A stretch of DNA of 52,752 bases from Candidatus Levyibacteriota bacterium (GTDB lineage: Bacteria > Patescibacteriota > Microgenomatia > Levybacterales > UBA12049), in assembly GCA_016182205.1 (NCBI GenBank), contig JACOXW010000011.1:1-52752 (forward strand), read 5' to 3'. The position numbers and the translations under genes were made by a program. Numbering within the stretch: the stretch's first letter is position 1; the number at the start of each line of letters is the position of its first letter. Under the pieces are notes generated by a model, which searched no databases, was not told the DNA's origin, and saw only the letters and a program-made list of their open reading frames with translations. Of the stretch, positions 1 to 52,752 are shown one piece after another.

Positions 1-112
1 AAGACAGTTTCTACAATTTATGCTTCAGAACTCTGTTTTGAATGGAAGAGAGCTTGATTTAACGCTCCAAAAACCCTTTAACGGCCTACTCGTTTATACT
101 GAAAGTCAGAAT

Positions 113-187
113 TGGCTCCCCCGCGAGGACTCGAACCTCGAACCTAGCGATTAACAGTCGCGCGCTCTACCATTGAGCTACAGGGGA
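113..187 (-). tRNA. tRNA-Asn (anticodon GTT), CCA encoded
   Basis: Reverse complement TCCCCTG...GACTGTTAATC...GGTTCGAGTCC..CGGGGGAGCCA folds as a cloverleaf with 7-bp acceptor stem and anticodon GTT. Confidence 0.95.
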
Positions 188-322
188 ATATCAATGTGCC
201 TGTCATATTCTACCATCTCAGTGACTGCCTGCCAACCCCTCTTCTTACACTACTGCCGCACTTTATTAACTGAATTATTACGAAAAGGCGGTAGTCTTTT
301 CTTAAAGAAAGGAGGTGAGGGT

Positions 323-481
323 ATGACCAAGCAACAAGATGACCAAAACATGGATAAAGAGCAAAAGCCTGCCGGTGAAAAAGGCGGCAAAAGCATCGGC
401 GAAACAGATGAGCGGAGCGGTCAAATGAATGATCAATCTCTGGATGAGTGGATGGAAGATGATTACGCCAACGAAAAGTAA
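323..481 (+). CDS. small highly charged hypothetical protein (52 aa)
   Basis: Strong Shine-Dalgarno AAAGGAGGTGAGG directly upstream of ATG 323; product MTKQQDDQNMDKEQKPAGEKGG...MEDDYANEK. The longer ORF from 173 overlaps the tRNA. Confidence 0.6.
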   Translation: MTKQQDDQNMDKEQKPAGEKGGKSIGETDERSGQMNDQSLDEWMEDDYANEK

Positions 482-489
482 GAGTGAGT

Positions 490-511
490 CACAGGTAGCA
501 TCCTACCTGTG
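490..511. terminator. hairpin between convergent genes, possible bidirectional terminator
   Basis: Perfect 9-bp stem CACAGGTAG-CATC-CTACCTGTG between convergent stop codons; weak U-tract. Confidence 0.5.
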
Positions 512-515
512 GAAT

Positions 516-1598
516 TTATCCTAAATAATCTCTCAATTTATTCCCTCGTGAAGGATGTCTAAGTTTACGAAGAGCTTTGGCTTCAATTTGCCGGATACGC
601 TCACGGGTAACTGCAAACGTTCTCCCTACCTCTTCCAGTGTTTTTGGTTTTCCATCCTTGAGGCCGAATCGTTCCTCAAGTACTCTTCTTTCTCTATCAG
701 AAAGCGTCTCAAGCACCTGTTCTACCTGTTCTTTTAGAAGCTCCCGGGACGCGGTATCAAAGAGTGTTGGCGCATTGGTATCATGGATAAAATCTCCGAG
801 TCTACTGTCTTCTTCATCTCCCACAGGAGACTCAAGACTGGCTGGTTCTTGAGAAATCTTGATAATCTCAAGCGCTTTATCAGGCTCAATTCCCAGTACT
901 TTTGCTACTTCCTCAGGTGTCGGTTCACGACCAAGTTCCTGCATAAGTTTTCGGGATGTCCGTAAAAAACGATTAATATTCTCAACCATGTGTACCGGGA
1001 TACGTATGGTACGTGCCTGATCGGCAATGGCACGGGTGATAGACTGTCGAATCCACCATGTAGCGTATGTTGAGAATTTATAACCCCTTCGCCAATCATA
1101 TTTTTCAACCGCACGAATAAGACCCTGATTTCCCTCCTGTATCAAATCCAAAAGCGTGAGTCCACGCCCGACATATTTTTTGGCAATTGAAACTACCAAG
1201 CGCAGGTTAGACGTTATGAGCTTTTTTTTCGCTTCACGATCTCCTTTTTCCACACGTTTCGCAAGAGAGATTTCTTCCTCAAATTTTAAAAGGGGGATTC
1301 TGCCAATCTCTTTCAGGTACATCCTTACAGGATCAGATACTGTCCCTTCGGTGAGAACTGTAAGCGCCTCAAGCTCTTTCTCCAGCTGCTCAATCGGTTT
1401 TTCGTCTCCTCCCTGTTCTGAAACGCTTTCAAATACATCAACATTTAGCTTGAAGAGTTTATCGTATAATTCATCAATTTCCGGAATATGCTGTTCAGGC
1501 ATGGGATAGAGATTTAAGATCTCATCTTGCGTGATATAACCACGCTTTTTGGCTGATGAGACGATTTCACTGATTTTCTTGGCTGCAGCCTGCTTCAT
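516..1598 (-). CDS. rpoD: RNA polymerase primary sigma factor (RpoD/SigA)
   Basis: Region 2 '[54 protein letters not shown]' and region 4 '[19 protein letters not shown]'. Confidence 0.97.
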
Positions 1599-1653
1599 AG
1601 TACCCTATATTCTACCACACAAAGCCGAGAAAAAGAAGGCTAGGTCAGTATTT

Positions 1654-3423
1654 TTACTCTTTTAAAAGAAGACTAAGTTCCGAAAAACGGCTTTGGAGTT
1701 TTTTAATGTCTTCATTTTCTAAATCGCCACCAGTAGTTTTTTCCCGAATCTTTTCTGCAAGCACTTTTAATTGTGTACGGATATAGAGCGTGCGCAGTTC
1801 TTTGGCTGCTTTTTTAATTTCTTTAAATAATTGTTCCCCCGTTTCAAATTTCGGCAGCTGGTAAAGAAATGATGTATTATAAGATGTCAAAAGTTCCTGC
1901 GGTAACTGGTTTCCGAATGTCTTACTGTCAAAATGTTCCTCTTTTTGAAAGTGCTCAAAAAGACGATAAATTACTTTCTGATATGCCCGCTCTTTTGTCA
2001 CGGTTTGCGAAAGAATTGCCACTGTTTCCTGTACTGCTTTTTTGGGAGAATCGCTTTGAAGAATCAGAGATACCAAATATTCCTCAAGCATCTCTTCACG
2101 TTCTTTCTTTTTATGCTGATGTATATGTTGTGTTGATATTTCTTCTTTCTTTCCTTTCTCCACCTGCCGCTGTAGACTTTCATATGACGTATCAAGTGAG
2201 TCAGCAAGCTTACGGAAGTAATGCTCTTTTACGATTTCGTTTTGAATGCCCTCAAACAGGGGAAGCAGTTCTTCAGAAATTGCCCGTTTCCCAGTTGGAG
2301 TTTTCACGTCAAGTCTCTCTATGGCTTCCCTGAGTAAATAATCATATACGTCAACGTCGTGCTTTACCGCCTGTTTATATGCGTATGGGTCAGTTTTCAA
2401 CGCTTCATCAGGATCTTTCGCATTCTTATCGGAGATAACCGTAATTGTCCGTCCATATTGTTCTAAAAAGGGAACACTGCGTTTTACCGCATTTTCTCCC
2501 GCAGTATCCTGATCAAAGGCAAGCGTTATCTTTGTGGCAAATCTACTCAGAAGTCTTGCCTGTTCCTGCGTCAATGAACTTCCCTTCACAGCTACCGTAT
2601 TGCCAATCCCTTCCTGAAAAGATGAGATAACGTCGAATTCTCCCTCTGTGACAATGACTCTGTCTTCTTTCCTGATTTCACTTTTTGCGATATTGAGTCC
2701 GAAAAATGCCTGACCTTTATGATATACCAATGTTTCACGAGTATTCACGTACTTTGGCCCAGTTGCCTCATCAGAAAGAATTCTGCCTGAAAACCCCACC
2801 ACATTATCACGGTGATCAACAAGCGGAAAAATAACCCGATTTGTAAAGAAATCTACTAATCGTCCACCCCGTAGATACCCAAGTCCTGCTTCTAACACAT
2901 CGTCTTTTTTATACTTTTTCTTCTGCAGCAGGAAATTCATCAAGGCATTCCCGCTTGGCGGAGCATAGCCTAATTTGAATGTTTTGATAACTTTCTCGTC
3001 AATCTTTCTATCTCTTGTTAAATATGTCAATGCTTTTTCCCCTGCAGGATGTTTCATGAGGACAAAATGATAGAATTCCTCAGCCAAACGGTTTAGTGTA
3101 TAGAGAATCTCTTTCTTGGACGTTATCTGAGAGTTTTTTTCATCTTGCTCTATCTTTATTCCTGTTCTTTTTGATAGAAAACGAAGTGCTTCGGGAAACT
3201 CCATGTGTTCATATTCCATAAGAAAGGAAAAGGCATCTCCTCCTTTTTGGCAACCGAAACAATGCCACATTTGTCTTTCAGGAGAAACCACAAAGGAGGG
3301 GGTCTTCTCCCCATGAAACGGACACAGTGCCTTAAAATTTCTTCCTGCTTTTTTAAGGGTAATATATTCTGAAAGCAAAGCGACCACATCTGTAGCATCA
3401 CGAATCTGAGCAATCTGATCCAT
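1654..3423 (-). CDS. dnaG: DNA primase
   Basis: N-terminal zinc finger 'CPFHGEKTPSFVVSPERQMWHCFGCQKGGD' and TOPRIM 'VIVTEGEFDVISSFQEG'; start refined to MDQIAQIRDATDVV. Confidence 0.96.
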   Translation of the reverse strand: MDQIAQIRDATDVVALLSEYITLKKAGRNFKALCPFHGEKTPSFVVSPERQMWHCFGCQKGGDAFSFLMEYEHMEFPEALRFLSKRTGIKIEQDEKNSQITSKKEILYTLNRLAEEFYHFVLMKHPAGEKALTYLTRDRKIDEKVIKTFKLGYAPPSGNALMNFLLQKKKYKKDDVLEAGLGYLRGGRLVDFFTNRVIFPLVDHRDNVVGFSGRILSDEATGPKYVNTRETLVYHKGQAFFGLNIAKSEIRKEDRVIVTEGEFDVISSFQEGIGNTVAVKGSSLTQEQARLLSRFATKITLAFDQDTAGENAVKRSVPFLEQYGRTITVISDKNAKDPDEALKTDPYAYKQAVKHDVDVYDYLLREAIERLDVKTPTGKRAISEELLPLFEGIQNEIVKEHYFRKLADSLDTSYESLQRQVEKGKKEEISTQHIHQHKKKEREEMLEEYLVSLILQSDSPKKAVQETVAILSQTVTKERAYQKVIYRLFEHFQKEEHFDSKTFGNQLPQELLTSYNTSFLYQLPKFETGEQLFKEIKKAAKELRTLYIRTQLKVLAEKIREKTTGGDLENEDIKKLQSRFSELSLLLKE

Positions 3424-3455
3424 ATTATAATCAGGCCTATTGTACCACTTAGGGG

Positions 3456-3484
3456 TTGCGTTTCCCAATAAGGTTGCGTACAAT
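3456..3484 (+). promoter_or_regulatory. predicted sigma70-type promoter for purA
   Basis: TTGCGT - 17 nt - TACAAT, 12 nt upstream of ATG 3497. Confidence 0.5.
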
Positions 3485-3496
3485 ACGGACGTCTTT

Positions 3497-4771
3497 ATGC
3501 CAGTGACATTGATCATCGGCGCACAATGGGGAGACGAAGGAAAAGGTAAGATTATTGACGTTCTTTCGAAAGATTCCCACTACGTTATCCGTTTTCACGG
3601 CGGTAATAACGCAGGGCATACTGTTATTAATCAATTTGGTAAATTCGGTCTCCATTTGATTCCTTCCGGTATTTTTACAAAAAAGGCAACCGCGCTTATT
3701 ACCAACGGTACTGTTTTGGATCTTGAAGTACTTTTAGAAGAAATTGAACAAATTGAAAAAGCAGGCATACAGGTAAAAAACCGCCTGATTATCTCACCCC
3801 GCTGTCATATTATTATGCCCTACCACAAACTTCTGGACAAACTCTACGAAGAAGCAAAGGGCAAAGGAAAAACAGGAACAACAGGACGCGGTATAGGACC
3901 TGTATATGCTGACAAAGTCAGTTATAACGGCATTCGACTCTACGATCTACTAAATCCTAGATTGTTTTCGCAAAAACTTCAAACACAACTTACGGTAAAA
4001 AATAAAATCATCACCGCGCTAGGCGAAAAAGCGCTTTCTCAAAAAGAGATTGAAAAACAGTTTGCAAAATTTCGGCAAAAGTTAAAACCATATGTTAAAG
4101 AAGCGTATCCACTCATTCAACAGGCTCTTGAGAAAAAGCAGCGTATTCTTTTGGAAGGTGCGCAAGGTATGTTTTTGGACAATGATTGGGGAACGTATCC
4201 TTTTGTAACAGCGTCAACGATTGTTACGGGAGGAGCAAACGCAGGAGCAGGTATTGCCCCACGCCATATCAAAAACGTTGTCGGTGTGGTCAAAGCATAC
4301 ACGACGCGTGTAGGATCAGGTCCTTTCCCCACAGAACTGGTAGATAAAATAGGAGAAAAACTCCGATCAGAAGGCGCTGAATTTGGTGTTACCACCGGAA
4401 GAGCCAGACGTTGCGGATGGTTTGACGCACAGCTTATCCGTTTTGCAGCACAAATCAATGGTTTTACTGACATAGCAATTACAAAATTGGATGTACTGGA
4501 CACCTTTGAAGAAATCAAAGTCTGTATAGGATATACGCTTAACGGAAAACCTGTATCCTACGTTGACGGAGACGTGGAATTTTTAACAAAAATAAAGCCT
4601 GTGTATAAAACAATGAAAGGGTGGAATACAAACACCAAAGGGACAAAAGAATATAACAAACTCCCAGGTAATGCAAAGAAGTATTTGCAAGAACTGAAAA
4701 AGCTTATCGGGACTAAAATCTCCTACGTCTCAACCGGCGAAAAACGGGAAGATATCATAATCGTCAAGTAG
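3497..4771 (+). CDS. purA: adenylosuccinate synthase
   Basis: 'IIGAQWGDEGKGKIIDVLS', 'GGNNAGHTV', 'GTTGRGIGP'; start refined from ORF start 3440 to MPVTLIIGAQWG. Confidence 0.97.
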   Translation: MPVTLIIGAQWGDEGKGKIIDVLSKDSHYVIRFHGGNNAGHTVINQFGKFGLHLIPSGIFTKKATALITNGTVLDLEVLLEEIEQIEKAGIQVKNRLIISPRCHIIMPYHKLLDKLYEEAKGKGKTGTTGRGIGPVYADKVSYNGIRLYDLLNPRLFSQKLQTQLTVKNKIITALGEKALSQKEIEKQFAKFRQKLKPYVKEAYPLIQQALEKKQRILLEGAQGMFLDNDWGTYPFVTASTIVTGGANAGAGIAPRHIKNVVGVVKAYTTRVGSGPFPTELVDKIGEKLRSEGAEFGVTTGRARRCGWFDAQLIRFAAQINGFTDIAITKLDVLDTFEEIKVCIGYTLNGKPVSYVDGDVEFLTKIKPVYKTMKGWNTNTKGTKEYNKLPGNAKKYLQELKKLIGTKISYVSTGEKREDIIIVK

Positions 4772-4790
4772 TTTTCTTCAAAGGAATTAT

Positions 4791-5570
4791 ATGAAATATA
4801 AAACGTGTAAATATAAAGCACTCATGCTTGATATTGACGGCACCCTTATTCCATATATATTCACCGCACTCCCTTCACCCACCGTTAAAAGAGCGATAAA
4901 AAAAGCACAAAAAAATGTGGTGATTTGTCTTGTTACCGGAAGATCATATGCTTTTGTCAGACACTTACTGGAAGATCTGAATATGCATTCAGGGTATGCA
5001 GTTGTGAACAACGGTGCGAATGTCGTGAATATAAAAACAGAAGAACTGCTCTATGATCAACCTATTGAAAAAACGGATGCAGAAGAAGTCTTACAAACCT
5101 TACGGAAAAATAATTTCTCATTTTATGTAAAAGATGAATATGATTCCAAGGCATACTCGGAAGGAATCTTCTCAACAGATCAAAAACTCCAGAAAGCTTA
5201 TATGTTTTTTGCAATAGAAGAATACTCATCTGAAACAATTGATAATCTCTTCAATCAACTTTCTCATATACCGCACCTTACTCTACATAAAACTCATAAT
5301 CAAGACCCAAAAAAGTTCGGATTTAACATCTCGCATGTAAACGCGACTAAATTACAGGGAATTGAAGCTATTATGAAATCACTACACTTAAAGCAAAACG
5401 AAGTGATTGGTGTAGGCGACAGTTATAATGATTTTCCTCTCTTGATGGCCTGCGGACTAAAAGTGGCCATGGGAAACGCTATTGAAGACCTAAAAGCTAT
5501 TGCTGATTATATCGCGCCTTCTGTAGAAGAAGACGGAGTAGCAGATGTGATAGAAAAGTTTATTTTATAA
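4791..5570 (+). CDS. Cof-type HAD-IIB family hydrolase
   Basis: 'LMLDIDGTLIP' and 'EVIGVGDSYNDFPLLMACGLKVAMGNA'. Confidence 0.9.
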   Translation: MKYKTCKYKALMLDIDGTLIPYIFTALPSPTVKRAIKKAQKNVVICLVTGRSYAFVRHLLEDLNMHSGYAVVNNGANVVNIKTEELLYDQPIEKTDAEEVLQTLRKNNFSFYVKDEYDSKAYSEGIFSTDQKLQKAYMFFAIEEYSSETIDNLFNQLSHIPHLTLHKTHNQDPKKFGFNISHVNATKLQGIEAIMKSLHLKQNEVIGVGDSYNDFPLLMACGLKVAMGNAIEDLKAIADYIAPSVEEDGVADVIEKFIL

Positions 5571-5623
5571 AACTCACCCTTTTACATTTCTAAGGAATTT
5601 ATGTTATATATTAACTGTATCTA

Positions 5624-7018
5624 ATGAAGTCTTTTGACTATTCTACTTATCTTTCTCCTTTTACCTGGCGGTACGGTTCAAAGGAAATGCGCACGATTTG
5701 GTCTGAGGAAAATAAAAGAAAACTCTGGCGAAAAATTTGGGTGGCACTGGCAAAAGCACAACACAAAGAAGGACTGGTCTCAAAAAAAGAACTGGATGAT
5801 CTCGTAAAGCATCAAAACGACATTGATATTCAAAGAGCACACAAAATCGAAAAAGAAATTTACCATGATGTCATGGCAGAAATAAAAGTATACTCTCAAC
5901 AATGCAAAATAGGAGGAGGGAAGATACATTTCGGCGCAACATCAACAGATGTTATTGATAACGCAGACATCATGCAGATAAAAGAAGCGCTGGGAATAGT
6001 AAAAACCAAAGTATCAATGCTTCTTCGTAATTTCGCAGTGCAAATAGAAAAATACCAGGATACTGTTTGTATGGGCTACACGCATCTCCAACCTGCAGAA
6101 CCGACAACACTAGGCTATCGCTTATCGCTGTACGCACAGGATTTACTCTGGGATCTACAGTTTATTGAGAAGATTGACTCGTTTATAAAAGGTAAAGGAA
6201 TAAAAGGCGCTGTAGGAACATCCGCAAGTTACGAGAAAATCCTTAGCGATACAAAAACGGATGCATTCGGCTTGGAAAAAGAGGTTATGAAAAACCTAGG
6301 TCTTGACTCTGTTGCTGTCTCTGGGCAAACATACCCAAGAAAAATCGATTGGCTTATTACAGTTGCGTTAGCCAATATTGCAGGTTCATTACATAAATTT
6401 AATTTTGATCTTCGCATCATGCAATCACCGAATTTTGGCGAGTGGTCCGAACCAAGAAGCACAAAAAGAGTTGGTTCCTCTGCTATGCCTTTTAAGAAAA
6501 ATCCGGACAAGGCAGAAAAAGTATGCTCTCTGTGTCGGTATGTTGCATCGCTTCTGAACGTTTCATGGAGCAATCCTGCCTTCTCGCTTCTTGAAAGAAC
6601 GCTTGATGATTCTGCTAATAGAAGGTTTTTTATTCCTGATAGCTTTTTGGCAATTGATGAGTGCCTTCAGACAACCAACAGTTTTGTAAAAGATTTTGTC
6701 GTTTTTGAGGATATAATTGAAGTAAATTTACAAAAATATGGCGTTTTTTCCTGCACGGAAAGTCTCATGATGGAACTTGTTAAAAGAGGCGCCAACAGAC
6801 AAGAGATGCATGAGGTGATTAGAAAGCATTCTATGACTGCGTGGCAAGAAGTGTCAAAAGGAAATAAAAACATCCTTACTGATCTCTTGTCAAATGACGA
6901 AAGGGTGTTAAAATATATTCAAAAAGAAGACGTTGCACATTTTTTTAATCCAAAAGAACATATAGGGATTGCGCACGAAAGAGTGAAAAGGTTTTTAGCA
7001 ACGCTTACGAATAGATGA
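5624..7018 (+). CDS. purB: adenylosuccinate lyase
   Basis: Fumarase/ASL signature 'GSSAMPFKKNPDKAE'; purine cluster context. Confidence 0.95.
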   Translation: MKSFDYSTYLSPFTWRYGSKEMRTIWSEENKRKLWRKIWVALAKAQHKEGLVSKKELDDLVKHQNDIDIQRAHKIEKEIYHDVMAEIKVYSQQCKIGGGKIHFGATSTDVIDNADIMQIKEALGIVKTKVSMLLRNFAVQIEKYQDTVCMGYTHLQPAEPTTLGYRLSLYAQDLLWDLQFIEKIDSFIKGKGIKGAVGTSASYEKILSDTKTDAFGLEKEVMKNLGLDSVAVSGQTYPRKIDWLITVALANIAGSLHKFNFDLRIMQSPNFGEWSEPRSTKRVGSSAMPFKKNPDKAEKVCSLCRYVASLLNVSWSNPAFSLLERTLDDSANRRFFIPDSFLAIDECLQTTNSFVKDFVVFEDIIEVNLQKYGVFSCTESLMMELVKRGANRQEMHEVIRKHSMTAWQEVSKGNKNILTDLLSNDERVLKYIQKEDVAHFFNPKEHIGIAHERVKRFLATLTNR

Positions 7019-7533
7019 AAAAACCTCTTATTTCTATTATGGTAGGTTCCGATTCTGATCTTCTCGTACTGTCAGACGCGGTAAAAGTTTTGGACCAGTT
7101 CGGTGTAAGCTTTGAAATCACAGTCTCGTCTGCTCACAGATCTCCTGAAAGAACTCTCCGTTTGGTTCATAACTATTATAAAAACGGTGTAAAGGTCATT
7201 ATCGCTGCAGCTGGTCTGGCTGCTCATTTAGCCGGAGTTGTCGCTGCACATTTTCCGCTTCCTGTCATAGGTGTTCCTCTAAAGGGAGGGGCACTACAAG
7301 GCATTGACGCACTTTACTCAACGGTACAGATGCCTCCGGGAATTCCAGTTGCAACTGTAGGTATTGATAATGCAAAGAATGCTGGGCTTTTAGCAGTACA
7401 AATTTTAGCTGTCGCTGATAAAGCTCTTGAAAAAAAACTGACTACCTATAAAAAAGCTTTAAGTAAAACTGTTGAGGAAAAAGCAAAAAAGTTAGATGCT
7501 GTAGGCTTAAAACAATACATTTCCGAAAAGTAA
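7015..7533 (+). CDS. purE: 5-(carboxyamino)imidazole ribonucleotide mutase (PurE)
   Basis: 'IMVGSDSDL', 'VSSAHRSPERT', 'AAHLAGVVAAHFPLPVIGVP', 'STVQMPPGIPVATVGI'. Confidence 0.95.
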   Translation: MKKPLISIMVGSDSDLLVLSDAVKVLDQFGVSFEITVSSAHRSPERTLRLVHNYYKNGVKVIIAAAGLAAHLAGVVAAHFPLPVIGVPLKGGALQGIDALYSTVQMPPGIPVATVGIDNAKNAGLLAVQILAVADKALEKKLTTYKKALSKTVEEKAKKLDAVGLKQYISEK

Positions 7534-8498
7534 TGACGACAAAAAAAACCGCGATTAATCATATCCTATATGTTCTCAAAACAGTGAACCTAAAAAGCTT
7601 AGGGCCCAAACGCCAAGGAAAAGTCCGCGACATCTATATTCTTAAAGATAAACGTATCATCGTTACTACAGATAGACAATCAGCGTTTGATAAAGTCCTT
7701 GGATACATCCCGTTTAAAGGACAGGTTCTTACTCAAATCAGCGCCTTCTGGTTTGATAAAACTAAAGATATTATCCAAAACCACATCATTGCAGTACCTG
7801 ACCCAAACGTTATGGTTGTAAAAAACTGTGAAATAATTCCTATCGAAATGGTCGTGAGAGGATATATTACCGGTGTAACCGACACATCCATCTGGGGAAG
7901 CTACGAAAAAGGAGAACGCATTATATACGGTCTGAAATTTCCGGACGGACTTAAGAAAAATCAAAAATTGCCAAAACCGGTTATTACCCCAACTACAAAA
8001 GCTGAAAAAGGACACGATGAGCGTCTCACAGAAGATGAAATTTTAAAAAGAAAGATTGTTTCAAAAGCTATGTGGAGACAAATGAAAGAGGTTTCACTCG
8101 CTCTTTTTGCCAGAGGCCAACGCATTTGCCAAAGGGCGGGTATCATTCTGGTAGATACAAAGTATGAATTTGGAATTTACAAAGGAAAACTCATGTTGAT
8201 TGATGAAATTCATACACCGGATTCCTCACGTTACTGGACACTAAAAACATATAAAGATAGGTTTAAAAAAGGTTTAGAGCCGCAAAGCCACGATAAAGAA
8301 CCACTTCGTATGTGGTTTAAGCAAAAAGGATATACAGGTGAAGGAAAAGCCCCTACTATGCCAGCTGATTTTGTTGCTACGATAAGTCTTCTATACCAAT
8401 CAATTTATGAAAAGATAACCAAGAAAAAATTTATCGCTGATACAGCAACCAATATTGAAAAAAGAATCCAAAAGAATATTCAAGCATATACTCTTTAA
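7533..8498 (+). CDS. purC: SAICAR synthase
   Basis: '[27 protein letters not shown]', '[10 protein letters not shown]', 'LVDTKYEFG', '[12 protein letters not shown]'. Confidence 0.96.
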
Positions 8499-8499
8499 G

Positions 8500-10474
8500 A
8501 TGGGTGAAGAAAATTTTCATGAAAAGTGTGGAATTTTTGGTATTTACGGTAAAGGCTTGGATGCTGCGCGATTGACATATTTTGGATTGTATGCACTCCA
8601 ACACCGTGGACAAGAAAGCAGAAGAAGACTTCAAAAATCTCAAAGGGCACATCGCAATTGGACATAACAGATATTCCACATCAGGAGGTTTGTCTTATGA
8701 ACATACACAACCTGTCGTTTTGAAAAATGACATTGTCGCCCTAGCGCATAATGGTACACTTCCAGAAACAAAAAAATTGGAACGCTTCCTGTCTGCAATC
8801 GGCTTATATACCAAAGGACATAATGATTCAGAACTTATGCAAATGTTGATCAAATATTATCTGGTAAAAAAATATTCGTTGGAAGATGCAGTATTGGAAT
8901 CCTTACCGCTTTTTACAGGGGCATATTGTCTGGTCATAATGACGAAAAACAAACTTGTTGCTGTTCGTGACCCATACGGTATTCGCCCTTTATCCTTGGG
9001 TAAACTGAATGGAGGCTATGTTGTTTCTTCTGAAACTTGCGCATTTGATACTATTAATGCCACATTTATTCGTGAGATAAACCCTGGAGAAATGGTAACA
9101 CTTGATGAACGTGGAATTACCACAAAACAATTCGCACCGACAAATCATAAATTGGATATCTTTGAATTTGTTTATTTTGCCCGTCCAGATAGCATGCTAA
9201 TGGGAAAACGTGTGTATAAGGTACGTGAAAAACTAGGCTTAACATTAGCAAAAGAATTTCCTTTAAAAGCCGATGTCGTTATACCTGTTCCGGAATCTTC
9301 AATCCCGGCAGCACTAGGATATGCTCATCAAACCAATATCCCCTTTGAATATGGGTTAATAAAAAACAGATATATTGGTAGGACGTTTATTATGCCTGAT
9401 CAAAGACTTCGCGATAGAGGAGTACAGATGAAATTAAATCCAGTCCGAGAGATTATAGAAAATAAACGAGTGGTGCTTATAGATGATTCAATCGTTAGAG
9501 GGACAACACTAAAAATTTTAGTAAGAATGCTTCGCGAGGTAGGAGCAAAAGAAGTTCATGTATTAAGTAGCTGCCCGCCTGTTAAATTTCCAGATTTCTA
9601 CGGCATCAATACACCAACACAAAAAGAACTAATTGCATCACATAAAACGACACCACAAATAAAAAAACATATAGGTGCTGATTCACTATACTTTCTTTCC
9701 TATAAAGGCTTGCTAGACTCAGTTGGACTACCGGAAAATCTTTTTTGTACATCATGCTTCACAGGTGAGTACCCCATAGATATTGGCAGCAACATCAAAA
9801 AAATTACCGGAGCAAAAATCCTCCAACCTCTTTCCTCCCAAAATGGAAAAACTGAACAGCTTGCGGTACTTATCTCCAATAAAGGAACAGGGTCTAATCT
9901 AAAAGCAATTATTAACGCAAAAAAAGAGAAAAAAATTCCAGCTACTATTTCACTGGTCGTTAGTGACAGAAAAGATGCACAAGGATTACAACATGCAATT
10001 GATAATAATATTCCCTATATCGTAAAACAACTTAAGGATAAATCAAAACGTGATTCCTACGGAAAAGATCTTGCTGAAATACTCAACAGTTACCATATTA
10101 CCACTGCTATTCTTGCAGGATTTATGACAATCCTTCCAACATCATACTTTACAACATTTAGAGGAATTACGCTAAATATTCATCCGGGCCTTATTCCAGA
10201 TGATAAGAAAAAACCCTTCCGTTTCCCAGATGGAACTGTGGCGCCGTGGAATCAAGGAATTATGACTGAAAAAGCTGTTGAGAATTTTCTACGATATAGA
10301 TATGCTGGATCGACTGTCCATATTGTCACACAAGAAGCAGATTTTGGCCCAGTGCTTGAGAGAAGAATTATAAAAACCAAACGAAATGATACTGTACAAA
10401 CATTATATGCAAGACTTAAAAAAGAAGAACATAAAGGGCTAGTTAAAAGCATTAAAAAATTAGTGAAAAAATAA
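8500..10474 (+). CDS. purF: amidophosphoribosyltransferase (PurF) fused to phosphoribosylglycinamide formyltransferase (PurN); reading frame disrupted near 8611-8625
   Basis: Frame 1 from ATG 8500 encodes '[40 protein letters not shown]'. The coding signal then moves to the frame of ORF 8582-10474 ('[24 protein letters not shown]...[13 protein letters not shown]'), followed by a PurN domain ('[17 protein letters not shown]...LNIHPGLIP...[11 protein letters not shown]'). Confidence 0.9.
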
Positions 10475-11785
10475 ATGCAAAATATTCTTATTCTCGGCTC
10501 AGGAGGAAGAGAACATGCACTTGCTGATATATACAGTAAAAGTAGAAAAATAAAAAGAGTTTTTGTCTTGCCAGGAAACGGATTAACAGATTATAAAAAT
10601 ACAAAAATAAAAAATGTTACATCTATTTCACCTTCAGATATCAATACTATTATTTCGTTTTGTAAAAAAGAAAAAATAGATCTTGTCGATGTCGCCCAAG
10701 ATGAACCGATTTCCAAAGGTTTTGTGGGCTTATTGGAAAAAAATGGAATTCCATCCTTCGGTCCTACCCAAAAAGCGTCGCAGATAGAATGGGATAAAGA
10801 TTGGGCACGGCAGTTTATGGAAAAGTATAATCTTCCAATTCCAACATATAAATCTTTTACCAACAGCAGACAAGCACTTGCATATCTTAATAAACTTCCG
10901 AATCAAACCCTCTATATTAAAGCATCCGGACTTGCAGGGGGAAAAGGTGCGATACGAGCAGGAAACAGACAAGAAGCTATAAACGCTATAAAAGCAATGA
11001 AACAGTTTGGAAAAGCAGGAAGAACATTTCTTATTGAAGAAGCACTTCTTGGAGAAGAATTCTCACTCTTTGCTATTTGTGACGGAAAACACTATATCAT
11101 TACAAAAGCTGCACAAGATCATAAAACTGTCTATAGTGGCGATAAAGGACTCAATACTGGTGGCATGGGGTGTGTTGCACCACCATTGGTTGTCACAAAA
11201 AAAATAATTAAAGACATTGAGAGGAAAATTTTGAAGCCATTTTTACAAGGCATGAAGAAGGAGGGAAGACCATATACTGGTATCTTATATCTTGGTGGCA
11301 TGTTGACAAAGAAAGGAGTAAAAATCATTGAGTTTAACGCACGTTGGGGAGACCCTGAAGCAGAAGTCATTTTGCCAAGTTTTAAAACAGATTATCTTAC
11401 TATTGTTCTTAAAGCGTTAGAGGGCAAACTTGATGAAATAAACATTCGTTTTGATAATAAAACAAGGGTAAGTATTGCAGGATGTTCTGCAGGATATCCC
11501 AACGACTATTCTGAAGTAAAGGATAAGGAGATTTTTGGTTTAGATTCTCTTTTTTCATTAAAAAATATCAGCCTTTTTGGAGCCGGAATAAAGCGGCAAG
11601 GGGAAAAGTTCCTTGCTGATGGAGGAAGAATATTTCATTTAGTTGCAGAAGGAAACACAATTCAAGAGGTACGAAAGAAAGCCTATGAAGCAATGTCTCT
11701 TATTTTTATTGAAGGAAACAACCTTCATTACAGAACAGATATCGCTTGGCGTGATGTCGAAAGATTAATAAAGGAAAAAACATGA
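10475..11785 (+). CDS. purD: phosphoribosylamine-glycine ligase
   Basis: 'ILILGSGGREHALA', 'KASGLAGGKGAI', 'NTGGMGCVAP', 'IEFNARWGDPEAEVILP'. Confidence 0.97.
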   Translation: MQNILILGSGGREHALADIYSKSRKIKRVFVLPGNGLTDYKNTKIKNVTSISPSDINTIISFCKKEKIDLVDVAQDEPISKGFVGLLEKNGIPSFGPTQKASQIEWDKDWARQFMEKYNLPIPTYKSFTNSRQALAYLNKLPNQTLYIKASGLAGGKGAIRAGNRQEAINAIKAMKQFGKAGRTFLIEEALLGEEFSLFAICDGKHYIITKAAQDHKTVYSGDKGLNTGGMGCVAPPLVVTKKIIKDIERKILKPFLQGMKKEGRPYTGILYLGGMLTKKGVKIIEFNARWGDPEAEVILPSFKTDYLTIVLKALEGKLDEINIRFDNKTRVSIAGCSAGYPNDYSEVKDKEIFGLDSLFSLKNISLFGAGIKRQGEKFLADGGRIFHLVAEGNTIQEVRKKAYEAMSLIFIEGNNLHYRTDIAWRDVERLIKEKT

Positions 11786-14607
11786 TCCAAAAAATCAGAG
11801 TAAAAGAATTACAAAAACATATTAAAGCGAATGAGTCATTGCTTAAAGATATTAACCAGTTAGTGACATCCGCAGCTATTAACGGAATCGAAGTTGTCAA
11901 AGTATACCGCCTTGATGGTATAACAAAACAGCAGGCGGATTTTCTTGCACAAAAATTGTTCTGTGAACAAATTACTCAATCTTATAGCGTAAATAAATAT
12001 CTTCTCGATAAATCCTGTACGGTTTTTGAAATTTCCTATAAACCCGGGGTAATGAATCCTGAAGTAGCATCCATTCTCAAGTCGGCCCATGATTTAGGGA
12101 TACATCCGACAACTGTAGATACCAGCAAGGAATACGGATTCTTTGGAGAAGCAACAAGAGAAGAGTTGGAGCAAATGTTACTGCGGATTAAATTATTTAA
12201 TCCGCTTATTGAATATATCCGGCCTACCGATGACCCCGTTGCGACAATTCCTCTTACCATAATGACAGATGACGAATTGATAGAGCTTTCTGCTGATAAA
12301 TTGTTCTTAAATCTGGAAGAAATGAAAACAATCCAACGCTACTTCAAAAAACTAAAACGTAATCCGACCGATGCAGAACTTGAGACACTTGCTCAGACAT
12401 GGAGTGAACATTGTGCACATAAAACTTTTAAAGCAACCCTCATCGTCGATGGAAAAAAGAGGAAACCTCTGATGACAAGAATCAAAAATCAGGCGCTAAA
12501 ACATAAAAAAAATATTGTGTCGGCATTTGTTGATAACTCTGGCGTCATGGATTTTTATGACGATCAGGCAATTTGCGGAAAAGCAGAAACACACAATTCT
12601 CCTTCTGCTATTGAACCGTATGGTGGGGCAATGACTGGATCAGGCGGAGTCTTTCGAGATGTTTTAGGAACAGGACTGGGAGCAAAAAATATCGCATCAA
12701 CTGACATCTTTTGTTTTGCACCGCCTGGTACGGATCCTGCCACCCTACCGCTTGGGACACTACCTCCAGATTACTTGCTTAAGCGGGTTGTTGCAGGTGT
12801 AAGAGACTACGGAAATAGAATAGGAATTCCGACCAATAATGGCTCTTTGCATTTCCACCATGATTTCCGAGCAAAACCCACAGTAATTGTCGGCGCATAC
12901 GGTATCATTCCAAAAGCCATGGCAAAAAAAGGAGAACCAAAGATAGGAGACCTCGTTGTAGCGGTCGGTGGCAGAACCGGACGTGACGGAATTCATGGAG
13001 CAACATTTTCAAGTGGAGAAATGACAGATAGAACTATTTCTGTAAATGCGCAAGCAGTACAAATAGGCAATGCTATTGAGGAAAAACGAACGTTTGATGC
13101 TATTTTAGAAGCAAGAGACAATGGCTGTATTCATGCAATCCAGGACTGCGGTGCAGGAGGGTTTTCTTCTGCAATTGGTGAGCTGGGTGAGCAAATAGGT
13201 GTAACTATTCATCTGGAAAAAGCACCGGTAAAGTACGAAGGACTCAGGCCCTGGGAAATCTGGGTCTCAGAATCCCAAGAAAGAATAATTCTTGCTGTTC
13301 CGAAAATAAAACAAACAGAACTACGTCAAATTTGTAAACGATATAACGTGGAGGCAAGCTTTTTAGGTGAATTTAACGGCAGTAAAAAATTACATGTGTT
13401 TTATGAAGATGAAATTGTTTGCAATTTGGATATGGAATTTCTCCATCACGGTTTATCGCATAGAACCATGATAGCAACAAAACCAAGCACCTCAAACGTC
13501 GTTCTGAACAGATCTCAAGACGACGTTCCTACTCCCAAAACCAAGCAAGATTGGAACCAAGTTTTAGGAAAAATTCTATCTCATGGAAATATTTGCTCAA
13601 AAGAACCAATTGTCAGACTGTATGATCATACGGTACAAGGACGAAATGTCATACCTCCTTATAGCGGAGCGCAAATGGATGGCCCAACAGATGCAGCTGT
13701 TATTCGTCCTCTTTTGGAAAAACCTTATGGCATGGTCATAAGTCATGGGCTCAATCCAATTTTAACCAGGCTTGATCCGTACCAGGGAAGCATCTGGGCT
13801 GCAACCGAAAGCTTAGCAAATTACGTTTCAGTAGGAGGAAATTATAAGGAAAGTTCTCTTATCAATAACTATATCTGGCCATTTCCAGACGAAGAAAATC
13901 TGTGGTCTTTGGATCAATCGGTTAACGCGGTTGTTGACTTCATGAGCGCACTACAAATTCCGGTCATTTCAGGAAAAGACAGTCTCTCCTCCACCTACCG
14001 CGGAAAAGACGGAACAGTCATTAGAATTCCACCGGTTCTTTGTATCTCCGCTTTTGGAAGAATTCCTGACGTTTCAAAAACAATGACATCCGATTTGAAA
14101 AAAGAAAACTCTCTTCTATATCTTATCGGCAAATCGGATTTTGACGCCATGGGAGGATCTACATACTTTGATATTTATAATCTAGTGGGGAAAAGTATTC
14201 CAAAAATTTCTCTGCAGGTATTACCAAAAGTATTAGAAGCAATACAAAAAGCGATTGCAAACGAGCAAGTACTTTCTGTACATGATATAAGCGAAGGAGG
14301 AGTGTTAACTTCCCTTTTTGAGATGTGTGTTGGCGGCAACTTAGGAGCAGCTATTGATTTAAAACCATTTAAGAACCAAAGACCTGATTATGTACTTTTT
14401 AACGAAACTGCAGGAACATTTATAGTAGAAGTTGCCGATGAAAAAACAGCAAAAAAAATCTTTTCAGCTGTTCCCTATACTGTCTTAGGAAAAACACAGA
14501 AAAGAAAAATCATTGCAGTAAACAACGGCCCTCAAAAGCTTTTTGATACCAATATAGAATCACTTAAAAAACTCTGGAAAGAGCCAATGCAAAAACTTTT
14601 TGTTTAA
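11782..14607 (+). CDS. purL: phosphoribosylformylglycinamidine synthase, PurS-PurL fusion (PurSL)
   Basis: N-terminal PurS-like segment ('YKPGVMNPEVASILKSAHDLGI') fused to PurL ('TWSEHCAHKTFKA', 'AETHNSPSAIEPYGGAMTGSGGVFRDVLGTG', 'VHDISEGG'). Confidence 0.94.
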   Translation: MIQKIRVKELQKHIKANESLLKDINQLVTSAAINGIEVVKVYRLDGITKQQADFLAQKLFCEQITQSYSVNKYLLDKSCTVFEISYKPGVMNPEVASILKSAHDLGIHPTTVDTSKEYGFFGEATREELEQMLLRIKLFNPLIEYIRPTDDPVATIPLTIMTDDELIELSADKLFLNLEEMKTIQRYFKKLKRNPTDAELETLAQTWSEHCAHKTFKATLIVDGKKRKPLMTRIKNQALKHKKNIVSAFVDNSGVMDFYDDQAICGKAETHNSPSAIEPYGGAMTGSGGVFRDVLGTGLGAKNIASTDIFCFAPPGTDPATLPLGTLPPDYLLKRVVAGVRDYGNRIGIPTNNGSLHFHHDFRAKPTVIVGAYGIIPKAMAKKGEPKIGDLVVAVGGRTGRDGIHGATFSSGEMTDRTISVNAQAVQIGNAIEEKRTFDAILEARDNGCIHAIQDCGAGGFSSAIGELGEQIGVTIHLEKAPVKYEGLRPWEIWVSESQERIILAVPKIKQTELRQICKRYNVEASFLGEFNGSKKLHVFYEDEIVCNLDMEFLHHGLSHRTMIATKPSTSNVVLNRSQDDVPTPKTKQDWNQVLGKILSHGNICSKEPIVRLYDHTVQGRNVIPPYSGAQMDGPTDAAVIRPLLEKPYGMVISHGLNPILTRLDPYQGSIWAATESLANYVSVGGNYKESSLINNYIWPFPDEENLWSLDQSVNAVVDFMSALQIPVISGKDSLSSTYRGKDGTVIRIPPVLCISAFGRIPDVSKTMTSDLKKENSLLYLIGKSDFDAMGGSTYFDIYNLVGKSIPKISLQVLPKVLEAIQKAIANEQVLSVHDISEGGVLTSLFEMCVGGNLGAAIDLKPFKNQRPDYVLFNETAGTFIVEVADEKTAKKIFSAVPYTVLGKTQKRKIIAVNNGPQKLFDTNIESLKKLWKEPMQKLFV

Positions 14608-14611
14608 CGAA

Positions 14612-15412
14612 ATGCAAACAAAACCGAACGTCTTAATTCTAAGAACTGAAGGAACCAATTGCGATGAAGAACTTGCTTTTGCTTTTGCACAAGCAGGAGG
14701 AAATCCACAGTTTGTGCATGTGAATGATCTGCGAGAAAAAAGAAAACGGTTAAAAGATTTTAACATTCTCGCGCTCCCAGGTGGATTCTCCTATGGTGAC
14801 GATGTCGTATCAGGAAAGATTTTAGCAGTTGAGCTGACATCTTTTTTTGAAGAAGAGCTGAAAAAATTTGTCGGCAGAAAAGATACATTAACTATAGGTG
14901 TATGTAACGGATTTCAGGTATTGGTAAGAACCGGTCTTCTTCCGTTTAACACTCCGGAAAACATGCAAGCAACACTTGTTAACAATGACTCTGGTCATTT
15001 TGAATGCCGGTGGATTAAACTTAGGATAAATGATAAAAATAATTCACCGTTTTTGAAAGACTTAGGAAATACCATTGTCACATATCAAGTAGCCCATGGT
15101 GAAGGAAAATTCTTCGCCCCAAAAAAAACTCTTGCCGCAATAGGAAAAAAACACCTTGTTGCTCTACAATACATCGATGAGAAAGGAAATCCAACACAAC
15201 AGTATCCTGAAAACCCTAATGGTGCGCTACATGCAATTGCAGGAATTACTGATGAAACCGGACGTATCTTCGGACTCATGCCGCATCCTGAGCGATTCGT
15301 CTTAAAGCAGCAGTACCCAAATTGGAGGAGGGAAACCCTTCGGCAGGCTCAAGGTAAACCGCATGGATTACCAATATTTGAAAACGCAATAGAATTCTGT
15401 AAATATATATAA
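14612..15412 (+). CDS. purQ: phosphoribosylformylglycinamidine synthase glutaminase subunit
   Basis: 'VLILRTEGTNCDEE', 'ALPGGFSYGDDV', 'GVCNGFQVL', 'GLMPHPERFV'; start MQTKPNV chosen over MFNEMQ. Confidence 0.95.
   Translation: MQTKPNVLILRTEGTNCDEELAFAFAQAGGNPQFVHVNDLREKRKRLKDFNILALPGGFSYGDDVVSGKILAVELTSFFEEELKKFVGRKDTLTIGVCNGFQVLVRTGLLPFNTPENMQATLVNNDSGHFECRWIKLRINDKNNSPFLKDLGNTIVTYQVAHGEGKFFAPKKTLAAIGKKHLVALQYIDEKGNPTQQYPENPNGALHAIAGITDETGRIFGLMPHPERFVLKQQYPNWRRETLRQAQGKPHGLPIFENAIEFCKYI
15336..15354 (+). repeat. intragenic copy of a CCxTTCGGCAGGCTCA-type repeat (partial) in purQ
   Basis: cccTTCGGCAGGCTCAaGG matches cccaTTCGGCAGGCTCAGG at 52682-52700; translated in purQ as 'LRQAQG'. Confidence 0.7.
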
Positions 15413-15413
15413 C

Positions 15414-16061
15414 ATGATTAAAACAATTATTTTTGATATGGATGGAGTAATCGTTGATAGCGAACCTCTTTTTGACAGTTTTCTGATGGATTACTGTAAA
15501 AATCTAGGAGTGTCTCTTACGCAAACCCACCTTGAAGCATATCGAGGAAAAACAAGTCGAAGCCAATGGACAGATATTATTAACGAATTTTCTCTTATCC
15601 ATTCAGTTGATGAATTAATTGTAGATGCAAGAAAAAGTTACTTACAGTACTTAGAGGTAAAACTCATTAAGCCAATACCCGGTATCACTACACTATTACG
15701 AAAATTGTCCCGTACATATGTACTTGTATTAGCTTCATCTGCCTCACCTCACAGAATTACGCTTTTTCTTGATAAGACAAGGGTGCGTAATTTTTTCCAG
15801 GCAATTGTCTCTGCAGATGATGTCATTCATGGAAAACCAGCGCCAGATGTATTTCTACTTGCAGCAAAAAAGGTTAAGGCAAAACCCTATGAGTGCGTTG
15901 TTGTTGAGGATGCAACAAATGGAGTGCAAGCAGCCAAAAATGCCAAAATGAAGGTTATCGGATATAAAGGACTGCTACATAACACACAAGATTTATCAAT
16001 GGCAGATGCAGTAATAAAAAACTTTAAAGAAGTTACTCCTCTATTTTTAAAAAAACTTTAG
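15414..16061 (+). CDS. HAD family phosphatase (beta-phosphoglucomutase-like)
   Basis: 'IIFDMDGVIVDSEPLF', 'VVVEDATNGVQAAKNAKMKVIGY'. Confidence 0.92.
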   Translation: MIKTIIFDMDGVIVDSEPLFDSFLMDYCKNLGVSLTQTHLEAYRGKTSRSQWTDIINEFSLIHSVDELIVDARKSYLQYLEVKLIKPIPGITTLLRKLSRTYVLVLASSASPHRITLFLDKTRVRNFFQAIVSADDVIHGKPAPDVFLLAAKKVKAKPYECVVVEDATNGVQAAKNAKMKVIGYKGLLHNTQDLSMADAVIKNFKEVTPLFLKKL

Positions 16062-16095
16062 ATACATACTCAATATGCATTCCTTTTTGTTGTTT

Positions 16096-16977
16096 CTATG
16101 GATTGGTGAAAGCGACAAGCAAGGGAACTTCCATAACTTGCTTGTAAGGTATCCCATGTCCCCAATTCATATCCTCTCCAAAGCACTCTCCATGATCACC
16201 AGTAATCACAATAAGTAAAGGCCTAGAAAGCATTTTGATTAAGCGCTCGATCTTTTTATCAACAGTCTCTAATGCAGCGATTTGCGCTCTATGTAAAAGT
16301 TGTAATTCCTGTTTCGTAACCTGTACGTTTTTTAAATTTTCATGCTTACATCCCCAGATTGACGATGCCTTATTAATAATCTCGCGAACCTGATTTGAAT
16401 AACTTCCTTCACCTGTATCATAGGGAACATGCGTCTCCAGACAATTTAAAAAGAGAAAAAAATTCTTTCTCTTTTTTACCTTATTAACAATTGTATCTAT
16501 ATTATTAAGAGCGAACTCGTTTATCCTCCTTTCTTGAAATACGCTTGTAGTATCATCAGGTCCATAAAAAAGGAATGTATCAAAAAGCTCTGTAAGCGTT
16601 TTATTCCGAAACCAACGTACACCTCCAGAACCAATGATCTGATAACCAATATTTCTATATCCGTCTAGGATATTTTTTCCTTCTAACATAATACCTACAG
16701 ATTCTAATGATCGAGTTCTACCGGATTTAAGTCGCCATAGCTGCCTAACATCTGGATTGTAATATGGCAATAGTGATTTTTGCGCAATTGGTAAATACCC
16801 CATAAAAAAACTCATATGAGCTGGCAATGTATAGGTGCCATGAGTTTTTGCTAATGAATATCCTGACAGGCTTTTTATAAATGGTATGCTGGATTTTGCA
16901 AATGTGTCGAAACGGCAACAGTCGAGTGTGATAAAAACAACACTCCTCTGATCCAGATCATAAATTGATCTCTTCAT
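16096..16977 (-). CDS. alkaline phosphatase/sulfatase superfamily protein
   Basis: 'VVFITLDCCRFD', 'HGTYTLPAHMSFFMG' (Thr at the position of sulfatase Cys), 'LLIVITGDHGECFGEDMNWGHG'. Confidence 0.8.
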   Translation of the reverse strand: MKRSIYDLDQRSVVFITLDCCRFDTFAKSSIPFIKSLSGYSLAKTHGTYTLPAHMSFFMGYLPIAQKSLLPYYNPDVRQLWRLKSGRTRSLESVGIMLEGKNILDGYRNIGYQIIGSGGVRWFRNKTLTELFDTFLFYGPDDTTSVFQERRINEFALNNIDTIVNKVKKRKNFFLFLNCLETHVPYDTGEGSYSNQVREIINKASSIWGCKHENLKNVQVTKQELQLLHRAQIAALETVDKKIERLIKMLSRPLLIVITGDHGECFGEDMNWGHGIPYKQVMEVPLLVAFTNP

Positions 16978-17999
16978 TCTTGTTTAGTTTTTTGTAAGCC
17001 TGCAAAAAAAAGTTTTGTCTTTTCAAAATCACTCTGTGCCATCCGGGATTGAAACGATTGAATAACAAGCCCTGCCGCAAAAGCACCCGCACGAGCACAC
17101 CTGTAAACATGCTCTTGTGTCCAATGTGTATAAGGAATTAAAGATAACATACCAAGCATTGCTCCCATATATGCATCTCCTGCTCCAGTTGTATCGACAA
17201 TTTTATCTTTTGGAGAAACTGGCGGAATTTTGTTGATTTTCCCTTCATATCGTAATAAAGACCCCTCTGCCCCTAAAGTAAGCAAAAATACTCTTGCATT
17301 TGGAAAAATATTAGTAATCTCATCTTGAGAATGTTGACTTCCTGTTATATGTTTAACCTCATCTCTGTTGGCAAATACTATCTCAGGATCATCTCTTATT
17401 GCAGAAAGTACAGATTGTAAGTGATCTTTATCAATCAGCACAGAATGTGCACCGCTTAAACGAAGCACGAACAATCCACTGTCACGTCTTACTGCTTTCA
17501 AAAGATCATGCGCCTTATTATAGGCTCTTTCATGACGAAATGTATTGACATTACTTACAAAAATCTGGTAACTATTCTGAGCAATATCTTCATTTGGTAT
17601 TTGCACATTTTCTGCTGCACCATAATAGGTAATTTCATCCACTGGTTCACCCTGTTGTGAAAGTAAAAATACACATGTTCCTGTTGGCAAACTGGTATCA
17701 ATTTGTGGTTCTCCCACTAATTGATTTGTTGCAGCAGCAAAAATTTCACCACGAACATCGTTGCCTACGCATGTATAAAGCTTTACCCCAACATCAGGAA
17801 CCATCCCTGCAAATGTTGTCATAACGTTTGCTACAGATCCACCTGCAGATGGTTTTACTCTTTCGGGAAACAATTCCAGAAACTGATCTATTTGAGAAAT
17901 ATCCTCTGTGGGACGTGGAAGCACAGCACTGGTATCTTGAATCTTTTCATCAACCAATGCAAAGGCCATGCTGACTGCGCGAAATTGCTCGGCCATAAC
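16974..17999 (-). CDS. PfkB/adenosine-kinase-like carbohydrate/nucleoside kinase
   Basis: 'GGSVANVMTTFAGM' and 'DTTGAGDAYMGAMLG' PfkB motifs; start refined to MAEQFRAVSM. Confidence 0.88.
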   Translation of the reverse strand, partial: VMAEQFRAVSMAFALVDEKIQDTSAVLPRPTEDISQIDQFLELFPERVKPSAGGSVANVMTTFAGMVPDVGVKLYTCVGNDVRGEIFAAATNQLVGEPQIDTSLPTGTCVFLLSQQGEPVDEITYYGAAENVQIPNEDIAQNSYQIFVSNVNTFRHERAYNKAHDLLKAVRRDSGLFVLRLSGAHSVLIDKDHLQSVLSAIRDDPEIVFANRDEVKHITGSQHSQDEITNIFPNARVFLLTLGAEGSLLRYEGKINKIPPVSPKDKIVDTTGAGDAYMGAMLGMLSLIPYTHWTQEHVYRCARAGAFAAGLVIQSFQSRMAQSDFEKTKLFFAGLQKTKQE

Positions 18000-18058
18000 A
18001 GGTAGTATACCATACTTGCTAAACAATGCTACAATACGACCAAAATAATATTTTATCA

Positions 18059-19702
18059 ATGCAAATAAAAATAGATAAAAAAATATTTCTTCTCCCTAGA
18101 CTCAGTTTAACCCGTAGGCAGATAAGCGATCTTACGTTAATTACATCAGGTGCGTTTGCACCGCTTAAAGGTTTCATGGATGAAAAAACCTATACTTCAG
18201 TTATTGAAAACATGCGCTTATCTGATAAGTATCTCTGGCCGATACCAATTGTGTTAGATATAGAAAATCCCTCTCTCTATCCTCTAGGATCTACGATTCT
18301 TCTCTGCGACGCGTATGGAAATCCTCATGCAACTATTGAGGTATCATCAGTATTTAAACCTGACAAAAAAACGGAAGCTAGGCTTGTATACAATACAACT
18401 CACGAAAGCCATTTTGGTGTGGATTACTTATTTCATAAGACACATGACTGGTATATAGGAGGAAATATTAATTCCTTATTCCACACACGACAAGATTTAT
18501 TTGCAAAATATTATCATACTCCAAAAGAACTAAGAGAATGGTTTAAAAAAAATAATTGGGCAACAATTATTGCGTTTCAAACAAGAAATCCTATTCACAG
18601 AGCCCACCTTGAAATAATAAAACAGGCATCTAAAAGTATTAATGGTAAAATCCTTATTCATCCTGCTGTAGGTGAAACAAAAGATGGAGATATAGATGTT
18701 GAAACACGAATCAAGTGCTATATACATGTTTACAATAACTACGCAAAAAACATTAGTAAGTTAAGTCTACTGCCGTTAGCAATGCGAATGGCGGGACCAC
18801 GCGAAGCACTTTTACATGCAATAATTCGAAAAAACTATGGATGTACTCATTTCATTGTAGGGAGAGACCATGCTGGACCAGGAAGAGATGATAACGGTAT
18901 TCCTTTTTATGGACAATACGACGCACAAATACTTACCAAAAAACTAGAAAAAGAGATAGGTATAACAATTATAGATACTAAGGAAGTAGTATTTGATCTG
19001 AAAAAAAAGAAGTATATTTTTAGTAATTCTACAACCACCAACAAAGATGTAGTATCTATATCCGGAACCAGACTCAGAGAGATGCTTCGAAATAACATCC
19101 CTATACCAGACTGGTTCTCTTTTCCAGAGGTCATTAAAGAGCTTCGCCTAAGTATTAGTAAAAAAAAGAAAAGCGGATTTACTGTCTTTTTTACGGGTCT
19201 ACCAAGTTCCGGAAAATCAACCATTGCCAATCTTCTCTACAACAAGCTTTTAAAAGGGCAAAAACGAAAAATAACGTTATTAGACGGTGATATAGTAAGA
19301 ATGCATTTATCTAAAGGGTTAAGTTTTTCTAAAGAAGATAGAATTGAAAACATAAAACGTATTGGTTTTGTAGCAAAAGAAGTAGTAAAACATGGGGGAA
19401 TTGCAATATGTGCTGCAATAGCACCATACGAACAATCTCGTAAATGGAATAGGCAAAATATAAGTGAATACGGATACTATATAGAGGTTTTTGTTGCGAC
19501 ACCACTTTCCGTATGCAAAAGAAGGGATACCAAAGGATTGTACGAAAAAACAAAAAAAGGTCTTATTGCAAACTTTACAGGTGTTAATGATCCGTATGAG
19601 ATTCCCAAAAATCCAGAAATTATTGTAAAAGCACATAAACAGACACCGGAACAATCAGTGAAACAAATCATGCAGTATCTTAAATTACAACGGTTAATTT
19701 GA
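18059..19702 (+). CDS. bifunctional sulfate adenylyltransferase / adenylylsulfate kinase (PAPS synthetase)
   Basis: ATP sulfurylase 'QTRNPIHRAHLE' and 'VGRDHAGPG'; APS kinase P-loop 'GLPSSGKSTIA' and 'DGDIVRMHLSKGLSFSKEDRIENIKRIG'; start refined to MQIKIDKKIF. Confidence 0.95.
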   Translation: MQIKIDKKIFLLPRLSLTRRQISDLTLITSGAFAPLKGFMDEKTYTSVIENMRLSDKYLWPIPIVLDIENPSLYPLGSTILLCDAYGNPHATIEVSSVFKPDKKTEARLVYNTTHESHFGVDYLFHKTHDWYIGGNINSLFHTRQDLFAKYYHTPKELREWFKKNNWATIIAFQTRNPIHRAHLEIIKQASKSINGKILIHPAVGETKDGDIDVETRIKCYIHVYNNYAKNISKLSLLPLAMRMAGPREALLHAIIRKNYGCTHFIVGRDHAGPGRDDNGIPFYGQYDAQILTKKLEKEIGITIIDTKEVVFDLKKKKYIFSNSTTTNKDVVSISGTRLREMLRNNIPIPDWFSFPEVIKELRLSISKKKKSGFTVFFTGLPSSGKSTIANLLYNKLLKGQKRKITLLDGDIVRMHLSKGLSFSKEDRIENIKRIGFVAKEVVKHGGIAICAAIAPYEQSRKWNRQNISEYGYYIEVFVATPLSVCKRRDTKGLYEKTKKGLIANFTGVNDPYEIPKNPEIIVKAHKQTPEQSVKQIMQYLKLQRLI

Positions 19703-19738
19703 TTTATACTTATTAATAATTATGTATAATCAATTTCT

Positions 19739-20860
19739 ATGAAGAAAAAAATCACGTACTCTCAAGTTGGTGATAACTACGATACAAAAGATCCTGTTAA
19801 AAAACTGTTTCAGGATGCTGCCCGATCTACTGGACAAAATTTAAAAAGAGCTGGATTTCCAGAAGTCTCAGAAACCAGAGGTGAATCAGCATTTGTATGG
19901 TCCCTCGCCAAATCTCGGGATAAACAACAAGGTTATATGGCATCGGTCATCGAAGGACTGGGAACAAAAAATCTGATTGCTGATGGGATGCGAAAAACAA
20001 CTGGAAAAACATATTATGACATCGTCGCCCATGACACTGTCGCAACGATTATCAATGATCTCATAACTGTTGGAGCCAAACCACTTGTCTTGCATGCCTA
20101 TTGGGCAATAGAAGATAATGTTTGGCTTTTGGATTCGGCCCGAATGAAAGATTTGATAACAGGATGGAAAAGAGCTTGCGATATCGCAGGCGTTGCCTGG
20201 GGAGGAGGAGAGACTGCAACCATGAAACAAATCGTTGTCAAAGACACTGCAGAATTTGCAGGATCTGCCATTGGTATTATTAAAAATAAAAATAGGCTCA
20301 TTTTGGATAAAAAGTTACGGGCAGGGGATCGAATGCTTTTCCTCAAAAGTAATGGTGTCAACGCAAATGGAATTTCACTCACTCGTGCAATTGCAAAAAG
20401 ACTTTCCAAAGGCTATGCAACGAAATTATCAGATGGTACATACTATGGCGAAGCACTTCTGAGAAAATCGAATATTTATGCAAAACTTGTGCAAGATCTT
20501 TTGGATGCAGGAATTTCTATTCACTATATTTCAAATATCACAGGTCATGGCATGCGAAAAGTCATGCGGGCTCGGGGAAATTTCACCTATGTGATTGAGA
20601 AAATCTTTGACCCGCAAGAAATATTTCTTTTCATCCAAAAACACGCAGGCATCGATGACTTTGAAATCTACCAAACTTACAACATGGGACAGGACTATGC
20701 TATATTTATTCCCGAAAATCAGATGCAAAAAGCCTTGCAGATTGTAAAGAAAAATAAATTTCAAGGTCTAGACGCAGGCTACATCGAAAAAGGGGAGAGG
20801 AGAGTAATCATCAAACCAAAAAATCTTACCTATAACGGTGCTACTCTTGATTTAAGATAA
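19739..20860 (+). CDS. purM: phosphoribosylformylglycinamidine cyclo-ligase (AIR synthase)
   Basis: 'MASVIEGLGTKNLIAD', 'ITGHGMRKVMRA', 'WGGGETATM', PurM organisation. Confidence 0.88.
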   Translation: MKKKITYSQVGDNYDTKDPVKKLFQDAARSTGQNLKRAGFPEVSETRGESAFVWSLAKSRDKQQGYMASVIEGLGTKNLIADGMRKTTGKTYYDIVAHDTVATIINDLITVGAKPLVLHAYWAIEDNVWLLDSARMKDLITGWKRACDIAGVAWGGGETATMKQIVVKDTAEFAGSAIGIIKNKNRLILDKKLRAGDRMLFLKSNGVNANGISLTRAIAKRLSKGYATKLSDGTYYGEALLRKSNIYAKLVQDLLDAGISIHYISNITGHGMRKVMRARGNFTYVIEKIFDPQEIFLFIQKHAGIDDFEIYQTYNMGQDYAIFIPENQMQKALQIVKKNKFQGLDAGYIEKGERRVIIKPKNLTYNGATLDLR

Positions 20861-20903
20861 TATGAAAATTCGCTTTAATATTGATTAAATTCTTAATCTC
20901 TAT

Positions 20904-20935
20904 AGATCCTTCGTCACTTACATTCCTCAGGATGA
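20904..20935. repeat. palindromic ATCCTTCGTC...CCTCAGGATGA interspersed element in convergent intergenic region
   Basis: AGATCCTTCGTCACTTACATTCCTCAGGATGA, terminal inverted ATCCT/AGGAT; resembles a widely recurring bacterial intergenic repeat (recalled, not searched). Confidence 0.6.
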
Positions 20936-20947
20936 AATTATTAAGAA

Positions 20948-22480
20948 TCATTCCCATTCCATCGTTGCTGGAGGTTTGGTGGTGATATCATAGACTACGC
21001 GAGAGATGCCGGGGACTTCATTTACAATTCTACTGGAGATTTTTTGTAATAAATCGTAGGGGAGACGTGACCAAACAGCCGTCATAATATCTTTTGTTTC
21101 TATAACCCGAAGGCAGACAACTTCACCGAAAAACTTCTCATCACCCTTAACAGCAGTTGAGTAAGCACCGGTCATTACAGGAAATGATTGGAATATATCA
21201 AACAGTATCCCTGCCTTTTCCAATTCCTCAAGCACTATTCTATCTGCCATTCGTATTTTTTTCAGACGGTCCTTTGTCACTTCACCTCGTATTCTGATAG
21301 CATACCCTGGTCCGGGAAAAGGTTGTTGTCTTATGAATTCCTCAGGTATCCCAAGTCTTCTTCCGATTTCCCGAACTTCGTCTTTATAAAATTCCCGCAG
21401 CGGTTCCAAAAGTGTTAGCTTCATTTTTTTTGGTAATCCGCCCACATTATGATGACTTTTGATTTTTGAAGCATGTTTTGATCCTTGACTTTCTATAACA
21501 TCTGAGTAGATCGTCCCTTGTAAAAGAAACTTCACGGGTTTGCCAGAAGAGACGAGTTTTTGCATTTGTTTTTCAAAAACATCAATATAGTGTTTGCCGA
21601 TAATCCTTCTTTTCTTTTCAGGATCTTTGATCCCGTGAAGTTGTCTGAGTAACTCCCTCTCCTCTCTTACTACTATAGGCTTTACTGAGCTTGTCTTGTG
21701 AAAAATATTTTTCACACGCTCTTCTGTCCCCTCACGCATCAAACCGTTATCCACATAAATCGGAATAAACCTCTTCCCTATTGCCTTTGCCGTTAAAACT
21801 CCGGCAACTGTAGAATCAACACCGCCTGATACTGCTCCTATAACATATGCCCTCTCTCCTACCTTTTCTTGTATTTTCTTTTCTATAGCTTGGATATCTA
21901 TGACATGATGAGAGACTTTTTCTTTGCATATCTCGACAAAATTCTTAAGCAAAACGCCCCCATGCTCCGTATGCTCTACCTCAGGATGAAACTGGATCCC
22001 ATAGATTTTTTTGTCTTCGTTTGCAACAAATGCATACTGTACATGCTTACTTGATCCAAGTATGACAAACTCTTTTGGCATCGAAACAACCTCATCTCCA
22101 TGACTCATCCACACGATAAATTCTTCTGGCAATCCATTTGAAATTTGAAATTTGAAATTTGAAATTTTTACTGTTGCCGGTCCGTATTCTTTTTTTCCTG
22201 AAACCACTTCCCCACTCAAAAGCTTTGCAGTTAATTGCAGTCCATAACAAATACCAAGAATCGGAATACCAAAAGAGAAAATTGCAGGATCAATGGTAGG
22301 CGCATTTTTACCGTACACCGACGATGGTCCACCCGAAAAGATGATACCGGCCGGTTTTTCTTTTTTAATCGTTTCAATCGCCTGTTCCGGCAGTACGAGG
22401 TCTGAGTGAATACCTAACTCTTTTATCCGTCGCGCAATTAAATGAGCAGTCTGTGATCCAAAATCAACAACAACAATCAT
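20948..22480 (-). CDS. guaA: GMP synthase (glutamine-hydrolysing)
   Basis: 'ILGICYGLQL', 'GAVSGGVDSTVAG', 'QPFPGPGYAIRI', C-terminal 'SRVVYDITTKPPATMEWE'. Confidence 0.98.
   Translation of the reverse strand: MIVVVDFGSQTAHLIARRIKELGIHSDLVLPEQAIETIKKEKPAGIIFSGGPSSVYGKNAPTIDPAIFSFGIPILGICYGLQLTAKLLSGEVVSGKKEYGPATVKISNFKFQISNGLPEEFIVWMSHGDEVVSMPKEFVILGSSKHVQYAFVANEDKKIYGIQFHPEVEHTEHGGVLLKNFVEICKEKVSHHVIDIQAIEKKIQEKVGERAYVIGAVSGGVDSTVAGVLTAKAIGKRFIPIYVDNGLMREGTEERVKNIFHKTSSVKPIVVREERELLRQLHGIKDPEKKRRIIGKHYIDVFEKQMQKLVSSGKPVKFLLQGTIYSDVIESQGSKHASKIKSHHNVGGLPKKMKLTLLEPLREFYKDEVREIGRRLGIPEEFIRQQPFPGPGYAIRIRGEVTKDRLKKIRMADRIVLEELEKAGILFDIFQSFPVMTGAYSTAVKGDEKFFGEVVCLRVIETKDIMTAVWSRLPYDLLQKISSRIVNEVPGISRVVYDITTKPPATMEWE
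22137..22167. repeat. heptanucleotide tandem repeat (TTTGAAA)x4 inside guaA
   Basis: tttgaaa tttgaaa tttgaaa tttgaaa ttt read directly; encodes 'KISNFKFQISN' on the minus strand. Confidence 0.95.
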
Positions 22481-22568
22481 AGTTCCGAATTTCCAATGAC
22501 TAATCTGAGTTCAATTGGAAATTACTGAATTGGATTTACTAGATATTAGACATTGTAAATTTGAAATT

Positions 22569-23717
22569 CTATTCATAGTTCTTTCCAGGGTTTGTAACTA
22601 AAATGCTGTGCGGATGACTTTCTGTCAGTGATGCTTGGGTAATTTGGATAAACTGTGATTTTTGCCAAAGCTCTCGAATTGTTTTTGCGCCTACGTAATA
22701 CATTCCGGATTTCATACCACCGATAGCTTGATCAAGAATATCTTTTACTGTTCCACGAATAGGAACTAATCCCTCCACGCCTTCTGCCACTAACACACGA
22801 TCTTTATATGTTTTTCCATGGTACTCGTCTTCAGATTTCACCTTTGCTCCTTTTTCCATTGCAGCAATAGAACCCATACCACGGTATTGTTTGAATTTGT
22901 ATGTTTTATGCGTATGGTTAAAAATACTCTGAAACCTCTGAGGTACTTCTTCACGCTTCAATATGAGTATTTCTCCCGGTGCCTCAGATGCTGAGGCAAA
23001 GAAGCTTCCCATCATAACAGCCGATGCTCCAGCCGCAAGCGCTTTTACCATATCTCCTGAATACTTAATACCTCCATCGGCAATAATGGGAATTTTTGCG
23101 CTTTTTGCAGCACGGCAAGTCTGAAGGAGTGCAGTTATCTGAGGGACTCCCATCCCGGAGATAACTCTGGTTGTACAAATCGTCCCCGGACCCATACCTA
23201 CCCGCAATCCGTTGGCGCCTGATGCGATAAGCGCTTTTGCCCCATCATAGGTAGCAATGTTTCCTGCAATAATTTCAAGCTTTGGATATATTTTTCGAAG
23301 ATATTTCACCGCTTCAATAATCGGTTTTGAAAATCCATGCGCAGAGTCGACAACCACAACATCAACACCTGCGTTGATAAGCGCTTTTGCACGGTCTTTA
23401 TAAATCAAACTTGTTCCGATAGCTGCTCCGACCAGTAATTTTTTCTTTTTTACAATTGCTACTTGCTTTGCCTGATCTGCAATTGAAAGATTACGGTGGA
23501 TAATACCGATTCCCCCAATTTCTGCCAATGCAATCGCAAGCTCACTTTCAGTAACCGTATCCATGGGAGATGAAACAAATGGAATATTCAGCTTGATATT
23601 TTTTGTTATAAAAGTAGAAAGATCTATATCGGAGCGCGAAAAGTCAGAATAACCAGGGACAAGCAGTATATCATCAAAGGTCAATCCTTGAGTAAATCGC
23701 TTATTAGGGTCCTCCAT
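22569..23717 (-). CDS. guaB: IMP dehydrogenase lacking the CBS (Bateman) domain
   Basis: '[15 protein letters not shown]', '[21 protein letters not shown]', '[10 protein letters not shown]'; only 382 aa. Confidence 0.95.
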
Positions 23718-23819
23718 AACTTACTTTACACCATAATGATTTTTTTTGTCAACAATATGTTTCAAAAACAATCTACGCAGTCATTTTTTCTTCCATGTTT
23801 TCTATGATACTATCATTAT

Positions 23820-25343
23820 ATGCTAGCCAAAGTTAACTCATCCGCAGTCTTTGGACTTGAGGCAATCCCTATTGAAGTAGAGGTCGATATTGCCTCACAA
23901 GGACTCCCCTCTTTTACCATTGTGGGCTTACCTGATAAAGCAGTTGAAGAATCCAAGGAACGTGTCAGAAGTGCTATTAAAAATACCGGCGCTGAATTTC
24001 CTGCCAAAAGAATTACGGTAAATCTTGCACCTGCTGATTTACCCAAAGAAGGCCCATCATATGACCTTCCTATTGCACTGGGAATACTGCTTGCTTCAGG
24101 ACAATTAACAGGAACTGTCAATGATGCGGTTTTTATCGGTGAACTCTCTCTTGATGGAAGAGTAAGACCCGTAAAAGGCGTTTTATCACATACGATGACA
24201 GCAAAAAAGCGCGGCCTCTCATCAGTATATGTACCGAGTGAAAACGCAAAAGAAGCAGCGATAATTCCCAAAATAAGTATCTATCCTGTAGAAAATCTTA
24301 CCACACTGCTTAAGCACTTCAGTAAACTTGAGGTAATCTCTCCTCAAAAATCTACCAAACTGAAAGAATACATAACGCAGGAACAATATGATTTAGATAT
24401 GGCAGATATAAAAGGTCAGGAAAAGGTAAAGCGCGCCATGGAAATCGCTGCAGCAGGCGGACATAATATTATTCTTAAGGGTCCTCCGGGGGCTGGAAAG
24501 ACCCTTATTGCGCGAACACTCCCTTCTATATTACCGAAACTGACATTTCAAGAAGTCTTGGAAGTAACCAATTTGTATAGTATTTCAGGATTACTCACAA
24601 CTACCGTTATTACTAATAGACCATTTCGATCTCCTCATCATACAACATCTTCAGTCGGACTTATTGGTGGCGGAACGCTTCCAATTCCTGGAGAAATTTC
24701 ACTGGCGCATCGGGGTGTTTTATTTTTGGATGAATTTCCTGAATTTCCACGAAATGTTTTAGAAGCGCTCAGACAACCGATCGAAGACGGATTTGTAACA
24801 ATTTCGCGCTCAAAAGGGAAAATTACTTACCCTGCAAAAACCATGCTTGTCGCAGCACTTAACCCCTGTCCCTGTGGACATTTGGGAAGTACAAAACACC
24901 AGTGTATTTGTTCTTCATCTCAAATCAGTCGTTATACAAAACGCATATCAGGACCTATGCTTGATCGGATAGATATTCACTTGGACGTCCCAGCGGTTGA
25001 AGTAAAGAAACTCGTTGATCAAAATATGGATTCACAAAAAGAATCGTCATCAGTTATTCGTAAACGAGTCCAGAAGGCACGAGACATACAGGAAAAACGA
25101 TTTAAAAACACTTCACTTATTACTAATGCTGATCTATCACTTCGTGATGTTAAAAAATTTTGTAAACTTTCCCCTGCGTGCCTTCTGCTTTTGGAGAAAG
25201 CTACTGAGAAGATGCAGTTATCCGCGCGTTCATACAATAGAATGATAAAATTAGCAAGAACGATTGCTGATTTGGAAAATGTACCGCATATTATGCCTTC
25301 CCATATTGCTGAAGCGCTACAGTACCGACCGAGATTTGTTTAG
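23820..25343 (+). CDS. comM: YifB/ComM family Mg chelatase-like AAA+ ATPase
   Basis: 'VGLPDKAVEESKERVRSAIKN', 'LKGPPGAGKTLIARTLPSILP', 'NPCPCGHLG'. Confidence 0.95.
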   Translation: MLAKVNSSAVFGLEAIPIEVEVDIASQGLPSFTIVGLPDKAVEESKERVRSAIKNTGAEFPAKRITVNLAPADLPKEGPSYDLPIALGILLASGQLTGTVNDAVFIGELSLDGRVRPVKGVLSHTMTAKKRGLSSVYVPSENAKEAAIIPKISIYPVENLTTLLKHFSKLEVISPQKSTKLKEYITQEQYDLDMADIKGQEKVKRAMEIAAAGGHNIILKGPPGAGKTLIARTLPSILPKLTFQEVLEVTNLYSISGLLTTTVITNRPFRSPHHTTSSVGLIGGGTLPIPGEISLAHRGVLFLDEFPEFPRNVLEALRQPIEDGFVTISRSKGKITYPAKTMLVAALNPCPCGHLGSTKHQCICSSSQISRYTKRISGPMLDRIDIHLDVPAVEVKKLVDQNMDSQKESSSVIRKRVQKARDIQEKRFKNTSLITNADLSLRDVKKFCKLSPACLLLLEKATEKMQLSARSYNRMIKLARTIADLENVPHIMPSHIAEALQYRPRFV

Positions 25344-25346
25344 AAG

Positions 25347-26207
25347 ATGAGAAAATTATTTACCATAATTGCCTATACTGCTCTTATGCTTTTTATTGGA
25401 AGAAGTCTTACATTTCTTCCAAAAATTCAGAAAATACAAACGCTGTATTCAAATGATAAAACGCTCACAACAATTATCAACAATGATATTCATAAAGCAC
25501 CGGGAAACTACAGTATTTATATTACTGACCTCTTTTCTCCACTCGCTGTGAGTATTAATGAAAAGCAAATACATACCGCAGCATCTGTTAATAAAATACC
25601 AATCGTGGCTGTGTTGTATGCACTTTCGCAGCAGAGGAAAATAAATCTTGATGAAAAAATTACAATCCAGAAAAATGATATCCAAGACTACGGAACCGGT
25701 AGTTTACGATATGAAAAACCGGGAAGAACATATTCCATAAAAACGTTGGTGAAACTAACACTTAAGCAATCAGATAATACCGCCGCTCACGTTTTGGCAA
25801 ATAAAATCGGTATGGATGTTATTCAAAAAATGATCACTTCATGGGGACTTTCTCAAACAGACATGAAGACAAATAAATCAACCGTCTATGACATGTCAAT
25901 TCTTTTTAGGAAGATCTACAATAATGAAATTACAACACCCGCCTTAACGCAGGAATTGCTTGGTTTTATGAAAAATACCGAAAATGAAAAAAGACTCCCA
26001 AAAAATCTTTCATCTAATGTCACCGTATATCACAAAACAGGAGATGGTGTGGGCAATATACATGATGTTGGACTTATTATCTATAAAAACCATGTATATT
26101 TTGTGGGAGTTATGACAACTGATGTTGGAAACTATGAAAAAGAAACTGAAGAAAAAATAGCTCAAATTGCAAAAGACACTGTATCTTTTATACAATCCCT
26201 CGACTGA
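25347..26207 (+). CDS. serine hydrolase (class A beta-lactamase/transpeptidase fold)
   Basis: SxxK 'SVNK', SDN 'QSDNTAAHVLA', KTG 'HKTGDGVGN'; N-terminal TM segment. Confidence 0.88.
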   Translation: MRKLFTIIAYTALMLFIGRSLTFLPKIQKIQTLYSNDKTLTTIINNDIHKAPGNYSIYITDLFSPLAVSINEKQIHTAASVNKIPIVAVLYALSQQRKINLDEKITIQKNDIQDYGTGSLRYEKPGRTYSIKTLVKLTLKQSDNTAAHVLANKIGMDVIQKMITSWGLSQTDMKTNKSTVYDMSILFRKIYNNEITTPALTQELLGFMKNTENEKRLPKNLSSNVTVYHKTGDGVGNIHDVGLIIYKNHVYFVGVMTTDVGNYEKETEEKIAQIAKDTVSFIQSLD

Positions 26208-26209
26208 CT

Positions 26210-27967
26210 ATGCCTAAAATCGCAAAAGCATTACTAACATGTGGCATATTTTCTCTTTTATTCTTAGGCTACTTCCACGAGATTACAGCGATGACCCAGG
26301 ATTTAGGAAGACATATACTCACTGGTCGTCTTATTCTGGAGACGAAAACAGTTCCGCAAATAAATCTTTATTCTTATACATTTCCATCATTCCCTTTTAT
26401 CAATCACCACTGGCTCTCTGAAATAGTCTTTTTTCTTTTACAAACTGCCGCGGGGTTTTCCGGATTACTTTTTATCACAACTTTTGTTGTAGTAGTTGCA
26501 TTTTTTTTACAATTTATTTTCTTGTATAAAAAGGTTTCCTTTCCAATTCTTATTCTGTCTTCTATTCTATACACTACGGTTCTTTTTGAACGTACAGATT
26601 TGCGGCCTGAGATATTTAGTTTTTTCTTTCTCTCCTGTTTTATCGTTATTCTTTTTATAAATAGACAAAAACCGACTAAGCTCGTTTTTATCCTGCCGTT
26701 ACTCTCGCTGCTTTGGGTGAATATGCATATTTATTTTTTTGTTGGTATTGTTGTTTTTTTTCTCTTTCTTGTAGATCACATATTGTTAAAACGGACGGAA
26801 ATCAGAAGCGCAATCAGACAAAAAACATTCCCTAAAGAAACTTTTTTTCTTCTTCTATCTCTTGCTTTATCTCTGGCTGCAGTCTTTATCAACCCTAACG
26901 GAATTTCGGGTGCACTGTATCCTCTTTCTGTTTTTAACAATTACGGGTACAGTATAGAAGAAAATCAGACAGTGTTTTTTCTCTGGACTCTATTTAGGAA
27001 AGAGACAATTTTTTCTTTTTTGGCTGTTACCTCAGCACTCTTTTTCTTTTTACTTCTCACCATAAAACAGAGCACAATGATTATGTGGTCTTTAAGTATC
27101 GTCTTTACACTCGCGGCATGCATCGCAATACGAAATTTTCCACTTTTTGTTTTTGCGACTTTTATTCCTTTCACGTTTCATGCTGATTTATTTTTTAAAG
27201 CACTAAGAAAGAATTTGAAAAATAAAACGCCATTTTTTACCAACCACCGGGTACTATTTTTATGGCTTATTTTCTTTCTTTTATTTTTCCTTCTTATCTT
27301 CAGAATATATCTAGTTGTCAACAAATATCAGATTAGTACAAAAGAGGCAATTGGCGCAAACCGTGGTGTCGACTTCTTTTTAAAGCACCAGCTCAAAGGA
27401 CCAATTTTTAATAACTTTGACATTGGGAGCTACTTAATTTATCGTTTGTACCCAGGGGAACGTGTATTCGTGGATGGCCGGCCGGAAGCATATCCCGCAT
27501 CTTTCTTCAAAAATACCTATATTCCGATGCAAGAAAATCCCTCTATGTTTGAAAAACAAGACGCAAGATACCGTTTCAATACGATCTTTTTTTCACACAC
27601 GGACCAAACTCCCTGGGCACAGACTTTTATTTCATTTATCGTAAAGAATCCGCAGTGGAAAATCATTTATCTGGATGATTTTGTAATTATTCTTGTCAAA
27701 AAAACACCGAAAAATGCTTTTTTGAAAGAAATCAATCTTGCAGAGTTTCCGCTCCCCTCAACTCTTGATACCTTGCAACTCTTTCGTTTTGCCAATTTTT
27801 TTTCTTTGATCCAACTCTCGCAAAAAGAGATGGAGGCCTATCAAGCGTTGCTTGGAAAAAACCCACAAAGCTGTGCGGTACTTTATCGTTACAGCAATTT
27901 GCTTATTAAGGAACAAAATCCGGCCGGCAGTATCTATGGAAAGCAGTTTGATTCATTTTGCCAGTAA
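26210..27967 (+). CDS. multi-pass integral membrane protein, GT-C glycosyltransferase-like
   Basis: Many TM helices; N-terminal 'QDLGRHILTGRLILETKTVPQINLYSYTFPSFPFINHHWLSE'; soluble C-terminus. Confidence 0.6.
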   Translation: MPKIAKALLTCGIFSLLFLGYFHEITAMTQDLGRHILTGRLILETKTVPQINLYSYTFPSFPFINHHWLSEIVFFLLQTAAGFSGLLFITTFVVVVAFFLQFIFLYKKVSFPILILSSILYTTVLFERTDLRPEIFSFFFLSCFIVILFINRQKPTKLVFILPLLSLLWVNMHIYFFVGIVVFFLFLVDHILLKRTEIRSAIRQKTFPKETFFLLLSLALSLAAVFINPNGISGALYPLSVFNNYGYSIEENQTVFFLWTLFRKETIFSFLAVTSALFFFLLLTIKQSTMIMWSLSIVFTLAACIAIRNFPLFVFATFIPFTFHADLFFKALRKNLKNKTPFFTNHRVLFLWLIFFLLFFLLIFRIYLVVNKYQISTKEAIGANRGVDFFLKHQLKGPIFNNFDIGSYLIYRLYPGERVFVDGRPEAYPASFFKNTYIPMQENPSMFEKQDARYRFNTIFFSHTDQTPWAQTFISFIVKNPQWKIIYLDDFVIILVKKTPKNAFLKEINLAEFPLPSTLDTLQLFRFANFFSLIQLSQKEMEAYQALLGKNPQSCAVLYRYSNLLIKEQNPAGSIYGKQFDSFCQ

Positions 27968-27985
27968 ATGTTACACTAGGATGAG

Positions 27986-30352
27986 ATGGAAAAAGGACTC
28001 ACCACACATGATGCGTTACAAAAATTACAGCAGTTTGGTAAAAATCAAGTTGTAACAAAAAAACAGTATTCTCCTGTATCTCTTTTTGTTTCTCAATTTA
28101 TTTCAACAATTAATCTTATTCTTATTTTCGGTGCAGCTTTTTCAGCAGTAATCGGAGATAGTATTGATGCTTTTTTTATCCTTGCTGTTATTATCATAAA
28201 CGGAATAATAGGCTTTGTGCAGGAATATAATGCTGAACGTTCGATCGAAAAACTCAAAACGCTTATCACGCCAACTGCTCGGGTTCTGCGTGACGAAAAA
28301 GAAGTGCAAATCCCAACAACCGATATCGTCCCAGGGGACATTGTGATTCTTGTCGAAGGAGAACGAATTCCTGCAGACGGAAGGATACTTTCAAGCCACC
28401 AGTTACACGTTGATGAATCCATCCTTACCGGAGAATCTTTCCCGCTCATAAAAGCTTACCGCGATACTGCGCTTTCTGGAACACTGATTACGAAAGGCAC
28501 AGGATCTTTACTGGTTGAGAAAACAGGAATGGATACCCGTTTCGGAAGCATTGCAAAGACTCTTGAATCAGTAAAAGCGGACAGAACGCCTTTGCAAAAA
28601 AAACTCTCCACGCTGGGAACAATCATTACACTGCTTGTAATCTGCATCAGTATTTTGATTGTTTCCTTTGGCATATTCAATCATAAACCCCTAACTGCAT
28701 TAATCTTCGTGGCGGTGAGTATTGGGATCTCAGCGATTCCTGAAGGGCTTCCTGCTGTTGTAACAATTGCTCTTGCAATCGGCACGAAACGCATGGCAAA
28801 GAAAAATGCAATAGTTCGAAAGATGCCTGTTGTTGAAACATTGGGAGCTATTCAAGTTGTCCTTATCGATAAAACAGGAACACTGACTCAAAATACCATG
28901 CGTGTAAAAAATTTCTGGGCCGTTTCAGAAAGTATTATGCCGTTACTATTCAAAGCGTGTCTTTTGGGCAATACGGCAACGATGATTAAAAATACAAAAG
29001 GAGAATTCGATATTGTCGGTGATAAAACAGATGGAGCATTACTATTATGGGTAAATGAAAACCATGTGGATAAAGAACATTTGTTAGCAACAACTACTAT
29101 TGTTGAAGAATATGTTTTCGATCCGGAAGTAAAAACGATAACAACAATTGTAAAGGAGAATAAAGAAACACATATTTTTGTCCGCGGTGCTCCAGAAACA
29201 CTACTCCAGCAAAGCGAACTGCCGAAATCTGAAAAAGATCGCATTACAAAACATATTGAGCAATTTGCAAAAGAAGGGTTTCGTGTCATTGGCTTTGCCA
29301 CTAAGATAGAGGAACATACGCAAAATCTTTCCCGGGAACACGTTGAAGAACATCTCCGTTTTTTAGGATTTGTCGGAATTTATGATCCACCACGGAAAGA
29401 AGCAAAGCAAGCAGTATTGGAAGCACAGAAAGCCGGAGTCCAAACAGTTATGGTAACTGGAGATAACGAGCTGACAGCTCTCACGATCGCAAAAGATGTA
29501 GGTCTTATTGATAAAACAGAAGATGTTGTCACAGGAGACCAGTTAGACTCGCTTACAGATAAAGATCTGGAAGATGTTATTTTACGCACGAGAATATTTG
29601 CCAGAACAACACCTGAACACAAGTTACGTTTAGTAACCACATTTAAAAGATTAGGCTATATTGTAGGCGTGACTGGCGACGGAGTAAATGACGCGTTAGC
29701 CCTAAAACGTGCAGATGTCGGCGTGGCAATGGGAGCAAGCGGAACTGATGTTGCGAAAGAGGCCAGTGACATCGTTCTGACTGATGACAACTTTGCAACA
29801 CTTATTCATGCAATTGAAGAAGGGAGAACAATTTATAGAAATATCGTAACATCAATAACTTATTTGCTGGCTGGAAATTTATCAGAGCTATCCCTTATTT
29901 TCTTTGCGTCATTCTTTGGCTTCCCAACACCTCTCCATCCTTCACAAATACTATGGATAAATATTATTACCGACGGGCTGCCGGCATTGGCACTTGCTGC
30001 GGATGTGAAAGACCATCGCGTGCTTGGAGAAAACCCACGAGATCCAAAAGAACCGCTTCTTAATACACAAAGACTAACAACAATTCTTGTGCTTGGTCTT
30101 GGACTTGGAACTCTCTTTTTAATTACTTTTTTACTTCTCCATCAGAAAGGAGCAGAAAATTACGCACGAACATTTGTCTTCAATATGATAATCGGAGTCC
30201 ATATGATAATGGTTTTTGTTATCCGTAAACGGTCTATTTTCCATATAAATAAATACCTTTTCTTAGCAGTCATTATCAGCATTATTGCCCAGATTTTTGT
30301 TAATATCTCTCCGCTTTTTCAGACAATTTTTGATCTTCAACATACCTATTGA
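27986..30352 (+). CDS. cation-transporting P-type ATPase (calcium type)
   Basis: 'VLIDKTGTLTQNTM', 'ILTGESFPL', 'VTGDGVNDALALKRADVGVAMG'. Confidence 0.96.
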   Translation: MEKGLTTHDALQKLQQFGKNQVVTKKQYSPVSLFVSQFISTINLILIFGAAFSAVIGDSIDAFFILAVIIINGIIGFVQEYNAERSIEKLKTLITPTARVLRDEKEVQIPTTDIVPGDIVILVEGERIPADGRILSSHQLHVDESILTGESFPLIKAYRDTALSGTLITKGTGSLLVEKTGMDTRFGSIAKTLESVKADRTPLQKKLSTLGTIITLLVICISILIVSFGIFNHKPLTALIFVAVSIGISAIPEGLPAVVTIALAIGTKRMAKKNAIVRKMPVVETLGAIQVVLIDKTGTLTQNTMRVKNFWAVSESIMPLLFKACLLGNTATMIKNTKGEFDIVGDKTDGALLLWVNENHVDKEHLLATTTIVEEYVFDPEVKTITTIVKENKETHIFVRGAPETLLQQSELPKSEKDRITKHIEQFAKEGFRVIGFATKIEEHTQNLSREHVEEHLRFLGFVGIYDPPRKEAKQAVLEAQKAGVQTVMVTGDNELTALTIAKDVGLIDKTEDVVTGDQLDSLTDKDLEDVILRTRIFARTTPEHKLRLVTTFKRLGYIVGVTGDGVNDALALKRADVGVAMGASGTDVAKEASDIVLTDDNFATLIHAIEEGRTIYRNIVTSITYLLAGNLSELSLIFFASFFGFPTPLHPSQILWINIITDGLPALALAADVKDHRVLGENPRDPKEPLLNTQRLTTILVLGLGLGTLFLITFLLLHQKGAENYARTFVFNMIIGVHMIMVFVIRKRSIFHINKYLFLAVIISIIAQIFVNISPLFQTIFDLQHTY

Positions 30353-30374
30353 TAGATAATTGTATAATAAATAT

Positions 30375-31046
30375 ATGGAACAACTGACGGACATCAAATG
30401 GTTGGGACATGCGAGCTTTATGTTTACGGATATGATGTCTGGTAAGCGTATTTATTATATTGACCCTTTTGATCTGAAAGAAAAAAACCTTCAAAAGGCT
30501 GATCTTATTTTTATAACCCATGCGCATTATGATCATTGTTCCAAAGAAGATGTTCAAAAACTTATCACACAAGATACCACTGTTATTGCACCAAGTGATT
30601 GTCTAAAAAATTTAGCAATTCCTCAAAATCTTCAATTTCCTGTTCTACCTAATCAGACATATAACGTAAAAGCGTTCCAATTTATGACAATTCCTGCATA
30701 CAATACTCATCCCGACAGACTCCAGGCCCATCCAAAAGAGAATAAGTGGGTCGGATATATTTTTACGATAAATGGTAAAAAAATATATCACGCCGGTGAT
30801 ACCGATTTCATTCCTGAAATGAAAACGCTTGCAGCAATGCATCTGGATATTGCTATGCTGCCGATGGGTGGAAAATACACCATGGATGTTTCGGAAATGG
30901 CCAAAGCGGCAAATACGATTGCTGCAACCTATACTATTCCCATGCATTATAAACGACTGCTGGGCGAAAACTATAAAGAAGCAGAAGAAACACTGAAAAA
31001 ACTGGTGACGAAATCAGAGGTTAGAATTCTTTCTGAAGTACAATAG
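30375..31046 (+). CDS. MBL-fold metallo-hydrolase (UlaG-like)
   Basis: 'KWLGHASFMF', 'FITHAHYDHCSKED', 'YHAGDTDFIPEM'. Confidence 0.9.
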   Translation: MEQLTDIKWLGHASFMFTDMMSGKRIYYIDPFDLKEKNLQKADLIFITHAHYDHCSKEDVQKLITQDTTVIAPSDCLKNLAIPQNLQFPVLPNQTYNVKAFQFMTIPAYNTHPDRLQAHPKENKWVGYIFTINGKKIYHAGDTDFIPEMKTLAAMHLDIAMLPMGGKYTMDVSEMAKAANTIAATYTIPMHYKRLLGENYKEAEETLKKLVTKSEVRILSEVQ

Positions 31047-32130
31047 ACGAGTCGACTTTCAGCGCCTCAATTCCAGGCAACTTTTGACCACTTAAAAGCG
31101 AGAGCATTGCACCTCCTCCGGTTGAGCAGAAACTAAATTTATCAACAAGACCTTTCTTTTGCAAAAACTCCAGCGTGTCGCCTCCTCCCACCACTGAATA
31201 TGCACCACTATCAATTATAGCTTGAGCAAGCTGCAATGTTCCTTTTTCTGTTCCCCCACCGGTAAGCTCGTCCATTTTCCCAACTGGTCCATTCCAAATG
31301 ATAGTTTTGGCAGTTGCTATAACCTGACGAAAATTTTCAACCGATGCATCGCTCATATCAGTGCCTTCACTGTTAAGCTCAGAAACCAGAAGGATGGATT
31401 TATGCCCGTTTTGAAGCGGTTCTAGTGTCTCATGCTGGACTTTGATAAGCTCTCCTTTCTCACGTGCGATTTTTCCACCTACTAAAACAAAATCAGCAAT
31501 ATGATGCATTTTTTCTACAAGCGGAAGCTTTGTCTCCAATTTTGCCCCACCAATGATAACGACTAAAGGTCGTTTCGGATTACTCATAACCCCTTCCAGC
31601 GCTTCCACTTCTTTTTGTAAATGAAGTCCAGCAAAATGCGAAAGAAACTGAGGGACTCCAACTGTTGATGCATGTGCACGATGTGAAAGAGCAAATGCAT
31701 CATTTACATAAATATCGGCAAGCGAGGCCAACTTTTTTGCAAAGTCGGTATTATTTTCCTCTTCTTCTCTATGAAATCGTATATTCTCTAAAAGAAAAAG
31801 CTGGGGTGTTATTCTCCATCCCTCAAATGAGCCAATTGCTTCTTTTTGCATTTTCGTTTCAGCATTCCAAACTCCAAATTTTTGCTCCAACCACGCTGCT
31901 ACAGGTTCTAGACTAAGAGAAGGCGCAAATTCTCCATGAGGCCTTCCCAACTTTCCAGCAACAATGACTCTAGCGGAATGTTTGAGAAGATACTCTATAG
32001 TAGGAACCGCACAGCAAAGCCTTGTATCATCAAGAATTGCTCCATCAGCAGATAAAGGCACATCGGTATCTGCAAGTAAGAATACTTTTTTTTCAGTTAC
32101 ATCTGCTGCTTGAAGAGTGTTCAGTTTCAT
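31021..32130 (-). CDS. pgk: phosphoglycerate kinase
   Basis: 'GRPHGEFAPSLSLEPVAAWLE', 'LLENIRFHREEEEN', 'VVGGGDTLEFL', 'STGGGAMLSLLSG'. Confidence 0.96.
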   Translation of the reverse strand: MKLNTLQAADVTEKKVFLLADTDVPLSADGAILDDTRLCCAVPTIEYLLKHSARVIVAGKLGRPHGEFAPSLSLEPVAAWLEQKFGVWNAETKMQKEAIGSFEGWRITPQLFLLENIRFHREEEENNTDFAKKLASLADIYVNDAFALSHRAHASTVGVPQFLSHFAGLHLQKEVEALEGVMSNPKRPLVVIIGGAKLETKLPLVEKMHHIADFVLVGGKIAREKGELIKVQHETLEPLQNGHKSILLVSELNSEGTDMSDASVENFRQVIATAKTIIWNGPVGKMDELTGGGTEKGTLQLAQAIIDSGAYSVVGGGDTLEFLQKKGLVDKFSFCSTGGGAMLSLLSGQKLPGIEALKVDSSIVLQKEF

Positions 32131-32131
32131 A

Positions 32132-33205
32132 TCAATCAGTAAATTCCTGCGTAAACATCTCACCATAAATACCTCCGTCAATCACTCCTATGCCGATTTT
32201 ACCAAAATGCGCTGATAAAATATTTGCCTTATGTCCGGTGCTTGCCATAAGACCTTGCATTGCCAAATCGACATTCGGCGCCAATGCCAGATTCTCTCCT
32301 GCTGAGGTGAATAAAATATTTTCTCTTGTCATGCGATCAAATGGCGACTCTCCACCGGGAGAATAATGAGAAAAATATCCCTCAGCAAACATTTTCCGTG
32401 AATAACTCCGGGCAAGCTCACGAAGCGCAGGATCCATAGCAAGCGGTGACAGGCCACGCTGTAAACGTTCTTTATTTACCAAAACAAGCATTCTTTCTTC
32501 TGCTTGGTTGTCAACTGTCACATCTGTTGTATGAAAATGGAGCTTAACTGTTTCATCGCTCTCAGGTTTAACAGTCAGGAAGTTAAGCGTGTCACTCACG
32601 GCACCTCCAAAAACAGCATTAAGACTCTTTTCAGCTGCCTGGGCGCGAATCACCAAAGGATTGGCAAATTGCGACGACGTTATCATTTTTTTAAGATACG
32701 GAGAAAACGGTAATGCAACAATCATAGTAAAAAGAAATGAAAGAAGAATAACTGCTGAGATAACTGCCGGAATTATGCCAAGTAATGAATTCGTCGTTTG
32801 CAAAAATGCATATGGGACATTCGGAGAAATTAAAGACTGCTGGGGAAGCTTTTTTGAAAGAAATCGCAACAATAAACGAAGTAAAAAATTGGTAATAATT
32901 TCTACTATAAACGCCGTAATAAAGAACCCAAACGCGTTTGCAAATCCAATTGGTATACCAACATACTGTACTAATTGCTCACCTACCGTGTTGTAGAAGC
33001 GTAAACCGGTTGCGAATGCGATTACAAAACTTGCTAAATCAAAACATGCCGCAATAAAACCGATTGAGAACCCTTCAAGTGCATAAAAAATCATAACAAT
33101 TACTATAACAATATCCACCCAATTAAGGCTCAACCTATGAAGTGAAAATGTTTCCAGGTATGAACCAAGCGTTTCAAGAAATGGCATATACCGATTATTA
33201 TACAT
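32132..33205 (-). CDS. CvpA-like membrane domain fused to CAP/SCP domain
   Basis: N-terminal CvpA-like TM region ('VDIVIVIVMIFYALEGFSIGFIAACFDLASFVIAFATG'); C-terminal CAP ('VNKERLQRGLSPLAMDPALRELARSYSRKMFAEGYFSHYSPGGESPFDR...AGENLALA...STGHKANIL'). Confidence 0.9.
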   Translation of the reverse strand: MYNNRYMPFLETLGSYLETFSLHRLSLNWVDIVIVIVMIFYALEGFSIGFIAACFDLASFVIAFATGLRFYNTVGEQLVQYVGIPIGFANAFGFFITAFIVEIITNFLLRLLLRFLSKKLPQQSLISPNVPYAFLQTTNSLLGIIPAVISAVILLSFLFTMIVALPFSPYLKKMITSSQFANPLVIRAQAAEKSLNAVFGGAVSDTLNFLTVKPESDETVKLHFHTTDVTVDNQAEERMLVLVNKERLQRGLSPLAMDPALRELARSYSRKMFAEGYFSHYSPGGESPFDRMTRENILFTSAGENLALAPNVDLAMQGLMASTGHKANILSAHFGKIGIGVIDGGIYGEMFTQEFTD

Positions 33206-33249
33206 GACTGTTCACTCTAGTTGTCAGTCCATCACTTCAATGCTATGAT

Positions 33250-35409
33250 ATGAAGCAGCATATGAAGAAAAATCAGACCATTTTTTCTTCCCTCCTTTTA
33301 TATTGGAGATTTGTAATTGTTATCGGAATTTTTGTCTTGGGAGTATATTTTCTAGTATTAAAAGACTTACCTTCTCCTACTTATCTTACCAGTGATAAAC
33401 AACCCCAGTCCACACAAATTTTTGATAGAAACGGCGCATTACTCTACACCGTCTATGCACAAAAAAACAGAACATTCATACCTCTCTCTACCATTCCGCA
33501 GTATGTGCAATACGCAACAATCGCAATCGAAGACAAAGATTTTTATCGCCATGGCGCAATTGATATACGTGGAATTATGCGTGCTCTCTATTCAATCATC
33601 TTTCACAAACAAATCCAAGGCGGATCAACGCTTACCCAGCAACTTGTTAAAAATACGTTGTTAACCCCGGAACAAACAATTCCACGAAAAATAAAAGAGG
33701 TTATCCTAGCCTATGCCACGGAAACACTTTATACCAAAAATAAGATCCTTGAGATGTATCTAAATCAGGTGCCCTATGGTGGCACTGCATGGGGTATAGA
33801 AGCAGCTGCTCAAACATACTTCAATAAACATGCAAAGGATCTTGATCTTTCGGAAAGTGCGCTTCTGGCAGGATTACCGGAAGCGCCCACGACGCTTTCT
33901 CCTTTTGGCGCACATCCCGAGTTGGCAAAGCGGCGTCAAGTTGAAGTTCTTCGCAAAATGAGAGAACAAGGCTACATAACACGAGACCAAGAAGAAAAAG
34001 CCATAAACCAAGAGCTGAAATATCAAAAAGCCGTAAATGATATTCAAGCGCCTCATTTTGTTCTCTATATAAAAGATTTACTTGTAAAAAAATATGGAGA
34101 GCATGTTGTAGAAGAGGGAGGATTACGAGTCAAGACATCCCTTGATCTACCTCTTCAGAATTTTGCTCAGGATGCTGTGGCATCAGAAGTAGCAAAACTC
34201 AAATCATCCCGCGTAGGAAACGGCGCAGCTATGGTGACAAATCCGGCAACAGGTGAAATTCTTGCGATGGTAGGAAGTAAAGATTATTTCGATATTGAAA
34301 ATGACGGAAATGTAAATGTCACTTTAGCACTTCGTCAACCGGGCTCTTCTATAAAACCAATCAACTACGCTGTGGGTCTAATAAAAGGATATACTGCGGC
34401 AACACCGTTTGTGGACAAACCAACTTGCTACCCCAGCCCACAGGGACAATATTGCCCGCAAAATTACGATGGAAAATATCACGGTGTTGTGCAAATGCGA
34501 TTTACATTGGGTAACTCCTTAAATATTCCTGCCGTAAAAATGTTAAAACTCAACGGTGTTGATGCGATGATTGCCACCGCTTCAGCAATGGGAATAACAA
34601 CGTTTGATCAACCCCAACGGTACGGACTGTCCCTAACATTGGGAGGCGGTGAAGTAACGATGCTTGAGATGGCTACAGCATTTGGAGTCTTTGCCAACGG
34701 TGGTTACCGTATTGATCTTCACCCTATTCTTAAGGTATCAAACGCAAATGGAAAAGTGCTGGAAGAATATAAACCGTTCCCAAACCCGATCTTTGGCAAA
34801 CAAGTTCTTCCGCCCGGTGTTGCATATATCATTTCTCAAATACTCATAGACAACAACGCACGACTGCTGGGATTTGGACCAAGCTCCGAGCTTAAGATTG
34901 ATAACCAACCAGTGGCAGTAAAAACAGGTACAACAAACGATTTTCGAGACAACTGGACAATCGGGTATACTCCAACGGATCTTGTCGTAGCATGGGTAGG
35001 TAACAACGATAATACTCCGATGGGAGGACTCACCTCAGGAGTAACCGGCGCAGCACCAATTTGGCACAACGTTATGGCTCATATTCTGGAAGGAAAACAA
35101 GCACAATGGCCAAGAAAACCAGATAACGTTATTGGCAAGTATATTTGCTCAACATCTGGTTTACTCCCTTCAGCTCAAGATTCACCAAATAAATGCCCGA
35201 CGCGGTTTGAATATTTCATTAAAGGAACTGAACCAAAGCTAGGTGAACCAAGCTCGCAAAAAGTTTTTGTTGATAAAGGAACCGGCGATCTTGCAAAACC
35301 GGGCCAGACTGACAACGTGGAGGAGAAAGAATCAGTCATTATCACCGACCCGACTGGCGACCGATTTTGCCTGTCCTGCGCACATCCTGAGTTGGCACCT
35401 AAACCATAA
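33250..35409 (+). CDS. class A penicillin-binding protein (transglycosylase/transpeptidase)
   Basis: GT51 'ATIAIEDKDFYRHGAIDIRGI', 'GGSTLTQQLVKNTLL'; TP 'RQPGSSIKP', 'VKTGTTNDFRDNWTIGYTP'. Confidence 0.96.
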   Translation: MKQHMKKNQTIFSSLLLYWRFVIVIGIFVLGVYFLVLKDLPSPTYLTSDKQPQSTQIFDRNGALLYTVYAQKNRTFIPLSTIPQYVQYATIAIEDKDFYRHGAIDIRGIMRALYSIIFHKQIQGGSTLTQQLVKNTLLTPEQTIPRKIKEVILAYATETLYTKNKILEMYLNQVPYGGTAWGIEAAAQTYFNKHAKDLDLSESALLAGLPEAPTTLSPFGAHPELAKRRQVEVLRKMREQGYITRDQEEKAINQELKYQKAVNDIQAPHFVLYIKDLLVKKYGEHVVEEGGLRVKTSLDLPLQNFAQDAVASEVAKLKSSRVGNGAAMVTNPATGEILAMVGSKDYFDIENDGNVNVTLALRQPGSSIKPINYAVGLIKGYTAATPFVDKPTCYPSPQGQYCPQNYDGKYHGVVQMRFTLGNSLNIPAVKMLKLNGVDAMIATASAMGITTFDQPQRYGLSLTLGGGEVTMLEMATAFGVFANGGYRIDLHPILKVSNANGKVLEEYKPFPNPIFGKQVLPPGVAYIISQILIDNNARLLGFGPSSELKIDNQPVAVKTGTTNDFRDNWTIGYTPTDLVVAWVGNNDNTPMGGLTSGVTGAAPIWHNVMAHILEGKQAQWPRKPDNVIGKYICSTSGLLPSAQDSPNKCPTRFEYFIKGTEPKLGEPSSQKVFVDKGTGDLAKPGQTDNVEEKESVIITDPTGDRFCLSCAHPELAPKP

Positions 35410-35496
35410 AACTATAACGCTTAAGTAAATTCCCTCTTTTCAAGGCGAGATACCTATAGTATAATCTGGCTGCAATTCCCTGCCGTTTCTCATTCT

Positions 35497-37905
35497 ATGA
35501 TTTTTATAATTCAGGTGCTTGCTCTTATTCTAAAGAGTCTTATTGCTGTCGGTGATAGTGTTCTTTTTTTTGTACACCGATTAGAAACAGGTATCATTCT
35601 TTGTTTGTTATTCATTCGTTCAAACATCCAAAAACTGAATACCATGCTTTACAACGCTATTCTCTCTCTTAAAAAAGCGAGCAAAAAAATAAGGCTGGAA
35701 ATCTTTTCTAAACCATTGAAACGTTTCCGGGCGCACCTCTTCACATTACAAGCAAAACGCTCTAAGACACTCCTGCAGGTAAAAAGAAGAAAAAAGAACC
35801 TAACAAAAACCTCCTTCTTTTCTCTCTCTTTCTTCATGCGTCATATGAAAAAAGGTTCAGAAGAATCGAAAAAACAAACGATTACAAAGAACTCACTGCA
35901 GAAAAAGTTCCATAAAAAACCGTTATTCTCACTTCATTTACCTTTTATTATTAAGTTTCGCTACTTTCTGGCAGGCAGTATCTTTTCATTTTTGTTTCTT
36001 TTTCTTCCTCTTCTTTTCCTTATCTTTCTGCAAGACCTCCCAAATCCCAAAAGCATGTCTATGGGACAAATACCGCAAACGACAAAGATATACGACAGAA
36101 ATGGCACACTTCTCTACCAAATCTATGGAGGTCAAAATAGAACTATTGTTCCTCTCTCAGACATACCCAAATATCTTCAGCTTGCGACCATCGCAACTGA
36201 AGACAAGGATTTCTACAAGCACCCTGGCTTTGATATTTTAGCCATTATTCGCTCTGCCATAGAAAATGCGTCTGGAAAACAGCTGCAGGGAGGGTCTACA
36301 CTTACCCAACAGCTTATTAAATCAGCGCTTCTTTCGCCTGAAACCAGTATCAGCCGAAAGGTAAAAGAAGCAATACTTGCCTTCTGGGCGGAACGTATTT
36401 ATACAAAAAATCAAATCCTTGAAATGTATTTCAACCAAATTCCCTACGGTGGCACTGCATGGGGAGCGGAAGCAGCTGCGCAGACATATTTTGGAAAACA
36501 TGTAAAAGAACTTAATCTTGCGGAATCGGCATTTCTGGCAGGAATTCCTCGTGCTCCCACAATCTACTCCCCTTATGGATCTACACCAACGCTTTGGAAA
36601 AAAAGGCAGAAAGAAGTGTTATATCGCATGGTTGGGCAGAAGTACATTACAGAGAAAGAAGCTAAAGCTGCGCTTTCTTGGGAGCTGACGTTTGAGAAAC
36701 CACAAACACCAATTCATGCTCCTCATTTTGTCATGTATGTAAAAGATTTTCTCGTCCGAAAATACGGACTGCCTATGGTGGAGAAAGGAGGACTAACGGT
36801 TCGCACCAGTATTGACTTGAAATCACAAGAAAATGTTGAAAAAATTGTCGCTGAAGAAGTAAATAACGATGCGTATCTGAATCTGACCAACGGCGCAGCT
36901 GTAGTGACAAATCCTAAGAATGGAGATATTTTGGCTATGGTCGGAAGCCGCGATTTTACATACCCGAAATTCGGTAATGTCAACGTTGCTACATCTCTTC
37001 GCCAACCTGGATCATCCATAAAAGTTCTTACCTATAGCGCAGCGCTTTCCTCCGGATTAACAGCAGCTACTATTCTGGATGACTCACCAATTACATTTAC
37101 CTATCCTGGAGGTCCTTCCTACACTCCGGTCAACTATGACGGGAAATCACACGGACGAATTCCTCTTCGCATTGCCTTTGCAAATTCATTCAATATCACC
37201 GCAGTACGAACACTCAACCAAATAGGCATTCCAACTATGGTGCAGCTTGGAAAACGGATGGGAATAAAAAGTTGGGGCGACCCAGAAGAATACGGCCTTT
37301 CAATTACACTGGGAGCAGCCGAGGCAACGATGCTTGATATGGCCACAGTCTATGGAAGCGTAGCAAACGGCGGAGAAAAAATAGAACTCAACCCGATTAT
37401 TGAAATCACAGACTTTAAAGGAAATATATTGGAGAAAAAACAAGATGTTTATGCAGAAAGAGTGCTTGATAAAGGAGTTGCCTATATTATTTCCAATATC
37501 CTTTCAGATAACGGAGCGCGAGCAGCTGCATTTGGCCCAAACTCAGTGCTCCAAATTCCCGGTAAAACAGTCTCAGTGAAAACCGGCACGACCGACTGGA
37601 AAAAGGATAATTGGACGATCGGGTATACTCCCTCTTATGTTGTAACAGTATGGGTAGGCAATAATGACGGCAGTCCTATGAGCCAAACACTTGCTTCAGG
37701 CATCACCGGTGCTGCGCCGATTTGGAACAAAATCATGACCATGCTTTTAGCAGATAAAGAAGATGAAAAACCAATAGTACCGGATAACATCGTGGCCAAA
37801 GCATGCTTGGGAAGAATGGAATGGTTTGTACGGGGAACAGAAAATTCTGTCAATTGCGCATACGTTTTCCCCACACGTAAACCATCACCTGAGCAAACAC
37901 ATTGA
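35497..37905 (+). CDS. class A penicillin-binding protein with long basic N-terminal extension
   Basis: GT51 'ATIATEDKDFYKHPGFD', 'GGSTLTQQLIKSALL'; TP 'RQPGSSIKVLTY', 'VKTGTTDWKKDNWTIGYTP'; about 160 aa extra N-terminus. Confidence 0.95.
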   Translation: MIFIIQVLALILKSLIAVGDSVLFFVHRLETGIILCLLFIRSNIQKLNTMLYNAILSLKKASKKIRLEIFSKPLKRFRAHLFTLQAKRSKTLLQVKRRKKNLTKTSFFSLSFFMRHMKKGSEESKKQTITKNSLQKKFHKKPLFSLHLPFIIKFRYFLAGSIFSFLFLFLPLLFLIFLQDLPNPKSMSMGQIPQTTKIYDRNGTLLYQIYGGQNRTIVPLSDIPKYLQLATIATEDKDFYKHPGFDILAIIRSAIENASGKQLQGGSTLTQQLIKSALLSPETSISRKVKEAILAFWAERIYTKNQILEMYFNQIPYGGTAWGAEAAAQTYFGKHVKELNLAESAFLAGIPRAPTIYSPYGSTPTLWKKRQKEVLYRMVGQKYITEKEAKAALSWELTFEKPQTPIHAPHFVMYVKDFLVRKYGLPMVEKGGLTVRTSIDLKSQENVEKIVAEEVNNDAYLNLTNGAAVVTNPKNGDILAMVGSRDFTYPKFGNVNVATSLRQPGSSIKVLTYSAALSSGLTAATILDDSPITFTYPGGPSYTPVNYDGKSHGRIPLRIAFANSFNITAVRTLNQIGIPTMVQLGKRMGIKSWGDPEEYGLSITLGAAEATMLDMATVYGSVANGGEKIELNPIIEITDFKGNILEKKQDVYAERVLDKGVAYIISNILSDNGARAAAFGPNSVLQIPGKTVSVKTGTTDWKKDNWTIGYTPSYVVTVWVGNNDGSPMSQTLASGITGAAPIWNKIMTMLLADKEDEKPIVPDNIVAKACLGRMEWFVRGTENSVNCAYVFPTRKPSPEQTH

Positions 37906-38559
37906 CTATTCTCCTTTTACTAATGACTCCAAAAGCGTATATTGTTCCTTCGGATTTCCTCGAAATAAAAAGCTGGTGGTAACAAAACGGGTAACACCCG
38001 TGTCTTTTGCTAAAACAATCGTATTCTCATTGACCCCTCCATCCACTTCAATAGGGAAAAATGGTAGATTGTTTTCTGTTGCCAAACGACGTGCAGTTTT
38101 TACTTTCTCAAGCCGTTCTGGCAGAAATGGCGGGCCAGAAAACCCCACTTGTTGTGAGGTATAAAACAAAAGACAATCCACGTCTTCAAACGGAACTGGT
38201 GACTTTCCAAACGCTGTCGGGCCATCAATTGCAAGTCCTACCTCTCCGAGCAGTTGCCCTTTTGCAACAAATTCGGAAATATCACTCATTTTCTCAATAT
38301 GCCCCAAAAATCGTTTAAATCCTGCATCAGCAAATGACTGTAGATATTGTATTGGTTCCTCAACCATCATATGAACTTCAAAGAAGATTTCACTGGTATA
38401 TTTCTTGAAAGGCTCCGGATCCATAAGGGTTATATTGTCAACAAATTTACCGTCCAGAAGATCGATGTGGATTGTTTTTGCGAATGGCAAAACTAGCTCG
38501 ATTTTTCGCTCAATCTCACTCCACTCTTTTTCTAAAATACCAGGAATTATTTCAAGCAT
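37906..38559 (-). CDS. rpe: ribulose-phosphate 3-epimerase family protein
   Basis: 'TIHIDLLDGKFVDNITL', 'FEVHMMVEEP', 'IEVDGGVNENTI'. Confidence 0.85.
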   Translation of the reverse strand: MLEIIPGILEKEWSEIERKIELVLPFAKTIHIDLLDGKFVDNITLMDPEPFKKYTSEIFFEVHMMVEEPIQYLQSFADAGFKRFLGHIEKMSDISEFVAKGQLLGEVGLAIDGPTAFGKSPVPFEDVDCLLFYTSQQVGFSGPPFLPERLEKVKTARRLATENNLPFFPIEVDGGVNENTIVLAKDTGVTRFVTTSFLFRGNPKEQYTLLESLVKGE

Positions 38560-39055
38560 TGTTTTCTATGTGTTTTATCTTATTTACTCTTCTTGCATGT
38601 CGTTCTTCTTGTGAAGCAGCAGTATTTAGGAATATTTTTACTGCCTGTATCGCATCCTCCTGTGTCAAGAACCGAACACCTAAAGACAACATATTTGCGT
38701 GATTATGTTGCCTTGTTAGTTTTACAATCTCAAAAGCATCTGTGCTTGTTTTTCCACTAATATCTACTGCTTGCGCGGGTGCCGCGGGAGTATAAAACAA
38801 CGCACATCGAACTCCTTTATATTTATTTGCTACCATTTGTTCTCCCTGTCCTGACCCTCCCATGATAATTCCTAAAGACGTTTGATCTTTTGATACACCT
38901 TCTGCAGCTTTTCCAATGAAATCCGGATAATCATCGTCTCTATCATATTCATATGCGCCACAATCCTCTACATCATATCCTTCTTTTTCAAGAAAATTTT
39001 TTATGGTATTTTTTAACTCTAGTCCTGTATGATCTGTCGCAAGATATATTTTCAT
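38552..39055 (-). CDS. rpiB: ribose 5-phosphate isomerase B
   Basis: 'IYLATDHTGLELKNTIKNFL', 'GIIMGGSGQGEQMVANKYKGVRCALFY', 'HNHANMLSLGVRFL'. Confidence 0.95.
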   Translation of the reverse strand: MKIYLATDHTGLELKNTIKNFLEKEGYDVEDCGAYEYDRDDDYPDFIGKAAEGVSKDQTSLGIIMGGSGQGEQMVANKYKGVRCALFYTPAAPAQAVDISGKTSTDAFEIVKLTRQHNHANMLSLGVRFLTQEDAIQAVKIFLNTAASQEERHARRVNKIKHIENNA

Positions 39056-39840
39056 TACTTTGTAAAAACAATTTCTTTTATTTTTTTTGTCAAAGACAGA
39101 GGATCTTTATCCTGCCAGATATTTCTTCCGATTGCCATACCAATCGCCCCGCTTTGCATAATGCTTCTAGCGGTTCTAAGAAATGTTTCTTCATCCATTT
39201 TCGCTCCTCCTGATACAACAACTTTTGTTTTTCCGGCTTCTTTCACTGCCAGTGTTAATGCATCCAAGCTTCCTGGATATTGAAGTTTTATAATATCTGC
39301 ACCCAATTCCATACCTATTCTCGCTGCATAAGCAGTAAGTTCTTTTTTTCCTGGTATTGTTTGAAATTTTTCATTTACTGCTTTTCCCCTTGGATACATC
39401 CAAGCAATTACGGGAATCTGCTTTTCGTGCGCCTTATAGACAATGCGAGCTAACTGAGAAGTCATGTCATTTTCATAACTGCTTCCAACATATACAGTAT
39501 ACCCTACCGCAGATGCACCAAGTGCTATCGCCTCCTCCACAGAACACAAAAGCGGAGCAAAAGGATCATTGTCTCTTACCAAGCTAGTTTTACCGTTTAA
39601 CTTTACGATAAGTGGAATTCTACCTTGTAGATCTCCTGCCCATAATGCGCTGGTGTAGTATTTTTCGGCAACCCCTTTCTGAAAAATAATGCCGGTATAG
39701 CCACCTTCGACTCCGATTTTTAATATATATCCCGGATCTATATTCTCATCATTAAAATCAGACGGTCCGTGTTCTAAGCCCTGATCATAGGCCAGAAATA
39801 ATACTTTTCCCTGGCTTGTAATTTTCTCAAGCGATACCAT
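39055..39840 (-). CDS. class I fructose-bisphosphate aldolase (DhnA/FbaB type)
   Basis: 'LAYDQGLEHGPSDF', 'IIKLQYPGS', 'KVVVSGGAKMDEETFL', 'GAIGMAIGRNIWQ'. Confidence 0.92.
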   Translation of the reverse strand: MVSLEKITSQGKVLFLAYDQGLEHGPSDFNDENIDPGYILKIGVEGGYTGIIFQKGVAEKYYTSALWAGDLQGRIPLIVKLNGKTSLVRDNDPFAPLLCSVEEAIALGASAVGYTVYVGSSYENDMTSQLARIVYKAHEKQIPVIAWMYPRGKAVNEKFQTIPGKKELTAYAARIGMELGADIIKLQYPGSLDALTLAVKEAGKTKVVVSGGAKMDEETFLRTARSIMQSGAIGMAIGRNIWQDKDPLSLTKKIKEIVFTK

Positions 39841-39843
39841 AGG

Positions 39844-40818
39844 TTATACAAGTCTTTCTGCGGCAAATTCCGGTACTTGTTCCAACTTGGAACGTATCTG
39901 CTCTTTGGTCAATAAACCTTTTTGTGCACCGGTATACTCAATAACCGATCCTGCATTGACTGCACCATAACGCAAAGCTTGCGAAATATCCGCTTCCTTC
40001 ATATATGCACTTAAAAAACCTGTCGTATAGGCATCACCAGCACCGGTACGCTCTACTAATGCATTGGGAAATATTGCGATCTTCCATAAAATTCCGCTTG
40101 CGTCTTTTGCGTATGCACCATTTTCCCCATCTGTGATTGAGACAACTTTAGGGCCCAGTTTTGACAGCCCGGATAATAATGTTTCTATATCATCTCCATC
40201 ACTTTTAAGAAGCTCCTTTGCTTCGTCCTTATTGACAAATAAAATTGTTGCCGCGGCAATAATCTCTTTAATGGCTTCATACCCCGCTTCCAACTGGTGA
40301 GTACCGGGACTAAAAGCAAGTTTTGTACCATGAGCTTTTACATACTCTACGACACGACTATAAGCACTTTCCCACTCATTACCTAAAGAAGTTACATAAA
40401 ACCAATTCGGGGTAACTCCTGTAAAAGAAAAGTCGTGTTCACGTTTTACGTGCTCTACAAAGAGTGTTCTTTCTTGTTCGTATTGTATCCCTACCGCAAA
40501 GGAACTTGGGGCATGAGATGTTTTCTTAACCAGCGAGATATCCACCGGCTCCTTTTTAAGCAACACAATAAGTTTTTGTGCAAATTCGTCATCACCTATC
40601 TGGGCACATAACCCGCTTGCGTACCCTTGTCTTCCAAGCCCAACTGCTACATTACAGGCATTACCGCCTGCTAGAAACTCACATGAGTCAACATGAATTT
40701 TCTCTCCGTACTTAAAACATATTTCTTTTTTTTCTTTGTCAATTCTTGCATGCATATTCTTCTCCTGTACATGCAAAAAAGCATCTATCATGGCATTACC
40801 AACACTTATAACATCCAT
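39844..40818 (-). CDS. PfkB family sugar kinase
   Basis: 'GGNACNVAVGLGRQGY', 'ERTGAGDAYTTGFLSAYM'. Confidence 0.93.
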   Translation of the reverse strand: MDVISVGNAMIDAFLHVQEKNMHARIDKEKKEICFKYGEKIHVDSCEFLAGGNACNVAVGLGRQGYASGLCAQIGDDEFAQKLIVLLKKEPVDISLVKKTSHAPSSFAVGIQYEQERTLFVEHVKREHDFSFTGVTPNWFYVTSLGNEWESAYSRVVEYVKAHGTKLAFSPGTHQLEAGYEAIKEIIAAATILFVNKDEAKELLKSDGDDIETLLSGLSKLGPKVVSITDGENGAYAKDASGILWKIAIFPNALVERTGAGDAYTTGFLSAYMKEADISQALRYGAVNAGSVIEYTGAQKGLLTKEQIRSKLEQVPEFAAERLV

Positions 40819-40846
40819 ACCAGTATGATAACATACTTAACGATAG

Positions 40847-40883
40847 AAGATAGAAAATAAATATATCCTCTATTTTCTATCTT
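40847..40883. repeat. 13-bp perfect inverted repeat upstream of pfkB
   Basis: AAGATAGAAAATA - 11 nt - TATTTTCTATCTT, read directly. Confidence 0.85.
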
Positions 40884-40997
40884 CAAACTTCAATCATCCA
40901 TTACCTAGCTTTATTACTGCATTCTTACACGTTCTTCATCCTTTTTTCAACACCTCGCTGTACACTTTTTCTCATATGAAAGGGGGTGAGTTGATAT

Positions 40998-41255
40998 ATG
41001 GATATCCTTGCATGGGCAGCGTTTGGGCTTATCGCCGGAACAATTGCTAATATCATCGATCCACGTCCTTCAAGCGGAGGCATCCTGGGTTCTATGGTTT
41101 TGGGAATCGTAGGAGCACTTGTAGGAGGTTTCTTGGCGAATCTTGTATTCGGAGTCGGAGTAACAGGATTCAATCTCACATCGTTTGTTGTTGCAGTAAT
41201 CGGCGCGTTAATTGTGCTCTTTGGTGTTCGTGCGTTCACCCGCAGTAGCATCTAA
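40998..41255 (+). CDS. GlsB/YeaQ/YmgE family stress-response membrane protein
   Basis: 'MDILAWAAFGLIAGTIANIIDP...GSMVLGIVGALVGGFLANLVFG'; SD AAAGGGGGTGAG. Confidence 0.85.
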   Translation: MDILAWAAFGLIAGTIANIIDPRPSSGGILGSMVLGIVGALVGGFLANLVFGVGVTGFNLTSFVVAVIGALIVLFGVRAFTRSSI

Positions 41256-41314
41256 AGAGAAAAGAGGAGGTAGCAACCGGTTTGAGGAGATAAAAGCTGC
41301 CTCCTCTTGGAACA

Positions 41315-41623
41315 TCAAGTCATTAGATAAAGCCGTAAACCCTGCACAATATGATTTTTTTTGATCGTATTTGCGGGTAACTCTAACACATGTTTGTAGC
41401 GTGTACTCCAAAAAAAGAACCGATTGGGTAACAATTTTTCTTTATAACAGACAACGTGTAAATTATCATCTAAAATCACTACATCAATTGGGAACCGCAG
41501 AAAAAAAGTATGTATGCCAAATCGTGTGTTAAACCAGAGAGGTTTTGGACTATCGGCGCCAATTAGACCCACTATTTTTTTTATGCCACTCACTTTTTTA
41601 ACTCGAAGCGACAGTGAGTTCAT
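41315..41623 (-). CDS. DUF192 domain protein
   Basis: 'TRFGIHTFFLRFPIDVVILDDNLHVV...LELPANTIKKNHIVQG'. Confidence 0.75.
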   Translation of the reverse strand: MNSLSLRVKKVSGIKKIVGLIGADSPKPLWFNTRFGIHTFFLRFPIDVVILDDNLHVVCYKEKLLPNRFFFWSTRYKHVLELPANTIKKNHIVQGLRLYLMT

Positions 41624-41967
41624 AAACCAAGCTGCTGTTTTAACACAAGAAAGAATTTTTTTAACCCTGAGGAACGTTTGTATTCCTGGTATGCTTGTTG
41701 TCTTTTTGCGTCTTTTGATCCCGCAAGCGGTGGATCAATCCATACCGACAAAATTACCCATTCCCCTTTTTCGTTTTGCTTGGCAATAAGGGTGATCTTT
41801 TTTTCCTCAACACGTTTTACATACTCTTTTGTGTATGCCTTCTTTCCGGAAAAAATCCTGTCGGGGGTTTTAAAAACTGCTACTGCTTTATCCTGAGATA
41901 TCCCTCTTTCCTTCAGCCTATCAAGAGCATGGTTTGTGAATACTATTCCGCCTTCATACTGCTGCAT
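41620..41967 (-). CDS. DUF4258-like domain protein
   Basis: 'VFTNHALDRLKERGISQDKAVAVFKTPDRIFSGKKAYTKEYVKR'; start refined to MQQYEGG; 4-nt overlap with the DUF192 gene. Confidence 0.65.
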   Translation of the reverse strand: MQQYEGGIVFTNHALDRLKERGISQDKAVAVFKTPDRIFSGKKAYTKEYVKRVEEKKITLIAKQNEKGEWVILSVWIDPPLAGSKDAKRQQAYQEYKRSSGLKKFFLVLKQQLGL

Positions 41968-42007
41968 ATATATTCCTCTGAAATCAAAATACAAATTTAT
42001 AATACCA

Positions 42008-42595
42008 TTATTTTCCGACAATAACGAGGATGTCAGAAGACGAGGACGCACTTAGGTCTTCAGTGGTGCTCCCAACCGTATAGGACTGCGTTATGTCTTT
42101 TCTGAGTAGAGGAAGATATTTTTTCTTCTCTGTTTTCACGGAAATAGAAACATTTTCATAGGTAAACGCGTCTGCGTTGCCGATAGATACGACTTTGTAC
42201 CCGAATCCTTTTAGAAATTCAGCCATTTTGCTCCCTACACCTGTCTGGCCGCTGCCGTTTTGTACGCTCACTGAAACATCTTTTCTGTCTAATCCTGTTG
42301 CTTTATCCAATGAGTCTTGTATGGTTCTGGGCGTAGGGGTAGGTGGAACTGATGGCGTTACGGATATTTCAGGTGATGGAGTCGGTGTATCGGTCGGGAA
42401 AAGAACCTGTGTCGGTGTCACGGTAGGGGTGATTGTTTCTTTTGTTTCTGATGTTGAAAAAAACCGGCTTATGCCAAAAATGACAGCACCAAGAATCAAT
42501 AAGCCAAAAATAAAATAAAAGAGCCTACGAGAGTTTTTTGAAGAACCTCTGTACCCTCTATCAAATGGGACATCCTGAAATACTGCACCATTCAT
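42008..42595 (-). CDS. LytR C-terminal-like domain protein, membrane-anchored
   Basis: TM helix, Pro/Thr-rich linker 'TPTVTPTQVLFPTDTPTPSPEISVTPSVPPTPTPRT', then 'VSVSVQNGSGQTGVGSKMAEFLKGFGYKV'. Confidence 0.75.
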   Translation of the reverse strand: MNGAVFQDVPFDRGYRGSSKNSRRLFYFIFGLLILGAVIFGISRFFSTSETKETITPTVTPTQVLFPTDTPTPSPEISVTPSVPPTPTPRTIQDSLDKATGLDRKDVSVSVQNGSGQTGVGSKMAEFLKGFGYKVVSIGNADAFTYENVSISVKTEKKKYLPLLRKDITQSYTVGSTTEDLSASSSSDILVIVGK

Positions 42596-42697
42596 AATAG
42601 TACGAGGGGAAGTGAGCAGCGGTAATCTGTCTGGAGTATACCACAGAAGTGGAATTTTGCAATACGGAAAGGGGAAATCTGATATAATACTGCCAGT

Positions 42698-44380
42698 ATG
42701 AGACGTCTGTCCTCTCTTCTTTTTGTTGCCGTTTTTGCCTTAGGTGTGCTGTTGGTATTTACTCATGCTACTCCCTCTTCTGCCGATGAGCTGGATGAGT
42801 TAAATAAACAGATAAATGAACTGACAACCGCACTCAATAATTCAAAAGCCGCAACAGCACCGCTTGAGTCACAACTGAAAAGTATGCAGGCACAACTTGC
42901 AGCCATAAAAGGACAAATCAACGCAATCGAAGCCGATATTGTCGTAAAGCGAAAAACAATTGACGCGGGCTATGAAAACTTGGCAAAACAGGAAAAAATA
43001 CTGGCGGAGACTGTCCGTGATTACTATATAAAAAGTTATTATAATTCACCGCTTCTGATTTTCTTATCATCCACGTCAGCATCTGAAATTACACAAACGC
43101 TCGCATATCAAAAAGCAGCCACAGATCAGGACAAACTCATTTTGACCAACATCGCACTCACCATTCAAACACTGGAAATCAAAAAACGCGAACTGGAGCA
43201 GGAACAAGACCGGTTATCCGTAGCCAAAGCAAATCTTGATGAACAATCCGCAAAACTTGATAAAATTGTGGGCGAAGCAAAAACCTACCAGGCAACGCTT
43301 TCAAGTCAAATTGCGCAACTTTCTGCAAAACAACAGCAACTTGTAGCGCAAAAACTTGCAAGTCTTAATATCCCTCGTTCAGCAGGTACATCAGCGCGCG
43401 GTTGCAGTGATGACAGAGGTGTTGATCCGGGATTTAGCCCACGGCTGGCGTTTTTTACTTATGGAGCACCGCATAGAAACGGTTTAAATCAGTATGGTGC
43501 ATGGGGAAGAGCAAAAAAAGGGCAAAATGCAGAACAGATTTTACAGGCATATTATCCTAATATGTCACTGAAAACAGATTACAACCAAGATATACAAATC
43601 TCAACAACCACGGGCTGGTCAGGCTCTATAGAAAACTATGTAAAACGAATATATGAAGTCCCTGATTCTTGGACAGATAATGATCTTGCGGTACTGAAAG
43701 CCCAAGCTGTTGCAGCAAGAACCTATGCACTGAATGTTACAGCAAACGGAGCTAAACAAATATGCACTTCTGAAAGTTGCCAGGTTTTTAAAGATCAGGA
43801 AAAGGGTGGGAATTGGAATGCTGCGGTTGAAGCAACAAAAGGATGGGTCTTAATGGATGGCGGTAATCCTGGTTTTACTCAATACGCGTCAACCCATGGT
43901 GGATATATTCTGAATTTGGGAAAATTTGATGGAGACGGTGGCAACCCAACGAGTTTTGCCGAATTAAATGAGAGAGCGTTTGATAAAGAATCACCCTGGT
44001 TTTACTGTGACTGGGGAGCTAGGTCACAGTATGGAAATACTGCATGGCTAAAGTCTGAGGAAGTTGCAGACATTGCCAACGTTATTCTTTTGGCTCGAAA
44101 AGACGGCTCTTTGGGAAAACATCTCTACCAGCCAGATAAACCAAATCCTGAAGGAACAGATACATGGGATGCTGCCAGGGTGCGCCAGGAACTTGGCTCT
44201 ACAGCACTCACGAGCGTTTCTGATATTTCTGTTACAGCTGACTTCAATTCAGGAAAAACTACAAATGTTGTCATCAATGGTCAAAGTTTTCCGGCTGATG
44301 AATTCAAAAACTGGTTTAACTTGCGGGCACCTGCTAATTTACAAATTGTCGGACCGTTGTATAATGTGGAGAAGAAGTAG
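42698..44380 (+). CDS. secreted coiled-coil + SpoIID/LytB amidase-enhancer domain protein
   Basis: Signal peptide, PcsB-like coiled coil, then 'HRNGLNQYGAWGRAKKGQNAEQILQAYYPN' and 'LKAQAVAARTYAL...CQVFK'. Confidence 0.85.
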   Translation: MRRLSSLLFVAVFALGVLLVFTHATPSSADELDELNKQINELTTALNNSKAATAPLESQLKSMQAQLAAIKGQINAIEADIVVKRKTIDAGYENLAKQEKILAETVRDYYIKSYYNSPLLIFLSSTSASEITQTLAYQKAATDQDKLILTNIALTIQTLEIKKRELEQEQDRLSVAKANLDEQSAKLDKIVGEAKTYQATLSSQIAQLSAKQQQLVAQKLASLNIPRSAGTSARGCSDDRGVDPGFSPRLAFFTYGAPHRNGLNQYGAWGRAKKGQNAEQILQAYYPNMSLKTDYNQDIQISTTTGWSGSIENYVKRIYEVPDSWTDNDLAVLKAQAVAARTYALNVTANGAKQICTSESCQVFKDQEKGGNWNAAVEATKGWVLMDGGNPGFTQYASTHGGYILNLGKFDGDGGNPTSFAELNERAFDKESPWFYCDWGARSQYGNTAWLKSEEVADIANVILLARKDGSLGKHLYQPDKPNPEGTDTWDAARVRQELGSTALTSVSDISVTADFNSGKTTNVVINGQSFPADEFKNWFNLRAPANLQIVGPLYNVEKK

Positions 44381-44382
44381 TT

Positions 44383-45066
44383 ATGCCTGATATTTTTTTG
44401 GGAAATACAACAACTGTCTCTCAAAACGTCACAGATACATCCTCAACGGGTGGTGATTCTTCCACTCGCAATAGTACTACAAAAGCCCGCACGCCTGAGA
44501 ATCATATCCATACTCTCGCATCTTTTTGCTTAAATCCTGTCGGCGTCCATTTTGAAACACAAGACGCCGATGAAGAGATTTTGCTTTTTTTGCGGCCGCA
44601 TTTTATCACTAATCTTCCATGGATAGCAGCAGGAACATTTTTTATTCTTGTTCCTCTGGTTATAGCTATGTATGCACAACTGTTCACGCAAGCTGCACCG
44701 ATTTTTTCATTTATTCCTTCTTCATATATCACCATTTTTATCGCGTTTTATTATCTGGTCGTTCTCTCCTATATATTCGTCAGTTTTATTACGTGGTTTT
44801 ATAATATCTCCTTAGTAACTAACAAACGCATTGTCGATATTGACTATTCTGATGTAATCTACCATAATGTGGCTGAAACAAAACTTAATCTTGTGGAAGA
44901 TACCGACTATACCCAGACCGGATTCATAAGATCACTATTTAACTACGGTGATGTCTTTGTACAAACAGCAGGAGAAAAAATGCATTTTGATTTTCTCGCA
45001 GTCCCCCAACCTGCGCGCGCTGTCAAAATTGTCGGAGATCTTATCGGTAAACGAAAAACTGAATAA
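44383..45066 (+). CDS. PH-domain-like (bPH2) membrane protein
   Basis: Two TM helices followed by 'NISLVTNKRIVDIDYSDVIYHNVAETKLNLVEDTDYTQTGFIRSLFNYGDVFVQTAG'. Confidence 0.8.
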   Translation: MPDIFLGNTTTVSQNVTDTSSTGGDSSTRNSTTKARTPENHIHTLASFCLNPVGVHFETQDADEEILLFLRPHFITNLPWIAAGTFFILVPLVIAMYAQLFTQAAPIFSFIPSSYITIFIAFYYLVVLSYIFVSFITWFYNISLVTNKRIVDIDYSDVIYHNVAETKLNLVEDTDYTQTGFIRSLFNYGDVFVQTAGEKMHFDFLAVPQPARAVKIVGDLIGKRKTE

Positions 45067-45069
45067 TCT

Positions 45070-45291
45070 ATGAATGCGCAATTTTTTCTTAACCCGCTAA
45101 TTCTTATAAAGGGCGGGCTTTTGATCCTTATTTTCCTATTTGCTATTTTTACTCTCGTTATCCTCAATCAGGTACTGGTGATGAATCGAATTATTTCACA
45201 ACAACCGGTCGCTACTGTGGTGGCGTGGTTTGCGGTTCTTTTGGTTCTTTTGTCATTTTCGCTTTTTGTTGCAACACTTGTTATACTATAG
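45070..45291 (+). CDS. small two-TM hypothetical protein
   Basis: 73 aa, two hydrophobic segments, tightly packed between operon genes. Confidence 0.6.
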   Translation: MNAQFFLNPLILIKGGLLILIFLFAIFTLVILNQVLVMNRIISQQPVATVVAWFAVLLVLLSFSLFVATLVIL

Positions 45292-45294
45292 CGC

Positions 45295-47070
45295 ATGTCA
45301 GATACGCATATACAATTTGCAAATCTGGTTGCAACGCCCACAACCTCTTCGTGGTCACAAGCATATAATGCAGGCCGCCTTTTTGCAGTGTTCTCTTTAG
45401 CAAAAAGTGAAGACCAACTATTGGATGAAACACTGGCTGCTATCGGAAAAATGCTGGTGAGCACCTTACAGGAGGAATACTTTACTCTTGAGACAAAAAC
45501 TCTTGCTTCTATTAAAACTGCCGTTTCAGAAACGAGTCAGAAAATACCTCAAGGACTACAAGCCAGTTTTGTTATAGGAGCAATTGTTGATACTGTTTTA
45601 TACGCGTATGCTTATGGAGGGGCGAAAGTACTTTTGAAACGCGGACAAAAGGCAGGTCTCATTCTTGATACAAAAGAACAGGAGCCATCACAGGAAGATG
45701 ATGGCATAACATCTGCTTCAGGATTTTTGAAAGATAACGACCTGCTTGTTTTACAAACAAGAGAGTTTGCAACACGTATTTCACAAGATAGTGTTATCTC
45801 AGCACTCCAAAATACAAAACCGCAAGATACAGTAGAGACGCTTTCTCCCAAGCTCCATACCGAAGAAGGAGGAGCATCAGCAATCTTTATTGAGTACAAA
45901 ACACCGCAACCCGATCCCATGCTTGCTGCAAAACCGGCAGACTATGAAACACCACAAGAAGAACCCTCGGAAGAATCAATTTCAGAAAACAAATTTACCC
46001 TTCCTTTATCTTCAACTGTATCGTCTTTTGCCTCAAAGATTATAACGCTCCCAAAAAAGTTATTACTTCCAAAGCAAGTAATCCACCTCAGTCACCGGAA
46101 AAAAATTTTATTAACCATCATCATCATTCTTTCTGTGTTACTTAGCTCCAGTATCTACTTTGCGACAAAAAAACAAGAAGAGGCAAGAATCCAGGCACTC
46201 TTTCAGGACGTCTACCCAAAAGCTGTAAAAAAAGCTGAAGAGGCCGATGGACTTTTGAGCATCAATCAAATCCTTGCACAGGAGGACTATCAAACAGCAA
46301 AAAAACTGCTCGAACAAAACCTCGAAAAATTCCCAAAAGGTACTAAAGAACGTACCGAGGTTGAGACCTTACTGGAAAAGGTTACAAAAAGTACGCAAGG
46401 CATTACCGCATCTTCCTCACCGGTATCTGAGGTCTCCCCGCAAGATAACCCCATGCTCTTATCACTCATAAAGACAAAAAAACGTTATGCAGCCCATACT
46501 GACAGCGCTTTCTATGTCGCAGATAATACTTCTGTAAGCTCATTTGACACAAAAACCCAGAAGGAAAAAACTGTTATTGCAAATAATGCCCTATGGAAAC
46601 AACTTGCGGGACTGGGAGTGTTTGGAACAAATGTCTATGTGTTAGACAAAGACGCAAAACAAATTTTGAAATTCCAAAATGCAAGTGCAGCAGCAAAAGT
46701 CTCCTATTTATCCACTCCTGATCCCGATCTTTCAAAGGCAATTTCTCTAACCATCGATAGTTCTATTTATGTCCTTTTGAGTAATGGAACGATAAATAAA
46801 TATACGCGTGGTAAAAAAGACATATTCACTATAAGCGGCCTTTCCGTACCTCTTTCATCTCCTGTTGCAATTGCCACAACGGTCGAAAGCGACAAACTCT
46901 ATGTCCTTGAGCCTACAAAAGGAAGAATTGTCGTGCTTGGTAAAACGGGCGCGTTCCAAACACAATACAACGCTGATCAACTCAGAACCGCTACCGCACT
47001 TGACCTAAAGGAAGCGGAAAAAATGATTCTTTTCCTTTCCAAACAGAAGGTTTTCAGTATCCCGCTTTAA
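45295..47070 (+). CDS. degenerate PP2C-like domain + TM + C-terminal propeller-like protein
   Basis: N-terminal ~200 aa PP2C-like pattern ('ASFVIGAIVDTVLYAYAYGGAKVLLKRG'), TM 'KKILLTIIIILSVLLSSSIYFATKK', C-terminal repeated strands. Confidence 0.55.
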   Translation: MSDTHIQFANLVATPTTSSWSQAYNAGRLFAVFSLAKSEDQLLDETLAAIGKMLVSTLQEEYFTLETKTLASIKTAVSETSQKIPQGLQASFVIGAIVDTVLYAYAYGGAKVLLKRGQKAGLILDTKEQEPSQEDDGITSASGFLKDNDLLVLQTREFATRISQDSVISALQNTKPQDTVETLSPKLHTEEGGASAIFIEYKTPQPDPMLAAKPADYETPQEEPSEESISENKFTLPLSSTVSSFASKIITLPKKLLLPKQVIHLSHRKKILLTIIIILSVLLSSSIYFATKKQEEARIQALFQDVYPKAVKKAEEADGLLSINQILAQEDYQTAKKLLEQNLEKFPKGTKERTEVETLLEKVTKSTQGITASSSPVSEVSPQDNPMLLSLIKTKKRYAAHTDSAFYVADNTSVSSFDTKTQKEKTVIANNALWKQLAGLGVFGTNVYVLDKDAKQILKFQNASAAAKVSYLSTPDPDLSKAISLTIDSSIYVLLSNGTINKYTRGKKDIFTISGLSVPLSSPVAIATTVESDKLYVLEPTKGRIVVLGKTGAFQTQYNADQLRTATALDLKEAEKMILFLSKQKVFSIPL

Positions 47071-47143
47071 TACTAAAGCATATAGACATTGTCCAAGCTT
47101 TGTATAAATTTACTTTTTTTTCCTCATGCAGTATGATGAAAGC

Positions 47144-47584
47144 ATGAAAATTACCAATAAACGAGCGTTTTTTGAATATCAAATCGGAGACCGGATTGAA
47201 GCCGGTATCAACTTAACAGGCGCTGAGGTAAAGGCTGTAAAGCAAGGCCACGCTGATTTAACCGGAAGCTATGTACGGGTTATAGGAAGCGAGGCATATT
47301 TAGTAAATGCCCGTATTTTCCCTTACGAGTATGCCCGACCCGAAGGGTACGAGGAGAAACGAACACGAAAATTACTCATGCATAAACAGGAGATTATCTC
47401 ACTCAAATCCCGCACAGAAGGGGCAAACATCACCCTTGTGCCTCTTTCTTTATATAGCAAAAAGAACCTTTTGAAGCTAGAATTAGCCATAGGAAAGAGC
47501 AAAAAACAGTACGATAAGCGCGAGGCTATCCGCAAAAAAGATATGCTCAGAGAAAAGCTCCGAGATGAAGATATGTTAGCTTGA
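47144..47584 (+). CDS. smpB: SsrA-binding protein
   Basis: 'KITNKRAFFEYQIGDRIEAGINLTGAEVKAVKQGHADLTGSYVRVIG', 'KKQYDKREAIRKKDM'; start refined to MKITNKRAFF. Confidence 0.97.
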   Translation: MKITNKRAFFEYQIGDRIEAGINLTGAEVKAVKQGHADLTGSYVRVIGSEAYLVNARIFPYEYARPEGYEEKRTRKLLMHKQEIISLKSRTEGANITLVPLSLYSKKNLLKLELAIGKSKKQYDKREAIRKKDMLREKLRDEDMLA

Positions 47585-47608
47585 CTTTGAAGCTATTTTT
47601 GGTATAAT
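47581..47608 (+). promoter_or_regulatory. sigma70-type promoter of ssrA overlapping the smpB stop codon
   Basis: TTGACT - 16 nt - TATAAT; -10 ends 9 nt before tmRNA 5' end. Confidence 0.75.
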
Positions 47609-47617
47609 ACAAACTAC

Positions 47618-48066
47618 GGGGATGCATTGATTCGACAAATGCAGCACATTAAAAAACAGCAAGCCGACTTTGATAATTAGTCGTCCCGCTAAAGCGGGAT
47701 CCCGCCAATCGGCGGCGATAAAAAAGTATCAAAATAATAAATGCTGTTTCAAACCGCATTGAGGCTCTAAAGGCTGAGAAAGAAGCAATTCTTGCTGAGC
47801 TCTTCGGAGTCAGACAACCGGTTTACGCATAATCTGCGTAAACCTTTGTCTTGTTCATAGTATCTTTTCTCAACGGGATGCTGTGGGCATAAACACAGTT
47901 GGGAAAAAGGTAAGGAAAGTGGTTAGTACCTTACTGTTTTTATAACCTCAGTAGTATTTCGTCCTGTCGATTGGATAAACTTACTATGAATCTTTAAAAA
48001 TCGACTACGCTTGTAGATGTTTTTTAGGTACGCTTTTGGACTCCGGGTCACTCCCGGACATCTCCA
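47618..48066 (+). ncRNA. ssrA: transfer-messenger RNA (tmRNA)
   Basis: 5' GGGGATG pairs with 3' CATCTCC; 'GATTCGACA' D-arm region; PK1, tag ORF ending in TAA in H5 loop (GGTTTACGCA-TAATC-TGCGTAAACC); 'GGACTCCGGGTCACTCCCGGACATCTCCA' 3' domain; directly downstream of smpB. Confidence 0.93.
47684..47715. repeat. two-hairpin palindromic element inside tmRNA
   Basis: TCCCGC-TAAA-GCGGGA followed by CCGCC-AATC-GGCGG, read directly. Confidence 0.9.
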
Positions 48067-48073
48067 CACAAAA

Positions 48074-48098
48074 ACCCGCCTTTATAGGCGGGTTTTTT
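48074..48098 (+). terminator. rho-independent terminator of ssrA
   Basis: ACCCGCCT-TTAT-AGGCGGGT followed by TTTTT. Confidence 0.93.
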
Positions 48099-48131
48099 AT
48101 GACTCATTACCACACCTAATTATCCTATAGT

Positions 48132-48160
48132 TTGACATTTATCCTAAGGTTTGCTATACT
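48132..48160 (+). promoter_or_regulatory. near-consensus sigma70 promoter of SET-domain gene
   Basis: TTGACA - 17 nt - TATACT; ATG 48169 is only 8 nt after the -10 box. Confidence 0.8.
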
Positions 48161-48168
48161 TTCATCTT

Positions 48169-48921
48169 ATGTTTTTACTTCCAAAATCCTATTGGGAAAT
48201 CAGAACCCGCATCTACCAAAACAGCACGGGTGAAAAGAAAAATCGTGGTGTTTTTGCGAAAAAAGATATCGCCCCGGGAACTATCATCGGTGACTACTTA
48301 GGGCTTGTTGTACCTTCTGAAGATGAAGACAAATACGAAGATGACAATGAAATGTACCTTATGTATTACACTGAAGACGCAACAATCGCTCCAGATCCGA
48401 AAAAACCGGGTGTTCACATACTCAATCATTCCTGTATGCCCAACTGCGGTATGTATACCTACATGGGACATACTGTGTATTTTGCTCTTCGGAGAATTCA
48501 TAAAGGAGAAGAATTAACAGTTTCCTACCAACTAAGTCCTAAAGATAAAGACTGCAAACCATGTACGCACCAGTGTTACTGCAGCACCCCAATGTGTACC
48601 AAAACCATGCATTTAACAAAGAGACAATACGATAACTGGGTTGCGTTTGAAGAAAAAGCCAGTGCAAAAACCAAAATTGTGCCGGCTTCCCTCAAGACAA
48701 TTCTACCCAGACTTCGAAAATATCCGAAACGAATTCTTCCTGAGGATGTCTACGGTATGTTTGGCAATACCCACAAAAAATCCCTCATCCTCAGTGAAAA
48801 AACCATGCCCACTGTAAAAGATATCCATCTTCTTATACAAGAAACCGGCTTGACAATCTATCTTCCTCTTATTAAAAAACGTGTTCTTGGAATACACGAA
48901 GGAAAAATTATCACTGCTTAA
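48169..48921 (+). CDS. SET domain-containing putative lysine methyltransferase with post-SET-like Cys cluster
   Basis: 'NRGVFAKKDIAPGTIIGDYLG', 'ILNHSCMPNCGMY', 'HKGEELTVSYQ', 'CKPCTHQCYCSTPMC'. Confidence 0.92.
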   Translation: MFLLPKSYWEIRTRIYQNSTGEKKNRGVFAKKDIAPGTIIGDYLGLVVPSEDEDKYEDDNEMYLMYYTEDATIAPDPKKPGVHILNHSCMPNCGMYTYMGHTVYFALRRIHKGEELTVSYQLSPKDKDCKPCTHQCYCSTPMCTKTMHLTKRQYDNWVAFEEKASAKTKIVPASLKTILPRLRKYPKRILPEDVYGMFGNTHKKSLILSEKTMPTVKDIHLLIQETGLTIYLPLIKKRVLGIHEGKIITA

Positions 48922-49619
48922 TTTTCTCCTGCCAACGCAAGGCCATAAACTTTTTTTATTCCCTGCCGCTTTAGTACCTTCGCCGCTTCCAAAAACGTCG
49001 CTCCTGTTGTAACAATATCATCCACAATAAAAAGCGTTGACGCCTCAGAAGGAGATTTTAAATTTTCTTTTAATATAAAAGCGTTTTTTATGTTTTCTTT
49101 ACGTTCTTCTCTAGCTAACCCTACTTGCGTTATTGTCGGCTTGACTCTTACCAAGCAAGAAACATAGGGTTTTTGAAAATACAAAGCGAGTGCTTTTGCC
49201 AAAAGCTCTGCATGATTATATCCACGTTCTTTTTGCCGTCTATCATGTAAGGGAACTGAAGTAAATACCGCGTATTTATTTGTGGCAAGAAGCGATTGGA
49301 ATACCTCATGCTGCAGCAAGCGATCAATAAATAATTCCGTAAGCATATCTTTAAGGTCTTTTACAAACGGTTTGTATTTGAATTGATAGAGGAGTTTTTT
49401 CATGGTTGGGTTATATAAAAACCCGATACAGACACCATCTATACCGCTTTTTGTCCGACATCGCGGATGTGTCACCCCGGCAAATGCGGATTTTTTACAT
49501 AAAAAGCACATGTTTTTTTCGCTGAATGAGAGACGGGAAAAACAATTTGTACAAAGATAGGATCCTAATTTTTTACAGGATACGCAATATTTGGGAAATA
49601 TCCAATCCAAAATCTTCAC
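48918..49619 (-). CDS. ComF family protein
   Basis: Zinc-ribbon 'YCVSCKKLGSYLCTNCF', PRTase 'LFIVDDIVTTGATFLEAAKVL'; GTG start preferred because a -10-like TGCTACACT lies between ATG 49640 and GTG 49619. Confidence 0.9.
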   Translation of the reverse strand: MKILDWIFPKYCVSCKKLGSYLCTNCFSRLSFSEKNMCFLCKKSAFAGVTHPRCRTKSGIDGVCIGFLYNPTMKKLLYQFKYKPFVKDLKDMLTELFIDRLLQHEVFQSLLATNKYAVFTSVPLHDRRQKERGYNHAELLAKALALYFQKPYVSCLVRVKPTITQVGLAREERKENIKNAFILKENLKSPSEASTLFIVDDIVTTGATFLEAAKVLKRQGIKKVYGLALAGEN

Positions 49620-49668
49620 ACCTGTAGTGTAGCAAAACACGCATACGGGATGTATAATGGGAAAGCTG

Positions 49669-49759
49669 GGAGGAGTCGCATAGCTTGGTCCATTGCGAGG
49701 GTTTGCTAAACCCTTGAGCTTGAATAAAGCTCGCGCAGGTTCAAATCCTGTCTCCTCCG
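49669..49759 (+). tRNA. tRNA-Ser (anticodon GCT)
   Basis: GGAGGAG...AGGGTTTGCTAAACCCT...long variable arm...GGTTCAAATCC...CTCCTCCG; TATAAT at 49653-49658. Confidence 0.93.
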
Positions 49760-49764
49760 CCTTC

Positions 49765-49802
49765 GTCCGCCGAAGCTAAAGCTTCTTTGGACTACGGCGG
49801 AC
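49765..49802. repeat. palindromic element abutting the tRNA-Ser(GCT) 3' end
   Basis: GTCCGCCG-AAGCTAAAGCTT-CTTTGGACTA-CGGCGGAC nested inverted repeat. Confidence 0.9.
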
Positions 49803-49838
49803 AAAATCCGCTTCTGAAAATGTTTTAGCGAAGGAGGA

Positions 49839-50231
49839 TTGATATTAGGATGTATTATTGTCTTAGCAGCAATAGTTGCCGTTATGGTAGAAGCTTCTTC
49901 CATGGCCGCTGGCCAGTACTCCAGTGAAAAGGCGGTTCATCAAATGGATAAAACAGGAAAACATACGGATAATCTGTATGTCGGCGCGCTTATTATGTTT
50001 GTCGCCTATCTCTTCGGGGGTGCTTTCTCTATCATTCCGACAATACTATTTGATCAACCGCTTGCGAGAACATTGGCGATAGTATCCGCTTTTGTGGGCC
50101 TTTTTATTATCGGATATGTTAAAGGGCAAATTGTAGAACACAAACCGTTCCGAAGCGCTGTAGAACTTTTCATAATAGGCTCTATTGCAACAGTAGTCGG
50201 TATAACTGTAGGATATTTCTTAAAAGTATAA
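49839..50231 (+). CDS. VIT/CCC1-family-like membrane protein, apparently N-terminally truncated
   Basis: 'EASSMAAGQYSSEKAVHQ' matches the VIT-family 'SMAAGxYxSxK' motif; TTG start with AAGGAGG; three TM helices; in-frame stop just upstream. Confidence 0.65.
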   Translation: MILGCIIVLAAIVAVMVEASSMAAGQYSSEKAVHQMDKTGKHTDNLYVGALIMFVAYLFGGAFSIIPTILFDQPLARTLAIVSAFVGLFIIGYVKGQIVEHKPFRSAVELFIIGSIATVVGITVGYFLKV

Positions 50232-50242
50232 CTTATATCGAG

Positions 50243-50315
50243 CGTGCCTGAGAGGATTCGAACCTCCAACCGCAAGATCCGGAATCTTGTGCTCTATCCA
50301 TTAAGCTACAGGCAC
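50243..50315 (-). tRNA. tRNA-Arg (anticodon CCG)
   Basis: Reverse complement GTGCCTG...CAAGATTCCGGATCTTG...GGTTCGAATCC..CAGGCACG. Confidence 0.93.
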
Positions 50316-50320
50316 AGAGG

Positions 50321-50406
50321 CGGAGGGTGCAGGATTTGAACCTGCGCCTCCCGAAAGGGAGAATGGTTTTCGAAACCATCGCTTTTGACCGCTCAGCCAA
50401 CCCTCC
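50321..50406 (-). tRNA. tRNA-Ser (anticodon CGA)
   Basis: Reverse complement GGAGGGT...ATGGTTTCGAAAACCAT...long variable arm...GGTTCAAATCC..ACCCTCCG. Confidence 0.93.
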
Positions 50407-50421
50407 TTAGGACGAAGTATA

Positions 50422-51639
50422 CTATAGAAGTGTCAGTTTTGGAAATTCTACGGGAAGGAGTTTTCTTGAGGCAGTTTTTTTCGCAGAAGTCAAAAGCGCG
50501 TACGTAAAGTACATCTTTGGTCGCTTGAGCCACCTTCTGCCGGACAGATCATGCGCGAGTTTTTGTTCGGTATCAGTCTGTTCTACATTACATCCCAGGG
50601 ATTGTATGAGCTTTTCTGTAGTAGTAAGGTAAGAAGGAAAATAAAAGAGCTGCTCTCCCGCGTATTCATATGTCTTTTCAATATTCTCACACTCTCTTTT
50701 ATACATTAGTAAATCTTTCGGAAAAAGAAAATGATTTGTGTGCCAGGGTGCAGGAGGAGGACGAAACTCATCAATAATCAAAAGCATTGACCCAAGAGGT
50801 ATTTTCCTTATAAAACTTGCAAGAAGCGAGAATGCAGGGAGCGAAAGATATGCACGTTGTCCTTTGTATAAGTTCCAAGACCTTATGTCAAATTGTATCC
50901 CTTTGGAATCGGTATATATTCCGTTTGTAAGACTGATACCTTTTTCCGAAAGCTGTTTTTTTGTTAAAATGATTTCTTCCAAAAGTCCGTTTTTTACAGT
51001 AATTCCAAGAATGGTATCTGGTGTATGTTGGCCTTTTTTTGAGTTCCACAAAATTTCTGGAGCAATACTATCTAGTGTATAAGAAAAAATACCGATACAT
51101 GGTTTTGAAAAACGAACATTGTCTATGATCGTTGTTGTTTGTTTGAGGTATGGAGTAAGGTTTTTTTGTTTAAAACGTTTAATGGTTTCTTTTTGTAGCG
51201 ATGCATTAATCTCAACACATGTCCAAAAGAGCGGATAATCGGACTTAAGCGCTTGCGTAATGCTGTCTATTGCCAGGCTTCCGTCAGCTGAACCCACTTC
51301 TACAATATATGAATAGCCTTTTTTTTGTGCGAGCTTGAACACTGCCTGTGCCCAGTGTTTGTGGGAGCCGGTGATACCATGATATCCATGTGTTGCATGA
51401 TATCCGTTTTTACCAAATTGATCAATAGCAATAAATTCATTATAGGTGAGTATACCACCGTTTTTCTGGCATGCGGTTTCAAGCTCTTTTGCAAGAAGTT
51501 TGTTTTTTATGACTGCTTTCCTAAGATGATAATTTTTTATTTTCCAATCTTCATAGTATTTTTTGCCTGCGAAAAGAGTGGATAATTTATATTCGAGGTA
51601 GTTTTGTGCAAGTCTTAAAAGCGTCGGCGTTGTACTCAT
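50422..51639 (-). CDS. SAM-dependent methyltransferase, MidA/NDUFAF7-like
   Basis: 'YIVEVGSADGSLAIDSITQAL' SAM-binding-like motif; 'LLIIDEF'; overall MidA-like arrangement. Confidence 0.55.
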   Translation of the reverse strand: MSTTPTLLRLAQNYLEYKLSTLFAGKKYYEDWKIKNYHLRKAVIKNKLLAKELETACQKNGGILTYNEFIAIDQFGKNGYHATHGYHGITGSHKHWAQAVFKLAQKKGYSYIVEVGSADGSLAIDSITQALKSDYPLFWTCVEINASLQKETIKRFKQKNLTPYLKQTTTIIDNVRFSKPCIGIFSYTLDSIAPEILWNSKKGQHTPDTILGITVKNGLLEEIILTKKQLSEKGISLTNGIYTDSKGIQFDIRSWNLYKGQRAYLSLPAFSLLASFIRKIPLGSMLLIIDEFRPPPAPWHTNHFLFPKDLLMYKRECENIEKTYEYAGEQLFYFPSYLTTTEKLIQSLGCNVEQTDTEQKLAHDLSGRRWLKRPKMYFTYALLTSAKKTASRKLLPVEFPKLTLL

Positions 51640-51667
51640 GAATTCTTGTAGATGCGTTATAAAGATG

Positions 51668-51740
51668 CGTGCCTGAGAGGAGTTGAACCTCCGACCTCAA
51701 CGTCCGCAACGTCGCGCTCTATCCACTGAGCTACAGGCAC
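51668..51740 (-). tRNA. tRNA-Arg (anticodon GCG)
   Basis: Reverse complement GTGCCTG...CGACG-TTGCGGA-CGTTG...GGTTCAACTCC..CAGGCACG; loop positions 34-36 are GCG. Confidence 0.88.
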
Positions 51741-51874
51741 AAATAAAACGTAAAACTAAAAACGCAAAACACCAGGCAAAGAAAAGCTTGCGCAGTAGTT
51801 TTCTTTACATTTTTTCTTGACGCTTTGCGCTTGTATTGTAGCGGATTGTGGGTAGACAATCAAATCTTAAGAAG

Positions 51875-52516
51875 CTATGGTCTCTCCAGCGGAATCGTGC
51901 GCCCGAGCCAATCTCCTGCTTTTTCCATAAAGGTGGGTTTTATGACTTCTCGAAACGGCAGATACGGCAAGAGGACATTTTTTATATGATCTGCATGAAT
52001 TTCTCCCAATGTCAGCGTGAGTGCGCCGGGCAAAAGAGCACGAGTACGAATATATAAAACTTCCTGAGTATCTCGTTTTTTAAAGTAGAAATCGTAGAGC
52101 TCTTCCCATAAGAAAAAATGATCCTCAATCATAACCCCTTCGGAACTTATTCGGTATCTAAAATTATGCGGAGGGACAGTAACAAGCGCAAAAGAAACGA
52201 AAACAAGAGAAAAAATAACAAGCATAAGAAGATATTGAGAGAAGAGAAAAAGAATAATCTCAATAAAAAGCATGATTAAAAGACTACTGGCATAGAATTC
52301 TTTTCTTCGTTTTCTAAAAGGCCGTCCAGGAGCAGTCCATGCAAGAAGAGTTTTTACCTCAAATGCCGGTTCATGGTGTTTTACGTCTTCTTGCTTTCCG
52401 TGATTTGCATGAGCTGGGATTTCTTTGGGCAATTCTGTAGGCAGGTCCAGTGGAGGTTTTGGTAAATCCAGAGGTTCTTTGGGGAGTAAAGGTTGATCTT
52501 TTTGGGCAGTATCCAT
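51875..52516 (-). CDS. hypothetical two-TM membrane protein
   Basis: N-terminal Pro/Lys-rich region, TM helices 'LLIMLFIEIILFLFSQYLLMLVIFSLVFVSFALV', soluble C-terminus. Confidence 0.6.
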   Translation of the reverse strand: MDTAQKDQPLLPKEPLDLPKPPLDLPTELPKEIPAHANHGKQEDVKHHEPAFEVKTLLAWTAPGRPFRKRRKEFYASSLLIMLFIEIILFLFSQYLLMLVIFSLVFVSFALVTVPPHNFRYRISSEGVMIEDHFFLWEELYDFYFKKRDTQEVLYIRTRALLPGALTLTLGEIHADHIKNVLLPYLPFREVIKPTFMEKAGDWLGRTIPLERP

Positions 52517-52594
52517 ACTTTAACTCTAGCTTTTTCTTGCTGTGTAGTCAAGTTTGGCACAAAGAGTTTGATTTGGTACAATAGACACTGCATT

Positions 52595-52714
<120 letters not shown>

Positions 52715-52752
52715 ATTGATGAACTGGAGAAATGGGATGAGAAGTTTATCCT

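Follow-up and report, generated by a model that had tools for sequence, protein, structure and literature searches.

Several kinds of small insertion are known within bacterial genes, some of them in tmRNA. Rickettsia palindromic elements (RPEs; Ogata et al., reviewed in PMC2229807) are summarised in that review as sequences of 105-146 bp with terminal inverted repeats; they occur in frame within genes for conserved proteins, with further cases reported there from tmRNA and RNase P RNA. REPs of the GTAG and CGTC superfamilies are palindromes of 20-40 bp, often arranged as head-to-head pairs, and some are intragenic (PMC3733652). The group I introns of ssrA occupy the T-loop site, have a mean length of about 300 bp and are removed by splicing (PMC11915505). 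As for pseudoknot PK1, tagging by the E. coli tmRNA persists when PK1 is swapped for a small stable hairpin (PMC3968760). Here we describe a 35-nt, two-hairpin insert in the PK1 loop of a tmRNA from Patescibacteria, very probably a copy of a small element dispersed in this phylum.

The window, i.e. the whole stretch of 52,752 nucleotides that was analysed, is contig C25 of a draft Levyibacteriota genome (G000; 584 kb in 40 contigs, 74% complete). On its forward strand, which carries all features of the window given below, ARAGORN places a tmRNA gene, ssrA, at 47618-48067; Rfam RF00023 matches it over its full length with 94.1 bits and ends it at 48069. Both tools call a complete tmRNA. The gene has tRNA-like ends, a PK1, a tag frame and a score above the RF00023 cut-off, and the SmpB partner is encoded next to it: ssrA directly follows smpB, which is intact by its translation (47144-47584, start codon approximate; PF01668 at 47150-47563, E 3.4e-46), with 33 nt between the end of one and the start of the other. 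The tag reading frame and its stop (47773-47832; ARAGORN and translation) lie 3' of PK1, and the encoded peptide is AEKEAILAELFGVRQPVYA according to ARAGORN. The tmRNA 3' end (48060-48069) reads CTCCACAC, so that the complete CCA tail is not gene-encoded; those of two other genomes of the class, G062 and G066, are similar. Downstream, CCCGCC-TTTATA-GGCGGG followed by a T run (48075-48099) forms the intrinsic terminator. By its sequence this hairpin is an ordinary terminator rather than a further copy of the element.

PK1 of the window is an H-type pseudoknot, with the pairings and coordinates given in the preliminary description. Stem S1 is formed by CGACT (47665-47669) and AGTCG (47679-47683), and stem S2 by TTGATA (47670-47675) and TATCAA (47727-47732). 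Both are backed by covariation: across 25 tmRNAs, 91.6% of the S1 and S2 cells are paired and 23 cells are changed on both sides, against a mean of 4.8 in shuffles and 2-6 in slid controls.

The insert occupies 47684-47718 in the last PK1 loop and consists of two abutting hairpins, TCCCGCTAAAGCGGGA then TCCCGCCAATCGGCGGCGA. Hairpin 1 (47684-47699, TCCCGC-TAAA-GCGGGA) is missing in relatives; hairpin 2 (47700-47718, TCCCGCC-AATC-GGCGG-C-GA) has one bulged C and can be compared with TCCCGCCATCGGCGGTGA of G062, a genome of the same family. A two-hairpin segment beginning at 47684 had been recognised before, with an extent of 32 nt up to 47715; it is in fact 35 nt long, because TC at 47700-47701 pairs with GA at 47717-47718 around the bulged C. 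Folding of the insert yields both hairpins, with an energy of -20.3 kcal/mol and a z of -3.5 relative to dinucleotide-shuffled sequences, and both stems also form in a fold of the whole RNA, by a method that cannot draw pseudoknots. What follows the insert is the native A-rich loop TAAAAAAG (47719-47726), equal in length and place to the 8-nt loops TTAAACAG or TAAAACAG of relatives. These eight nucleotides align with the complete loop of the relatives.

In an initial comparison with 50 relatives, most have such a short A-rich loop after the 3' strand of S1, and so do the tmRNAs nearest to that of the window. Searched with a covariance model built on the PK1 region, 82 genomes of the order gave 71 matches and 384 genomes of the class gave 309; PK1 lengths were taken for about half of the latter, among the matches listed. 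Nearly all other tmRNAs of the class surveyed are devoid of a two-hairpin PK1 insert, among these same listed matches. The insert of the window is not an isolated case: at least five other lineages carry differing two-hairpin inserts at the same loop. G043, of another family, was the one example among the first relatives, with TCCGCGAAAGCGAGATCTCGCCTTAACAGGCGGA at the equivalent position; G062, G066 and G106 emerged as length outliers among the matches listed; a Shapirobacterium record came from a pattern scan of genome contigs, whose matches fell mostly by chance in unrelated genes and included two records of real tmRNAs. All these tmRNAs are full-length matches in Rfam. The second hairpins of the window (TCCCGCCAATCGGCGGCGA) and of G062 are alike, while the insert stems differ across most carrier lineages. 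In a separate case, G155 (L132), the PK1 loop is enlarged by a different, single hairpin.

A tree of the tmRNAs, built on about 400 nt with the inserts removed and only weakly resolved, scatters the insert carriers without any cluster. Their nearest neighbours are insert-free: G024 for the window's genome, G042 for G043, G003 for G062, G028 for G066 and G046 for G106; for the Shapirobacterium tmRNA, which has a long branch, the nearest neighbour is hardly informative. As the carriers do not group in this short, weakly resolved tree, repeated independent gain appears the likeliest course, and several such gains would be the simplest reading of the sequences.

Hairpins of this design are scattered through these genomes. 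Of the 73 genomes of the family, 59 contain hairpins of the form TCCCGC...GCGGGA, whereas the reversed pattern has almost no matches; the window's genome has eight in this search and, under looser settings, 13, several of them doubled, e.g. TCCCGCGAAGCGGGATCTGGCTCCGCCAGA. As an exact 16-mer, TCCCGCTAAAGCGGGA has a single occurrence in that genome, and three other sites match it with one or two mismatches. Scanning sampled stretches for two-hairpin structures in general was discarded as a measure of the element: the yield was close to that of shuffled sequence and was inflated by runs of N in G066; only its TC..GA / TC..GA subset exceeded background. That subset led to a strict pattern, derived from the sampled stretches of four genomes: 30 nt, TCNNSC-NNN-GSNNGA twice (15+15; TCNNSCNNNGSNNGATCNNSCNNNGSNNGA). 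The strict element is present in 106 of the 384 class genomes, with up to 30 copies per genome; a sample of the phylum, also of 384 genomes, has it in 80. Its reversed pattern had no match in either set. Its stems covary. In 64 distinct copies, the pairs left free or half-free by the pattern (six per copy) are Watson-Crick in 353 of 384 instances, against a shuffle mean of 44%. Loop 1 is mostly purines and loop 2 mostly pyrimidines, so that the element reads alike on both strands. A second type of repeat, TCCCGCCAAGGCGGGATCAGAATGA, was seen in the window's genome (C23:3925-3949 and C40:11743-11767) and in G089.

The tmRNA insert of G106 (G106:C2:117-146) belongs to this family strictly, as one of the 12 strict copies of that genome. 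The genome of the window has five strict copies, those in gatA and zwf among them; the window itself has no match to the strict pattern even with two mismatches, its insert being a diverged form of 16+19 nt. It does consist of two abutting TC...GA hairpins with complementary stems, a looser criterion, and its membership is accordingly one of resemblance, in architecture, in the sequence of the stems and in the position shared with other inserts, and stays probable. A search of the genome for further copies, suggested earlier, yielded none identical to the window's insert, but two-hairpin copies of the same design in the genome, the class and the phylum. Together with the short loops of the nearest tmRNAs, these dispersed copies support what was first proposed, namely that the PK1 loop tolerates an interspersed palindromic repeat.

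Of roughly 34 copies examined in their context, many fall within a long reading frame that the 30 nt do not interrupt. Ten such frames are named as conserved families by Pfam, including GatA and Zwf of the window's genome, where one copy falls in gatA and another close to the end of zwf (L165:3449-3478, L155:5521-5550; G000:C10, G000:C34). Set against solved homologues, the element of CopA is exactly SAKGRSSFGR, a 10-residue gap in the homologue; it falls on a 9-residue gap in GatA and on a 12-residue gap in RecR. The alignment is ragged at the element in Zwf, and in thymidylate synthase the element lies within a longer unaligned stretch. From these alignments, an in-frame insert of ten codons is clear in CopA, and it has good support in GatA and RecR.

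Other copies adjoin tRNA genes (L099, L200, L215). At L200:1501-1530 (minus strand), the element replaces the expected 5' part of a second tRNA-Val copy, apparently truncated at the D-arm, beside an intact tRNA-Val. At L134:1830-1859 it stands between GTAGCTC and AGCTGG, a stretch resembling a tRNA D-arm without the downstream part. Inverted repeats flank the elements at L206:1501-1530 and L208:1501-1530, as if these had been inserted in the loop of a pre-existing hairpin or terminator.

The element presumably moves in the manner of a mobile element. Direct repeats flanking 40 copies exceed those of re-paired flanks (mean 5.9 vs 4.1, 0/5000). Six of the 40 (L112, L118, L124, L190, L196, L198) have repeats of 10-13 nt, mostly in AT-rich tandem sequence. 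A fixed target-site duplication is nevertheless argued against by the in-frame protein copies and by the tmRNA copies, at which none is evident; repeats flank some intergenic copies. Y1/RAYT transposases (PF01797), considered as the mover, show no clean co-occurrence with the element in 16 genomes: the transposase family is found in 11 of them, is absent from the carriers G000 (74% complete) and G343, and is present in G097 and G138, both free of strict copies. An exact 30-mer of the element has no match in viral contigs, which leaves carriage by phages unsupported for that variant.

We consider it very probable that the window segment is a copy of the dispersed two-hairpin element inserted in PK1, in a tmRNA that most likely works. 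A copy would have entered between the 3' strand of S1 and the A-rich loop. In the RNA, both hairpins would fold locally beside S1; neither S1 nor S2, nor the native 8-nt bridging loop, nor the stretch from PK1 to the resume codon would be altered. Because the hairpins are self-contained and the parts of PK1 unchanged, we infer that the tmRNA most likely still functions with SmpB; the local folding of its hairpins within a loop would allow a small repeat of mobile type to be tolerated. The working hairpin replacement of PK1 in E. coli (PMC3968760) makes such tolerance likely.

The hairpins could instead be native, grown by local duplication in the PK1 loop of some lineages and unrelated to the repeat. 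The misfit of the window copy to the strict element speaks for this, as does the single-hairpin enlargement of G155, by which the loop can evidently grow in other ways. Yet the inserts in tmRNA are built on the same TC..GA / TC..GA plan as the dispersed element, strictly so in G106, and the nearest tree neighbours are empty at the site, making local growth unlikely. Nor is the segment conserved in all close relatives or without copies elsewhere, the two observations by which the preliminary description had proposed to recognise native structure. Still less probable is an element already present in PK1 of a common ancestor. Such an origin would account for the one position shared by all carriers and for the alike second hairpins of G000 and G062; with insert stems that mostly differ, carriers scattered over a weakly resolved tree and most surveyed genomes empty, it would need many separate losses. 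An artefact of assembly or binning might be suspected in a draft genome this fragmented and incomplete, but is hardly credible: the flanks make up one unbroken tmRNA beside smpB, and the same kind of insert is found in five other assemblies, including the one-contig genome G066.

A refinement, compatible with insertion of the dispersed element, is that insertion was only the source of the hairpins and that they are kept for stabilising PK1. Four or five two-hairpin inserts in about 180 measured PK1 regions, among the matches listed, stand against well under 0.1 expected from random landing on an 8-nt target, by a rough estimate, and a stable hairpin can meet the function of PK1 (PMC3968760). 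Selective removal elsewhere with tolerance here, or a preference for the insertion site, would however give the same pattern, and we hold such selection to be possible rather than probable. It is equally tentative that the PK1 loop is a preferred or selectively favoured home of a phylum-wide element family, one that would have invaded conserved proteins as well as an essential RNA, and that the repeat is now a working part of the tmRNA in some Patescibacteria.

Insertion of the dispersed element would add a large uncultured phylum of reduced genomes to the known range of protein- and RNA-coding palindromes, for which Rickettsia is the best-known case, and would document natural insertions that recur at a single spot of an essential RNA. 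It opens testable questions, namely by what means elements this small spread and what amount of added structure PK1 tolerates or uses, and it flags many annotated proteins of Patescibacteria for in-frame inserts of ten residues. No description of the element was found in the literature searched, of incomplete coverage, including a 2025 tmRNA database paper.

Among known systems, the element resembles the RPEs, as reviewed in PMC2229807, in being a palindrome found in frame in proteins and in an RNA gene, that of tmRNA; at 30-43 nt, with two abutting hairpins and in another group of hosts, it differs from their 105-146 bp. With REP dimers it shares the pairing of small palindromes and the location of some copies within genes. 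Unlike REPs, it has no GTAG and ends in TC and GA (64 distinct strict copies), its CGTC is limited to some stem interiors and covaries away, and the strict form has 6-bp stems with 3-nt loops. Natural variation in the size of loops and pseudoknots among bacterial tmRNAs is a further parallel, except that here the extra sequence would come from a dispersed repeat family. As with ssrA introns and genomic islands (PMC11915505), foreign sequence appears to have been inserted recurrently into tmRNA genes. The window insert, 35 nt long and located in PK1, shows neither the T-loop site nor the core of about 200 nt or more of a group I intron; unlike those introns, the tmRNA inserts lie in PK1, measure about 30-43 nt and are presumably retained in the RNA.
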